Assembly (NCBI GenBank): GCA_035656635.1
Contig: DASRSD010000165.1
Span: 1-54,372 of the forward strand
Length of the DNA: 54,372 bases
Direction of reading: 5' to 3'
DNA from: Pirellulales bacterium
GTDB lineage: Bacteria; Planctomycetota; Planctomycetia; Pirellulales; JADZDJ01
A program made the translations under genes and the position numbers. Positions 1-54,372 of this stretch are shown piece after piece (the first letter of the stretch is position 1; every line of letters starts with the position of its first letter). The notes under the pieces were generated by a model. The model did not search any database. It had not been told where the DNA came from and saw only the letters and a program-made list of their open reading frames with translations.

Positions 1-195
1 AGCCAAGCGGGCTGATTGTACGTGGTTAGAATGACGGAAATGCGCATTTCGGCGCTCGGAGTCGGCAAATAAAATAAACAACCCGGATCGGCGCAGTTTC
101 TTAAACTTACTGTGCGGCAAATGGTAGCAATACGGCCAGGCGAACTCCACAGCGCCTTTGCAAGAATGCATCAGAAAAACAGGACGAAAACGAAA

Positions 196-486
196 TTAAC
201 GGGGGACAGCGTCCACTTGAATTTCGTTGACCAATGTTTCATTAGTCAAATATTTCATTGCCGCATGCTGGGCCTTCTGTTTGCAATAAAAATTTGCGCA
301 ATGGCCGCGAAGCACCAAAGTATCGCCGGTGGTTTCCACCTGCAATTCGTGAATTGCCCCACTAGTTTGGCGACGGATGCTGCGTTTAATGCGAACGATA
401 CGCCGGCGCTGCTCATCGACCGCTGTGGCTGACACGATTTTAGCTACCGGCTCCGCGGAAGCAGCCTGCGGCGAGTTTTGTATCAT
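196..486 (-). CDS. BON-domain protein (96 aa)
   Basis: A small protein whose residues from about 25 to 92 fit a BON domain: a basic helix (RIVRIKRSIRRQTSG), then a strand with the typical 'GDTLVLRGHCANFYCKQ' pattern, a second helix, and the closing 'LVNEIQVD' strand. BON domains are small alpha/beta folds often found in envelope or osmotic-stress proteins, and here the domain stands alone with no signal peptide. The start is supported by a strong AGGAGG seven bases before the ATG. The next gene upstream on the same strand (cysC) ends about 360 bases away, so the gene is probably transcribed on its own. Family call fairly sure; the biological role is not known. Confidence 0.75.
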   Translation of the reverse strand: MIQNSPQAASAEPVAKIVSATAVDEQRRRIVRIKRSIRRQTSGAIHELQVETTGDTLVLRGHCANFYCKQKAQHAAMKYLTNETLVNEIQVDAVPR

Positions 487-845
487 GATCGTTCCTCCTA
501 CCTATTCGCGCACCCTTGCGCTTCAGGCAGCCTTGCTCCCAGAGAAACGTCCCTGTGTCTTGTGCGGAAGACCGCGTGCCAGACAAGATACGCAATTCCC
601 GCTGTCCCGGTTTAACAAAGTGACACCGCGTTCCAACACGCCGAGGTAGGCAAATGAACTTCATCTGACAACTACGACGGTTCAAGTCACTGTAAAGCCG
701 TCGCGCAGCGGGTGTCAACCCCGCTTGCATCGCCATTAAGAATATACAAATAAACCGTTTAATATTTTGCAAACATAGCGACCATTGCCCATTCAACATC
801 TGCGACATGCATGCACATTCGCCATTGACAAAATTCGTATACGGT
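487..845. other. 359-bp intergenic region, no gene seen
   Basis: Stretch between the BON gene and cysC, both on the minus strand. A reading frame crosses it on the minus strand, but its translation has no recognisable domain, is rich in Cys/Arg and runs into the BON gene in another frame, so I do not call it. The part next to the BON gene probably holds that gene's promoter; I see no convincing -35/-10 pair, hairpin or riboswitch-like structure. Confidence 0.4.
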
Positions 846-1502
846 TCACTTAATCTTCCCGGACTTCCGTAGATGGGCAATCACTTCGTCGGCCAGCGTT
901 TCGGCATCTTTTTTGCTAGCATCCAACCGAAGCTCAGGTTGTTGTGGCGCTTCGTAAGGGTCGTCGATGCCCGTGAAGCCCTTCAACTCGCCAGCCCGGG
1001 CTTTTTTATATAACCCTTTGGGATCGCGCTTTTCGCACACTTCGATGGGCGCATCGACAAATACATCAATGAAGTCTCCCGGCTTCAGCCGGGCCCGCAC
1101 AGCATCGCGATCGCGCCGGTAGGGGCTAATAAAGGCTGTGAGCGCGATAATTCCCGCCGAACAAAACAGTTCCGCTACTGCGCCAATGCGACGAATATTT
1201 TCCTCTCGATCTTGTGCTGAAAATCCCAGCCCAAATCGCTTGCTGAACTCTTCTCCATGCCGCTCCTTTAGCAAAGCAGGCGAGGCATTCAGCCCGTGCC
1301 GTACGTTATCGCCATCCAATACGAAGCTTCGGTAGCCCATCGAGTGCAATTTGTGATCGACCAAATTGCTGATCGTGCTTTTGCCGCAAGCGCTTAGGCC
1401 TGTGAACCATACCACGCATCCTTGATGTTTGTTTAGCGCTTCGCGTTCCTCACGACCCACACTGTGTTCGTGCCAATGAACATGAACTTTTTCTTCGGAC
1501 AT
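846..1502 (-). CDS. cysC: adenylyl-sulfate kinase (APS kinase)
   Basis: Phosphorylates adenosine 5'-phosphosulfate with ATP to give PAPS, the activated sulfate used in sulfate assimilation or sulfation. The Walker A loop is 'GLSACGKST' near the N-terminus, followed by 'LDGDNVRHGLN' and 'GFSAQDREENIRRIG', both hallmark APS-kinase segments, and 'ALTAFISPYRRDRD', which carries the family's conserved serine. At 218 aa it is full length. I start at the ATG of 'MSEEKVHVHW', which has AGGAG 11 bases upstream. A longer frame exists, but its extra 34 residues do not look like the family. No sulfate adenylyltransferase is next to it, so the pathway partners lie elsewhere. Very sure of function. Confidence 0.95.
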   Translation of the reverse strand: MSEEKVHVHWHEHSVGREEREALNKHQGCVVWFTGLSACGKSTISNLVDHKLHSMGYRSFVLDGDNVRHGLNASPALLKERHGEEFSKRFGLGFSAQDREENIRRIGAVAELFCSAGIIALTAFISPYRRDRDAVRARLKPGDFIDVFVDAPIEVCEKRDPKGLYKKARAGELKGFTGIDDPYEAPQQPELRLDASKKDAETLADEVIAHLRKSGKIK

Positions 1503-1616
1503 GGCTGCGATAGCTCCTAGGGGCGATATAATTAGACATGCTCGCGAGAGTTGGATCATATCGGACGATGGAGAATGAGAAAAGGGGTTGGGCATCGAAC
1601 GCATTCGAGTACAACA

Positions 1617-2180
1617 ATGTTCGATTTTGCTGCCAAATTTCCGCTGGGGTTAACTTATCACGATTTTCTTAGCCGTCACGGCACCGAAGAGCAGCGTAGG
1701 CGTTGGGCCGCGGTGTTCGATAGGGTGCAATTGACGCCCGCTCAGCGCGAGGTTTTCGCCGGCTTCGTAAGGCCGATGAAAGTGCTGTGTGTGGTTGGCG
1801 TCTGGTGCGGCGATTGCGTGAACCAATGTCCTATTTTTCAGCGCTTTGCCGAAGCGGCGCCGCCGCTGGCCATTCGTTATTTCGATCGCGATGTCCACGC
1901 CGATTTACAATCGATGCTGCGCATCTGCGGTGGGAATCGGGTGCCGATGGTAGTATTTCTGAGTGAAGACGACGAATTTCTAGGTCTCTACGGCGATCGC
2001 ACGCTAGCTAAGTACCAGCACATGGCCGTGGATCAACTCGGGCCGGCATGTCCCACGGGGATTGTGCCGCCGCACCAAGCTTTGCTAGATGCCGTGACGC
2101 AAGAGTGGTTGAACGAATTTGAGCGGACGCAACTTATGTTGCGTTTGTCGGCACGATTGCGGCAAAAGCACGGTGATTAA
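1617..2180 (+). CDS. thioredoxin-like protein (WCGDC motif)
   Basis: A 187-aa protein with a thioredoxin fold. 'VVGVWCGDCVNQCPIF' holds the CxxC redox pair in the usual place after a hydrophobic strand, and 'CGGNRVPMVVFLSED' supplies the cis-proline loop. The Gly-Asp between the cysteines and the long helical N-terminal extension resemble the thioredoxin-family proteins annotated near bacillithiol or stress genes rather than classical TrxA. No signal peptide, so cytoplasmic. The start is the ATG of 'MFDFAAKF'; residues upstream in the same frame do not fit the family. Divergent from cysC with about 115 bases between. Redox role likely; substrate unknown. Confidence 0.8.
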   Translation: MFDFAAKFPLGLTYHDFLSRHGTEEQRRRWAAVFDRVQLTPAQREVFAGFVRPMKVLCVVGVWCGDCVNQCPIFQRFAEAAPPLAIRYFDRDVHADLQSMLRICGGNRVPMVVFLSEDDEFLGLYGDRTLAKYQHMAVDQLGPACPTGIVPPHQALLDAVTQEWLNEFERTQLMLRLSARLRQKHGD

Positions 2181-2345
2181 TTGCGTTGAAAAATTCAGAG
2201 AAGATATATCGCCGACCACTGTGCTAGCACGGCCACCAACTGGGATGGTGTTCGGCGCTCTCCTTCGCTATCCTCGTCGCCCCATATCTCTTGGCGGCGT
2301 AAATAATGCGCCGATTCGTTACCGCCATCGTCAAGGAGGACGATT

Positions 2346-3596
2346 GTGGAATCACTCAAGCCAATCATGTTGTGCATCGTATTAGGAGGCGTGGGCTACG
2401 GCGTTTATGTGGCCCTCAATCATGCGCCGCCGCCAGAGCCGTCGCCGGCCGATTCTCCCTGGAATAAACCAGCCGACAACGGCTTGGGTAGCATGCACCA
2501 AAGCGAAGCAAATTCCATTGTTGGCGCCGGATCGCTGCCAACTGCGCCGACGGCAAACGCTTGGCAAAACCAAGCGCCGGCGAGCGGCAATGGCGCAACC
2601 GCCATGCAGCCCATCGCTGGGCCTCCCCCTGGTGCCACGACTTCCGCCAGCCCGCTCTCGCCGCTGGCGACCGCGCCGCTTTTAACTGTGCCTGCCGCCA
2701 CCACACCACCACAAAGTGCAGTGCTCGCTCCGATCGCTGGTCCGCCGCCAGGCGCTAATGGCAATTCGTCCCCTGGCGCCGTACCGGCAGATCAGCCGCC
2801 TGGCATGGGTTCGTCTATCAGCAATGCATCGAATCCCGCCCTATCAAGCGCCGTCAACGTTTCGGCTTCCGACGCCGCAAACCAAACGCCGGGCTCAAAC
2901 ATCCCATCGCTAACTGCCCCCAGTAATGATGCCCAAACACATCACGATTACGATGCCTCCAAACGCACCGTCCTCACGTATTTGAATCACGGTCAACTGG
3001 TCGATGCTCTGCGCGAGCTTTCTCGCTGGTACGATCACCCCATCGTGCCGCCGGAAGATCAACCGCATGTCGTCGAATTGCTCAGCCAACTGGCGGGCAC
3101 GGTAATCTATTCGCGCGATGCCTGGCTCGCACCACCTTACGAAGTGCGTGCCGGAGACACGTTGGAATCAATCGCCCAACAATACCAAGTGCCATGGCAG
3201 TTGCTGGCAAAGATTAACAGTCTGCAAGATTCCAGCAGTGTCATGCCCGGACAAAAACTCAAAGTGGTCCGCGGTCCGTTCCAAGCTCAATTGAACACGC
3301 AGCAGGGTTGGCTGGCCTTGTTTGTCGATGGCCTGTATGCCGGCCGATATCGAGTAGAAGTGTCCGGGCCGCTGACCAAGCCTAACGGCGATTATCCGGT
3401 GGCCAAATTCGCCGCTGGCCAGCTCGGGGCTAGCCCCAGCGGAGCGCCCTTCATCAGCCTGGGTGGCGATTTGCATCTGCGCGTGCCGGAAGATGCCTTG
3501 CCGCCGGGCGTCAGCGCAATTCGCATCAGTCGGCAAGATATGAACGATGTGTTCGACATACTTTCGGACCGTTCGCAAGTAACCATCCGCCGCTAA
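2346..3596 (+). CDS. membrane-anchored LysM protein with degenerate L,D-transpeptidase domain
   Basis: 416 aa, starting at GTG with an AGGAGG seven bases upstream. Residues 5-25 form one hydrophobic segment (signal anchor), followed by a Pro/Ala/Ser-rich linker of about 170 residues that contains 'PIAGPPPGA' twice. A LysM domain ('YEVRAGDTLESIAQQYQV' to 'PGQKLKVV') lies near residues 263-308 and should bind peptidoglycan. The last 100 residues align by pattern with a YkuD-type L,D-transpeptidase: 'VDGLYAGRYRVEV', 'LTKPNGDYPV', and 'AIRISRQDMNDVFDIL' in place of the active-site 'GCIRMxxEDxxxVYDxL'. The catalytic Cys is replaced by Ala, and the His-Gly motif reads His-Leu. I therefore predict a cell-wall-binding protein without transpeptidase activity. 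Confidence 0.8.
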   Translation: MESLKPIMLCIVLGGVGYGVYVALNHAPPPEPSPADSPWNKPADNGLGSMHQSEANSIVGAGSLPTAPTANAWQNQAPASGNGATAMQPIAGPPPGATTSASPLSPLATAPLLTVPAATTPPQSAVLAPIAGPPPGANGNSSPGAVPADQPPGMGSSISNASNPALSSAVNVSASDAANQTPGSNIPSLTAPSNDAQTHHDYDASKRTVLTYLNHGQLVDALRELSRWYDHPIVPPEDQPHVVELLSQLAGTVIYSRDAWLAPPYEVRAGDTLESIAQQYQVPWQLLAKINSLQDSSSVMPGQKLKVVRGPFQAQLNTQQGWLALFVDGLYAGRYRVEVSGPLTKPNGDYPVAKFAAGQLGASPSGAPFISLGGDLHLRVPEDALPPGVSAIRISRQDMNDVFDILSDRSQVTIRR

Positions 3597-3757
3597 GCGC
3601 GGAAATGGCAGTTTCCTGATTTCTGAATGCAGATTGCCGAGTGGGGACTCCGCAACTTCTACTGCATTCGCTACGATAATGCGTAGCTTGGTCTCTTTTG
3701 TCGCGCACTCCAGTCTGAAATCTGTATATTTCACCGTTGATTTCTCCTTTCCGCTTT

Positions 3758-3778
3758 CTGCCTACTGCCTACCGCCTT
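3758..3778. repeat. 7-bp tandem repeat (CTGCCTA) in pyrE leader
   Basis: Two exact CTGCCTA units followed by a third degenerate one, ending ten bases before the pyrE start codon. Related units occur on both sides of argB (39582-39600 and 40513-40531), which points to a dispersed low-complexity repeat that likes gene junctions. Confidence 0.6.
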
Positions 3779-3787
3779 CTGCACATC

Positions 3788-4348
3788 ATGTACGACCGCC
3801 AGGCACTGATGGAACTGGTCCGCAACCGCGCGCTTCGGTTTGGCGACTTCACGCTCGCGTCAGGCAAAAAGGCAAAATACTATCTCGATGGCAAGCAGGT
3901 CACGCTTAGCTCTCGCGGCGCGCTACTCGTGGCCGAAGGGTTGCTCGATTTACTCATCGCGCAAGGCCCGCTTCCCACAGCGGTCGGAGGTATGGCGATT
4001 GGAGCCGATCCAATCACCGCCGCCATCATTACGGTGGCTGGCCTGCGAAACATTTCGCTCGCCGGCATTTTGGTGCGAAAGGAACCGAAGGGGCATGGCA
4101 CTAACAAATATGTGGAAGGACCGGTCCAACCTGGTGACACGGTGGCAATTGTTGAAGATGTAGTCACCACTGGCGGTTCGTCGCTGGCGGCCATCGATCG
4201 TGTGGAGCAATTCGGCCTGAAGGTAACGTGCGTTGCCGCCATCATCGATCGCTTGGAAGGCGGGGCTAAAGCCTTTACCAGCCGTGGCATTCCGTTTTCA
4301 AGTTTGCTGACGATCCGGGACTTCGGCCTCGAGCCGCCGATGGAGTGA
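3788..4348 (+). CDS. pyrE: orotate phosphoribosyltransferase
   Basis: Transfers phosphoribose from PRPP to orotate to form OMP, the fifth step of pyrimidine synthesis. At 186 aa it is the normal size. The PRPP-binding loop is 'VAIVEDVVTTGGSSL', and the N-terminal 'LASGKKAKYYLDGKQVTL' plus 'GGMAIGADPI' match the family closely. I place the start at the ATG of 'MYDRQALMELV', because the in-frame sequence upstream is repeat-like (see 3758-3778). The stop codon overlaps a possible GTG of the next gene (GTGA), so the two may be translationally coupled. No other pyr gene is adjacent. Confidence 0.95.
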   Translation: MYDRQALMELVRNRALRFGDFTLASGKKAKYYLDGKQVTLSSRGALLVAEGLLDLLIAQGPLPTAVGGMAIGADPITAAIITVAGLRNISLAGILVRKEPKGHGTNKYVEGPVQPGDTVAIVEDVVTTGGSSLAAIDRVEQFGLKVTCVAAIIDRLEGGAKAFTSRGIPFSSLLTIRDFGLEPPME

Positions 4349-4395
4349 ACAGTTCGACAATTTTTTCATCCGTAATCAGGATTCCCATTACTGTC

Positions 4396-4935
4396 ATGAC
4401 CCACTCCCAATCGCTTTCTGGCAAAAAGTTTCTGCTGTTCGTGGAAGACCTGTACGAAGATTTGGAGCTGTGGTATCCCAAGCTGCGGCTAGTGGAAGCC
4501 GGCGCGAAGACCACCGTGGCCGGAACGAAGGCCGGTCAAAAGTATGAGGGCAAAAATGGCTACCCATGCGTCGCCGATGCAGCCATTGCCGAAGTGCGGG
4601 CGGCAGATTTCGACGGCCTGATTGTGCCCGGCGGATTCATGCCCGACAAACTGCGGCGCGATCCCAAAGTGTTGCAGTTGGTGCGCGACTTTGCCGCGGC
4701 GAGCAAACTGGTGGCGGCAATTTGTCACGGCGGCTGGATTCCCATTTCGGCCGGCGTGTACCGTGGCGTGAGAGTGACCGGTTCGCTAGGCATTAAGGAC
4801 GATTTGGTCAACGCCGGCGCCGTGTGGGAAGATGCGGCGGTGGTTGTCGATCGGCATTTCGTCTCCAGCCGCAAACCGGACGACTTACCCGACTTTTGCC
4901 GTGGCATTTTGCAGGTCATGTGCGGCGGAAAGTGA
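4396..4935 (+). CDS. DJ-1/PfpI family protein (class I glutamine amidotransferase-like)
   Basis: 179 aa. The nucleophile elbow 'LVAAICHGGWIPISAG' carries the conserved Cys-His, and the acidic partner is in 'VEDLYEDLELWYPKLRL' near the N-terminus. 'FDGLIVPGGFMPDKLRR' is the usual PGG loop. The family includes deglycases, chaperones and proteases such as PfpI, and the exact activity cannot be read from the sequence. It lies directly behind pyrE in the same direction. An alternative GTG at 4345 overlaps the pyrE stop and would add 17 residues; I prefer the ATG just before the conserved core. Confidence 0.85.
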   Translation: MTHSQSLSGKKFLLFVEDLYEDLELWYPKLRLVEAGAKTTVAGTKAGQKYEGKNGYPCVADAAIAEVRAADFDGLIVPGGFMPDKLRRDPKVLQLVRDFAAASKLVAAICHGGWIPISAGVYRGVRVTGSLGIKDDLVNAGAVWEDAAVVVDRHFVSSRKPDDLPDFCRGILQVMCGGK

Positions 4936-4976
4936 ACCGCAGCGATGCTTAGTGTTATTCCCTTGCGTTGATTCGT

Positions 4977-7900
4977 CTATTTACGGCTGATTCCCAGCGC
5001 AGTGAAATTGCCGGTGCTGCTCGAATCGCCACTGCGCAGGGGGCGAATGGAAAGTTCATCCACCCACGCTTCACCTAGGCCGGTGAGTGCAAAGGTCACG
5101 GTGAGGTTGTCGGCGTGGCCGGCCGCGCGGTACATCACAAATTCGCGCCAGCCATCAGTCTGCATGATGCGCTGTGCCAGCGCTTCGCCGCCGAACGAAT
5201 CGAGAATCATTAGCCCATCGACACTGCCGACGACAGGCCCACGCACGCGCACCTGTCCTCGAATGCATACAATGTCGCCGGCAGAAACGTGGACCGGAGC
5301 ACTGGTAATCCACAGCGGCGGTGATTCCACCAGCATCGCGGCTACGGCTGCCGGCTTTTCCGGCTTCGCGGTTTGCACGCTGAGGTGCAAGCTGTGCAAA
5401 CCGGCAAATGGAGCCAGCGGCGACAACTCCACGTCGGTGCGCAAATCGGCACGCGCATGTTGAAAGTGTTTCCAACCCGCCTGCAACATGGTCTGAAGAT
5501 CTTCGAAATCGCCCCCACGCAGCAAATTTTCCCCAGGAGGTAATTGTGCAATCGAAGCGGCGAAGTTGATTTGCTCTGGCAGCGTGTTAAAGCTAACCGC
5601 CAGCGGACTGGATACGGGCGATTGCAACGGCTTCACACTTCGTTCCCAAATGTCACGCTGCCAATGCTCTAACGGGTAGGCCGCATTGCGGGCCGTTAAG
5701 TACGCCTGCGCGTATTGTCCCGCAGAAAGCAAGGCATCGGCCTGTTGCAAGCCGGTAGCGGCAGTGGCCAGCGGTGTTGTGGCGGCGGGAAGTTCCGGGT
5801 GGTTCCCTAAACGCTGATTGACTGCGGCCGTTTGTTCTAGCAAATAGGCGGTTAAACGACGCTGCAATTGGGCCGCGCGCGGAGCAAGTTCAGTCGTGCG
5901 ACGCTGCATATTCGTGACAATGGTCGGATCGGCGGTAACAAGCACCACCGAGGTCAGCAAAAAATCTTCCAGCGCAATCGACGTGCCGCCGGAAACAATG
6001 CTTTTCCGCAGCGGCCGCAAGCCGGCGATCGTGAGTTCATAGGCGCGATAATCTTCCGGCACTCCAGGCACCACCAGCGTGGCGGCGCCGGACTTGGAAG
6101 GAGTAACGGCGTCGGGAAACAACGGATCGCGATTCGCTGACCGCAGGTACGTTTGGTCATGGGAAGAATCGGTCATGCCGTTGCCGGCCGCTTCACGCTC
6201 CAGCAGCGTACGAGGACTTTTCAAATTTGGATTGCCACCGAGATTTTTCGGTTTGATGCCGGCTAAGCCCGAGCCGCCGGTGCCCGAGGGCGTGCTGGCC
6301 GCAGGACCCAAAATCGTTCCCGTAGTATCAGGCGCTGGCACAAACTGCGAATGGTTGGGCACGCGCATGGTGACCACGAGTCTTGTGTTTTCGTAGTTTA
6401 AAACAATGGAACTGATGTTCGGATCGCTGGACGTGGCAAACGTAACATAACTGCCGGCTGCGCCCCACGGTTCGATCAAGTCCAGCTCCAGATTCAACAG
6501 CGCCAGTTCCGTGGCGCGCAATCGCGTGGCATTATCGGCGGCATCAAGTCGCGAGTTGGAAGCAAACTCAATGCCGCGGGCACCGGAGCAAAACGCTTGA
6601 TATGCCAACAGACGCAGCGCGCCAGGCTCGACCATTGGCTCTTGCACCGGCGGCAGGCGCGATTGGCCAAGAAATGCCGCCGCTTGATCGATCGCCGCCG
6701 GCTGTACTTCGGTTTGTATGACCGCCCAGAGCGGCGTGCCGGGCCGGGCTAACCGTGGCCGCTGGCCAAGCCAAGTGGCGTAATCCTTCAATTCCAAGCT
6801 CGTGCCCAGGGGAAAACAGGTTTCAGCTAGCACGTCGGCCTGGCGACTATAAGCCAGCGCGTCTTCTTCTGGATTGCACACCAGCGGACGCCTTAATACA
6901 TGATCGGCCAAACGTAGTTGCTTGGAAAGTGCTGCTGTGGCCGTCAGTTCGCGGGCCGCTAATCCGCTCCCCAAATGCCACGCCATCACTGGTGCGAAAG
7001 CGGCCGTGATGGGCGCCAGTGCATCGGCGCTGGCGGTGGATTGCGGATTTGTGTTCTGTGGATCGACAATTCCTTGTGAATTGGCAATCGGCGGTGGGCC
7101 AATCAAACGAATCCCGGTGCGCGTCGCTTCCGTCAGCATGCCGTCGGTTAGGGGCCCCATGCTGCGAACAACTGTGAAGCCTTCCTGCGCGAGCCATTCC
7201 AGCGGCTCGCCTTGCGATTGGATAATTCGCGGAAAAATCGGCTTCCCATCAACCATGAATAGCGAACCATTGATGATCACTTGGCGCGCGGTGGATGAAT
7301 TGGGAACGTTGGGTGTGCTCGGCGCAGCAGCCGCGTTCAAAGGCGCCGCGGAGTCAACGGGCAACGCTTGCGCAAGTGGCGAAGGTGTGGGAATGTTGAC
7401 TACTGCATTTGTATTCAGTGCTGGGCCGGCGTTGTTGGCTCCAATTTGCGTACTGGCTGTAGGCGCAGAATTCGCAAACGGCACAACGCCATTCACTGCC
7501 AGGTCGTCAATGTTAACCATCGTTTGGCCAGGGCCGCCGTATACGTTGAGCAACAGTTGATCGATGTATGCTTCGCGGGCATCCACTTGCGGACCTAGTT
7601 GCGCGCGCAGAGCGCGCACTTCACGGCTGAGTAACTGCGGCGTGTCACTGACGGAAAGTTGCTGCCAAAGGCCAACGGTCGAGTAACTGCTGCCCGCCAG
7701 TAGGGCCGTTACCGGCTGGCCGCTGCGTGGGTCGGGCGTGTGGGGTAAAACAACTCGGGCAAAAAACTGAACGCCCGGGCGATTGGCTTTAATCCACACA
7801 CTAGGCATTAGCTCGGCGACCACTCGCGCCGGTTGTAGATCGTGCACGAAATATACATATGTGCCGGCGCCAGCATTAATCTGGAGCAGCTCGGATCTTT

Positions 7901-8126
7901 GGCCGCTGTGCGGATCGGAATTGATCCGAGCGTGATTTTCCAAGCGATACTGCACATCGGCATCGCTGGGGCGCCAGGTAATTTCGGCGCTTTCAAAATT
8001 ATCGCCGATCGGCGCAGCCTGCGTTGTCTTAATTGCCGCTGCCAGCATGCAGCCGGCCAGAAATATGCCGCCAACCTGCTTGTGGGGCAGTGAGCAAATC
8101 AAGTTGCTAAATCTGCGGCGACCCAT
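4977..8126 (-). CDS. very large secreted protein, glycoside-hydrolase-like core
   Basis: About 1049 aa if started at 'MGRRRFSNLICS', which gives a signal peptide ending at 'TTQAAP'. Frames open further upstream to 8351, so the start is uncertain and no Shine-Dalgarno helps. Residues about 25-215 look like a beta-sandwich ('NFESAEITW' to 'YIDQLLLNVYGGPGQ'). After a low-complexity Ala/Pro/Asn linker comes a segment beginning 'VIINGSLFMVDGKPIFPRI' and 'WLAQEGFTVVRSMGP', which reads like the opening strands of a (beta/alpha)8 glycoside hydrolase. A helical region follows. The C-terminal part ('NLLRGGDFED' to 'AWVDELSIRPL') resembles a carbohydrate-binding jelly roll. I do not recognise a named family; a secreted or cell-surface polysaccharide-related role is inferred. 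Confidence 0.75.
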   Translation of the reverse strand: MGRRRFSNLICSLPHKQVGGIFLAGCMLAAAIKTTQAAPIGDNFESAEITWRPSDADVQYRLENHARINSDPHSGQRSELLQINAGAGTYVYFVHDLQPARVVAELMPSVWIKANRPGVQFFARVVLPHTPDPRSGQPVTALLAGSSYSTVGLWQQLSVSDTPQLLSREVRALRAQLGPQVDAREAYIDQLLLNVYGGPGQTMVNIDDLAVNGVVPFANSAPTASTQIGANNAGPALNTNAVVNIPTPSPLAQALPVDSAAPLNAAAAPSTPNVPNSSTARQVIINGSLFMVDGKPIFPRIIQSQGEPLEWLAQEGFTVVRSMGPLTDGMLTEATRTGIRLIGPPPIANSQGIVDPQNTNPQSTASADALAPITAAFAPVMAWHLGSGLAARELTATAALSKQLRLADHVLRRPLVCNPEEDALAYSRQADVLAETCFPLGTSLELKDYATWLGQRPRLARPGTPLWAVIQTEVQPAAIDQAAAFLGQSRLPPVQEPMVEPGALRLLAYQAFCSGARGIEFASNSRLDAADNATRLRATELALLNLELDLIEPWGAAGSYVTFATSSDPNISSIVLNYENTRLVVTMRVPNHSQFVPAPDTTGTILGPAASTPSGTGGSGLAGIKPKNLGGNPNLKSPRTLLEREAAGNGMTDSSHDQTYLRSANRDPLFPDAVTPSKSGAATLVVPGVPEDYRAYELTIAGLRPLRKSIVSGGTSIALEDFLLTSVVLVTADPTIVTNMQRRTTELAPRAAQLQRRLTAYLLEQTAAVNQRLGNHPELPAATTPLATAATGLQQADALLSAGQYAQAYLTARNAAYPLEHWQRDIWERSVKPLQSPVSSPLAVSFNTLPEQINFAASIAQLPPGENLLRGGDFEDLQTMLQAGWKHFQHARADLRTDVELSPLAPFAGLHSLHLSVQTAKPEKPAAVAAMLVESPPLWITSAPVHVSAGDIVCIRGQVRVRGPVVGSVDGLMILDSFGGEALAQRIMQTDGWREFVMYRAAGHADNLTVTFALTGLGEAWVDELSIRPLRSGDSSSTGNFTALGISRK

Positions 8127-8397
8127 TGCACATCCGTGCGCAATCGCGGATTGAAGCAAAATTACAACGTACAAAATACGCGCCTTCTTGGCGCAACATG
8201 GCCTTGTATCACGATTTACGATTCGCATCCAGATTGTCTGGGGTGTTTGGTAAACCAGGGCAGGATGATTGCTACTGGATTTAAAAAGCTGTAACTTGTT
8301 TTTTAGCAGTAGTTTAACGCGAAGCGTGTTTGACGATCCGCAGCCTGGCACACCGTCTGCTTTAAAGCTGAATCAACCACCTAGGAGACCATCGCCC

Positions 8398-8691
8398 ATG
8401 AGCCAGACGACACGCATTGTGAAAAGCACCTCCGACGAACTTCCCGCCGACCTTGTGGAGTTGGTGTCGGCGGTTTCGCAGTTGCCGGAGGAGCATCGCC
8501 AATTGCTTGTGCCCACGTTAAATCGTGTTGTGGAAAGCACAAAGCGCCGCCGTCGCATTTTGACGTTGGTACAAGATGCCCTGGGACAATTGCGGCTCGA
8601 TATGAAGTATTTAATGTTCGATTTGGAAGCCACCCGCAGGGAACGGGACGATTACCGCCGCCAAGTCGAAGAAGCCCAAGAAGATACTTAA
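8398..8691 (+). CDS. small coiled-coil protein, function unknown
   Basis: 97 aa, start at the ATG of 'MSQTTRIVK' with a GGAG about nine bases upstream. It is highly charged and predicted almost fully helical. The last 40 residues, from 'LGQLRLDMKYLMFDLEATRRE' on, have the heptad spacing and the charge pattern of a coiled coil. No signal peptide or membrane segment. The upstream gene is divergent, so it has its own promoter in the 270-bp gap. I do not recognise the family; the coding call rests on the ribosome site, clean codon use and the coherent helical pattern. Confidence 0.7.
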   Translation: MSQTTRIVKSTSDELPADLVELVSAVSQLPEEHRQLLVPTLNRVVESTKRRRRILTLVQDALGQLRLDMKYLMFDLEATRRERDDYRRQVEEAQEDT

Positions 8692-9351
8692 TCTCTCTCG
8701 GCTTTGGCGCTACTTCTTTTGCCCCGGCTGGCAGCCGAAATGCAAGATTTTTGGTCTGCCCTATGACTCTTGCGGTCGGCAATTGGGTAACGCATGATCG
8801 CAGGGGAAATTTCCAACTCTAGGCGGCCATGCGACTTATGTCCGGGCATTTTTCGCCGGATTTCGGCCAGATTGTTGCGGCCTTTGACGCTCCAGGATAG
8901 GATAAAAGGTCGATAGCCGTCGGATGTTGCCGCCGCACTCAGTTTTTGTTGCCGGTGGTTTTTCGTGCGTCGGCTTTCGGAAACGTGGCATCGTGAATAA
9001 GAGAAGGGAAATGCCAATCCGCCGTCCAAGCATGGATGTGCGGGAAGGCACGCTCGGCTCGCGATTCGAATGCGGGATTTGCGGAACAGTTGTTCGCCGT
9101 GCTACCTAACGGCCAGCAGCCATTAGATTTGGCCGCAGCTCCAGTCGATCTGCGCGACGCGCGCTTGCGCCTTCACACGCCGCTACACGATTTCCATTGA
9201 AGGTTGGCAGGCGAAAATTTCCATTCGGCACATGGCAAATCGTTTTGTCGGTGCCGGCATCGTCTGTGACAACCATTCATGGAGAGGCGCCGACTATTCC
9301 CAGCGCTCCAAGGATTATTCGTTGACTTGCTGAAGGCTAGCCGAGTTCGCC
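8692..9351. other. 660-bp region without a recognised gene
   Basis: Several short frames cross this stretch on both strands, but none has a domain, a ribosome site or a family-like composition. A TTGCGG followed after about 17 bases by TAGGATAAA (around 8875-8904) could be a forward promoter leading to the kinase gene, though this is weak. No hairpin with a T-run and no tRNA-like fold seen. Confidence 0.35.
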
Positions 9352-10809
9352 ATGCCTGAGTGGACCGCGGAACAAATTGGACAAGCGGCATTCGATCGCG
9401 ATTTGATCGACGAGCACGAATTGCGCACCGTGCTAGCCGAGTCAGGCAGCTTAGAATGCGATCCAGAGCAAATTAAGCAATCGTTGGTGCGCCGCGAGCT
9501 GGTCACTAACTACCAACTCGAAAAGCTTCTCCGCGGCGATCGCAGCGGTTTCTTTTACGGCAAATACAAGGTCCTGTATCAAATCGGCAGCGGCACCTTC
9601 GCCCGGGTGTTTCGCGCGGTGCATCGCGAAACCGGCGAAGTACGTGCGGTGAAAGTATTGCGGGCCCGGCACTTCGCCATTCCCGAAATGCGCGAGCAGT
9701 TTTTGCGTGAAGGCGAAATGGGTTGCACGCTGCGGCATCCCAATATTGTGCCCATTTACGAAGCGGCCGCGACCGCCGGCGCCTGCTACATTGTCATGGA
9801 GTTTATCGAGGGACGGAATTTGCGAGAACATTTGCGGGTCCGCTCGCACTTGAAGCCCGAGGAGGCCATTCGGCTGACCGTCGACATTTGCCGTGGGCTC
9901 GATTACGCCTTCCAGCGCGGCATTTCGCACAAGGATTTGAAATCCTCCAACGTGCTGATCTCCAGCTTGGGACAAGCCAAACTGTTGGATTTCGGGTTGG
10001 CCGGGGCCGATCCCAATTCCAGCGATACCGAATTGGCCAAGTTGGAAAATCCACGCACCATTGATTATGCGGCCCTGGAACGTTGCACCAATGTGCGCAA
10101 AGACGACATGCGCAGCGACATCTTTTTCCTGGGCTGTATTTTGTACAACATGCTGTCGGGCAAGCCGGCGCTGGAAGAAACGCAGGATCGTTTGGCCCGG
10201 CTCAGCCGGAACCGGTTCGAGGCCATGGCGCCCATCGCCAAATTAATGCCCGAATTGCCTGGAGAAATTGTCGCCATTGTAAACAAGTCGGCGCAATTCT
10301 ATCCTGACCAGCGCTATCAAACTCCGGCGGAAATGCTGCAAGATTTGTTGCGGGTGAGCCACCGCCGCGCCGCGGGCGCCAACGGCAAGGCACACGATGC
10401 CTCTGGCGGCTCGGGCAAGCAGCGTACGCTGATGATTGTCGAACCGAACTTCCAGGCGCAAGAATCGCTGCGAAATCATTTCAAGCAAAAAGGATTTCGT
10501 GTGCTCGTCACCGCTGATCCTTTGCGGCCGTCAAGCTTGTTTACCGACAACCACCAGCCGGCCGATTGCGTAATTTTCAGCACTTCGAACCTGGGAGAAG
10601 AAGCGCTGGAGGCGTTCAACCATTTTGGCGAGAAAGAAACGACCAAAACCGTGCCCGCCATTTTGTTGCTGGGGCCCAGGCATCAGGACATGGCGGCCCA
10701 AGCGCAAACGGCAGATCACCGGGCCACGGTGACCACACCGATCAAAATGAAGCACTTGCTGCGATTGTTCGACGAAATGATGCCGGCGGCTAAAGAGGCG
10801 CAAACTTAA
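9352..10809 (+). CDS. Ser/Thr protein kinase with C-terminal degenerate receiver domain
   Basis: 485 aa, three parts. Residues 1-68 are a helical segment ('LIDEHELRTVLAES', 'LVRRELVTNYQLEKLLRG') of the kind that precedes planctomycete kinases. Residues 69-335 are a Hanks-type kinase with all core residues: glycine loop 'IGSGTFARVF', Lys in 'VRAVKVLR', 'HKDLKSSN' for the catalytic loop (HKD instead of HRD) and 'LLDFGLAG'. Residues from about 360 on ('RTLMIVEPNFQAQESLRNHF') follow a response-regulator receiver fold, but the strand that should end in the phospho-accepting Asp reads 'DCVIFSTSNLGEEALEAF', so the acceptor is Ser. No membrane segment, so cytosolic. Probably an active kinase regulated by a non-phosphorylated receiver-like domain. 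Confidence 0.9.
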   Translation: MPEWTAEQIGQAAFDRDLIDEHELRTVLAESGSLECDPEQIKQSLVRRELVTNYQLEKLLRGDRSGFFYGKYKVLYQIGSGTFARVFRAVHRETGEVRAVKVLRARHFAIPEMREQFLREGEMGCTLRHPNIVPIYEAAATAGACYIVMEFIEGRNLREHLRVRSHLKPEEAIRLTVDICRGLDYAFQRGISHKDLKSSNVLISSLGQAKLLDFGLAGADPNSSDTELAKLENPRTIDYAALERCTNVRKDDMRSDIFFLGCILYNMLSGKPALEETQDRLARLSRNRFEAMAPIAKLMPELPGEIVAIVNKSAQFYPDQRYQTPAEMLQDLLRVSHRRAAGANGKAHDASGGSGKQRTLMIVEPNFQAQESLRNHFKQKGFRVLVTADPLRPSSLFTDNHQPADCVIFSTSNLGEEALEAFNHFGEKETTKTVPAILLLGPRHQDMAAQAQTADHRATVTTPIKMKHLLRLFDEMMPAAKEAQT

Positions 10810-10870
10810 GCCGGCGGCGTTTTTCTACCGCCATCGCCGGCACGCTGCCCGGGTTGCCGCCGCTTGCTGG

Positions 10871-11803
10871 TTATAAATTGACTCCCAGCCGGCGCATCAT
10901 CATTTTCAAATCTTCCCAGGCGTCACTTTTGGCCGCCGGGTTCCGCAGCAAATAGGCCGGGTGATACGTGCAGACCACCGGAATGCCCTGGTAGTCGTGA
11001 AAGCTGCCCCGTAATTTGCCGATGGGTCGCTCTGTATTCAGCAGGGCGCGCGAGGCCACGGCTCCCAGGCAGCAAATGATTTCCGGCCGCACAATATCGA
11101 GCTGTCGCTCGAAGTAACCGCGACAATTCGCCACTTCGTCGGGCAGGGGATTGCGATTGTCGGGCGGACGGCATTTTAACACGTTCAGGATGTATACTTC
11201 TTCGCGCTGCAGTTTACAGGCAGTAATCATTTTGTTCAGCAACTGTCCGCCGCGGCCAACGAATGGCTCGCCCAAGCGATCTTCGTCGGCTCCCGGGGCT
11301 TCACCGAAAAAGCATATGCGGGCCGCATTATTGCCTACGCCAAATACCGTTTGCGTGCGATTAGCCACCAGCATTGGGCAGCGCGTGCAGGCAGCTACTT
11401 CGCGCTGAATGATTTCCAGCGCTGACGCCCGTTCCTGAGGCGGCAGCAGTTTGCGCTCCGCAGTCGGAGCATCAAAGAGCGATCGCTCCTCCGTCGGGGA
11501 AGCGATGGATTTTGCTGCGGAGGCCGCTGCTGATGAATTGGCCATTTTTTCTCCCTCTTCTTTGGGAAGATTTTCCATCCGAACTCCCTCTCCCTTTGGG
11601 AGAGGGCCGGGTCGTTCGGGACTCACTGTGACGAGCTGAGGATGCAGGGGAATTGGTAATTCAACCGACATTGGTACGCCGGCTACGGCGCCCGCCCGTT
11701 TCGCCTTCGGCAAATGCGTAATGCCGGCGCGCTGGAGACTTTCCAACCGCTGCGTTACGATACGGGCTGCCTTGGTTCGCAAATCGTCGGACATTTTGTT
11801 CAC
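10871..11803 (-). CDS. uracil-DNA glycosylase, family 4 (Fe-S)
   Basis: Removes uracil from DNA. The catalytic domain covers the last 185 residues: '[19 protein letters not shown]', '[22 protein letters not shown]' (active-site GEAPG loop), '[13 protein letters not shown]', 'CRGYF' and '[12 protein letters not shown]'. The cysteines at CTRC, KCRPP and NCRGYF are the expected 4Fe-4S ligands. The 120-residue N-terminal part is longer than usual and includes residues about 60-88 encoded by a palindromic repeat ('[18 protein letters not shown]', 'PKEEGEKM'), see 11540-11614. I start at GTG (11803); an ATG three codons later is equally possible. Divergent from bioF with 95 bases between. Confidence 0.93.
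11540..11614. repeat. palindromic element in frame inside the uracil-DNA glycosylase gene
   Basis: Contains a perfect 9-bp inverted repeat, CCCTCTCCC-TTT-GGGAGAGGG (11586-11606), followed by CCGGG. About 30 bases to its left lies a degenerate second copy of the palindrome (CTCCCTCTTCTTTGGGAAG). It is translated as part of the linker before the catalytic domain. The same core occurs at 13147-13169 and, with one change, at 37252-37272, where it is again followed by CCGGG. Confidence 0.8.
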
Positions 11804-11898
11804 GGTTCTTTCAAGTTTGAGTTACGTAGCGTAAGTATATGCAGCAACTGCTAATTAGAAATGGGCTGTTCAAAACTTGATTCGCGTGTTCACACCCC

Positions 11899-13080
11899 AT
11901 GGCGTTTGATCCGCTCGATTGGCTAGATGTTGAATTGAAGGCGCTGGATGCACAGCATTTGCGCCGCAGGCTGGTCGTGCGCGCCGGCACACAAAAAGCG
12001 ATCGTTTCCCTCAACGGGCGCGAATTCATTAATTTCGGCGCGAACGATTATTTGGGCCTGGCCAGCGATCCACGGTTAATGGAAGCCGCTCAGCGCGCAG
12101 CCCAAAACGAGGGTTGGGGTGCGGGAGCCAGCCCGTTGGTTACAGGCCGCTGTGCCGCGCATGCCGAATTGGAGCAACGTCTGGCTGAATTTGAAGGTAC
12201 CGAAGCGGCGCTGACGTTCACTTCGGGTTTTGCCGCAAACTGCGGAACCGTGGCCGCCGTAGTGGGCGCCCGCGATGCCATTTACGCTGACGCCAAAAAT
12301 CACGCCAGTTTGATCGATGGCTGCCGATTATCTCGGGCCGAAGTGCACATTTATCGCCATGGCGATGTCGAACATTTAGCGGAGCTGTTGCGCAATTCGT
12401 CGCACTACCGTCGGCGGATGATTGTGACCGATTCACTGTTCAGCATGGATGGCGATTTTGCGCCGCTGGCGCAGTTGGCCGAACTCGCCGAAAAATATCA
12501 GGCCATGCTGATGGTTGACGAAGCGCACGCCACCGGTGTTTTCGGCGCGCACGGTCGGGGCGTGGCCGAACAATTGGGCGTGGAAGATGGTGTTCACATT
12601 CGCCTGGGCACGCTGAGCAAAGCGCTTGGTTCGGCCGGCGGATTTGTGGCCGGACGGCGAAGTTTGATCGAGTGGCTGGTGAATCGCGCCCGCTCGTACG
12701 TTTTCTCCACCGCTTTCCCGCCAGCGGTGGCCGCCGCCGCCACGGCCGCACTGCAAATTGTGCACGACGGACCTCAGCGGCGAAAGGAATTACTTGCCCG
12801 CGCCGCTGCGCTTCGCCAAAAACTAACCGCCCAAGGCTGGAACATTGGCTGCTCACAATCGCAAATCATTCCTATTTATATTGGTGAGCCCGATCGCACC
12901 ATGCAGCTAGCGCAAGCATTGCGCGACCACAGGTTGCTGGTCCCCGGCATCCGTCCGCCATCGGTTCCCGTTGGGGAATCTCTGTTAAGAATTAGTTTGA
13001 GTTGGTCGCACACCGCGACCATGCTGGACCAGCTATTGGCCGCGCTAGCCAATTGCTGGGCGGCGGCGCGAGGCGTATAA
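11899..13080 (+). CDS. bioF: 8-amino-7-oxononanoate synthase (PLP enzyme)
   Basis: Condenses pimeloyl-ACP or -CoA with alanine in biotin synthesis. At 393 aa it is full length and belongs to the alpha-oxoamine synthase family. Visible marks are 'NFGANDYLGLASDPRL', 'GAGASPLVTGRCAAHAELE', 'SLFSMDGDFAPLAQL', 'MLMVDEAHATGVFG' and the PLP-lysine segment 'RLGTLSKALGSAGGF'. Close relatives such as 2-amino-3-ketobutyrate CoA ligase share these motifs, so the substrate is slightly uncertain, but the 'YLGLASDPRL' and 'DEAHATGVFGxxGRG' wording favours BioF. No other bio gene is adjacent. The gap to gap contains a palindromic repeat. Confidence 0.88.
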   Translation: MAFDPLDWLDVELKALDAQHLRRRLVVRAGTQKAIVSLNGREFINFGANDYLGLASDPRLMEAAQRAAQNEGWGAGASPLVTGRCAAHAELEQRLAEFEGTEAALTFTSGFAANCGTVAAVVGARDAIYADAKNHASLIDGCRLSRAEVHIYRHGDVEHLAELLRNSSHYRRRMIVTDSLFSMDGDFAPLAQLAELAEKYQAMLMVDEAHATGVFGAHGRGVAEQLGVEDGVHIRLGTLSKALGSAGGFVAGRRSLIEWLVNRARSYVFSTAFPPAVAAAATAALQIVHDGPQRRKELLARAAALRQKLTAQGWNIGCSQSQIIPIYIGEPDRTMQLAQALRDHRLLVPGIRPPSVPVGESLLRISLSWSHTATMLDQLLAALANCWAAARGV

Positions 13081-13146
13081 TCACCGGTTCGGTTTTTTGT
13101 GGCTGGCTTTGGTGTTAACAGGTTGCGCTGTTTGCCCTTGCCCCAA

Positions 13147-13169
13147 CCCTCTCCCACAAGGGGAGAGGG
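13147..13169. repeat. palindrome CCCTCTCCC-n5-GGGAGAGGG in the gap leader
   Basis: Perfect 9-bp stem with a five-base loop (ACAAG), lying 36 bases upstream of the gap start codon. It shares both arms with the element inside the uracil-DNA glycosylase gene. In the messenger it would form a strong hairpin ahead of the ribosome site, so an effect on gap expression is possible but not shown. Confidence 0.75.
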
Positions 13170-13178
13170 AGTATCTGA

Positions 13179-14249
<1,071 letters not shown>

Positions 14250-14296
14250 GTAATTTAGCTGACCGTTCGCCGCAACGACGAGAGAAACCGTCTTCG

Positions 14297-14665
14297 ATGG
14301 GCACTTTTTTTGTTTCCAGTGTTGTTGAAAATCACGTGCATCGGAAGCGCGCGGCGAAAGTCGAGAAATTATTGGTCGATACAGGCAGCGAACATACTTG
14401 GGTCAGCGCGGAGGTTCTCCAGTCCATCGGAGTTAAGCCGGAGAAAAAGGACGTGCCCTTCACGATGGCCAACGGCCAGACCATTACGCGCAGCATTGGA
14501 TTTGCCATTGTGCGAGTGGGCGAGTTTTTCACCATCGACGAAGTTGTGTTCGGCCAAAAAGGCGATTTGAACTTACTCGGCGCGAGAACCTTGGAAGGGA
14601 TGAATGTTTCGGTCGATTCGCAGCGCAAAAAGCTGGTTGCAGCCGGGCCGATTCCAGCCGCCTAA
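14297..14665 (+). CDS. small clan AA (retropepsin-like) aspartic protease
   Basis: 122 aa. The active-site motif 'LLVDTGSEHTWVSAEVL' is followed by the flap-like 'MANGQTITRSIGFAIVRVG' and the C-terminal 'DLNLLGARTLEGMNVSVD', the usual order of a single retropepsin lobe that must dimerise to be active. No signal peptide. The start at 'MGTFFVSSVVENH' is a few residues upstream of the first strand of the fold. A second gene of the same family lies at 20360-20755. The substrate is unknown. It is next to gap in the same direction, but a functional link is not implied. Confidence 0.78.
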   Translation: MGTFFVSSVVENHVHRKRAAKVEKLLVDTGSEHTWVSAEVLQSIGVKPEKKDVPFTMANGQTITRSIGFAIVRVGEFFTIDEVVFGQKGDLNLLGARTLEGMNVSVDSQRKKLVAAGPIPAA

Positions 14666-14724
14666 TTTCTGATTTGATCCCGCGCCTGGGAAAGATGCTC
14701 TAAAGCAGGTTACGCCAAGGCGCC

Positions 14725-15954
14725 TTACCGATACGGCGACCAGACGGGGCGGCGTGAAGCGTCGAGCAGCGGCTGTTTTTCCGGCTGATTTGTCGGCGGC
14801 TGATTTGTTGATGGTAGTGATTGGCTTGCTAAGGCGGGACCGGCCGCGCTGTCGTTGGCCTCGTAAACGCTGCCGTGACTGTCGGAGCCAGGCGTAGCGG
14901 CATGCAGTGCTTTGGCCGCATCGGCGAAGGCGTCGGCCAGAGTGACAGAGCGCGCCGCCGAGGATGCGCTGATTTTTTTCCAATCTCGCGGACTGCTTTC
15001 CGCGTTGCCGGTTTGCACATCGATGGGCAAATTCGCTTCCAGGCGTCGGCCTTCAAACGAAGTGAACCGGACAAACACGCGCAAATCGCTATGTTCCGGC
15101 GGATTGGGCCACGGCAATTCGAACTGCAGTGAGCCGCCATCATGATTGCGGCGCACGTGCTGTGGAATATCGTCAGCCTCAAAGTTCCAACGACCCACTC
15201 GAGCGGCAGGACCTTCCAATGCCGGATCAACCACCACAATCGACACATCGCCCGGGGCCAGCACCCGCTTGCCGTGCGAATCGCGCTGGAAAATGACGAC
15301 GTTCAAATATCCGCCGCCGGCTTCGCCCGTGCTGTTTACTTCGCCGGTTAAACCTTCGTTCAGCTCGATGCTATCGACTTCGACATCGGGATTCAGCCGT
15401 TCCACCGAGCGCGGACTACGATTTTCCGGCGCGGGATGTGCCGACGATTTTTCTGCCGGGCCGGACGACGTGTAGACAGCCTGCACAACCTCGGAAATGG
15501 CCAGTTCCGATTCCGGTGATAAGCCACCGTCCAAATGATGAGGGGGCGAATTGGAGGCCCCGGGAGTGAACGGCTTGCCGGGCTGTACCTCGGGCAAGCC
15601 TTGTGGGGCAGGAGGGAGCTGTGGCGACTCATTGCCCCGTCCGCTGTTGGACGGCGAAAACGCCGGAGGCGGCCCCAAATCGGGCCCATTGGTGCCACGG
15701 TCGCGTAAAATTTCGGTCTGCCGGTTCAACGACCCCGTTCGGGCGTTGGCTTCGTCCAGCTCACGCTGCTTATCTTCCAGCTGCCAACGCAAGCGGTAAA
15801 TGCAATCTTCCTCCAATCGCATCTCACGCTCCCAGATTTGCTGATTCGTCCGATTTTTATAATTGGAGAAGCAACCGCTGGCGCACGGCAACAATGCCAG
15901 CACCGCCAGGCAAAGGAAGCACAGCCAATGATTCTGCGAAAGGCCCGTTTTCAT
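14725..15954 (-). CDS. secreted lipoprotein with N-terminal coiled coil, function unknown
   Basis: About 409 aa. The N-terminus 'WLCFLCLAVLALLPCASGCFSN' is a lipoprotein signal with the lipobox Cys after Ala-Ser-Gly. It is followed by a charged helix ('EREMRLEEDCIYRLRWQLEDKQ', shortened here to its pattern of E/R heptads), a Pro/Ser-rich linker, then a beta-rich domain from about residue 205 ('GGGYLNVVIFQRDSHGKRV') to 320 that looks like an immunoglobulin-like sandwich. The tail is low complexity. I chose 'MKTGLSQN', which has a GAGG close upstream; a start four codons earlier is possible. No family name recognised; an envelope role is inferred. Confidence 0.75.
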   Translation of the reverse strand: MKTGLSQNHWLCFLCLAVLALLPCASGCFSNYKNRTNQQIWEREMRLEEDCIYRLRWQLEDKQRELDEANARTGSLNRQTEILRDRGTNGPDLGPPPAFSPSNSGRGNESPQLPPAPQGLPEVQPGKPFTPGASNSPPHHLDGGLSPESELAISEVVQAVYTSSGPAEKSSAHPAPENRSPRSVERLNPDVEVDSIELNEGLTGEVNSTGEAGGGYLNVVIFQRDSHGKRVLAPGDVSIVVVDPALEGPAARVGRWNFEADDIPQHVRRNHDGGSLQFELPWPNPPEHSDLRVFVRFTSFEGRRLEANLPIDVQTGNAESSPRDWKKISASSAARSVTLADAFADAAKALHAATPGSDSHGSVYEANDSAAGPALASQSLPSTNQPPTNQPEKQPLLDASRRPVWSPYR

Positions 15955-16047
15955 GGATCGCCTCATGCGAATGAACGGACACCGCCCGATTCCTTCGGAC
16001 GGAGATCGAATAGTTTAGCCCGCGAACGCGGAATTTGGGAAATGGCC

Positions 16048-16104
16048 AATGACCAAGCCTCAATGACCAACGCCGTGTTTTCTGGTCATTGGTGCTTGGT
16101 CATT
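16048..16104. repeat. 22-bp inverted repeat between the lipoprotein gene and clpP
   Basis: AATGACCAAGC at the left and GCTTGGTCATT at the right are the outer ends of two 22-base arms that match at 20 positions, separated by 13 bases. It lies just behind the stop codon of clpP (minus strand), where its hairpin could help end transcription, though there is no T-run. Confidence 0.6.
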
Positions 16105-16117
16105 CGTCATTCAGTTT

Positions 16118-16717
16118 TCAAGCCGGTGGTTTCACTTCCATGTGCTCAATGACGTGATCGATGAGTTTGTATTCCAGCGCTTCCTGAGCCGACATGAAAC
16201 GGTCGCGATCGGTATCTTGCTCGATTTTTTCCAGTGGATGGCCGGTGTGCTTCAGCAAAATGGCATTCAGCCGCCTTTTCACGTTCTTGAATTCTTTGGC
16301 GTGAATCATAATTTCTTCCGCCGTGCCTTCGGCTCCCGCCAGCGGCTGGTGAATCATCACGCGGGCATTGGGCAATGCCCGGCGTTTTCCTTTCGCTCCG
16401 GCGGTAAGCAATACCGCTCCCATGGACGCCGCCTGACCGATGCAATACGTGGCCACGTCGCACGTGACGAACTGCATCGTGTCATAAATGGCCAGCCCCG
16501 CCGACACGCTGCCGCCGGGCGAATTGATGTACAAGTGAATGTCGGCCTTGGGTTCTTCCGATTGCAAAAACAGCAACTGGGCAACAACGATGTTGCCGAT
16601 TTCGTCGTTGATGGCCGTGCCCAGGAAAATAATGCGGTCCTTGAGCAGGCGACTGTAAATATCCATCGCCCGCTCTTCGCGGCCCGTTTTTTCGATGACG
16701 AAAGGAATTAAAGTCAT
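16118..16717 (-). CDS. clpP: ATP-dependent Clp protease proteolytic subunit (copy 1)
   Basis: Serine peptidase that forms the degradation chamber of ClpXP/ClpAP. 199 aa. The catalytic triad is in place: Ser in '[11 protein letters not shown]', His in 'VMIHQPLAG' and Asp in '[11 protein letters not shown]'. '[18 protein letters not shown]' forms the oxyanion loop. Its start codon overlaps the stop of the upstream clpP copy by four bases (ATGA), so the two are translationally coupled and probably produced in fixed proportion, which suggests a mixed ClpP1P2 complex. No clpX follows in the window. Confidence 0.96.
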
Positions 16718-17361
16718 TTCGCGTCATCCTCGTCGGTTTGCACGGGCGGTTTGGTCAGCACTTCGTCGACTAGGCCATATTCCTTAGCTTCGGGTGCGGT
16801 TAGGTAACGATCGCGATCGGTATCTTTGGCGATGCGCTCGATCGGCTGGCCGGTGTGCTTGGCCAAAATGCCATTGAGTGCTTCGCGAGTTTTGAGAATT
16901 TCGTCCGCCTGAATTTCAATATCCGAAACTTGACCGCCGACCTGGCCGTAAGGCTGGTGGATCATCACTTTGGCGTGCGCCAGTGCATAGCGTTTGCCTT
17001 TGCTGCCGCCGGCCAACAACACAGCCCCGCCGCTGGCTGCCAAGCCCACGCAATAAGTGGCCACGGGACACGACAGAATTTGCATGGTGTCGTAAACGGC
17101 CATGGTGGCGGTGACGCTTCCGCCCGGTGAGTTGATGTAAAAGTGAATATCTTTGCGGCGATTTTCGCTCTGCAAGTACAGCAACTTCATGACGACTTCG
17201 CTGGCGTTGCCATCGAAGATTTCGCCTTGCAGCAAAATAATGCGGTTTTCCAGCAGCAAATCGCCCAGCGTGAGCATGCGCTGCCGCTGATAGTCGCGGT
17301 AGTTAAGCTGCGGGCTGACGGCCGACAGAAATTGATTCGGCACTAACGGGTTAAATTCCAT
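16714..17361 (-). CDS. clpP: ATP-dependent Clp protease proteolytic subunit (copy 2)
   Basis: Second ClpP paralogue, 215 aa, directly upstream of and overlapping copy 1. Triad residues are again present: Ser in '[14 protein letters not shown]', His in 'VMIHQPYGQ', Asp in '[11 protein letters not shown]'. It differs from copy 1 in the N-terminal segment ('[18 protein letters not shown]'), which in ClpP lines the axial pore and docks the ATPase, so the two rings may differ in partner binding. The start at 'MEFNPLVP' has AAGGATGA upstream; a longer frame to 17400 is less likely. It lies about 110 bases downstream of tig. Confidence 0.95.
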
Positions 17362-17471
17362 GCGTTCATCCTTGCTGGCACAATTACATTCACGAACCAC
17401 ATCATTCCCACCGCAATTCTAGGTTACTCGGGCCGTTTGTTTTGGCCGAATAATATCAATCCGCGGGAATT

Positions 17472-18959
17472 TTATACACGCTCCTTCGGTTCGTGTAGAG
17501 GCTCCGCCTCGCCGGCATGTTTGGCTTCCGGAATATCTTCCTCGGTTTCCTCGCCGCCGGCGGCTTCATCAATGGCTTCCGTTTCCAACGATTCTGGCTT
17601 ATACGGCACATCCTTGAATTTTGCGTGCTTGAGCACCATTTCGATGGTTTTGCGCTCGATGATTTGGTTGCGCAAAATGTCCATCAGGCCCCGTTTTTCC
17701 AATTGGGCCCGCACCCGGCGAACGCTTTCGCCGCTTTGGGCGGCAATCAGACGAATTTCGTTTTCGTAATCTTGCGGCTGATCTTCGATTTTTTCTTCTT
17801 CCGCAATCCGTTCCAAGATGAAGTGCTCTTTCAGGGCCCGCGCCGTCGATACCATGCTATTTTGGCGCAGTTCGTTTTCGTGGGCGCGAATTTGGTCGTC
17901 GTTAAAGCCGCTGCGGCGCAGTTCCAACACGGCCCGTTCCAACTCACGCCGACCTTGCCGCTTAAGCAATTCCGGCGGCAACTCCCAATTGGCGCTGGCA
18001 ACCAGGGCCTGCGTAATTTGCTGCCGGGCTCGTTGTTGCTGATGGTAATCCAACTGACGCTGCAAATCCTCGCGAACCGCTTTGCGCAGTTCGTCTTCTG
18101 ATTTGAAGTTGCCCATTTCTTCCAGAAACGCCGGCGTAAGCTCCGGCAGTTCCAGCTTTTTTACATCCAATACTTCAAACACGGCGGAAATAGTTTTGCC
18201 GCGAAGCGCCTCGTTCTGGACGTTGTCGGACAGCTTGACTTGGGCTGTTTTGGTGTCGCCCGCCTTCGCGCCGGTCATCAGCTTGTCGAACTTTTCGACT
18301 TTCCCGTCGCGGAAACTGAGCGTGGGCCGAATACACAAGCTTTGCTCTTCAGATTTGGAAATTACGTTATCGCCGTCCTGGAACGTGATGTTCACCTGCA
18401 CGTAATCGCCTGCCTTGGCGGCGGCGGCGTGCGGCACCAACCGGCCACGCTGCGTGAGCATGCGTTGCAGTTGGTTATCAACATCTTTATCGGTGAACTC
18501 GCGCGTAGGTCGTTCGACATCAAGCCCTTTCCATTGCGGCAGGTCGAAATCGGGCCGCACTTCAATGTTGAACTCGAAGGTCATGGGCCCTTCGTCGGGC
18601 ACTTCAACGGCGGCTAAATTGACATCGGGCTCGCTAATAGCGGCCAGCTTTTGGTCGTCGCTGAGTTGCGACATGCTGTCCATCAGCAAATTGCTTTTTA
18701 CCTGGTCCTTCACTTCCTTGCGAAAGCGATGCTCCACCAGCTTTCGCGGCGCGCGGCCTGCACGGAAGCCGGGTACTTGCGCCTCCGGCATTAACTCGCC
18801 AAACGCTTCGTCAAAATAGCGCTCCACGTCTTCGTGCGGAATTTTAACCGTCACGTGCCGCTGGCAGGCGCTAGGAGCGTCGATTTTCACTTCCAGATTC
18901 AGCCGCGGGCGCTCCGGCGCTTCCGGTGCTGCAGAATCTTGTGTTTCTATATCCGCCAT
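17472..18959 (-). CDS. tig: trigger factor (ribosome-bound chaperone)
   Basis: Binds nascent chains at the ribosome exit tunnel. 495 aa, somewhat longer than the usual 430-450 because of an acidic C-terminal tail rich in Glu and Ala. The ribosome-docking signature is 'VPGFRAGRAPRKLVEHRF' (canonical GFRxGxxP). A PPIase-like middle domain ('AKAGDYVQVNITFQDGD') and the long helical C-terminal arms follow. It is first of three genes read together, tig-clpP-clpP, the common bacterial order but with two clpP copies. A tRNA-Gly gene lies 94 bases upstream on the same strand. Confidence 0.95.
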   Translation of the reverse strand: MADIETQDSAAPEAPERPRLNLEVKIDAPSACQRHVTVKIPHEDVERYFDEAFGELMPEAQVPGFRAGRAPRKLVEHRFRKEVKDQVKSNLLMDSMSQLSDDQKLAAISEPDVNLAAVEVPDEGPMTFEFNIEVRPDFDLPQWKGLDVERPTREFTDKDVDNQLQRMLTQRGRLVPHAAAAKAGDYVQVNITFQDGDNVISKSEEQSLCIRPTLSFRDGKVEKFDKLMTGAKAGDTKTAQVKLSDNVQNEALRGKTISAVFEVLDVKKLELPELTPAFLEEMGNFKSEDELRKAVREDLQRQLDYHQQQRARQQITQALVASANWELPPELLKRQGRRELERAVLELRRSGFNDDQIRAHENELRQNSMVSTARALKEHFILERIAEEEKIEDQPQDYENEIRLIAAQSGESVRRVRAQLEKRGLMDILRNQIIERKTIEMVLKHAKFKDVPYKPESLETEAIDEAAGGEETEEDIPEAKHAGEAEPLHEPKERV

Positions 18960-19053
18960 GATTAATGGTGCGCAGAAAAACGTGCGCGAATTGTTGGTAT
19001 AGGTGGTGTGCTGCTCAGCGAGGTGTGTTCAAGATTTACGTGTGGTCACCAGG

Positions 19054-19126
19054 AGCGGGCGATGAGATTCGAACTCACGACAACCACGTTGGCAACGTGG
19101 TGCTCTACCAACTGAGCTACGCCCGC
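19054..19126 (-). tRNA. tRNA-Gly (anticodon GCC)
   Basis: 73-nt cloverleaf. The acceptor stem GCGGGCG pairs with CGCCCGC and leaves T as discriminator. The D arm is GCTC..GAGC, the anticodon stem is CCACG/CGTGG with loop TTGCCAA (anticodon GCC, at 19091-19093 on the plus strand), and the T arm carries the standard TTCGAAT loop. CCA is not encoded. It lies just upstream of tig on the same strand. Confidence 0.97.
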
Positions 19127-19499
19127 AAATGCCGCCTGGAAAATGCCGACGGAAATGTTTCCGCCACTCCAGCTAGCAGTGGCCGAATGGCACAAAAACC
19201 ACGGGATTATAGGACCGTCCAGAGTCGTGGCAAGGGCAATCGGCACGCGTTGTTAAATTAGGACGGGGAGGGTATTTCCGTCAAGCCCCCGGAAGCAAAA
19301 TTGGCGGCCGATCCGAATGCGATTTGGCGATACTGGTATCTCCTTTTTGTTCGTTGCCTCTGGGTGTTTCGGACGGTTGCAGCAGCTATTCCCCCACCGT
19401 ATAGTAGTTTTGAGAAGAGAAGCCGGTCCGATCATCATCTGAACGTGCTGCAAAGGTCATGTAGCATTGCTATCACGGAAGCAGTCGTCCGAGGGGCCC
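19127..19499. other. 373-bp region without a recognised gene
   Basis: Lies between the tRNA-Gly gene (minus) and the FHA gene (plus), so it must hold the promoters of both. I see no coding frame with a family pattern, no repeat and no structured leader. Confidence 0.4.
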
Positions 19500-19979
19500 A
19501 TGCAAGCAAAACTTGTTGTGGTTGAGCCAGACATTCAACCCGGTGAATACGATGTCACCTTGCCGCTAACCATTGGCCGGGGGCGTGAAGCGAAACTGAA
19601 ATTAGTTCACGCCCTGGTCAGCCGGCAGCACTGTGAATTATTTTTCGACCATGGTCATTTGATGGTTCGCGATTTGGGTTCGCTAAACGGCACGTTCGTT
19701 GGCGGACGCCGAATTGAAACTGCGCCGCTGTTATCGGGCGAATTGCTGACCATCGGCTCGGTCATTTTGCGCGTCCACTATGGAGAGCAATTAGAAGCGT
19801 TGCCGGGCGCGGCGGCGTCTTTTTGCGATGGCCAAGTGATGGTGGCGGCCGTCGACACCATTTCGCTGGAAGACACTTCCCAGGCCGCGCGCCTGATCGA
19901 CGATGACGACGATTTCGGCGATTCGTTCGACGCCGGTGATGGCGGCGGCACGGGCTTGTTCGATCCGCGAAACGACTGA
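19500..19979 (+). CDS. FHA-domain protein
   Basis: 159 aa. Residues about 5-95 are a forkhead-associated domain that binds phosphothreonine: 'LPLTIGRGREAKLKLVHALVSRQHCEL' pattern (here GRG, SRQH) and 'VRDLGSLNGTFVGGRRIE' contain the conserved Gly-Arg, Ser-x-x-His and Asn-Gly-Thr residues. The remaining tail is acidic and Gly-rich ('DDDDDFGDSFDAG') and probably unstructured. It is cytoplasmic. Such proteins usually read out Ser/Thr kinase signals; a kinase gene lies 9 kb away, but a direct partnership is only a guess. Confidence 0.93.
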   Translation: MQAKLVVVEPDIQPGEYDVTLPLTIGRGREAKLKLVHALVSRQHCELFFDHGHLMVRDLGSLNGTFVGGRRIETAPLLSGELLTIGSVILRVHYGEQLEALPGAAASFCDGQVMVAAVDTISLEDTSQAARLIDDDDDFGDSFDAGDGGGTGLFDPRND

Positions 19980-20007
19980 ACGCAAACAGGCCGCCGGCTA
20001 GGAAGCC

Positions 20008-20382
20008 ATGCTGTTATTCAAGAAGAAATTTCTCGACGCCATTCGCCAGGGACGGAAAACGCAAACCGTCCGCCTGTGGAAATGGCGCAAAATGAAACCG
20101 GGCCAACGCAGTTACATTCCCGGGGCGGGTTATATCCAGATCGGCGACGTCGATGAAGTCGCTTTGCCCGCACTCACTGAGGAAGATGCCCGTTTGGACG
20201 GTTTTAGTTCCGCCGCGGCCCTGCGACAGGAAATCGAACAGCTTTACCCCCACCAATTAGCCGCCGGCTACCGGGCCTTTCGCATCCGCTTCATGCTGCT
20301 GCCTCAGGAAGTGCAGCAGCAAATGCGGCTGGAAAAGAAAAAGTCGAAGTCCGTCAAGATCACTCCTTCATCTGCGCCTTGA
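20008..20382 (+). CDS. ASCH-domain protein
   Basis: 124 aa. 'FLDAIRQGRKTQTVRLWKW' contains the ASCH signature (G-x-K-x-x-T-x-R) at the start of the fold, followed by 'KPGQRSYIPGAGYIQIGDV'. ASCH domains are PUA-like RNA-binding or nucleotide-processing modules; some act as RNases or as amidohydrolases on modified nucleosides. The tail is basic ('LEKKKSKSVK'). The start has AGGA just upstream. Its 3' end overlaps the convergent aspartic protease gene by 23 bases. Function open. Confidence 0.8.
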   Translation: MLLFKKKFLDAIRQGRKTQTVRLWKWRKMKPGQRSYIPGAGYIQIGDVDEVALPALTEEDARLDGFSSAAALRQEIEQLYPHQLAAGYRAFRIRFMLLPQEVQQQMRLEKKKSKSVKITPSSAP

Positions 20383-20755
20383 CTCGCGCATGAGGAATAT
20401 TGGGACTTTCCGGGTTCACCGTGATCGATTGCCGACTGGGCGAGACGACTAAGTCCAGGTCTTCCATCGGAACGGCGCCAAGCAGCACTTCGTCACCCAG
20501 GACCAAAGCGCCAACAAAACAGGTACGGTTTTCAAAGGCCACGCGCACGGGTCCCACATAGGGCACCTTTTCTTTCCGCCCGTCCGCAAAACCAACCTCC
20601 CGTTCCGATTCTGTATCCAGCGCAAGCTGCACCGCCAAATGCCGTGGAATGCACAGCATTAAAGCGCCGGTGTCGGCCAATGCTTTGGTACGGATTGGCT
20701 TCAACTCGGGCTGTCGCGGATTGCTCAGCTGGATTTCGGCAAAGACGTGTCTCAT
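20360..20755 (-). CDS. clan AA aspartic protease (second copy in window)
   Basis: 131 aa from 'MRHVFAEIQLSNP'. The active-site motif is 'KALADTGALMLCIPRHLA'; the 'VGFADGRKEKVPYVGPVRVAF' segment is the flap region and 'EVLLGAVPMEDLDLVVSP' the closing part of the retropepsin-like fold. No signal peptide. An upstream in-frame ATG at 20794 is possible but would add residues unlike the family. It sits behind the DUF4160-DUF2442 pair on the same strand, about 70 bases after it, so the three may be one transcription unit. Confidence 0.75.
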   Translation of the reverse strand: MRHVFAEIQLSNPRQPELKPIRTKALADTGALMLCIPRHLAVQLALDTESEREVGFADGRKEKVPYVGPVRVAFENRTCFVGALVLGDEVLLGAVPMEDLDLVVSPSRQSITVNPESPNIPHARVKAQMKE

Positions 20756-20824
20756 GCTTCTATTCATTATCTTTGTAAAAATAGCCGTTCTCAAAGCGTA
20801 CTCGTCTACAAATGTACCAAGGTT

Positions 20825-21139
20825 TCATTTTTCCATGGGCCGGACAGAGCGATGTTTGGCTGAAGTATTGCTCCGATGATGCGCACTCACAAGCGGAAAT
20901 TTTTCCGGACTGCTTAACGATTCAACAGCCAAATCAACATCCAATTCAGGCCAGTAGAGATGGTGCGGGTTGGGAAGTTCGACATTCGTTAACCGGCCAA
21001 TGGTAGCATCGCGAAACCAAGGAAATTGGTCAAACGCAACGAAGTGCTCCACGTTTCGCAGCAGCAGCCAAAATCCATTCTTGGAAACGTTGGTAACTTC
21101 AACTGCTGAAGTGCTTTTCCCACGCTTTATGGATTTCAT
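20825..21139 (-). CDS. DUF2442 protein (pair partner of DUF4160, copy 1)
   Basis: 104 aa. The DUF2442 pattern is clear: 'FWLLLRNVEHFVAFDQFPWFRDAT' core words, 'NVELPNPHHLYWPELDVDLAVESL' at the end of the domain. Its start codon lies 41 bases inside the end of the DUF4160 gene, which indicates tight co-expression. DUF4160/DUF2442 pairs are widespread in accessory regions and behave in gene-neighbourhood terms like toxin-antitoxin pairs, though I know of no proven biochemistry. The C-terminal 25 residues are outside the domain. Confidence 0.85.
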   Translation of the reverse strand: MKSIKRGKSTSAVEVTNVSKNGFWLLLRNVEHFVAFDQFPWFRDATIGRLTNVELPNPHHLYWPELDVDLAVESLSSPEKFPLVSAHHRSNTSAKHRSVRPMEK

Positions 21140-21338
21140 CTTTATGATCCTTGACCAATTTCAATGCTGTCTTTAGTTGCCGGGCGGTTAGCCGATAATT
21201 TTGGGCCAACTCGACGCGCGGCTCCAACCAAAACTTAGCTTCTCCATCGGGATGCTGAACGTGTACGTGTATTCGCCGCTCTTCACGAGAGAAAAAGTAG
21301 AACCGATACGAGCCGTACCGAAAGATCGTAGGACTCAT
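21099..21338 (-). CDS. DUF4160 protein (copy 1)
   Basis: 79 aa, matching the family length. Family marks are 'YRFYFFSREERRIHVHVQ' and 'GEAKFWLEPRVELA', with the conserved His-x-His pair, then 'LTARQLKTALKLVKDHKDEI' and a C-terminal 'WEKHFSS'. It overlaps the DUF2442 gene by 41 bases. A paralogous pair in the same order is at 30722-31241. The exposed His pair suggests metal or nucleic-acid chemistry, but this is inference only. Confidence 0.88.
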   Translation of the reverse strand: MSPTIFRYGSYRFYFFSREERRIHVHVQHPDGEAKFWLEPRVELAQNYRLTARQLKTALKLVKDHKDEIHKAWEKHFSS

Positions 21339-21453
21339 GCCTACATCTTACTTCATAGAATCGGCCCAGAGCAATTGAATTCCGATGACCGGATCATCCC
21401 CCATGATGAACAAATCGAGTTGATGCCGCGCAGCTCCGGGCAAATTCCAAATT

Positions 21454-22911
21454 TCACTTCTGCGCAGGAACAGCCGCCGGCGAAGTTGTCATCGGCTCTT
21501 TCGCAGCTACCCAATCGCCGACGCTGGCCGGCCAATCGGCGCTGATCACCGTCGCTTTCTTATCCGGAACACAATACCGCACAACTTCGTGCCCCTTTGA
21601 ATTGGAAATCGGCCGGACAAATGCCAGTTCCGTCGCCGTTCGCCACAGGGGAACGCTCGCCAATTTTATGCTGTTTTGGCTGTCGGGCTCCGCCACCGCC
21701 TGCACGACCTGGGCCTCGCCCGTGGCAATGTCGAGAATTGAGACACGACCATCGTCGAAAGGAATGGAAAGGTATCGGGCGTCGGGACTCAATTCAAAAT
21801 ACTGCGCCGCATTGCCCAATGTTTGCATAGCGCTACGTGGCACCACACGAGTCAGCGTCGATTGCTTGCCTGGGTCGAAGCAAAACACTGTGGGCTGCAA
21901 ATCAAAGTCTTTCGCCGCAGCTGGCAAGGAAATTTCCACGGCGTCAAAGAAAATCCGTCCGTCTTTGGCTACCCGAACTCGCTGCAGTTGATTGTATAAG
22001 AAACCCGCTAAATCTTCGCGTCCTGGCAAATGCTCAGCGTCAATAAAATGGCCGCTCTCATCAGCGACTTGCTGTCGCACCAGAATTCCCACCATGATCT
22101 GCATTTGGTTTTCTTTCCAATCGGCTGGCGTGATGTAAATCACATATTTACCGTCCGGCGACCAATCGGGATATTCCGCGCCCCGCCCAACTTCACAACT
22201 TTTTCCTGACCCGTCCGTGGGCACGAGCAAAAGCTTCAACGGCTCTTGCTCATTTTCGCTCGGGCCTTGCTCGCTACTGGAAATCAACACTGCATCTCCC
22301 GTGGGCGAAACTCGCAAGCTTTGGACGCCATTTCCGGCATTGGGTCGACGATAAAGTAACGCTTCGGCGGTAGCGCCGGCGTGGCTGACGGCATAAATTT
22401 GAATCGCATCTTCCACAATCGCTAACTCAGCGAATGCTTTCTGGCCTTCGTGATCGAGTTTGGCGGTCAGTGTTGCGGTCGACTTTGTGCTGTCACGCAA
22501 ATTCATCAGCGCCATCGTCAATTGCATGTTGGTCAACGCTAGTTGTTTCTTTGCATCGTCGATGAATATCGACCATCCGTGGCTGGCCGCCAATAATTCG
22601 GCGTGCACAGTGTCGACGTTTTTGCTGGCCGCCGCTGCTTCCTCCGGAAAGGCCTGGCTGGCCTCCGCCCAAGTTTTGAATTCGCGCTGGGTGCTGACCA
22701 TCACGCGCTTGGAATCGGGCAGCCACGCCACGCATTTCACGTCGGGCACCAATAGCGATGACAGCTTTCCGGAAACATCACATAAGTGTAGACCGTCGTC
22801 TCCTAAGATTGCCGCCTGTGTGCCATCGGGCGACCACACCACTCGTTGGGCCACACAGCCGTCGACTAATATTGCCGCCAGCAAACAAGCGACACGAAGA
22901 GGATTGCGCAT
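21454..22911 (-). CDS. beta-propeller (TolB/PD40-like) lipoprotein
   Basis: 485 aa with a lipoprotein signal ('ACLLAAILVDGCVAQ'). Short propeller blades can be seen: 'VVWSPDGTQAAILGDDG', 'CVAWLPDSKRVMVS', 'LRVSPTGDAVLISSS', 'YPDWSPDGKYVIYITP' and 'FELSPDARYLSIPFDDGR', each with the S-P-D-G/A type turn of PD40/WD40-like repeats. It starts right at the stop codon of the putative anti-sigma gene with GGAGG five bases upstream, so the two are coupled. It is probably anchored in the envelope and could sense or be controlled with the sigma factor upstream. Confidence 0.85.
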   Translation of the reverse strand: MRNPLRVACLLAAILVDGCVAQRVVWSPDGTQAAILGDDGLHLCDVSGKLSSLLVPDVKCVAWLPDSKRVMVSTQREFKTWAEASQAFPEEAAAASKNVDTVHAELLAASHGWSIFIDDAKKQLALTNMQLTMALMNLRDSTKSTATLTAKLDHEGQKAFAELAIVEDAIQIYAVSHAGATAEALLYRRPNAGNGVQSLRVSPTGDAVLISSSEQGPSENEQEPLKLLLVPTDGSGKSCEVGRGAEYPDWSPDGKYVIYITPADWKENQMQIMVGILVRQQVADESGHFIDAEHLPGREDLAGFLYNQLQRVRVAKDGRIFFDAVEISLPAAAKDFDLQPTVFCFDPGKQSTLTRVVPRSAMQTLGNAAQYFELSPDARYLSIPFDDGRVSILDIATGEAQVVQAVAEPDSQNSIKLASVPLWRTATELAFVRPISNSKGHEVVRYCVPDKKATVISADWPASVGDWVAAKEPMTTSPAAVPAQK

Positions 22912-22912
22912 T

Positions 22913-23440
22913 TCAGCCTCCGGTTGGATGATACAGAATCATTAAATCTTTAAGTGCGTAATTCGATGGCTGCTCAGGACGATCGGCAATTTGTTGGACC
23001 ATCGCCCGCCGCCATGCCAGCGAGCCAAAATTCCGCACGGCGGCAATGGGACGCTCTGCGGTGCCCAGTGCCGGTTTTTGATTGCCGCTGGCAGCGGCGG
23101 TTGCATTAGGCTGACGTTGTGTTTGGCTGCCTGCAAAAAATCCAAGCGTCAAGCAAGCGGCCAGTGCCGCAGCCCAAGTTGCCCCTTTCCGCATGCGTGT
23201 GCGCCGCTGTGCAGTTTGCAACCGACGGCGGGGAAAAACGGGGATCGCGGCGAGGGCCAGCGTGGAGTTTCGATTGAGAATCGCACGCCGGGCCAAACCG
23301 ACAACGCTTTGCCACTGCACCAGTTGGGCGCCGGCGACAGCGTCTTTTTCCACGTAGGCTTCGACGAGCGCCATTACTTCCGGCGGCGCGACGTCCAATG
23401 CGTAATCGATCAATAGCGGCTCGATTTTTTGCAGATCCAT
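22913..23440 (-). CDS. putative membrane anti-sigma factor
   Basis: 175 aa, directly behind the ECF sigma gene (7-bp gap) and overlapping the lipoprotein gene's ribosome site. An N-terminal helical region ('IEPLLIDYALDVAPPEVMALVE') of the kind that grips a sigma factor is followed by one membrane helix near residues 90-105 ('TWAAALAACLTLGFFAG') and a short extracytoplasmic tail. No HxxxCxxC zinc motif is present, so it is not a classical ZAS protein; the call rests on position and topology. Confidence 0.7.
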   Translation of the reverse strand: MDLQKIEPLLIDYALDVAPPEVMALVEAYVEKDAVAGAQLVQWQSVVGLARRAILNRNSTLALAAIPVFPRRRLQTAQRRTRMRKGATWAAALAACLTLGFFAGSQTQRQPNATAAASGNQKPALGTAERPIAAVRNFGSLAWRRAMVQQIADRPEQPSNYALKDLMILYHPTGG

Positions 23441-23447
23441 ATCAACC

Positions 23448-23927
23448 TCACTTTTTCAGCACATCTCGCAATAAGCGCAGGGCGTTGTGCAGCCGAGAGC
23501 GCACCGTGCCGACAGGAATTTCCAACACCGCCGCAATTTCGTCATAGGAAAGGTCGTCTCGCAAGCGCAGCTCCAAGGTTTCCCGCATGGGTTGTGGTAG
23601 TTGCGCAATGGCCGCGTGCATTTGTGCCAGCGCATCATCGTTTTCCATCGCAGGCGTGGCTGCCATGTCCGTTAGGGTTTGTTTTGGCGCGAGCTTGGCG
23701 CGCCGCAGCGCCGTCAAACCGACGTGCCGGGCAATGCCGAATAAAAACGCCCGCGGCGATTCGACTCGTTGCCAGGCATTGTTTCGGGCCAACAGCCGCA
23801 GGAAAGTTTCTTGCAGCAAATCCTCCACCGGCGCACACTTGCCAAAGTTGCGCTCTAAATAGCGCGACAGCGCGGGGGCATGGTCGCGATAGATGGCCTC
23901 GATTTCAGCCATTTGGCTGTCTGCCAT
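23448..23927 (-). CDS. ECF RNA polymerase sigma factor (sigma-70 family)
   Basis: 159 aa with the two ECF regions: sigma2 in residues about 8-75 ('IYRDHAPALSRYLERNFG', 'DLLQETFLRLLARN', 'RAFLFGIARH') and sigma4 in about 100-155 ('LPQPMRETLELRLRDDLSY', 'EIAAVLEIPVGTVRSRLHNAL'). It heads a three-gene unit with a putative anti-sigma factor and a propeller lipoprotein, the usual arrangement for an envelope-sensing switch. It may drive its own operon; I cannot define the promoter motif by eye. Confidence 0.93.
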   Translation of the reverse strand: MADSQMAEIEAIYRDHAPALSRYLERNFGKCAPVEDLLQETFLRLLARNNAWQRVESPRAFLFGIARHVGLTALRRAKLAPKQTLTDMAATPAMENDDALAQMHAAIAQLPQPMRETLELRLRDDLSYDEIAAVLEIPVGTVRSRLHNALRLLRDVLKK

Positions 23928-24089
23928 GTGGAAGTTCCCTCTTCGAACACGGTCGCCTGCTACTTATACGTCGCGCAGAGCTTGAAAAAGTTCATTCTGC
24001 CCAGGCAAGCGGTCCGATGCGAGCGCGCTGCCAGCGAAGAAAGCTTCGCAATAATGCTAGATTGCCGGCCACTGTTTGATCGGCGGGCT

Positions 24090-25394
24090 TCATTTTTTTT
24101 CAATGGTCTTCGGCTCGTACGGGTGAGTGCGCTTGCGAAGCACCTCGGCTTTGAGAATTCGGTCCGGCTGCACCCCGGAAGCATGTTCTTTTTCCCAGGT
24201 GGGATCAATTCGTTGCAGTTTTGGCAGTACATCCAAGCCTTCTATCACACGCCCGAACACGGTATGTATGCCATCTAAAGTTGGCGCGGGTGCGAAGGTA
24301 ATAAAAAACTGAGAACCACCGGAATCGGGCGCCGACGTGTGGGCCATGCTGAGCGTGCCCAGAAAATGGTCGCGATGGTTGGGCAGTTTGCATTCGTCGG
24401 CAATGGTGTAACCGGGGCCGCCGCTGCCAATGTAAGCTTGATTTTTCGCCGCGTCTTTACTCAACGGATCGCCGCCTTGGGCCATAAATCCGGGCAACAC
24501 GCGGTGGAATTGGGTGCCGTCGTAAAGTTTTTTTTCCACCAAACTGATGAAATTCGCCACGGTGTTGGGGGCTTCGTTCTCAAACAGCTCCAGCACAATA
24601 TCTCCCCGAGTCGTGTGCAATTTCACACGCGGCAAATCGTCGACCTTTGCTTCAGCCTGACGGAGTTTTTGTTCCTGCTGCCACAGCGGTCGGTAGTGTT
24701 CAATTTCTCCGGCCAATATTTGTACACCAGACTCGTTGGGGATTTTTCCGTCTCCCAGCGCTTCCAAATATTTTTTCGCGTCGTCCAAACGCATTGTGGC
24801 GAAAGCCGCCGTTGCCGCGATGCGATAAATACTTTTGTCGGGATAGTGATGTTCGATCAGCAGTTTCGCAAGCCGCAGAGCTTCCTCGTAATTGTCGGTG
24901 CGTAGCGCGCCGACCGCTACGTTGTACAAAAACTGCGTAAGCTCGGGGTCTTGATCGTTCGCCGCGTAAGCCTTTTCGGCAGCAATCTGCAACTTGGAGA
25001 GAATGGCCTCGGCTCGACTCGCCAGCATGGCATATTGCGGTTCCAGGGAATTCCGCTGTTCCGGCCCGCTAAATCGAATCTGCGATTGCATATCGGCAAC
25101 CTCAACCAGCGAGGCCCGCCATTGATCCAGCAGCTTGCGGTAATCTGCACCGGCATCCGTTGAGGCGCCACTTTCCGCCGTGGCTTCGCCTTGCTTGGCA
25201 CTTTCGGCTGTCTCCATATTGGCGCTCTTGGCCGCCGGCGCTTGCTTTTCAGTTTTGCCGGCTGCAGTGGCCGGCTTTCTATCGTTTTCGGCGGCGTGGA
25301 GCAGACATGCTCCGCACAGCAAAAGCACCGCTGCGAAAATAATCGTTTTGCTCCGCTGGCACACGTAAGTGAAAGGAGCTGCTTTCGGCATCAT
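24090..25394 (-). CDS. secreted cyclophilin-type peptidyl-prolyl isomerase
   Basis: About 434 aa. The N-terminus has a hydrophobic segment ('TIIFAAVLLLCGACLLHAAEN') that serves as a signal peptide or lipoprotein signal, then an Ala/Glu-rich linker and a helical region of about 130 residues that looks tetratricopeptide-like ('EALRLAKLLIEHHYPD'). The C-terminal 170 residues are a cyclophilin: 'HTTRGDIVLELFENEAPNTV', 'FHRVLPGFMAQGGDP', 'SMAHTSAPDSGGSQFFIT' and 'HTVFGRVIEG'. The catalytic Arg (FHRV) is present. Several in-frame ATGs at the start make the first residue uncertain. Extracytoplasmic protein folding is the likely role. Confidence 0.92.
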   Translation of the reverse strand: MMPKAAPFTYVCQRSKTIIFAAVLLLCGACLLHAAENDRKPATAAGKTEKQAPAAKSANMETAESAKQGEATAESGASTDAGADYRKLLDQWRASLVEVADMQSQIRFSGPEQRNSLEPQYAMLASRAEAILSKLQIAAEKAYAANDQDPELTQFLYNVAVGALRTDNYEEALRLAKLLIEHHYPDKSIYRIAATAAFATMRLDDAKKYLEALGDGKIPNESGVQILAGEIEHYRPLWQQEQKLRQAEAKVDDLPRVKLHTTRGDIVLELFENEAPNTVANFISLVEKKLYDGTQFHRVLPGFMAQGGDPLSKDAAKNQAYIGSGGPGYTIADECKLPNHRDHFLGTLSMAHTSAPDSGGSQFFITFAPAPTLDGIHTVFGRVIEGLDVLPKLQRIDPTWEKEHASGVQPDRILKAEVLRKRTHPYEPKTIEKK

Positions 25395-25514
25395 CGAAAT
25401 CATCAGAATGTCAGAATTGCTTGAATTGTGTTCGGTGACCATGTGATGGCGGATCTTCTCCTTCTAGCGTACCATAACCTTAGCCCCATCTGCACGCGAT
25501 TAGAGGTTCAATTC

Positions 25515-26129
25515 GTGCCGAACAAATCATCGAAATCCGCAGCACAGTCGCCGACAACCATGTCGCCGCCGCGAATTATTGGCGGCTCACTGCGCGGACG
25601 AAAATTGTTGTTCACCGGCGATCCGCGCACTCGACCCATGAAAGATCGGGTGCGCGAAGCGATGTTCAATCTTTTGGGCCACGCGGTGAAGGGAAAGCAT
25701 GCCATCGATTTGTTTGCCGGCACCGGCGCACTGGGTTTGGAAGCCATTAGCCGCGGCGCCGTCAGCGCTACATTGGTGGAACGGCACTTTCCCACCGCCG
25801 ACATTATCCGCCAAAATGCGGCCGTCTTGGGGGTGGAATCGCAATGCACCATTCTGCCGACCAACACGCTGTTGTGGCCCCAGCGCTGGCCGGAATTGCC
25901 CGCGGTGCCCTGGGTGGTATTTTGCTCCCCACCGTACGATTTTTATGTACAACAAAGCGGCGAAATGCTGGCCTTAATAACGGGGTTGATCCAGCGCGCC
26001 TCGCCACACAGCATTTTCTGCGTGGAGGCGGATGTCCGATTCGATTTCAGCCAACTGCCCGATGCCCAGCAGTGGGATGTGCGCAGTTACCCGCCCGCCG
26101 TGGTTGGAATTTGGGAAAAGCATGCGTAG
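25515..26129 (+). CDS. rsmD: 16S rRNA (guanine-966 N2)-methyltransferase
   Basis: Methylates G966 of 16S rRNA. 'PRIIGGSLRGRKLLF', 'TRPMKDRVREAMFNLLG', the SAM loop 'AIDLFAGTGALGLEAISRGA' and the catalytic 'CSPPYDFY' are all family hallmarks. I start at a GTG that follows AGAGG by eight bases, giving 204 aa with a short basic N-terminal tail; ATG at 25560 would begin just before the conserved core. It is divergent from the cyclophilin gene. Very sure of family. Confidence 0.92.
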   Translation: MPNKSSKSAAQSPTTMSPPRIIGGSLRGRKLLFTGDPRTRPMKDRVREAMFNLLGHAVKGKHAIDLFAGTGALGLEAISRGAVSATLVERHFPTADIIRQNAAVLGVESQCTILPTNTLLWPQRWPELPAVPWVVFCSPPYDFYVQQSGEMLALITGLIQRASPHSIFCVEADVRFDFSQLPDAQQWDVRSYPPAVVGIWEKHA

Positions 26130-26172
26130 CGAATGCTACCGTGCAATAAACGTTGCGGCGCTGTGCTTCGCA

Positions 26173-27150
26173 CTACCACGAATGGATCCATGCGGCCAGC
26201 GGCTGCTCCACCAAGCACCACAAAAGCGAGCCGAAAAACACGATTGCTGTCGGCTGAATTCTCGCCATCACTCGTTTCGCCGGTGCTGCTGGTTTAATCA
26301 GCGACCAAATATTCGCCGCGCCGCCAATCACCAATACCGCTTGCCAACCCAAGAATGCGCCCACGGCATATAACGCCAGCGTGCTATTCCACAAGCCCAA
26401 TTCGCGCGGACGCTGCAAACCCATTTGATTCAGAATTGCCAACCGCATTACCACCGCGGTCAGCATGCCCACGAAGGCCGTGGCCAAAGCCCGTATACTG
26501 ATCCATTCTTCGCTCGCGGAGGCATGCCATAGCGGAAATGCCTGCACCTGCGGCCAAAACATGGCAATCAAAATTCCGCCCGCCGCAGGCCATGTAATTA
26601 ACCGCCGCGGCAAGTTATTCCCATCGACATCGATCAGCAGCGCTGCCAGCAACGGGCAAAGCAGCAACAAATGAAACACATATTGCCAGACAAATTGTGC
26701 GGTCTGCCCGCCAGCTTCCGTTGCCTTGGACGCCGTGGCTTCCGATGGGCTGCTATCCTGCGCATCGGCTGCGCGATTGCTTTTTTGCCTGGCTGCCTGA
26801 ATCGCAGCGGTATCGGCAGCCTCCCAAGCCAGCTGTTGCGGTCGCGCCCAGTCGGTCCAACCCAGCGTCAAGAACATCAAGCCGACGGCTAATTCCACGA
26901 GCGGATAGCGCGGAGAAATTGCCGCCCTACAATCGCGACACCTTCCGCGCAACCACAGCCAGCCGAAAATCGGCACGTTATCGTACCAACGAATCGGATG
27001 GCCGCACCGGGGACATTGTGAACCCGGCCGCTGCAAACTCAGACCCCGCGGCAAGCGGTAAATTACCACATTCAAAAAACTACCAATGATCGCGCCCAGC
27101 ACGAACAGCCACGTTAGCAGGAACCACAATCGAATTTCCATGTCGTTCAT
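26173..27150 (-). CDS. prepilin-peptidase-like membrane protein lacking the GxGD motif
   Basis: 325 aa, multi-pass membrane protein of the A24 family. The N-terminal part keeps the zinc/methylation module: '[14 protein letters not shown]', '[15 protein letters not shown]' and '[19 protein letters not shown]'. The first catalytic Asp is kept in '[14 protein letters not shown]'. The second, normally in GxGDxKLxAAxGAxLGW, is not: the sequence reads '[20 protein letters not shown]', with Asn at the Asp position. A long insertion ('[17 protein letters not shown]') separates helices. The enzyme may be unable to cleave prepilins. 16 bases behind the UbiD-type gene on the same strand. Confidence 0.82.
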
Positions 27151-27166
27151 TTTAACATCTTCGCCG

Positions 27167-29017
27167 CTAGCCAATTCCGTGCAGTGGGCCGCCGGCTGCA
27201 AAAAATTTATCCACTCGTCGAGATACTTCCAGATCGGGCAACAGCGGTGGCGCGTGGTGCGGTTTGAGTCGAGCATCGATCACCAAGGCTCCCGCGCAGC
27301 CCCAGTGTTTGTGCTCCACGAACGAGCCAATACCGTCGAGATCGGCCGCCGGATTGCTGCGCGTGAAGGTGACCCACAGGAAGTTCGCCAGCGAGGCGGC
27401 CGTGAATTGGCTATCGTCGACAATCACTATCAGCGGAAATTGATTGATCGCATCCTCACACGCCAGCGCGCTACAAAATTGGGCTACCGATGAATCATTT
27501 TCTCCCGTAGCTGCGGAATATTTGGGTCCTTCCACAGCTAACACGCCAGCTAAACAAATGTGCGGATTGCGGAAGCCGTTTGGCAAGCGTAAATCGCCGG
27601 GCAATTCCGTCGGCAATTCACGTTGCACAGGTCCAGCCGCCGCAATGACGACCTTCGAACCCTCGTTCAACCGCTCGCCCGAGTAATCCAGCGTATCGAT
27701 GGTCGTGCAAGTTTGGAAATGCAAATCACGCCGCCAATCGACGCGCCGCAACAAATGCGCGAAAAAGGCCGCCACATTGTGAACGTCCAACTGCTCATCA
27801 TCGCCGCCGTTGACAATCAGCAAATACTTGGCCAGCGACAACTGCCCTTGCCCCAAAATGGCGTTGGCTTGCGTGAGCAATTCCTGCGGGCGATCCGGCT
27901 TTGAATAGGGCGTGTAGCGTTCGCTGCCAATGGCCAACAATAATGGATGCACCCCCGACGCATCCACGGCATGCACAGCCCGCACGCCGGCAATTACCGT
28001 CGGAATGATCGGGCCGGTAAGTTCGTGAATCAACTGGCCAAACACGGTATCTTCCTGCGGCGGCCGGCCAACCACCGTGAACGGCCAAATGGCTCCGGTT
28101 CGATGGTACACTCGCTTCACGCACAATACCGGAAACTCGTGCGCCAGACTGTAATAGCCCAAGTGATCGCCAAACGGTCCCTCGGGCAATGTTCGCCGGG
28201 GATTGACTGTGCCACAGATGCAAAAATCGGCCTCGGCGTAGATCGGCAATTGTCGCGCTGTCGATTTTGATTCGATCAGCGGCACTCGTCGCCGCCCCAG
28301 CGCGCCGGCAAAAGCGATTTCCGGCATGCCTTCCGGCAGCGGCATGACCGCGGCCAACATCATGGCCGGCGCGCCGCCGACAAAAATGTTTGCCTTCAGC
28401 GGTTCTTTTCGGCGCACCGCCGCCGCATGATGCACGCCGATGCCGCGATGAATTTGATAATGCAGCCCGACTTCCTCATTCGGCCGATATTGGCCCCCGG
28501 AAAGCTGCACGCGATACATCCCTAAGTTCGAATGCCGCCAGCCGGAATGATCAGCGTCCTCCGTGTATACCAGGGGCAAAGTGATAAATGCTCCGCCATC
28601 CTCGGGCCAGCACTTCAATTGCGGCAGGCGATCGATCGTTGTTTCGTGATCTAATACCGGCCCGCTCCGCACGCGCTTGGGCAATAGCGTTAGTGCAGTT
28701 CTCGTCGCACCCAGCCATTGCGACGGCTGCCTGAGAACGGCGCGGGGATCGATTTTCATTTCGATCAGGCGTCGCACGTTGTCCAGCGAATCGCGGAATA
28801 TATACCGGGCTCGTTCGAGGGTGCCGAATAAATTGCACACCATCGGGAACGCACAACCCTTCACTCGTGTGAACAGCACCGCCGGCCCGCCTGCTTGATT
28901 CACCCGGCGGTGAATTTCCGCCGCTTCCAAATTGGCGTCGACTTCGTCATCCACGCGCACTAACTGGCGCGTGGCGGCTAATTCGTCAACACATTCTCGA
29001 AGATTCCGATAACCCAT
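27167..29017 (-). CDS. UbiD family (prenylated-FMN) decarboxylase
   Basis: 616 aa, longer than E. coli UbiD (about 490) because of an extended C-terminal part. The active-site region '[22 protein letters not shown]' is represented by '[13 protein letters not shown]', with the catalytic Glu, and by '[15 protein letters not shown]' and '[17 protein letters not shown]' upstream. Substrates in this family range from polyprenyl-hydroxybenzoate to futalosine-pathway menaquinone precursors. With no quinone gene nearby I cannot choose. A UbiX-type flavin prenyltransferase would be needed from elsewhere. Start at '[13 protein letters not shown]', with AGGG upstream. Confidence 0.88.
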
Positions 29018-29173
29018 ATTGAACCCTACATGGCCCGACCGTGTCGGTCGCGCTGGCATCCATCCACTTGCGGTTTAGCCGCGAGCCACAAGGGGGGCGG
29101 GCGGTAAAACGTGCCCTCAAGTTTAGCCCCCGGGGCCTCTTGGAACAGCCGTCGATTCGCTAAAATTGCACGC

Positions 29174-30646
29174 ATGAACATCAAACTTTGCAATTCGCCC
29201 TTGGCCCAAACGGCCGCCGATGCCGTCGTGCTGGGCATCTTCGCCAACGAAAAATCATCCGACCCCAAAGCGACCCGCGCCGTGGCCGAAGCCGACAAAG
29301 CCACGAACGGGCTGCTGTCCAAGCTGATGGAACGAGAGGAAATTGCCGGCAAAAAATTCGAGCTGACGCCGCTATTGGCTCCGCCGGGCATTGCCGCCGG
29401 GCAGTTGTTGATGATTGGCTTGGGCGATCGCGAAAAATTCAACGCCGGAATTGCTTTTCGCGCCGCCGCCGCTGCCGCCAAGCAACTGGCTGGCAAAAAA
29501 CGCAACACCGTGGCGTTTTTTTTGGGCGACGCCAAGGTCGATCAAACCGAAGCCGCTGTGGCTGGCGCCGTCGTCGGCTGCCAGGGACAGGATTTATATC
29601 GGGCGGAAAAAAAGCGTCAGCCCTTCGATGAAATTTTGTGGTCCGGCAGCGATGAAAAAACGATTGCCAACGGCGCCGCTCTCGGCGAAAGCATGAATCT
29701 TACTCGCCGCTTGGTCAATGAGCCGCCGGACAACATCTATCCGGAAACGTTCGCTGCCCGCGCCGCCGAAGTGGCCCAAGCCGACGGACTGGAATGCGAA
29801 ATCTGGGATCAATCGCGGCTGGAAAAAGAAAAGTGCGGATCGTTGTTGGCCGTGGGGCGGGGATCATCTCGGCCGTCACGGTTGGTGATTTTGCGGCATG
29901 CAGGCGCAAAACCGCAAGCGCCTAAATTGGCCCTGGTCGGCAAAGGCGTCACGTTCGATTCAGGTGGCCTGTCGCTCAAGCCAACCGATAGCATGCTGAC
30001 CATGAAGTGCGATATGGCTGGCGCCGCCACGGTATTGGGGGCGATGCAAGCCATCGCCCGAATGAAGTTGCCGATCAACGTCGTCGGCCTGATGGGCCTG
30101 GTCGAAAACATGACCGGTCCGGCAGCATTCAAGCTGGGCGATGTCCTCACGGCCCGCAGCGGCCGGACGATTGAAGTTCATAATACCGATGCCGAAGGCC
30201 GACTGGTTTTGGCTGACGTGCTGAACGTGGCGCTGGATGAAAAGCCCTCCAAAATGATCGATCTGGCCACGCTCACCGGCGCTTGCATGGTGGCACTGGG
30301 AACCGAAACCGTCGGCGCGATGACCAACAATCAACTCTGGTGCGATGCGGTTTTGGAAGCCGCCCGGCGCGCCGGCGAACCCGCCTGGCAACTGCCGATG
30401 ACACCCGAGATTTACGACGAACAAATCAAGAGCGATGTGGCCGATATTAAAAACGTCGGCGATGGCCGCTGGGGCGGGGCGATCACCGCCGCGAAATTTC
30501 TGGAGCAATTCGTCGGCGACGTGCCCTGGACGCATCTCGACATTGCCGGCCCGGCCTTTCTAGAAAAGCCCAAGCCCTGGTCCGACGGCGGCGCCACTGC
30601 CTGCATGCTCCGCACGCTGGTGGAAGTAGCGCGCAGCTGGAAGTAA
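29174..30646 (+). CDS. pepA: leucyl aminopeptidase (M17, cytosol aminopeptidase)
   Basis: Removes N-terminal residues from peptides with two bound metal ions. 490 aa, full length. The metal-binding core is clear: 'GKGVTFDSGGLSLKP', 'MKCDMAGAATVLGAM' and the signature 'NTDAEGRLVLADVL'. The N-terminal macro-like domain covers about 170 residues. Start at 'MNIKLCNSPLAQTA'. It is followed after 75 bases by a DUF4160 gene in the same direction, which is unrelated by function. PepA homologues in some bacteria also bind DNA; nothing here shows that. Confidence 0.96.
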   Translation: MNIKLCNSPLAQTAADAVVLGIFANEKSSDPKATRAVAEADKATNGLLSKLMEREEIAGKKFELTPLLAPPGIAAGQLLMIGLGDREKFNAGIAFRAAAAAAKQLAGKKRNTVAFFLGDAKVDQTEAAVAGAVVGCQGQDLYRAEKKRQPFDEILWSGSDEKTIANGAALGESMNLTRRLVNEPPDNIYPETFAARAAEVAQADGLECEIWDQSRLEKEKCGSLLAVGRGSSRPSRLVILRHAGAKPQAPKLALVGKGVTFDSGGLSLKPTDSMLTMKCDMAGAATVLGAMQAIARMKLPINVVGLMGLVENMTGPAAFKLGDVLTARSGRTIEVHNTDAEGRLVLADVLNVALDEKPSKMIDLATLTGACMVALGTETVGAMTNNQLWCDAVLEAARRAGEPAWQLPMTPEIYDEQIKSDVADIKNVGDGRWGGAITAAKFLEQFVGDVPWTHLDIAGPAFLEKPKPWSDGGATACMLRTLVEVARSWK

Positions 30647-30721
30647 ACGCCACGGTGTGTTTGAAATCGAAGACTGCCAAACAGCGTTGTTTAAATGATG
30701 GTATACTTGTAATATGCTTGT

Positions 30722-30955
30722 ATGCCCACGGTGCTTCACAACGGCCCGTATCGGTTCTTTTTTTACGCTGGCGACCGAGACGAGCCGCCGCATATTCACG
30801 TGGAACGCGACGCAGCTGAGGCTAAATTTTGGCTAGACCCTGTGCGAATCCAGTGGAGTTACGGCTTTGCTGCGCATGAAATCAATCGCATCGAAAAAAT
30901 TGCCGTTGACCATCATCAATTTTTAATGGATCGCTGGAATGAGTACTTCGGTTGA
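30722..30955 (+). CDS. DUF4160 protein (copy 2)
   Basis: 77 aa. 'NGPYRFFFYAGDRDEPPHIHVE' contains the family's E-P-P-H-I-H-V motif, followed by 'AEAKFWLDPVRIQ' and 'INRIEKIAVDHHQFLMDRW'. It is a paralogue of the 21099-21338 gene and closer to the family consensus, since the EPPHxHV motif is intact. It overlaps the DUF2442 gene by 17 bases. The arrangement with its partner repeats the first pair. Confidence 0.88.
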   Translation: MPTVLHNGPYRFFFYAGDRDEPPHIHVERDAAEAKFWLDPVRIQWSYGFAAHEINRIEKIAVDHHQFLMDRWNEYFG

Positions 30956-31241
30956 ATCGCAAGCGGCATGCGCCGTAAAAGTCAGCGTCGGGCCAGATTT
31001 GCTGACGGTTGAACTGTCGGACGGCCGCATTATTTCGGCGCCGCTGGCCTGGTTTCCGCGGCTTTCGCACGGCACCATTGCCGAGCGGAGCCATTGGCGA
31101 TTAATTGGCAACGGCCACGGAATCCATTGGCCCGATCTCGACGAAGACCTAAGCGTGGAAGGATTGCTCGCCGGCAAACCATCGGGTGAAAGCCAAGCGT
31201 CGTTCAAAAAATGGCTTGATCATCGAACGTCGGGAAAATAA
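30939..31241 (+). CDS. DUF2442 protein (copy 2)
   Basis: 100 aa. The conserved pattern is 'LTVELSDGRIISAPLAWFPRL' in short pieces (LSDGR, PLAWFPRL), then 'HWRLIGNGHGIHWPDLDEDLSVEGLL', broken here as GIHWPDLDEDLS. The start codon sits inside the DUF4160 gene. Conserved 'W..FPRL' and 'WPxLDEDLSxxxLL' residues are far better kept than in copy 1. The pair probably works as a unit, with the toxin-antitoxin idea as the leading but unproven hypothesis. Confidence 0.88.
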   Translation: MSTSVESQAACAVKVSVGPDLLTVELSDGRIISAPLAWFPRLSHGTIAERSHWRLIGNGHGIHWPDLDEDLSVEGLLAGKPSGESQASFKKWLDHRTSGK

Positions 31242-31254
31242 TAACATTGCCCAG

Positions 31255-31926
31255 TTATTTATCCGCCGCTTTCCGCAGGGCGGCGATGTTGTCGGCGATG
31301 CTGGCTTCTTGGTTGAACACCGCAGTGCCGCACACGGCAATCGTCGCGCCGGCTTTTTCCGCCGCGGCGATGGTGCCGGTATGAATGCCGCCGTCAACTT
31401 CGATGTGAACGTGGGAAAGATTTCGCTCGGCCAGCATTTTTTTCAGCCGGGCGATTTTATCGACGCTGTCGGGTATAAATTCCTGCCCGCCAAAGCCCGG
31501 ATTGACCGTCATCACCAGCACTAAATCGATGTCACCCAGAATTTCTTCCAACATCACCAGCGGCGTGGCCGGGTTCAAAGCCACTCCCGCTTGGGCGTCC
31601 AATTCGCGGATTTGCTGCAGCGTGCGGTGCAAATGGGGGCAGGTTTCCACATGCACGGTTACTAAATTTGCCCCGGCCTGTACAAAATCGGCGATGTAGC
31701 GCTCCGGTTGCTCGATCATCAGGTGCGTTTCAAGGATCGCCCCGGCCTTGGCGACGATGGGCTTAATCGCCTGCACCACCAGCGGCCCCATGGAAATGTT
31801 GGGCACAAAATGGCCGTCCATGATGTCGCAATGAATCCGCTTCACGCCACAGGCCAGCGCCTCGGAAACCTGCTCACCCAGGCGAGTAAAATCCGCGGCG
31901 AGTATGGAAGGGGCAAGTTCGATCAT
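31255..31926 (-). CDS. rpe: ribulose-phosphate 3-epimerase
   Basis: Interconverts ribulose 5-phosphate and xylulose 5-phosphate in the pentose phosphate and Calvin-type pathways. 223 aa TIM barrel. 'LAPSILAADFTRLGEQV', 'IHCDIMDGHFVPNISMGP', 'ETHLMIEQPERYI', 'VMTVNPGFGGQEFI' and 'VDGGIHTGTIAAAEKAGA' cover the metal ligands (His-Asp, His, Asp) and the phosphate loop. It is convergent with the DUF2442 gene. Between it and pgi lies a nested repeat structure. Confidence 0.96.
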   Translation of the reverse strand: MIELAPSILAADFTRLGEQVSEALACGVKRIHCDIMDGHFVPNISMGPLVVQAIKPIVAKAGAILETHLMIEQPERYIADFVQAGANLVTVHVETCPHLHRTLQQIRELDAQAGVALNPATPLVMLEEILGDIDLVLVMTVNPGFGGQEFIPDSVDKIARLKKMLAERNLSHVHIEVDGGIHTGTIAAAEKAGATIAVCGTAVFNQEASIADNIAALRKAADK

Positions 31927-32112
31927 GGAACGAATGATTTAACCACAGAGGGCACAGAGGAACGCAGAGGAAGATTTTTATAAGGAAGCCAGGAAGTTAG
32001 GAATTCAAGAAAGAACATCGGCGAAAAATTGAACGCTGTTCGATCGCGATTATTAGAATACATTCATTCAAAATTTTTTAACTCTCCATTCCTGCTTCCC
32101 TGGCTTCCTTAC

Positions 32113-32242
32113 AGGCTGTTTCAAAACTAGGAATCGGGTGGCTGGGGTCGACCGAAGGGAGCCCCCAGCAGCCTATTCACTGGGGGCTCGGCGGCACTCG
32201 ACCCCCGCCACCCTTGAAGGAAGTCCAGTTTTGAAACAGCCT
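32113..32242. mobile_element. 130-bp MITE-like element with 16-bp perfect terminal repeats
   Basis: Ends are AGGCTGTTTCAAAACT and its exact reverse complement. It is flanked by CTTAC on the left and CTTAT on the right, consistent with a short target duplication (CTTA), and removing it restores a continuous palindrome arm. No coding sequence. In its middle is a 78-bp inverted repeat (32136-32213) that is also found alone at 48952-49029. Confidence 0.7.
32136..32213. repeat. 78-bp inverted repeat, family also at 48952 and in trmD
   Basis: Begins GGGTGGCTGGGGTCGA and ends TCGACCCCCGCCACCC, with GCCCCCAGC and CTGGGGGCTC as the inner arms. A second copy of equal length lies upstream of the YjbQ-type gene, and the left arm alone recurs inside trmD. 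Confidence 0.85.
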
Positions 32243-32293
32243 CTTATGAATTTTTCTTCTGCTCTCTCCGCGTCTCTGCGGTTCCTCTTTGGG

Positions 32294-33928
<1,635 letters not shown>

Positions 33929-34112
33929 AAAAAATCTCCCGTCGGAAAATTGCGGGCTGCTGCGAAAATCAAGTTCCCAGCATAGCGATTCCACAGCCTT
34001 CCTGAACAGAGTCGCCGCGACCGGGGCTGGGACACTGGCAATTTGCGGACTTTTTGCCGTATAATTTCGAGCGGATTTCCGCGTTCGTTTTGACTAAAGG
34101 GGAGACTTTGCC

Positions 34113-34382
34113 ATGTCGATCAATTCCCTACGATTGAAAACAACTCTGGAGCAATTGCATCAACAGTTGGCGGAAATCGACGCGCTTGATCCGGCTGCTC
34201 GCGCGGAATTGACCGCCGCTCTGCAGGAAATTCAACAAGCGCTGCAAAACAAGACGCTTCCGCCGGCCAAGCCGCTGATGCGGCGGTTGGGGGAAGCAGC
34301 GCGCCACTTTGAAGAAAATCATCCGGCACTAGCCGGATCGATTAAAAGCTTGATCGACACCCTCGGCCGCAGCGGAATTTGA
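34113..34382 (+). CDS. DUF4404 family protein
   Basis: 89 aa, almost all helix. 'LEQLHQQLAEIDALDPAARAEL' type helices and the C-terminal 'ARHFEENHPALAGSIKSLIDTLGRSGI' words (ENHPALA, LIDTLGRSGI) are characteristic of DUF4404 proteins. GGGGAG eight bases before the ATG supports the start. No signal or membrane segment. The function of the family is not known to me. Confidence 0.85.
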   Translation: MSINSLRLKTTLEQLHQQLAEIDALDPAARAELTAALQEIQQALQNKTLPPAKPLMRRLGEAARHFEENHPALAGSIKSLIDTLGRSGI

Positions 34383-34397
34383 GAGCAGGGGGAGTGT

Positions 34398-35192
34398 TTA
34401 TTTATTCGCTGCTGCGGAATTGCCGGCTGCCGATTTAGCATCGGCTGGCTTCTTCTTCGCCGGAGTTCCCAGCGGATTGGAAAGCGTGACGGTAATTTCC
34501 TTCGCCACCGCCAATCCCTGTTGGTTGTAAGCCCCCGTGGCGTCCACCTTATCGCCAACTTGCGCTAAACGAAGATCAGAAACATTCACTTTGATGGTTG
34601 GGTTGGCAGCCAGCTCTACCGTGTACAAACCGCCGATCGTTTGCACGGTCAGCAAATTATTTTTAATGCTCTTGATGTGGCCAATGATGGGACCGGCGCT
34701 GGTTTCATTTCCTTCCTTCCGCCCGCCAGTTTCTGGCCGCTGCGCGCTTGTCGTTTGCGGAGAAATAATTTCCAGTTCGCTCACCGGGGCACTCGCTTTG
34801 CCTTTTTTGTCGAATTCGCTGCTGAACTTCACCAGCAAGTCGGGCTTGAGAAAGCTAGGGTCGGCCGTGCCCGTGACGCGAGTGACGCAATTTTTGTCCG
34901 GCTTGAGCGCCCAGTTGGTGCCGTTGGAATCGGTAACTTCCAAACCGACCGAGCCAATCGCCGAGATGGTGGCGGATCCGGAAAATGGCTGTGCGCCGCG
35001 GGGATTGTTAGCGTTATTATTATTGCGTGAGTTGGTGCGCGGCATGTACGGCATGGCGCCGGCGCCATATTGCGCCCAGGCCGATGGCACGCTGCCGATG
35101 CTAATTGCCAGCGCACTTGCAATCAGAATTAGCCACGTAAAACGGTCGCGGCTGAATAAATTGAAAGCTCGGCTCCCATGAAAAGCGAACAT
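34398..35192 (-). CDS. secreted beta-rich protein, possibly DUF5666-like
   Basis: 264 aa with a signal peptide ('FTWLILIASALAISIGSVP' to 'AWAQ'). The start is fixed by AGGAGG five bases before the ATG. Two beta-rich segments follow, 'GSATISAIGSVGLEVTDSNG' and 'IGHIKSIKNNLLTVQTIGG', each of the kind seen in repeated OB-like secreted domains; 'VGDKVDATGAYNQQGLAVAKEI' also fits. The tail is Ala/Lys-rich. I assign it to the periplasm or cell surface. The DUF5666 resemblance is weak and should be taken as a hint. Confidence 0.75.
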   Translation of the reverse strand: MFAFHGSRAFNLFSRDRFTWLILIASALAISIGSVPSAWAQYGAGAMPYMPRTNSRNNNNANNPRGAQPFSGSATISAIGSVGLEVTDSNGTNWALKPDKNCVTRVTGTADPSFLKPDLLVKFSSEFDKKGKASAPVSELEIISPQTTSAQRPETGGRKEGNETSAGPIIGHIKSIKNNLLTVQTIGGLYTVELAANPTIKVNVSDLRLAQVGDKVDATGAYNQQGLAVAKEITVTLSNPLGTPAKKKPADAKSAAGNSAAANK

Positions 35193-35322
35193 AATTGCCT
35201 CCTAAGTTCCGCCCGCGCCAACTAGCCCGTAATTCAATCTAAGCCCGCGAAACGGCAAAAGTCAATTATGGCAGACCATTGGTATTAGATCGCTGAAAAA
35301 ACGTGAGAATTCCGGAGAGAAA

Positions 35323-35625
35323 TCAGTCGCGGGCAAAGGTCTGGACTCGTACACCAGGAAACAGCCCGAGGTGACCAGTCGCAGTGAGCTTGCCCGTGAT
35401 GCGGTACGAAATTGCGGGTTCCGGAATGAATTCATCGGGCAAGATTGCCACCAATGCAAGTTGTGGATCGACGACGAATTGGTAGCTGTTACCGGCTAGT
35501 TTTTCGACGCCTGCGTAAGGGAGTTGATGGAAATGGCCAATCAATTCAACGTTCGCATCGTGATGCATGCCATCGACATGAATTCGCTTGGCAAACTCGC
35601 GAGCGATATCAATGTCGTTCGGCAT
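35323..35625 (-). CDS. hypothetical protein (100 aa)
   Basis: A balanced amino-acid composition ('DIDIAREFAKRIHVDGMHHDANVE' in pieces: DIAREFAKRI, HVDGMHHDA) and a coherent beta/alpha pattern suggest a real protein, but I recognise no family. No signal peptide, membrane helix or ribosome site is evident. It lies between the secreted protein gene and prs on the same strand. Confidence 0.45.
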   Translation of the reverse strand: MPNDIDIAREFAKRIHVDGMHHDANVELIGHFHQLPYAGVEKLAGNSYQFVVDPQLALVAILPDEFIPEPAISYRITGKLTATGHLGLFPGVRVQTFARD

Positions 35626-35668
35626 GGGCCATTTACTAGATCGATTGCAACGGTTAAGAAATTTCTGC

Positions 35669-36613
35669 TCATCCGAACAGCATGCTCACCGATTCATTCC
35701 GGTGGATGCGTTTGATGGCCTGCCCCAAAAGTGACCCGACGGAAACGATTTTAATTTTCGGCAACGTCTGCTGCGGCTTGAGCGGAATGGTGTCGGTAAT
35801 GGCCACCGTGTCGATCGATGCCGAACTGAGCCGCTCGATGGCCGGACCCACCAGCACGCCGTGTGTGGCGGCGACGTGAATTTCGCGGGCGCCGTTTTCT
35901 TTGAGCACCTTGGCCGCGCCGCAAATGCTGCTGGCGGTGCTGATCATGTCGTCGAACATGAGTACAATTTTGTCTTTGACCGGCGCGCCGATGATGTTCT
36001 CCTGCTTCGTGGTGTCGGGGCTGGTGCGGCGTTTATCGACCACGGCCAGCGGCGCTCCCAAGCGGTTGGCATGCCCCAGGGCCCGCTTAATGCCCCCTTC
36101 GTCGGCGCTGACAATCACCAGGTCGTTTTTGGTCAAGCCTTGGTTGCGGAAGTATTCGTTGAGCGCCGGGGCGGCGTACAAGTGATCGACCGGCACGTCG
36201 AAAAAGCCCTGCAATTGCGCGGCGTGTAAATCCATCGCCAGCACCCGATCGGTTCCGGCTCGGGCAATCATGTTGGCCACCAGCTTGGCGGTAATCGGCA
36301 CGCGGCCGGCATCTTTGCGGTCTTGCCGAGCGTACCCGAAATAAGGCAGCACCGCGGTAATGCGGTAGGCGCTGGCCCGCAGGAAGCTGTCGATCATAAT
36401 CAACAGCTCCATCAGGTTTTCGTTCACCGGCGGGCACGTTGGTTGCACAATGAACACGTCACGGCCGCGCACGTCTTCATCAATTTTGCAAGAAATTTCG
36501 CCGTCGGGAAAATTGCCGATGCTGAGCTTTCCTAGCGGCAGCCCCAAATATTCGCTAATTTTTCCGGCCAGAACCGGATTCGCGCGGCCGCTGAAAATTT
36601 TAAGATCGTTCAT
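35669..36613 (-). CDS. prs: ribose-phosphate pyrophosphokinase (PRPP synthase)
   Basis: Makes PRPP from ribose 5-phosphate and ATP; feeds pyrE in this window among others. 314 aa, class I. 'IFSGRANPVLAGKISEYLG', 'LLIMIDSFLRASAYRIT', 'PYFGYARQDRKDAGRVPI', the metal/ATP segment 'VLAMDLHAAQLQGFFDVPVDHL' in parts, and the PRPP loop 'VLMFDDMISTASSI' are all present. It follows the GlmU-like gene with 78 bases between, a pairing also known from Bacillus (glmU-prs). A 14-bp tandem repeat lies in that gap. Confidence 0.96.
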   Translation of the reverse strand: MNDLKIFSGRANPVLAGKISEYLGLPLGKLSIGNFPDGEISCKIDEDVRGRDVFIVQPTCPPVNENLMELLIMIDSFLRASAYRITAVLPYFGYARQDRKDAGRVPITAKLVANMIARAGTDRVLAMDLHAAQLQGFFDVPVDHLYAAPALNEYFRNQGLTKNDLVIVSADEGGIKRALGHANRLGAPLAVVDKRRTSPDTTKQENIIGAPVKDKIVLMFDDMISTASSICGAAKVLKENGAREIHVAATHGVLVGPAIERLSSASIDTVAITDTIPLKPQQTLPKIKIVSVGSLLGQAIKRIHRNESVSMLFG

Positions 36614-36621
36614 CGCCGGCA

Positions 36622-36649
36622 GTAGTCAGTGGTCGGTAGTCAGCGGTCC
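36622..36649. repeat. 14-bp tandem repeat between the GlmU-like gene and prs
   Basis: GTAGTCAGTGGTCG followed directly by GTAGTCAGCGGTCC, two units differing at two positions, immediately before the prs start on the minus strand. Another example of short-unit repeats at gene junctions. Confidence 0.6.
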
Positions 36650-36691
36650 GTTGTGAACAATCAGTCGTCCACGATCATTTGCGCTTGCCGT

Positions 36692-37498
36692 TTAACCGCG
36701 ATGCGCAGCGGAGCGCGATTTCAATTCTCTTTCCACCGCCGCCAACTCATCGACGGTATTCACGCTGAGTGTTTCGCACGCCGACAAAGCACATAGCGCC
36801 CGCACGTCTTTTCCTTCCGCTTTCAGGATACCAGGGCAATCGGTGATGTAATACTCCCCCTGGGCATTCTGGTTGCGAGTTTGATCTAGCGCGTGCCATA
36901 ACTCGCGGCTGTCGAACAGATAATAGCTCATATTCACTTCGGTCAGGGCAATTTGCTCGGGCGTGGCATCTTTTTCTTCGACAATCGCCAGAAAGTTGCC
37001 GCCCGCATCACGTACGACACGCCCCAACCCCTGCGGGTTCTGCTTGTCGGCCGTGCCCATCAGGCAGGCTGGTCGGGTGCGCTCGAAATCGGCAAACATG
37101 GCCCGCAAACTGGACGGCTGCACTAGCGGAGAATCGCCCGTGAGAATTAGAATTTGACCCGCATGATTGGAAAGCGCCGGCCGGCACACCATCACGGCGT
37201 GCCCGGTGCCCAACTGCGGCGATTGCTCCACGAACTCCACAACCATCTTCTCCCTATCCCCTTGGGAGAGGGCCGGGGTGTTGGCGCTTCCGCGTTGCCA
37301 ATGCGCTAATTTTTCGCGCATCAAATCGGCCCGGTAGCCCACGACCACCACGACACGTCGCACGCCCACTTCGGTCAGCGCATCCAGCACGTATTCGATC
37401 ATCGGCCGCTCGCAAACCGGGAACAACACCTTGGGCAGGTCGGATTTCATCCGCGTCCCTTTGCCGGCGGCAAGCACAATGGCGACAGGCGTGAGCAT
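36692..37498 (-). CDS. GlmU-like nucleotidyltransferase, N-terminal domain only
   Basis: 268 aa. The nucleotide-binding start 'VAIVLAAGKGTRMKSDLPKVL' is the GlmU/sugar-1-phosphate uridylyltransferase signature, followed by 'QLGTGHAVMVCRPAL', 'ILTGDSPLVQP' and 'NMSYYLFDSREL'. The C-terminal left-handed beta-helix acetyltransferase domain of GlmU is absent, so the partner activity must be elsewhere. Residues about 70-86 ('GSANTPALSQGDREKMV') are encoded by a palindromic repeat inserted in frame. Start at 'MLTPVAIV'. It probably makes UDP-GlcNAc for cell-wall or lipid A synthesis. Confidence 0.88.
   Translation of the reverse strand: MLTPVAIVLAAGKGTRMKSDLPKVLFPVCERPMIEYVLDALTEVGVRRVVVVVGYRADLMREKLAHWQRGSANTPALSQGDREKMVVEFVEQSPQLGTGHAVMVCRPALSNHAGQILILTGDSPLVQPSSLRAMFADFERTRPACLMGTADKQNPQGLGRVVRDAGGNFLAIVEEKDATPEQIALTEVNMSYYLFDSRELWHALDQTRNQNAQGEYYITDCPGILKAEGKDVRALCALSACETLSVNTVDELAAVERELKSRSAAHRG
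37252..37272. repeat. palindromic element in frame inside the GlmU-like gene
   Basis: CCCTATCCC-CTT-GGGAGAGGG, then CCGGG. One base differs between the arms. It matches the element in the uracil-DNA glycosylase gene over GGGAGAGGGCCGGG. The gene stays open across it. Confidence 0.8.
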
Positions 37499-37680
37499 AA
37501 CCGATGATGAATTTTCGATGGCGTAGAGCAATCCAACCAAAACGGCGGCACGAATATACCATCTACACTCTGCGGATGCAGCCGGCCCATTTGGCTGGTG
37601 CTAGCTGACCAAAACCGCGATGAATCGCTGGCCAGCAATTTGTGTTGCCATAATTTTCGCGCCGTGCTTGGCGAGAGTGC

Positions 37681-37716
37681 AAAAAAAACGGGCGTCTCCT
37701 TTTCGAAGACGCCCGT
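37681..37716 (-). terminator. intrinsic terminator of the PEP-CTERM gene
   Basis: Perfect 10-bp stem ACGGGCGTCT / AGACGCCCGT with a nine-base loop. Read on the minus strand it ends in a run of eight T. It lies about 40 bases behind the stop codon of the PEP-CTERM gene. Confidence 0.9.
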
Positions 37717-37757
37717 CCTTGGTGTTCGGCAAACCGACTGCACTGATGTGTTTTTGA

Positions 37758-38375
37758 TTATGCTACTGCTGCGCGCCGTCGGCGCCAAATCATCAAGCCC
37801 AACACTCCCCCAATTCCCCCCAACACAATACTGGCCGGCTCAGGCACGGTGGTAATCGATATGTTCGGGAAAACATTGAATACGCCCGTGGGGTCAAGGC
37901 CAGCAGTTGATGCGCCTTGGCTGGAATAAATATACGATTCGGTGATTGGATAAAAACCGAAATAGTGATCGTTGCCCTGCAGAACGGTTGGCGAATCAGG
38001 ACTCGTAAATGTGAATGCATTGCTCGTTTGACCAGGCGTAAGCGGATCGGTGCCTACCGTTTGATCGTAAAATTCAATGCTATAGCCGCCGTAAAAAGGA
38101 TTCTGTTCGACGTAGTCGGTCCAACCGGTCGGCTTACCGGTGACGTTGGGCACTGATGGCAAAAAGTCGTCCCCTGGAATCCAAGCGAACCAAAATGTTT
38201 CAATGTTCCCCTGGCCGGCTGTGCCCGTGTTTTTCAAATTGATGGTGTAATTCCAATTGGCCCCATTCTGCGCGGCGGTGATGCTGGCGGAGCCAGAAAC
38301 CTGCGCCCACGCCGGCGCGGCGGACATCAACATGAGTGCCAGCCCACAGCAAAAAATCTTCGGCTTGTTGTTCAT
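37758..38375 (-). CDS. PEP-CTERM sorting-signal protein
   Basis: 205 aa, exported. Signal peptide 'FCCGLALMLMSAAPAWAQ', then a beta-rich body of about 150 residues ('GSASITAAQNGANWNYTIN') of unknown fold, and a C-terminal sorting signal: 'VPEPASIVLGGIGGVLGLM' followed by 'WRRRR'. Such tails are processed by exosortase, which is not in the window. The start at 'MNNKPKIF' has GAGAGG eight bases upstream. A strong terminator follows, so it is a single-gene unit. Confidence 0.93.
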   Translation of the reverse strand: MNNKPKIFCCGLALMLMSAAPAWAQVSGSASITAAQNGANWNYTINLKNTGTAGQGNIETFWFAWIPGDDFLPSVPNVTGKPTGWTDYVEQNPFYGGYSIEFYDQTVGTDPLTPGQTSNAFTFTSPDSPTVLQGNDHYFGFYPITESYIYSSQGASTAGLDPTGVFNVFPNISITTVPEPASIVLGGIGGVLGLMIWRRRRAAVA

Positions 38376-38575
38376 TAACATTGCCTCTCCCAACAAATGA
38401 AAGCAACCTTGGAAATAAAGCTTTCGGAACGCTGTTCCTTCGCTTAAACGGCGCATATACATCATTTGTTATGTTGTACTTGCCTAATTCGCCCACGTCA
38501 AGCAGATTTTCGCCCGTAATTGCGAGTGGCTTTTTTGGGCAGAAATGGGCCTAAATATCGGCTCGGCATGGCGGA

Positions 38576-38794
38576 TTAAGGCCCCTGTTGGGCATTAATC
38601 AGCCGAGTCAGTAGAGCGCTGGCGTCATCCCAATGGCCTTGGCGGGCGGCGGCCACAATCGATTCCAAGGCTTCATTTTCCTCGTTGGAGACCTGCCCTT
38701 GCTGACGATGCTCGGCCAGGTGCTTGGCGGCGGCCTCTAGCCAATCGGTTTTTTTCGCGCCGATCGCGGTTTTCAACTCGCCGACCAATTTCAC
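38576..38794 (-). CDS. hypothetical protein (72 aa)
   Basis: A small, almost wholly helical, charged protein ('ELKTAIGAKKTDWLEAAAKHL', 'ENEALESIVAAARQGHWDDA'). I do not recognise the family. The composition is protein-like and no better frame exists on the other strand. No signal or membrane segment. Confidence 0.45.
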   Translation of the reverse strand: MKLVGELKTAIGAKKTDWLEAAAKHLAEHRQQGQVSNEENEALESIVAAARQGHWDDASALLTRLINAQQGP

Positions 38795-39011
38795 GTTCGC
38801 TTTGGAAATTGCCGGCTCATCGCAATCACAACCAACAATTCCACCAGCGTAAAACCACGCCGCGCAGCGACAGGCGCATTCATAGGTATTCTCCTTTATA
38901 AAGCCGCGACCGCCGGTCGCGCAGCGTAGCAGGACCGGACATCCAATTCAGAAATAAGAATTAGCCGCGATGGTTCCCAACGCGCATCAGCACCAAGCAA
39001 CAAAACCGCCC

Positions 39012-39396
39012 TCAAGCGATTGGCGGAGCGCGCGGCTGAGAAGAAGAGAACAGCGCCGGGCAATGGACAGATGCAATTCGTCCCGGCAACAGAATTTCGC
39101 ACACCGCCAGTCCGATACCCGACGGTGCGGAAGCGATAAAATGCTGCCCCATCGATTGATGCTGGCAAATGGGGCAGTGATCGCAATCGTGCTGATGCCT
39201 GGCAGGAGATTCGACGGTTCGTGATCCTGCCGCCTGGTTCACCTGCCCGTTTAGCGCCGACTGGACTGCGATGACTTGCGCAGGCTGCCTTCCCTGATCG
39301 CAATCAATCATCCAAAAATTCGTGCAACCCTTGCCCGGCCAGCGCAATGACGCCGTAGCAAGCCAGCAACACTCGGGCGGTTTGACGGTAAAACAT
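39012..39396 (-). pseudogene. frameshifted small Cys-rich membrane protein
   Basis: The first frame encodes 'MFYRQTARVLLACYGVIAL', a signal-anchor-like start, and 'AGQGLHEFLDD' before a TGA. One base further on, the neighbouring frame continues as 'DCDQGRQPAQ' and reaches 'HQHDCDHCPICQHQSMG', a His/Cys-rich segment typical of small secreted proteins that have exactly this kind of hydrophobic N-terminus. Dropping one T near 39307 joins the two. Either a decayed gene or a sequencing error. Coding and frameshift are inferred, not proven. Confidence 0.5.
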
Positions 39397-39581
39397 CTGA
39401 CGATTGAAGGCGAAGGTCGCGAAAGAAATGCCGCCGCCAGCAAACGGCCGGCTTTTGCAATCCCGTTGCAATAAGAATACCCACCGGCTCTTGAACAATC
39501 AATGTGTCTAGACCCCGGTGAGGATCGTTGACAGGCCCCCTTGGCAAACGGTTAAATAACATGTTTCCCCGCATATTATTG

Positions 39582-39600
39582 CCGCCTACTGCTTACTGCT
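39582..39600. repeat. left inverted repeat of argB
   Basis: CCGCCTACTGCTTACTGCT, ending directly before the argB start codon. Its inverted partner, CCGCCTACAGCTTGCTGCC when read on the minus strand, lies just behind the gene at 40513-40531 (about three differences). The units resemble those before pyrE. Confidence 0.6.
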
Positions 39601-40497
39601 ATGGTCGAACAGCAACATCAACACGCCATCGAAAAAGCCGACGTGCTGATCGAAGCTCTGGGCTGGATTCGACGCTTCCGCGACAAGGTCACGGTCATCA
39701 AGCTGGGCGGCAGCGTCATGGAAGACCAGAATGCGCTGCGGCATTTGCTGGTGGACATTGTGTTCATGGAAAGCGTCGGTATGCGGCCGGTGGTGGTGCA
39801 CGGCGGCGGGGCGGCCATCAGCCGCGCCATGGATGCCGCCGGGTTGAAGCCGAAATTCATCCAGGGCCGCCGATACACCGACGATGCTACGCTGAAAATT
39901 GTCGAAGAAGTGCTGGCCTACCAAACCTGCGAGCAAATTGCCCACTCGATTGAAGAATTCGGCGGCCGGGCGATGCCGCTCAATTTTCGCACCACGAACG
40001 TTTTGTTTGGCGAGCGCATCACACTGAAGGACGACGCCGGCCATGACATCGATTTAGGCCACGTCGGCACGGTCACTCGGGCAGATCGCACGACCATCGA
40101 AAACCTGTGCTACGCCGGACAAGTTCCCGTAATTCCCTCGATGTGCTTAGGCCCCGGCGGCGAAAAACTGAACGTGAATGCCGACACCGCCGCCACCGCC
40201 ATCGCCACGGCCTTAGGCGCGGAGAAGTTAATTTTTTTGAGCGACGTAAATGGTGTGCGCCGCAAAAAGGACGATCCCGGCACGCTCATTCATTCGCTCA
40301 CCGCCGAGCAAGCCCGGGAAATGATCCGCGAGGGAGCCATCGAAAGCGGCATGATTCCGAAAGTCGAGGGCTGCCTGGCAATCCTGGATAAAGGCGTCCG
40401 TAAAATTCACATCATCGACGGCCAACTCCGCCACTCGCTACTGTTGGAAATTTACACCAACAAAGGTGTCGGCACCGAAATGATCCGCGACGAGTGA
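39601..40497 (+). CDS. argB: acetylglutamate kinase
   Basis: Second step of arginine synthesis, phosphorylating N-acetylglutamate. 298 aa. '[17 protein letters not shown]', '[19 protein letters not shown]', '[17 protein letters not shown]', '[21 protein letters not shown]' and '[10 protein letters not shown]' are the substrate and ATP sites. The extended N-terminal helix ('[19 protein letters not shown]') is the type found in arginine-inhibited hexameric enzymes, so feedback inhibition is likely. First of argB-argD-argF; flanked by inverted short repeats. Confidence 0.96.
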
Positions 40498-40512
40498 CAG
40501 ACGGAAGTAGTA

Positions 40513-40531
40513 GGCAGCAAGCTGTAGGCGG
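40513..40531. repeat. right inverted repeat of argB
   Basis: GGCAGCAAGCTGTAGGCGG, the partner of the repeat before argB. The rest of the argB-argD gap (to 40659) shows no gene. Confidence 0.55.
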
Positions 40532-40659
40532 TGGACGGAAGGCGGCGTGCAAAGTGCAAAATAATCGAACGAAACTCGGTGCATGCGAACTTCAATTGAA
40601 ATTAAATGTCATGATCTTTTCCTAGCCCCAAACCCTTAACTTCTAGCCCCTAACTCGCC

Positions 40660-41865
40660 ATGACCGCCACCGCCACACAAACTTCGGCCGAAACGATTGA
40701 GCAGTTCCAAAAATACGTGGTGCCCAATTACGTCCGGTATCCGGTGTCGCTGGTGCGTGGCGAGGGATCGTATGTGTGGGATGCGGAGGGAAATCGCTAT
40801 TTGGATTTCTTTCCCGGCTGGGGATGCAATTTGCTGGGGCATTGCCCGCCGGCGGTGGTCGAGGCGGTGCAAGACCAGGTGGCCACGCTCATTCACGTTC
40901 CCAACACCTGGCACACGCCGTGGCAAGGACAATGGGCGCAGGCCCTTTCGGAGCGCAGCTTTGGCGGGCAGGCATTTTTCTGCAACTCCGGCACCGAAGC
41001 CAACGAAGCCGCCATTAAATTGGCTCGCCTCCACACGCCGAAGGAGCGCTACAAAATTATCACCTTCACCGGCGGCTTCCATGGCCGCACCTTGGGCGCC
41101 ACCGCCGCCACCGCCCAGCCGAAATATCACGAAGGCTTGGGCCCGCTGATGGCCGGCTTTGTGTATGCTCCCTTCGGCGATTTGAATGCCGTGAAAAATT
41201 TGATCGATCACGAAACCGCCGCCATTTTAGTCGAGCCGGTGCAAGGTGAAGGAGGCATTAACATTCCGCCAGCCGATTTTCTTCCCGGCCTGCGCGAATT
41301 GTGCGACGAAAACCAGTTGCTCCTGATGTTCGACGAAGTGCAAACCGGCTGTGGCCGCACCGGAGCGTGGTTTGCCTATCAACATTTTGGCGTTACGCCC
41401 GATGTCATGACGCTGGCCAAAGCAGTCTGCGGCGGCATTGCCGGCGGCGCACTTTTGACCAAACCGGAAATTGCTCCCAGCCTGCGTCCGGGAATGCATG
41501 CCGCCACCTTCGGTGGCAACCCTATCGCCGCCCGAGCCGGAGTGGCGTACATCGAAGCCGTCGAAAACGAGAACTTGCTGGAGCACGCCCAGCAAATCAG
41601 CAAAATTTTCCAGTCGCGGCTGGAGCAATTGCAGCACGAGTGCAATTTGATTCGCCAGGTGCGAATTCTGGGCCTGATGATCGGCGTGGAGCTTACCGTC
41701 GACGGCGCTCCAATTGTCAAAGGCTGTCTCGACAAACGCCTTCTCGTCAATTGCACCCATGGCACTGTGCTGCGGTTGCTGCCGGCCTTGAATATGAGCG
41801 AAGAACAAGTTCACGAAGGCTGCGATATTTTAGCCGCCGTGGTTAAACAGCATTCAAAGAGTTAA
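40660..41865 (+). CDS. argD: acetylornithine aminotransferase (PLP)
   Basis: Transfers the amino group to N-acetylglutamate semialdehyde. 401 aa, class III aminotransferase. '[15 protein letters not shown]', '[18 protein letters not shown]', '[20 protein letters not shown]' (split), '[16 protein letters not shown]' and the PLP-lysine '[15 protein letters not shown]' are as expected. The same family includes succinylornithine and GABA transaminases, but its place between argB and argF settles the role. Confidence 0.95.
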
Positions 41866-41921
41866 CCGACCAAGCCGCCAGTGCGCTGCGAACAAGGCGG
41901 GCAAACAATCGATTACATCCC

Positions 41922-42839
41922 ATGCGACATTTACTTTGCGTCACTGATTTGACCACCGCCGAAATCGAGCGCATCTTTGCGATCACGGCCGATTTGAAAT
42001 CGAAGTACAGCCAGGGCATCCGCGAAGCCATTTTGCCGGGCCGCGTGATTGGCATGCTGTTCGAAAAGCCCTCGCTCCGCACCCGGGTAAGCTTTGAAGC
42101 CGGCATGGTGCAACTCGGCGGCGGCAGCTTGTTTTTGGGCCAAGACGTGGGGTTCGGTTCGCGCGAGAGCATGGCCGATTTTTCCCGCGTCCTCAGCCAG
42201 TACGTCGACGGCGTAGTTATTCGCTCCAAGCGGCACGAGACCGTGGCCGAAGTCGCCCAGCACAGCACCTGCCCGGTGATTAACGGCTTGACCGATTACG
42301 CGCATCCTTGCCAAGCGCTGGCCGATTTATACACGCTGCGCGAACTGGTCGGCAAATTGAACGGCCTCACGCTGGCCTACGTGGGCGATGCCAACAACGT
42401 AGCCCGCAGTTTGGTGGAAGGTTGCGGCCGGCTGGGAATGAAAATTATCGTGGCCACGCCGAAGGAGTATCACTTCAGTGCGGACGATGTAGCCCGGTTC
42501 CAGCGCGAAATTCCACAACTCGATTTGACGCTGACCAATGATCCGGTCGCCGCGGTGAAAAGCGCTGTGGCCGTGTACACCGACGTGTGGGCCAGCATGG
42601 GGCAAGAAACCGAAAGCGCCAAACGCCGCAAAGCTTTTGCCGCATACCAAGTGAATGCCGCACTAATGAAGCAGGCCCCGGCCGAGGCATACTTCATGCA
42701 CTGCTTGCCAGCCCACCGCGGCGAAGAAGTGACCGACGAAGTCATCGACAGCTCCCACAGTGTTGTCGTGCAGCAAGCCAGCAATCGCCTGCACGTGCAG
42801 AAGGGAATTTTAGCGTGGCTGCTCACGGCCAGAGGTTAG
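41922..42839 (+). CDS. argF: ornithine carbamoyltransferase
   Basis: Makes citrulline from ornithine and carbamoyl phosphate. 305 aa. The carbamoyl-phosphate site is 'FEKPSLRTRVSFEAGM' (S-x-R-T-R). 'VVIRSKRHETVAEVAQH', 'LTDYAHPCQALADLYTL' and the ornithine-site 'MHCLPAHRGEEVTDEV' complete it. Third gene of the arg cluster. argG and argH are not in the window. Confidence 0.96.
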   Translation: MRHLLCVTDLTTAEIERIFAITADLKSKYSQGIREAILPGRVIGMLFEKPSLRTRVSFEAGMVQLGGGSLFLGQDVGFGSRESMADFSRVLSQYVDGVVIRSKRHETVAEVAQHSTCPVINGLTDYAHPCQALADLYTLRELVGKLNGLTLAYVGDANNVARSLVEGCGRLGMKIIVATPKEYHFSADDVARFQREIPQLDLTLTNDPVAAVKSAVAVYTDVWASMGQETESAKRRKAFAAYQVNAALMKQAPAEAYFMHCLPAHRGEEVTDEVIDSSHSVVVQQASNRLHVQKGILAWLLTARG

Positions 42840-42845
42840 AGAAGA

Positions 42846-42869
42846 GGGGGTAGAGAGTAGAGGATAGAG
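42846..42869. repeat. left inverted repeat flanking the four-helix-bundle gene
   Basis: GGGGGTAGAGAGTAG followed by AGGATAGAG, just behind argF. Its inverse, CCCCCTACTCTCTAC, begins directly behind the four-helix-bundle stop codon; the shared inverted core is TAGAGAGTAG. Confidence 0.65.
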
Positions 42870-42924
42870 ATAAACAAATGAATTCGATCTCTTCTAAATT
42901 TTTTCTGGCGAAGAAGTGGCTGGG

Positions 42925-43302
42925 ATGAAAGTCGATAATTACCGAGACTTGATTGTTTGGCAACGCAGTGTGGACGTTGCCCATGCGATTCGTCAATCAA
43001 CTCTGGCATTTCCTAAACATGAAACTTTTGGATTAGCATCACAAATTCAACGCGCGGCTGTTTCCATCCCTGCCAACATTGCCGAAGGACATGAACGCGA
43101 ATCAACGAAGGAGTACCTCTATCATCTTTCTGTTGCACAAGGATCTCGCGCAGAATTGGAAACTCATTTAACGCTGGCCGAAATGTCAGGATACTTGGAA
43201 GCAACAGAAGTCGACCAATTTCTCAAGCGACTCGACGAAATTGGGAAGATGATTCGGGCAATACAAAAGTCTCTCAAGAAAAAAATCTCGCTAATTCCAT
43301 AA
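42925..43302 (+). CDS. four-helix-bundle protein (23S rRNA-IVP / S23 family)
   Basis: 125 aa, all helix. '[19 protein letters not shown]', '[21 protein letters not shown]' and '[18 protein letters not shown]' are diagnostic for the family first found inside intervening sequences of 23S rRNA genes. It forms a pentameric bundle in solved homologues. Function unknown; possibly RNA binding. Here it is a free-standing gene between argF and rph, flanked by inverted repeats, which suggests a mobile cassette. An earlier GTG (42916) is possible. Confidence 0.92.
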
Positions 43303-43336
43303 CCCCCTACTCTCTACTCCCTACTCTCTATTCTCT
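43303..43336. repeat. right inverted repeat flanking the four-helix-bundle gene
   Basis: CCCCCTACTCTCTACTCC followed by a second CTACTCTCTATTCTC unit, ending four bases before the rph start codon. It therefore also forms the leader of rph, leaving no room for a Shine-Dalgarno. Confidence 0.65.
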
Positions 43337-43339
43337 TCC

Positions 43340-44083
43340 ATGCGGCATGACGGACGAAAAAAGGATGAGCTCCGCCCGGTGAAAATCACGCGCCGGTTCA
43401 CGCGCACGGCGCCGGGCAGCGTGTTGTTTCAGGCCGGCGGCACCACCGTGTTGTGTACCGCATCGGTCGATTCTAAAGTGCCCGAGTGGATGGCGGGCAA
43501 AGGCCGCGGCTGGCTCACCGCCGAGTACAACATGCTCCCCGGCAGCACCAGTCCGCGAAAAAAACGGGAGCGCGACGGCAAAACCGACGGCCGCACCACG
43601 GAAATTCAACGGCTGATTGGTCGCAGTTTACGGGCCATCATCGATTTAGATGCCATTGGCGAGCGGACCGTGGCCATCGATTGCGATGTGCTGGAAGCCG
43701 ATGGCGGTACGCGCACCGCCAGCATCACCGGCGCGTATATTGCGCTGGTCGACGCGCTGGCAACACTGTCGGAGCCGGGCTGTCCTCAGCCTGGTGGATT
43801 TCCGGCAGGCACATCGCCTGTGCGAAAAATTCTCTCCGCCAGCGTGGCCGCCGTCAGCGTGGGCATGGTCGAAGGCCAACCGATGTTGGATCTGGATTAC
43901 TCCGAAGATGTCGATGCCGCTGTCGACATGAACGTCGTCATGACCGGCGATGGCCGCTTCATTGAAGTGCAAGGCACCGGCGAAGAAGCCACCTTTAGCG
44001 AGGACGAATTGCAAGCCTTGCTGCGGCTGGCCAAAAGCGGTATTGAACAACTGACGATATTGCAAAGCGCGGCATTGCGATAA
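43340..44083 (+). CDS. rph: ribonuclease PH
   Basis: Phosphorolytic 3'-5' exoribonuclease that trims tRNA precursors. 247 aa, full length. '[19 protein letters not shown]', '[18 protein letters not shown]', '[20 protein letters not shown]' in parts, '[17 protein letters not shown]', '[17 protein letters not shown]'-like '[18 protein letters not shown]' and '[20 protein letters not shown]' are all present. A short extra loop ('[14 protein letters not shown]') is near residue 150. Reads away from argF through the four-helix-bundle cassette. Confidence 0.95.
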
Positions 44084-44109
44084 AATCAAAACTTGTAAGA
44101 GGTGACTGC

Positions 44110-44163
44110 CGTAGCCGCGTCTCTCCGAGACGCGGAAGCGAGTTTCGGAGAAACTCGCCTACG
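44110..44163. repeat. 54-bp three-way-junction palindrome
   Basis: Outer CGTAG/CTACG encloses two perfect hairpins, CCGCGTCTC-TCC-GAGACGCGG and GCGAGTTTC-GGA-GAAACTCGC. It lies between the convergent ends of rph and yraN, where it could stop transcription from both sides, though it has no T-run. Elements of the same plan occur at 47203-47291 and 52094-52170. Confidence 0.8.
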
Positions 44164-44186
44164 TGAAGACAATTGCAATTACCCCC

Positions 44187-44615
44187 TCAGCTATACATTC
44201 CCTGCACGCCGGTCGCTTCGAACGCGTTTTGGAAATGCTCGATCGTGGGCCGTTTGGCTTGGTGCGGCCACGTGACCGCCACCACGTCAAAGCGCGCGGG
44301 ATATTCCAGCAATCCATGCCGTTTCAGGTAAAACAGTGCCGCCCGAGTGAGCCGCCACTGTTTGCGCGAATCGACCGCTTCCTGTGGCAGGCCGAAGTGT
44401 GCCGTGCGCCGGGTTTTCACTTCCACAAACACCACTGTGCGGTTCTCGACAGCCACCAAATCTAGCTCGCCGCCGCGCAGCCGCAGGCCCCGGGCGACAA
44501 TTTTGTAGCCTTGGCGTTTGAGATGCTTTTCCACCGCCCGTTCGCCCAAATAACCCAGCGGTTTCGGCTGCCAGAATTTTACCCAGCGCGACCGAATTGT
44601 CGCCGGCCAGCTCAT
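44187..44615 (-). CDS. yraN: YraN family (UPF0102) endonuclease-like protein
   Basis: 142 aa. 'LGYLGERAVEKHLKRQGYKI' and the nuclease-like core 'GGELDLVAVENRTVVFVEVKTR' carry the Glu, Asp, and E-x-K residues of the restriction-endonuclease fold. 'FGLPQEAVDSRKQWRLTRAA' is the next conserved helix. It is last in the run ffh-rpsP-trmD-rplS-yraN. Most YraN proteins are uncharacterised; a role in DNA metabolism is inferred from the fold. Confidence 0.9.
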   Translation of the reverse strand: MSWPATIRSRWVKFWQPKPLGYLGERAVEKHLKRQGYKIVARGLRLRGGELDLVAVENRTVVFVEVKTRRTAHFGLPQEAVDSRKQWRLTRAALFYLKRHGLLEYPARFDVVAVTWPHQAKRPTIEHFQNAFEATGVQGMYS

Positions 44616-44639
44616 GGCGAAACCTCAAGCCTGGAGATT

Positions 44640-44800
44640 AACCACATAGACGCGGAGGCACAGAAAGGAATAGATTCGATAAGGAAAGCAAGAAGGCAGG
44701 AATGAGCCAACAAGTTCATTGACTTGCATTTGCTTTATTCTTGAATCCTTGGTTTCCTTATTAAAACTGCCCTATCGGCGTCTCCGCGATTCACTAGAAA
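44640..44800. repeat. imperfect inverted repeat between yraN and rplS
   Basis: TAACCACATAGACGCGGAGG and ATAAGGAAAGCAAG on the left; CTTGGTTTCCTTATT and GGCGTCTCCGCG on the right. It is a shorter relative of the palindrome at 31940-32295. No gene inside. Confidence 0.6.
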
Positions 44801-44801
44801 C

Positions 44802-45248
44802 TTAAACCGCAGCCGGTTCGCGCTTGGTTCCTTCCTTTTCCTTCCGCTTGGGCTCGGTGCCTGCCGATTCCTCGCCGGGAACCAGCACTTCGCCTTTCTC
44901 GCCGCGGCGCTGGCGGAGCCGAACGGCTTTGCCCACCCGATCGCGCAGGAAGTACAATTTCGCCCGGCGCACCACGCCGCTGCGCTTGACTTCAATTTTG
45001 GCAATCTTCGGCGAGTGCAGCGGAAACTTCCGCTCCACGCCTTCTCCTTGCACAATGCGGCGGACCGTGAACATTTCGCGGCTGCCGGAGCCGCTGCGGG
45101 CAATCACCACGCCGTTGAAAACTTGGACCCGCTCTTTTTCGCCTTCCAAAATCCGGGTATGCACGTCGATGGTGTCGCCAATGGCGAATTTAGCAACATC
45201 AGCCTTGAGGCTGCTTTTTTCAACGAGTTCAAGTATTTGCTGGCTCAT
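44802..45248 (-). CDS. rplS: 50S ribosomal protein L19
   Basis: Lies at the 30S-50S interface. 148 aa, about 30 longer than usual because of a Glu/Lys-rich tail ('SAGTEPKRKEKEGTKREP'). The core is clear: 'FAIGDTIDVHTRILEGEKER', 'QVFNGVVIARSGSGSREMFTV' (in parts), 'VERKFPLHSPKIAKIEVKRSG' and 'VRRAKLYFLRDRVGKAVRL'. It follows trmD with 162 bases between, longer than in most bacteria, so it may have an extra promoter or processing site. Confidence 0.96.
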   Translation of the reverse strand: MSQQILELVEKSSLKADVAKFAIGDTIDVHTRILEGEKERVQVFNGVVIARSGSGSREMFTVRRIVQGEGVERKFPLHSPKIAKIEVKRSGVVRRAKLYFLRDRVGKAVRLRQRRGEKGEVLVPGEESAGTEPKRKEKEGTKREPAAV

Positions 45249-45410
45249 ATTCAGTTGCAGTCGATTTGATGTGTGGGGTCACCCGAGCGATAATCCGTGC
45301 CGTAAAGGGCGAACTAGTAGTGTAACTGGTTTTTCGGCGATCCCCAAGGGGGACTGCGACGAGATTGATGCGCGGCCGCACGATCGCAGTAAACGGTTGG
45401 CAGCCAATAA

Positions 45411-46268
45411 CTAAGACGGTGAGTTTTTCGATTCCCGCAACTTTTCCGGCGCCGAATGCGGTGTTCCGTCGAGTAAATCTCGCCGCCGCCGGCCGGTAAT
45501 TTGTAAAGCTTGCTCGGCCCGCCACCGGGCGATGGCTTCGTGATCGCCGCTGATCAACACTTCCGGTACGGTTAGGCCGCGATATTCCCGAGGCCGTGTA
45601 AAATGGCCCCCCTCTAATAATCGCAGATTGCCCGGAGTCGAACCTTCCGTGACGCCCGGGGTGGCTGAGGTCGAGCGAAGCAAGCCCCCAGCGGAAGTTG
45701 CTTGAACAGAAGGCGACTGCACCGAAAACGAATCACACCGGGCGCTATCTTCATCTCCCAGCACTCCCGGCACCAGGCGAATGACCGTGTCGATCAGCAC
45801 CATGGCCGGCACTTCGCCGCCGCCGAGAATGTAATCGCCAATGGAAATTTCATCGGGCTGCAAAATCTGCCGCACCCGATCGTCGAACCCTTCGTACCGC
45901 CCGCACAAGAGCAGCAGCCGCTGGTGATCGGCCAGTTCTTCCACCACGGCTTGCGTTAATTTTCGTCCCGTCGGCGTGAGCATGATGAGATGCCCGGGCT
46001 CGGCTGCGTTTCCGGCCGAAGCTGAACCATTCGGCGGCATCTTTTGAACCGCTTCGACCGATTCCACCACCGGCTCTACTTTCAGCAGCATTCCTGGGCC
46101 GCCGCCGTAGGGCCGATCGTCCACCACTTTGTGCTTTCCCTGGGCCCAATCACGAATGTTGTGCAAATTCACCTGCACCAGCCCGCGCTCAATGGCCAGC
46201 TTGAGCAAGCTCTGGCTGAGATAACCGGAAAAGATTTCCGGAAACAGCGTGAGAACATCGAATCGCAT
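45411..46268 (-). CDS. trmD: tRNA (guanine-37 N1)-methyltransferase with inserted segment
   Basis: Adds the methyl group of m1G37, needed to prevent frameshifts. 285 aa against the usual 230-250. The SPOUT knot is intact: 'DDRPYGGGPGMLLKVEP', 'LLLCGRYEGFDDRV', 'SIGDYILGGGEVPAMVLID'. The catalytic Arg and Asp are in 'IRLVPGVLG' and 'RCDSF' (Asp of DSF, equivalent to Asp169). Right after DSF, about 30 residues ('SAGGLLRSTSATPGVTEGST' and flanks) interrupt the linker before 'LLEGGHFTRPREYRGL' of the C-terminal domain. They are encoded by a repeat-derived insertion. Confidence 0.95.
   Translation of the reverse strand: MRFDVLTLFPEIFSGYLSQSLLKLAIERGLVQVNLHNIRDWAQGKHKVVDDRPYGGGPGMLLKVEPVVESVEAVQKMPPNGSASAGNAAEPGHLIMLTPTGRKLTQAVVEELADHQRLLLLCGRYEGFDDRVRQILQPDEISIGDYILGGGEVPAMVLIDTVIRLVPGVLGDEDSARCDSFSVQSPSVQATSAGGLLRSTSATPGVTEGSTPGNLRLLEGGHFTRPREYRGLTVPEVLISGDHEAIARWRAEQALQITGRRRRDLLDGTPHSAPEKLRESKNSPS
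45627..45719. repeat. repeat-derived in-frame insertion in trmD
   Basis: Within it, 45659-45690 matches the left arm of the 78-bp inverted repeats at 32136 and 48952 (GGGTGGCTGAGGTCGAGCG, then CCCCCAGC). The right arm is missing, so this is a half copy or a decayed one. The length of the insertion is a multiple of three (about 31 codons) and the gene remains open. Confidence 0.75.
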
Positions 46269-46313
46269 GGCGGATGCCGATTGCAGAATACTAGCTGAAG
46301 AATGGAGATTGAG

Positions 46314-46628
46314 TTATGTATTCGGCGTTGATCCAGAATCGCCTATATCTTTGTGAACGTGCTGCCAGTCGATATATTGCTTGAATATAGGCCATTGCAG
46401 CATTCGGCTTCGCAAAGCGTTGCATTCAGCAACTAGCCATCCCATTGCAGCAGCTGCAATTGCGATGATTGCGGGGTGGAATCTGTAAATCACGCCAAAA
46501 ACAACGATAATACAAAACACAAGTCCCAAAAACCACAAAAGATGGACTCGTGATTTTACAGCATTCATCGAATCATTACGTTCGAGTGCGCGCCACCTCA
46601 GCAGCAAGCTTCGGGTGTTTTGGTCCAT
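46314..46628 (-). CDS. small membrane protein between rpsP and trmD
   Basis: 104 aa with two membrane helices ('LLWFLGLVFCIIVVFGVIY' and 'AIIAIAAAAMGWLVAE') and short charged ends. I do not recognise the family. It occupies the place where rimM is found in most rpsP-trmD operons but has no similarity to RimM. No ribosome site is obvious, so the coding call is moderate. Confidence 0.55.
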   Translation of the reverse strand: MDQNTRSLLLRWRALERNDSMNAVKSRVHLLWFLGLVFCIIVVFGVIYRFHPAIIAIAAAAMGWLVAECNALRSRMLQWPIFKQYIDWQHVHKDIGDSGSTPNT

Positions 46629-46741
46629 GCACGCTTACCCCCTGCGGCAAGAACTGTGGATGCTTATTTGAAGATTTGACCGTCCCAAGCACTCAATTTG
46701 CAATCTGCATTAAATAATCAGTATTCTGCAATTGCCGCAAC

Positions 46742-47170
46742 TTACTCCGCCGCCGGCGCCGTCGCTTCCACGCCGCCGGATGATTCCCCAGCGGGCGCGC
46801 TTTCGGCTGGAGCTTCTTCGGCTTTCTTTGGCTTGGCGATTTCGGCCGGAGGACCGGCATCGGGCACGGTCTTGGGGGCTTTGTATTGGGCGACAGCGGC
46901 TTCCTGTTCCTTCAAGTGCGTGCCGGCTGGGCCGTATTTTTTAATGAGAATGCTGACCCGATCCGACGGCGTAGCGCCCACGCCCAGCCAATACTGCACC
47001 CGATCGTGCTTGAGCGTGCAACGGGCATCGGTCAGCGGAATCATCGGATCGTAACTGCCGATTTCCTCAATTACCCGGCCATCGCGCGGGGCGCGGGAAT
47101 CGGTAGCACAAATGCGAAAATAGGAGCGATGCTTTCGCCCCAAGCGTTTCATGCGAAGTTTAACTGCCAC
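46742..47170 (-). CDS. rpsP: 30S ribosomal protein S16
   Basis: Binds 16S rRNA early in 30S assembly. 142 aa; the first 85 residues are the conserved protein ('KLRMKRLGRKHRSYFRICA', 'DSRAPRDGRVIEEIGSYDP', 'DRVQYWLGVGATPSDRV'), followed by a 55-residue Ala/Pro/Glu tail. GTG start with GGAG six bases upstream. Second in ffh-rpsP-(membrane protein)-trmD-rplS-yraN. The tail is typical of some planctomycetes and probably disordered. Confidence 0.96.
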   Translation of the reverse strand: MAVKLRMKRLGRKHRSYFRICATDSRAPRDGRVIEEIGSYDPMIPLTDARCTLKHDRVQYWLGVGATPSDRVSILIKKYGPAGTHLKEQEAAVAQYKAPKTVPDAGPPAEIAKPKKAEEAPAESAPAGESSGGVEATAPAAE

Positions 47171-47202
47171 AGGAATCTCCGTTTTGGTGAAACAAGTTTG
47201 CG

Positions 47203-47291
47203 TTTAGCCGGAGGGCCACGCCCTCCGGAGGAATTGTTAATAATGGAACGTCTGTACTTTGTGCTCCGGAGGCTATGAGCCTCCGGCTAAA
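47203..47291. repeat. 89-bp two-hairpin palindrome between ffh and rpsP
   Basis: Outer arms TTTAGCCGGAGG and CCTCCGGCTAAA are perfect inverted repeats of 12 bp. Inside, GGAGGGC-CAC-GCCCTCC and CCGGAGGCT-ATG-AGCCTCCGG form two hairpins. It lies in the leader of rpsP. Confidence 0.75.
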
Positions 47292-47329
47292 TTGTTGCCT
47301 TGGCACGCTCTTTCGTTTCGACAAGCTTT

Positions 47330-48799
47330 TTAATTGCGTGCGTCTCGTTTCTTTTTTCGCAGCTCTTTTTCGCGCTGCTTTTTCATTTTGCGTTTTTCGT
47401 CGGCGCTCAGGCGTTTGCCCGTGCCCACTTTGCCCCGCGACAAGCGGTTGCCCGGGTCGAGAAATCCTCCTTGCTGCAACTGTTGCATTTTACGCATTCT
47501 GTCGCGCATGCCCAGCCCCGACATCTCTTTCATCAGCGAGGCCATGCCGTCAAATTGCTTGACCAGCTCGTTCACTTCGTGCGGTTCTACACCGCTGCCA
47601 GTGGCAATTCGGCGGCGGCGGCTTTGATCGATAACGCCCGGATTGCGGCGTTCGTCGGCCGTCATGGAGTCGATCATGCCGTTTAAGCGGTGAATTTCGG
47701 CTTCGTCGAATTGGCCCATCAAATCGTTGAGCGCCCCCATGCCGGGCATCATGCCGATCATTTTTTTCATCAAGCCCGGCCGTGCAAGCTGGCTCATTTG
47801 GGCGCGAAAATCATCGAGCGTGAATTCGCCTTGCCGCATCCGCTCTTCGGTTTCGGCCATTTTCTCCTGGTCGAATTCGCGCTGTGCGGTTTCGACCAGC
47901 GACAGCACATCGCCCATGCCCAAAATGCGGCTGGCCATGCGGTCGGGATGAAATTCCTCCAGGTTGTCCAAATGCTCGCCGGTGCCAATGAACTTGATGG
48001 GCACGCCGGTGACTTGCTTGACCGACAACGCCGCTCCGCCGCGCGCGTCGCCGTCGAGCTTGGTCATCACCAGGCCATCCAGCTCCAGCGCTTCGTTGAA
48101 GGCTTTAGCGCTGTTGACCGCATCCTGGCCGGTCATGCCGTCGACCACCAGCAGCACGGTATCGGGCTCCACGCGCTTGTCGATGCGCTTGAGCTGCTCC
48201 ATCAACTCTTCGTCAATGTGAAGCCGGCCGGCGGTATCGAGAATGACGACCGCAATGCCTTCCTCTGTGGCTTTGCGAACGGCGTTGTGACACACGACCA
48301 CCGGATCGGGCGCGCCGCGCTCGCTGTATACGGCCAACCCCAGTTGCTCCCCAATGACGTGCAATTGATCGATGGCCGCGGGGCGCTGCAAGTCGGCGGC
48401 CACCAACATCACTTTGCGGCCGCGCTGCTGAATCAGCCGGCCCAGCTTGCCGCAGGTGGTGGTTTTGCCGGAACCTTGCAGGCCACACAGCATCAGGATG
48501 TTGGTTCCCTCGTGCATGTGCAGCGAGTGATCGACCGGGCCCATCAGGTTGATCAGCTCGCGATGCACAATGCTGACGAGTTGCTCGGTGGGGCGGAGCG
48601 ATTGCAGCACCTTCTCCCCCACCGCATCGGCACTGACGCGGTTCATGAACTCCTGGGCGACGTCGTAATTGACGTCGGCCTCCAAAAGCGCCGTGCGAAC
48701 CAGCTCCAGCCCATCGCGCATGTTCGCTTCGCTCAGCTTGGCTTTTCCACGCAAGCTGCGCATCGCTTCGGACAGGCCGTTTTGAATGGATTCGAACAT
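47330..48799 (-). CDS. ffh: signal recognition particle protein (SRP54 homologue)
   Basis: Binds signal sequences and 4.5S RNA and docks with FtsY at the membrane. 489 aa. N domain in residues 1-90, GTPase with G1 '[17 protein letters not shown]', '[15 protein letters not shown]' and '[15 protein letters not shown]', then the Met-rich M domain ('[20 protein letters not shown]' in parts) with the RNA-binding '[19 protein letters not shown]'. The basic tail ('[17 protein letters not shown]') is longer than usual. First gene of the ffh-rpsP-trmD-rplS block. Confidence 0.97.
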
Positions 48800-48951
48800 G
48801 GGATTGCGAGAAACTTAACGCTGCGAAAAAATAAGAGCCGAAAATACTGCCGCCGCCGCTATCCGGAGACAGAACCTCGCATTTTACCGCATGTTAAGCC
48901 CGTTTGGCAATTGGATTTTGCCGCAAGGTCGTGATGCACTTTGCTTCCGCA

Positions 48952-49029
48952 GGGTGGCTGGGGTCGAACGAAGTGAGTCCCCAGTAGCAGAAATTCCGGG
49001 GGCTCGGCGGCACTCGACCCCGGCCACCC
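48952..49029. repeat. 78-bp inverted repeat, copy upstream of the YjbQ-type gene
   Basis: GGGTGGCTGGGGTCGAACG to CGACCCCGGCCACCC. Matches the 32136-32213 copy over its whole length apart from scattered changes. The reading frame of the next gene stays open through it, so its product could carry a repeat-encoded N-terminus if translation began at 48891. Confidence 0.85.
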
Positions 49030-49160
49030 AAACTGTTTCCATCAAATTGGCCCACTACCTGATTTGCCCACGGATTAGACTTTGGCGGCCTCCTCTGCTA
49101 CCGTTTTTATGCCGCCTTTGCAAAAGCGATTCCGAGAAAACACTCACGAAAGAATTGTGG

Positions 49161-49556
49161 ATGGAAGTGCCCCAGCGGCGGGCCATTGTTTCCATTCACG
49201 ACGAAGTGGCGCGGCTGGTGGCCGAGAGCGGCGTGCACGAAGGATTAGCACTGATTAACGCCATGCACATTACGGCGTCGGTGTTTATCAACGATAACGA
49301 AACCGGCCTGCACCATGATTACGAAGCGTGGCTGGAGCGGCTGGCGCCGTTTGACGCTTCGGCGGCGAAATATCGGCACAACGCCACCGGGGAAGACAAT
49401 GCCGATGCCCATCTCAAACGCCAGGTAATGGGACGCGAAGTGGTCGTGGCGATCACTGCGGGCAAGCTGCACCTGGGGCCGTGGGAACACATTTTCTACT
49501 ACGAATTCGATGGCCGTCGCCGCAAACGGGTGCTAGTGAAAATCATCGGCGAGTAA
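49161..49556 (+). CDS. YjbQ family (UPF0047) protein
   Basis: 131 aa from the ATG of '[16 protein letters not shown]'. '[20 protein letters not shown]' and '[20 protein letters not shown]', then '[13 protein letters not shown]', are characteristic; the His of 'AMHITAS' and the late Glu/His residues form the small conserved pocket. Some members have weak thiamine-phosphate synthase activity. The family usually has about six residues more, 'TLTKELW' here, which are encoded upstream in frame but without a usual start codon, so the true start is unsure (a TTG at 49155 is an option). Confidence 0.85.
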
Positions 49557-49724
49557 TTGGAGCCAGCTCCGCCGGCGTTGGTCACACAGCGAACGAGTTG
49601 GCAGTTCGGCGAGCAAAAATTGCCGCCAGCCTGCTATTCTTGAACCCCCCCCAGCCCGTGGCACGAAATTCGCAATAACTGAATTCACACGCAGGCAACC
49701 ACACACACTCTACGGGGACCAGTC

Positions 49725-49973
49725 ATGAACGGGACCACACCTTCTCAGCACGGCCATCACCAAGTTTCGGCCGCGATTTTTGTCGGTTCGTTAATCATTG
49801 GGGCGGCCATGATTTTAGCGGCCGAGCTTACCAAGCCGCCGCGGTATGAATATCACGCCGCACCGGCGAATACCGCGAATGTCGTCTTCGACCGCGATAG
49901 TGGCCGAGCGGCCGAATTGACCATGGGGGGCGAAAACCCGTTCGAGAAAAATAACCGCGCCGAATCGAAGTAA
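49725..49973 (+). CDS. small single-pass membrane protein
   Basis: 82 aa with one membrane helix ('AAIFVGSLIIGAAMILAAEL') after a His-rich cytoplasmic start, and a short polar tail outside. GGGGA precedes the ATG by eight bases. No family recognised. Confidence 0.6.
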   Translation: MNGTTPSQHGHHQVSAAIFVGSLIIGAAMILAAELTKPPRYEYHAAPANTANVVFDRDSGRAAELTMGGENPFEKNNRAESK

Positions 49974-50015
49974 CAGAGACGAAGTGATAACACCATTCCG
50001 CTGCTTCACTTCGCT

Positions 50016-51971
<1,956 letters not shown>

Positions 51972-52526
51972 AGCGGTAACCTGTACGGCTTATAACGCCT
52001 GGTCCCAAGCGGCGACAACTTAAAATCATATCCCATTCGGCCCACCGAGGCGCGAGCCATCTGTGTTTGGTCGTCGCCTAATTTGGCCGCTCAGCGATGT
52101 AGCGACGGCTGTCCTCAGCCGTTTTTGTTCGAGAAAACCGCCGGCGTCTAAGGACAGACGCCGCTACATTTCTTCAAATTAGGCAACGACCCTGTGTTTC
52201 TACGCAGGAAGCGAAAAGTTTGCCGATTTGCTATCGTCGGGCGAGATGTCTTAAACCGCTAAAACTTTGACGACGCGGCACTTAACGATCCAGAATGGTT
52301 TTTGATTTGGCTGGGTTTGATCCGAATTTATCGGAATAGTTCGTGTTCTTATCTGCGTTAGGCGTCGCCGGCCGTATTTGGATGCAACTTTTTGTTTAGA
52401 CAGTAGTTACGAATAATAGACTGGCGTAAATTGTGCACCTGCAGGCTGCGGGACCGGCCATAATCCGGCTCGATTTTTGCCTCAAAATTCGCCACATTGA
52501 GACGGCTAACCTGGGAGATACCGTTC
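51972..52526. other. 555-bp intergenic region holding a MITE
   Basis: Between the divergent thioredoxin/NHL and DUF1573 genes. The left part contains the 52069-52191 element with its target duplication. From 52200 to 52526 I see no gene, repeat or clear promoter; the promoter of the DUF1573 gene should be there. Confidence 0.5.
52069..52191. mobile_element. 123-bp MITE with 17-bp TIRs and 8-bp target duplication
   Basis: Terminal inverted repeats are GGTCGTCGCCTAATTTG and, inverted, GGTCGTTGCCTAATTTG (one mismatch). The direct repeat CTGTGTTT lies exactly at both edges (52061-52068 and 52192-52199). Inside is a three-way palindrome: TGTAGCG/CGCTACA enclosing two hairpins (ACGGCT..AGCCGT and GGCGTCT..AGACGCC). 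No coding sequence, so a transposase must act from elsewhere. Confidence 0.85.
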
Positions 52527-53603
52527 GTGCCACGAAAAGTTGTGTTCTTGCTGCTGTTACTGGCCTGGGCTCCCGCTGCGCACGCCGAAGATTGGGCGCG
52601 CAAAATGTTCACCGAAACGAACCATGACTTTGGCACGGTCGCCCGGGGAAGCAAGGCGGAATACCGCTTCAAGTTCACGAATCCCTACGTCGAGCCGGCG
52701 CATATTGCCGCTGTCCGCAGCAGTTGCGGCTGCACATCTGCCGAAGCCACCAAAGCCGACCTGAAAAGCTGGGAAACCGGCGAGGTAGTTGCCACGCTGA
52801 ACACCAATTCGTTTTTGGGCATCCACTCGGCCACCATCACAGTCACCTTCGACAAGCCGTACTTTGCCGAAATGCAATTGCAGGTCACCGGCAACATTCT
52901 CAGCGACGTCGTACTGCAACCCGGCGGCGTCGATTTGGGCACCATCGACGTGGGCCAAGGCGTCGAGAAAAAAATCATCCTCACCCGCACCAACGCTCCC
53001 AGCAATTGGTCCATTTCCGACGTGCAAAGCGCGAACACCAATTTCGAAGTGGAAGTGAACGAAATGCGACGGCTGCCTACGACGGTCATTTACGAACTCG
53101 TCGTGCGGCTTAAGCCCACCAGCCCGCCAGGCTACATCAACGACCAGTTGTTTTTGGTGACCAACGATGTGGAAGCCTCGAAAATTCCCGTCGACGTGGT
53201 AGGCCGCGTGGCAGCTGAAGTAAGCGTCAGCCCCTCGGCGCTGATGTTGGGCTCGCTCACGCCCGGACAAACCGTGACCAAAAACGTGGTGGTTCGCGGC
53301 AAGCGGCCGTTCAAAGTGCTCGATGTTGCCGGCGGCGACGACATTACGTGCAAGCTGCCCGAAGATGCCCGGGAAGTGCAAATTATTCCGCTGACCTTCA
53401 CCGCTCCGCAACAGCCCGGCACCATTAAGCGGCAGATCAAAATCAAGACCGACCTGGGCGATAACGCCGTGCCGGAAATTACCTGCCAGGCCACGGTGGT
53501 GGGCGCGATGGCGCCGCCAGCCGCGGCCCCGGTTTCCAGCACGAACTTGAACACCGTCACGCGCGAAATTGGGCCGAACATGTTGCGATTGCGCAGCAAT
53601 TGA
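52527..53603 (+). CDS. secreted DUF1573 protein
   Basis: 358 aa from GTG, with GGAG nine bases upstream. Signal peptide 'VVFLLLLLAWAPAAHAED'. The DUF1573 domain begins at 'NHDFGTVARGSKAEYRFKF' and includes 'VRSSCGCTSAEATK', a Cys-x-Cys pair typical of this domain, then two more beta-sandwich repeats ('VDLGTIDVGQGVEKKI', 'LMLGSLTPGQTVTKNVVV'). The domain resembles ASH/PapD-like immunoglobulin folds. Secreted or periplasmic; function unknown. Confidence 0.9.
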   Translation: MPRKVVFLLLLLAWAPAAHAEDWARKMFTETNHDFGTVARGSKAEYRFKFTNPYVEPAHIAAVRSSCGCTSAEATKADLKSWETGEVVATLNTNSFLGIHSATITVTFDKPYFAEMQLQVTGNILSDVVLQPGGVDLGTIDVGQGVEKKIILTRTNAPSNWSISDVQSANTNFEVEVNEMRRLPTTVIYELVVRLKPTSPPGYINDQLFLVTNDVEASKIPVDVVGRVAAEVSVSPSALMLGSLTPGQTVTKNVVVRGKRPFKVLDVAGGDDITCKLPEDAREVQIIPLTFTAPQQPGTIKRQIKIKTDLGDNAVPEITCQATVVGAMAPPAAAPVSSTNLNTVTREIGPNMLRLRSN

Positions 53604-53652
53604 CGTGCGGGGAAATGTGGCAGCGAAACGGCGGCTGTTTGTGGCCGCTTTC

Positions 53653-53859
53653 TTAGCTGTGCGAATTCGGCCGGCTCGATCGCAACGCATCAATCGTTAC
53701 CAGCGGCTTGGCATCGGGTATGTTTTTACTGTTCGATGCGCAACTGCCGCAGCCGCTGGCGCACCCGGCAGATTTCTTCGCGGCAAAATAGCGCCACCCC
53801 CGTCGTAGCAAATATCCGACTGCCGCCGCGACAATGAATAGCGCAATGATGTTTTGCAT
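53653..53859 (-). CDS. FeoB-associated Cys-rich membrane protein
   Basis: 68 aa. One N-terminal membrane helix ('IIALFIVAAAVGYLLRRGW') followed by the 'GCASGCGSCASN' cluster of cysteines, the pattern of the FeoB-associated family. It lies directly behind feoB on the same strand, which supports the name. It may pass ferrous iron to or from the transporter; this is inferred from linkage only. Confidence 0.85.
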   Translation of the reverse strand: MQNIIALFIVAAAVGYLLRRGWRYFAAKKSAGCASGCGSCASNSKNIPDAKPLVTIDALRSSRPNSHS

Positions 53860-53943
53860 GTTCTTGTTTTACCCCATCACCTGCTCACCGGCACTCGCTC
53901 CGCTACCGCGTCGCGGCTAAACTCATCACCGCGAATCATTCCG

Positions 53944-53969
53944 CATTCCCCATTCCCCATTCCCCATTC
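53944..53969. repeat. 7-bp tandem repeat CATTCCC
   Basis: Three exact CATTCCC units and a fourth partial one, in the gap between feoB and the small Cys-rich gene. Confidence 0.75.
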
Positions 53970-53990
53970 GAAATTCACCCGCTCATCTGC

Positions 53991-54372
53991 TCATCCTGCC
54001 AACCACGTGCCAATTTGATATGTCGCCAGCGCGCCCAGGTACGCCAGCACCGTCATGTAGGTAAACGTGAACACCGGCCAGCGCCAACTGTTGGTTTCGC
54101 GCTTGATAATCACCAGCGTGGCCGCACACTGCGCACATAGCGCGAAAAATACCATTAAGCCCAAGGCCATGGGCACGGTGAACACCGGACGCACGCTGCT
54201 ATCCCAAGTGGCGTTTCGCAGTTGGGTTTGCAATTGCGTTTGTCCTTCCGATTGCTCCAGGTCGACGTTTCCTAAATTGTAAATGACGCCCAACGTCCCC
54301 AGCACCACTTCGCGCGCCGGGAAGGAAGCAATGGCCGCACAGCCGACGCGCCAATCCCAACCCAGCGGCCGC
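53991..54372 (-). CDS. feoB: ferrous iron transport protein B, C-terminal part (cut by window end)
   Basis: The window holds the last 126 residues or so of FeoB, a GTPase-linked Fe(II) transporter of the inner membrane. 'LGWDWRVGCAAIASFPAREVV' is represented by 'FPAREVVLGTLGVIYNLG', the conserved Gate motif, followed by two membrane helices ('PMALGLMVFFALCAQCAATL' and 'FTFTYMTVLAYLGALATYQI'), with Cys-Ala-Gln-Cys in the first. The frame is open to the window edge. The N-terminal G domain is outside. Confidence 0.92.
   Translation of the reverse strand, partial: RPLGWDWRVGCAAIASFPAREVVLGTLGVIYNLGNVDLEQSEGQTQLQTQLRNATWDSSVRPVFTVPMALGLMVFFALCAQCAATLVIIKRETNSWRWPVFTFTYMTVLAYLGALATYQIGTWLAG

Follow-up and report, generated by a model that had tools for sequence, protein, structure and literature searches.

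The question raised by this locus is whether DNA from a multicopy palindromic repeat has entered the coding sequence of a tRNA-modifying enzyme beside its catalytic residue and, if so, how the enzyme came to tolerate it. The stretch analyzed (the window; 54,372 nucleotides) is one contig of the 4.9-Mb draft genome of a Pirellulales bacterium, which consists of 190 contigs. The initial annotation held that about 31 codons had been inserted in trmD directly after Asp-Ser-Phe, in the linker that orders over the bound tRNA. The relevant features are as follows.

45411 to 46268, minus strand: trmD, encoding tRNA (guanine37-N1)-methyltransferase, 285 amino acids, single copy (Pfam and NCBIfam; sole match in the genome)
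45726 to 45734, minus strand: codons for D179-S180-F181, corresponding to Asp169-Ser170-Phe171 of H. influenzae TrmD (PDB alignment)
45627 to 45719, minus strand: inserted linker segment Q184 to N214, with about 30 surplus codons (90 TrmDs of the order; empty site in the sister genus)

The product of the window gene scored 279.7 bits against the NCBIfam equivalog NF000648 (cutoff, 220) and 260.1 bits against the equivalog TIGR00088 (cutoff, 195) and is thus a TrmD, i.e., a SPOUT m1G37 methyltransferase; its nearest named relatives are from Pirellulales-like planctomycete genomes obtained from metagenomes. The protein retains D50, R164, D179, S180, and F181, matching Asp50, Arg154, Asp169, Ser170, and Phe171 of the H. 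influenzae enzyme, and the position beside the catalytic Asp was borne out by this alignment. According to a review from the group behind the tRNA-complex structure, Asp169 touches G37, substitution of Phe171 abolishes activity, and the interdomain linker is disordered without tRNA and becomes a helix once tRNA binds (PMC5372744), in agreement with the ordering originally proposed.

In the neighborhood of the insert, ffh, rpsP, trmD, and rplS all lie on the minus strand. Between rpsP and trmD, a 104-amino-acid open reading frame with a hydrophobic stretch was also observed (46314 to 46628, minus strand), for which no convincing counterpart was found in the examined stretches of the congener (G001) or of a genome from the sister genus (G002). 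A separate repeat of about 32 to 39 nucleotides is present in three copies in the window (3599 to 3637, 46280 to 46311, and 46700 to 46738), which are 75 to 79% alike when inverted, and two of these copies flank the region upstream of trmD.

Linker length was measured as the number of residues that separate DSF and the conserved [HQ]xTRP motif in the TrmDs of 90 genomes of the same order. This distance was 10 amino acids in 83 of the 90 proteins, 11 in three, and 15 in two, such that 88 of the 90 have linkers of 10 to 15 residues; it was 10 in the sister genus, 29 in the congener, and 40 in the window. Relative to the sister genus (DSFSHGNRWLEAGHFTRP), the DNA of which represents the empty site, the window gene has 30 surplus codons, and the 31 codons from Q184 to N214 agree with the size first reported. 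The linker is therefore lengthened by about 19 to 30 residues beside the catalytic residue in the window planctomycete and in the one available congener, and within the sample of 90 the insertion is specific to the window's genus. The comparison with related genera did not reveal an equally long, repeat-unrelated linker shared by all relatives, since long linkers were confined to the window and the congener. The insertion itself is real, but it is not private to the window genome, because the congener bears a repeat unit at the same position. Two genomes, both drafts, carry the insert. When 296 genomes of the order were searched with a DNA pattern for repeat-bearing trmD linkers, both known trmD genes were recovered, and the remaining matches looked unrelated.

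The repeat from which part of the insert derives is a 78-bp palindrome made up of two inverted units of about 34 nucleotides, an A-type and a B-type. Both units bear a GGGTGG tag and form a stem of six pairs. Complete copies in the window are located as follows.

32136 to 32213, plus strand: complete 78-bp palindrome, with an A unit followed by a spacer and an inverted B unit, the core of a longer element at about 32112 to 32243
48952 to 49029, plus strand: complete 78-bp palindrome, the core of a chimeric element at about 48927 to 49059

At an E value of 0.001 or lower, units numbered at least 112 in the window genome, 2 in the congener, and 3 in the sister genus; the first of these counts is a lower bound because scoring was confined to the 150 best candidates of each genome. 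By eye, many complete copies are embedded as cores in longer elements, whose terminal inverted repeats are of at least four kinds; several of these longer elements are bordered by 8-bp target duplications. Loci with the shared 78-bp core in differing ends include L002 to L031 and L202 to L226 of G000. The element at 48927 to 49059 has its left end from one subfamily and its right end from another, indicating that copies recombine through the shared core. A search for an autonomous element ending in GGTAGTGATGCA led to a single match to that end beyond the known copies, on C156 (L285), and the open frames there included no obvious transposase by eye. The window genome has 13 Y1_Tnp matches, one of which, a weak one on C116, is separated from an element by about 280 bp; no repeat unit was found within the 3-kb stretches around the best eight of the 13, and mobilization of the repeat by a tyrosine transposase thus received no support from those stretches.

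Within trmD, the insert can be divided into three parts.

45693 to 45722, minus strand: part before the unit, VQSPSVQATS, of which VQS is common to the congener
45659 to 45692, plus strand: 34-nucleotide repeat unit, an A-type arm (model R1), the coding strand of which is SAGGLLRSTSATP
45626 to 45658, minus strand: part after the unit, about 11 codons, missing in the congener (alignment with G001)

When the trmD copy was left out of the build, covariance model R1 recovered the unit at 45659 to 45692 with 44.0 bits and an E value of 5.6e-7 in the window, or of 2.3e-9 when the search was limited to a 221-nucleotide region. None of 300 shuffles reached the score of the trmD unit, and a 22-nucleotide pattern for the A-type arm had three matches in the window versus zero expected. 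The initial annotation had described part of the insertion as a half copy of the 78-bp inverted repeat. The repeat derivation of that part stood, and the half copy is one complete arm, but the recognizable repeat makes up only 34 of the 90 surplus nucleotides, or about a third; in the approximately 56 nucleotides that flank the unit no repeat was recognizable. A putative second, degenerate unit after the first was rejected, since its best match was equaled by 42 of 300 shuffles and gave no model hit. Likewise rejected was a 10-nucleotide match between the congener insert and an element end, the score of which was reached by 8 of 300 shuffles and the position of which relative to the unit was out of order. 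Terminal inverted repeats and a target duplication were looked for at the trmD copy and were absent.

The trmD unit of the congener occupies the same place, strand, and frame as that of the window and scored 32.6 bits (E value of 1.2e-5 in the congener stretch) with a model built without either trmD unit. The two inserts are colinear, each consisting of SVQS, six residues, SAGG, six residues, and ATP, after which the window protein has 11 more codons. The shared VQS and the exact colinearity favor one ancestral insertion. The loop types differ, however, in that the window unit is nearest the A type and a unit of the sister genus (L203), whereas the congener unit is nearest the B type, so that a later exchange or reinsertion of the unit would be needed. 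The seven codons that separate VQS from the unit look nonhomologous in the two genomes (50% identity over 30 nucleotides); together with the different loop types, this means that a single event is not proven. Since copies of the repeat recombine through the core, exchange with other copies would be plausible, by analogy, at trmD as well. On the basis of this sequence comparison, the insertion probably predates the split of the two species, with a later exchange or reinsertion of the unit.

Substitution has been relaxed in the insert. Between the window and the congener, the TrmD body had a dN of 0.037 and a dS of 0.76 (dN/dS of about 0.05), and the 22 shared insert codons had a dN of 0.40 and a dS of 0.79 (dN/dS of about 0.5, with few codons and a wide error). 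In an AlphaFold2 model based on 56 sequences, the mean pLDDT was 86.2, with most blocks of the body at about 92 to 98 and the insert blocks at 47 to 59, and the low values for the insert suggest disorder. The hairpin has not survived at trmD: single-stranded DNA folding of the insert was no better than that of shuffles (z score of -0.5), versus z scores of -6.4 and -4.0 for two intact elements, and both trmD units, in the window and in the congener, have one broken stem pair. Among three consensus variants of the unit, two are open in every one of the six frames and the third in five. Because the frame is open, the catalytic residues are intact, the insert pLDDT is low, the dN/dS ratio is about 0.5 versus 0.05, and the hairpin has decayed, the insert looks like a tolerated, disordered loop in the model, and the data favor a weakly constrained one. 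The presumption that the insertion is tolerated thus appears to hold; the initial annotation also suggested that the insertion could change kinetics. A second loop, at about residues 78 to 92 of the window protein, is also five codons longer than in the congener and is modeled with lower confidence.

Approximately 55 repeat loci of the window genome gave 20 long open frames that cross a unit, of which 4 had Pfam matches, one of them below the family cutoff. In all four, the repeat was N terminal to the matched domain and is therefore probably upstream of the true start; among the cases examined, trmD was the only clear intragenic copy. The same linker site has been lengthened in an unrelated manner in two other planctomycete lineages. 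In a phylum-wide sample, family f22 (L247 to L250 and L040) has 33 to 37 amino acids between DSF and the conserved motif; this insert (DPNGDP...GIPE.ARLLDCPHYTRP) resembles that of the window in its length and in its position directly after Asp-Ser-Phe, but its unrelated sequence is conserved between genomes and no repeat origin is visible. In another genome (L257 of G334), an 18-nucleotide tandem repeat in the linker encodes LEGPQY five times in frame. These expansions indicate that the position right after Asp-Ser-Phe accepts extra length in TrmD.

The explanation that we consider likely is that one unit of the multicopy palindrome, together with other DNA, was inserted in frame into the part of trmD that encodes the interdomain linker, in an ancestor of the genus. 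The protein would have remained active because all or almost all frames of the unit are open and the linker is disordered without tRNA, and the insert would have persisted as an extra, tolerated flexible loop directly after Asp-Ser-Phe. Under weak constraint, the hairpin would then have decayed, the codons would have diverged, and the window lineage would have come to exceed the congener by 11 codons; one lineage would also have had its unit exchanged for, or reinserted as, the other loop type. The differing loop types and the unlike neighboring codons could also reflect two independent insertions, one lineage having received an A-type unit and the other a B-type unit in this tolerant linker. 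For such a history there is a precedent in the different REPs at about the same recB site in two Xanthomonas species (PMC3733652), and other planctomycetes have lengthened the TrmD linker independently. Two insertions nevertheless appear rather unlikely, given that VQS is shared, that the inserts agree in frame, in strand, and in their exact spacing, both between DSF and the unit and past the unit, and that the dS of the insert equals that of the body (0.79 versus 0.76, over few codons).

That the insert has been kept by selection, altering tRNA binding or turnover or acting as an mRNA element that regulates trmD or rplS, would be in line with its place next to residues essential for catalysis (PMC5372744), with its retention across a synonymous divergence of about 0.76, and with the conserved, unrelated insert of another family at the same site. 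The high dN of the insert, the length difference of 11 codons between the two species, the absence of a hairpin beyond that of shuffles, and the low model confidence make such a function improbable. We are equally doubtful that units have been repeatedly swapped in frame, A type for B type, in the linker of this genus, with effects on m1G37 formation; if they have been, a loop adjoining the active site of an essential enzyme would be rewritten again and again by a population of mobile elements. Damage to the gene, leaving an inactive TrmD, might be expected at a site adjoining residues whose substitution abolishes activity (PMC5372744), but is very improbable for a single-copy gene with a full open frame, intact key residues, and a body dN/dS of about 0.05 between the two insert-bearing species. 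Two-thirds of the insert is nonrepeat, and the linker of L257 was lengthened by tandem duplication; yet growth of this linker by slippage or drift, with a fortuitous resemblance to the repeat, is scarcely credible, being contradicted by the covariance-model scores obtained without either trmD unit (E values of 5.6e-7 for the window and 1.2e-5 for the stretch from the congener) and by the shuffles, none of which reached the observed score.

The likely explanation, a tolerated in-frame insertion of repeat DNA, places the trmD insert beside several known kinds of elements. MITEs are approached by the complete 78-bp cores, which are enclosed by terminal inverted repeats and, at several loci, by 8-bp target duplications, but at trmD only one bare arm is present, which lacks such ends and does not qualify as a MITE. 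Intragenic REPs, i.e., GTAG- and CGTC-tagged palindromes, some of them in tRNA pseudouridine synthases (PMC3733652), share with the window repeat a palindromic unit of 20 to 40 nucleotides, a terminal tag, frequent inverted dimers, and occasional presence in housekeeping genes. The window repeat differs in that its tag is GGGTGG rather than GTAG or CGTC, so that it is not a REP in the strict sense, in that elements with terminal inverted repeats enclose its complete copies, and in that no REP-associated tyrosine transposase was linked to it in the eight 3-kb stretches surrounding the top Y1_Tnp matches. The Rickettsia palindromic elements in protein-coding genes (Ogata et al. 2000, 2002, as reviewed in PMC10969869) are likewise multicopy palindromes in frame inside conserved genes, missing in orthologues elsewhere and seemingly compatible with function. 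They are about 150 bp long, form ten families, and are often intragenic, whereas the trmD insert contains a 34-nucleotide arm of a mostly intergenic family in a planctomycete host, and trmD was the one clear intragenic copy of those examined. The repeat is present in at least 112 units in the genome, and, judged from the alignments, its trmD copy lies in frame inside a conserved gene and is absent from relatives outside the genus, as for an in-frame intragenic palindromic element of the Rickettsia or intragenic REP kind. Such palindromes are already known, and by analogy with them the trmD case appears to be a clear new example. An empty site, a congener, and two unrelated linker expansions are at hand to compare it with, and the case suggests that the TrmD linker can carry 20 to 30 extra residues, which bears on models in which the linker must fold over the tRNA. 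To the catalog of proteins with in-frame repeat DNA, it would add a tRNA-modifying enzyme with the insert at its catalytic linker.
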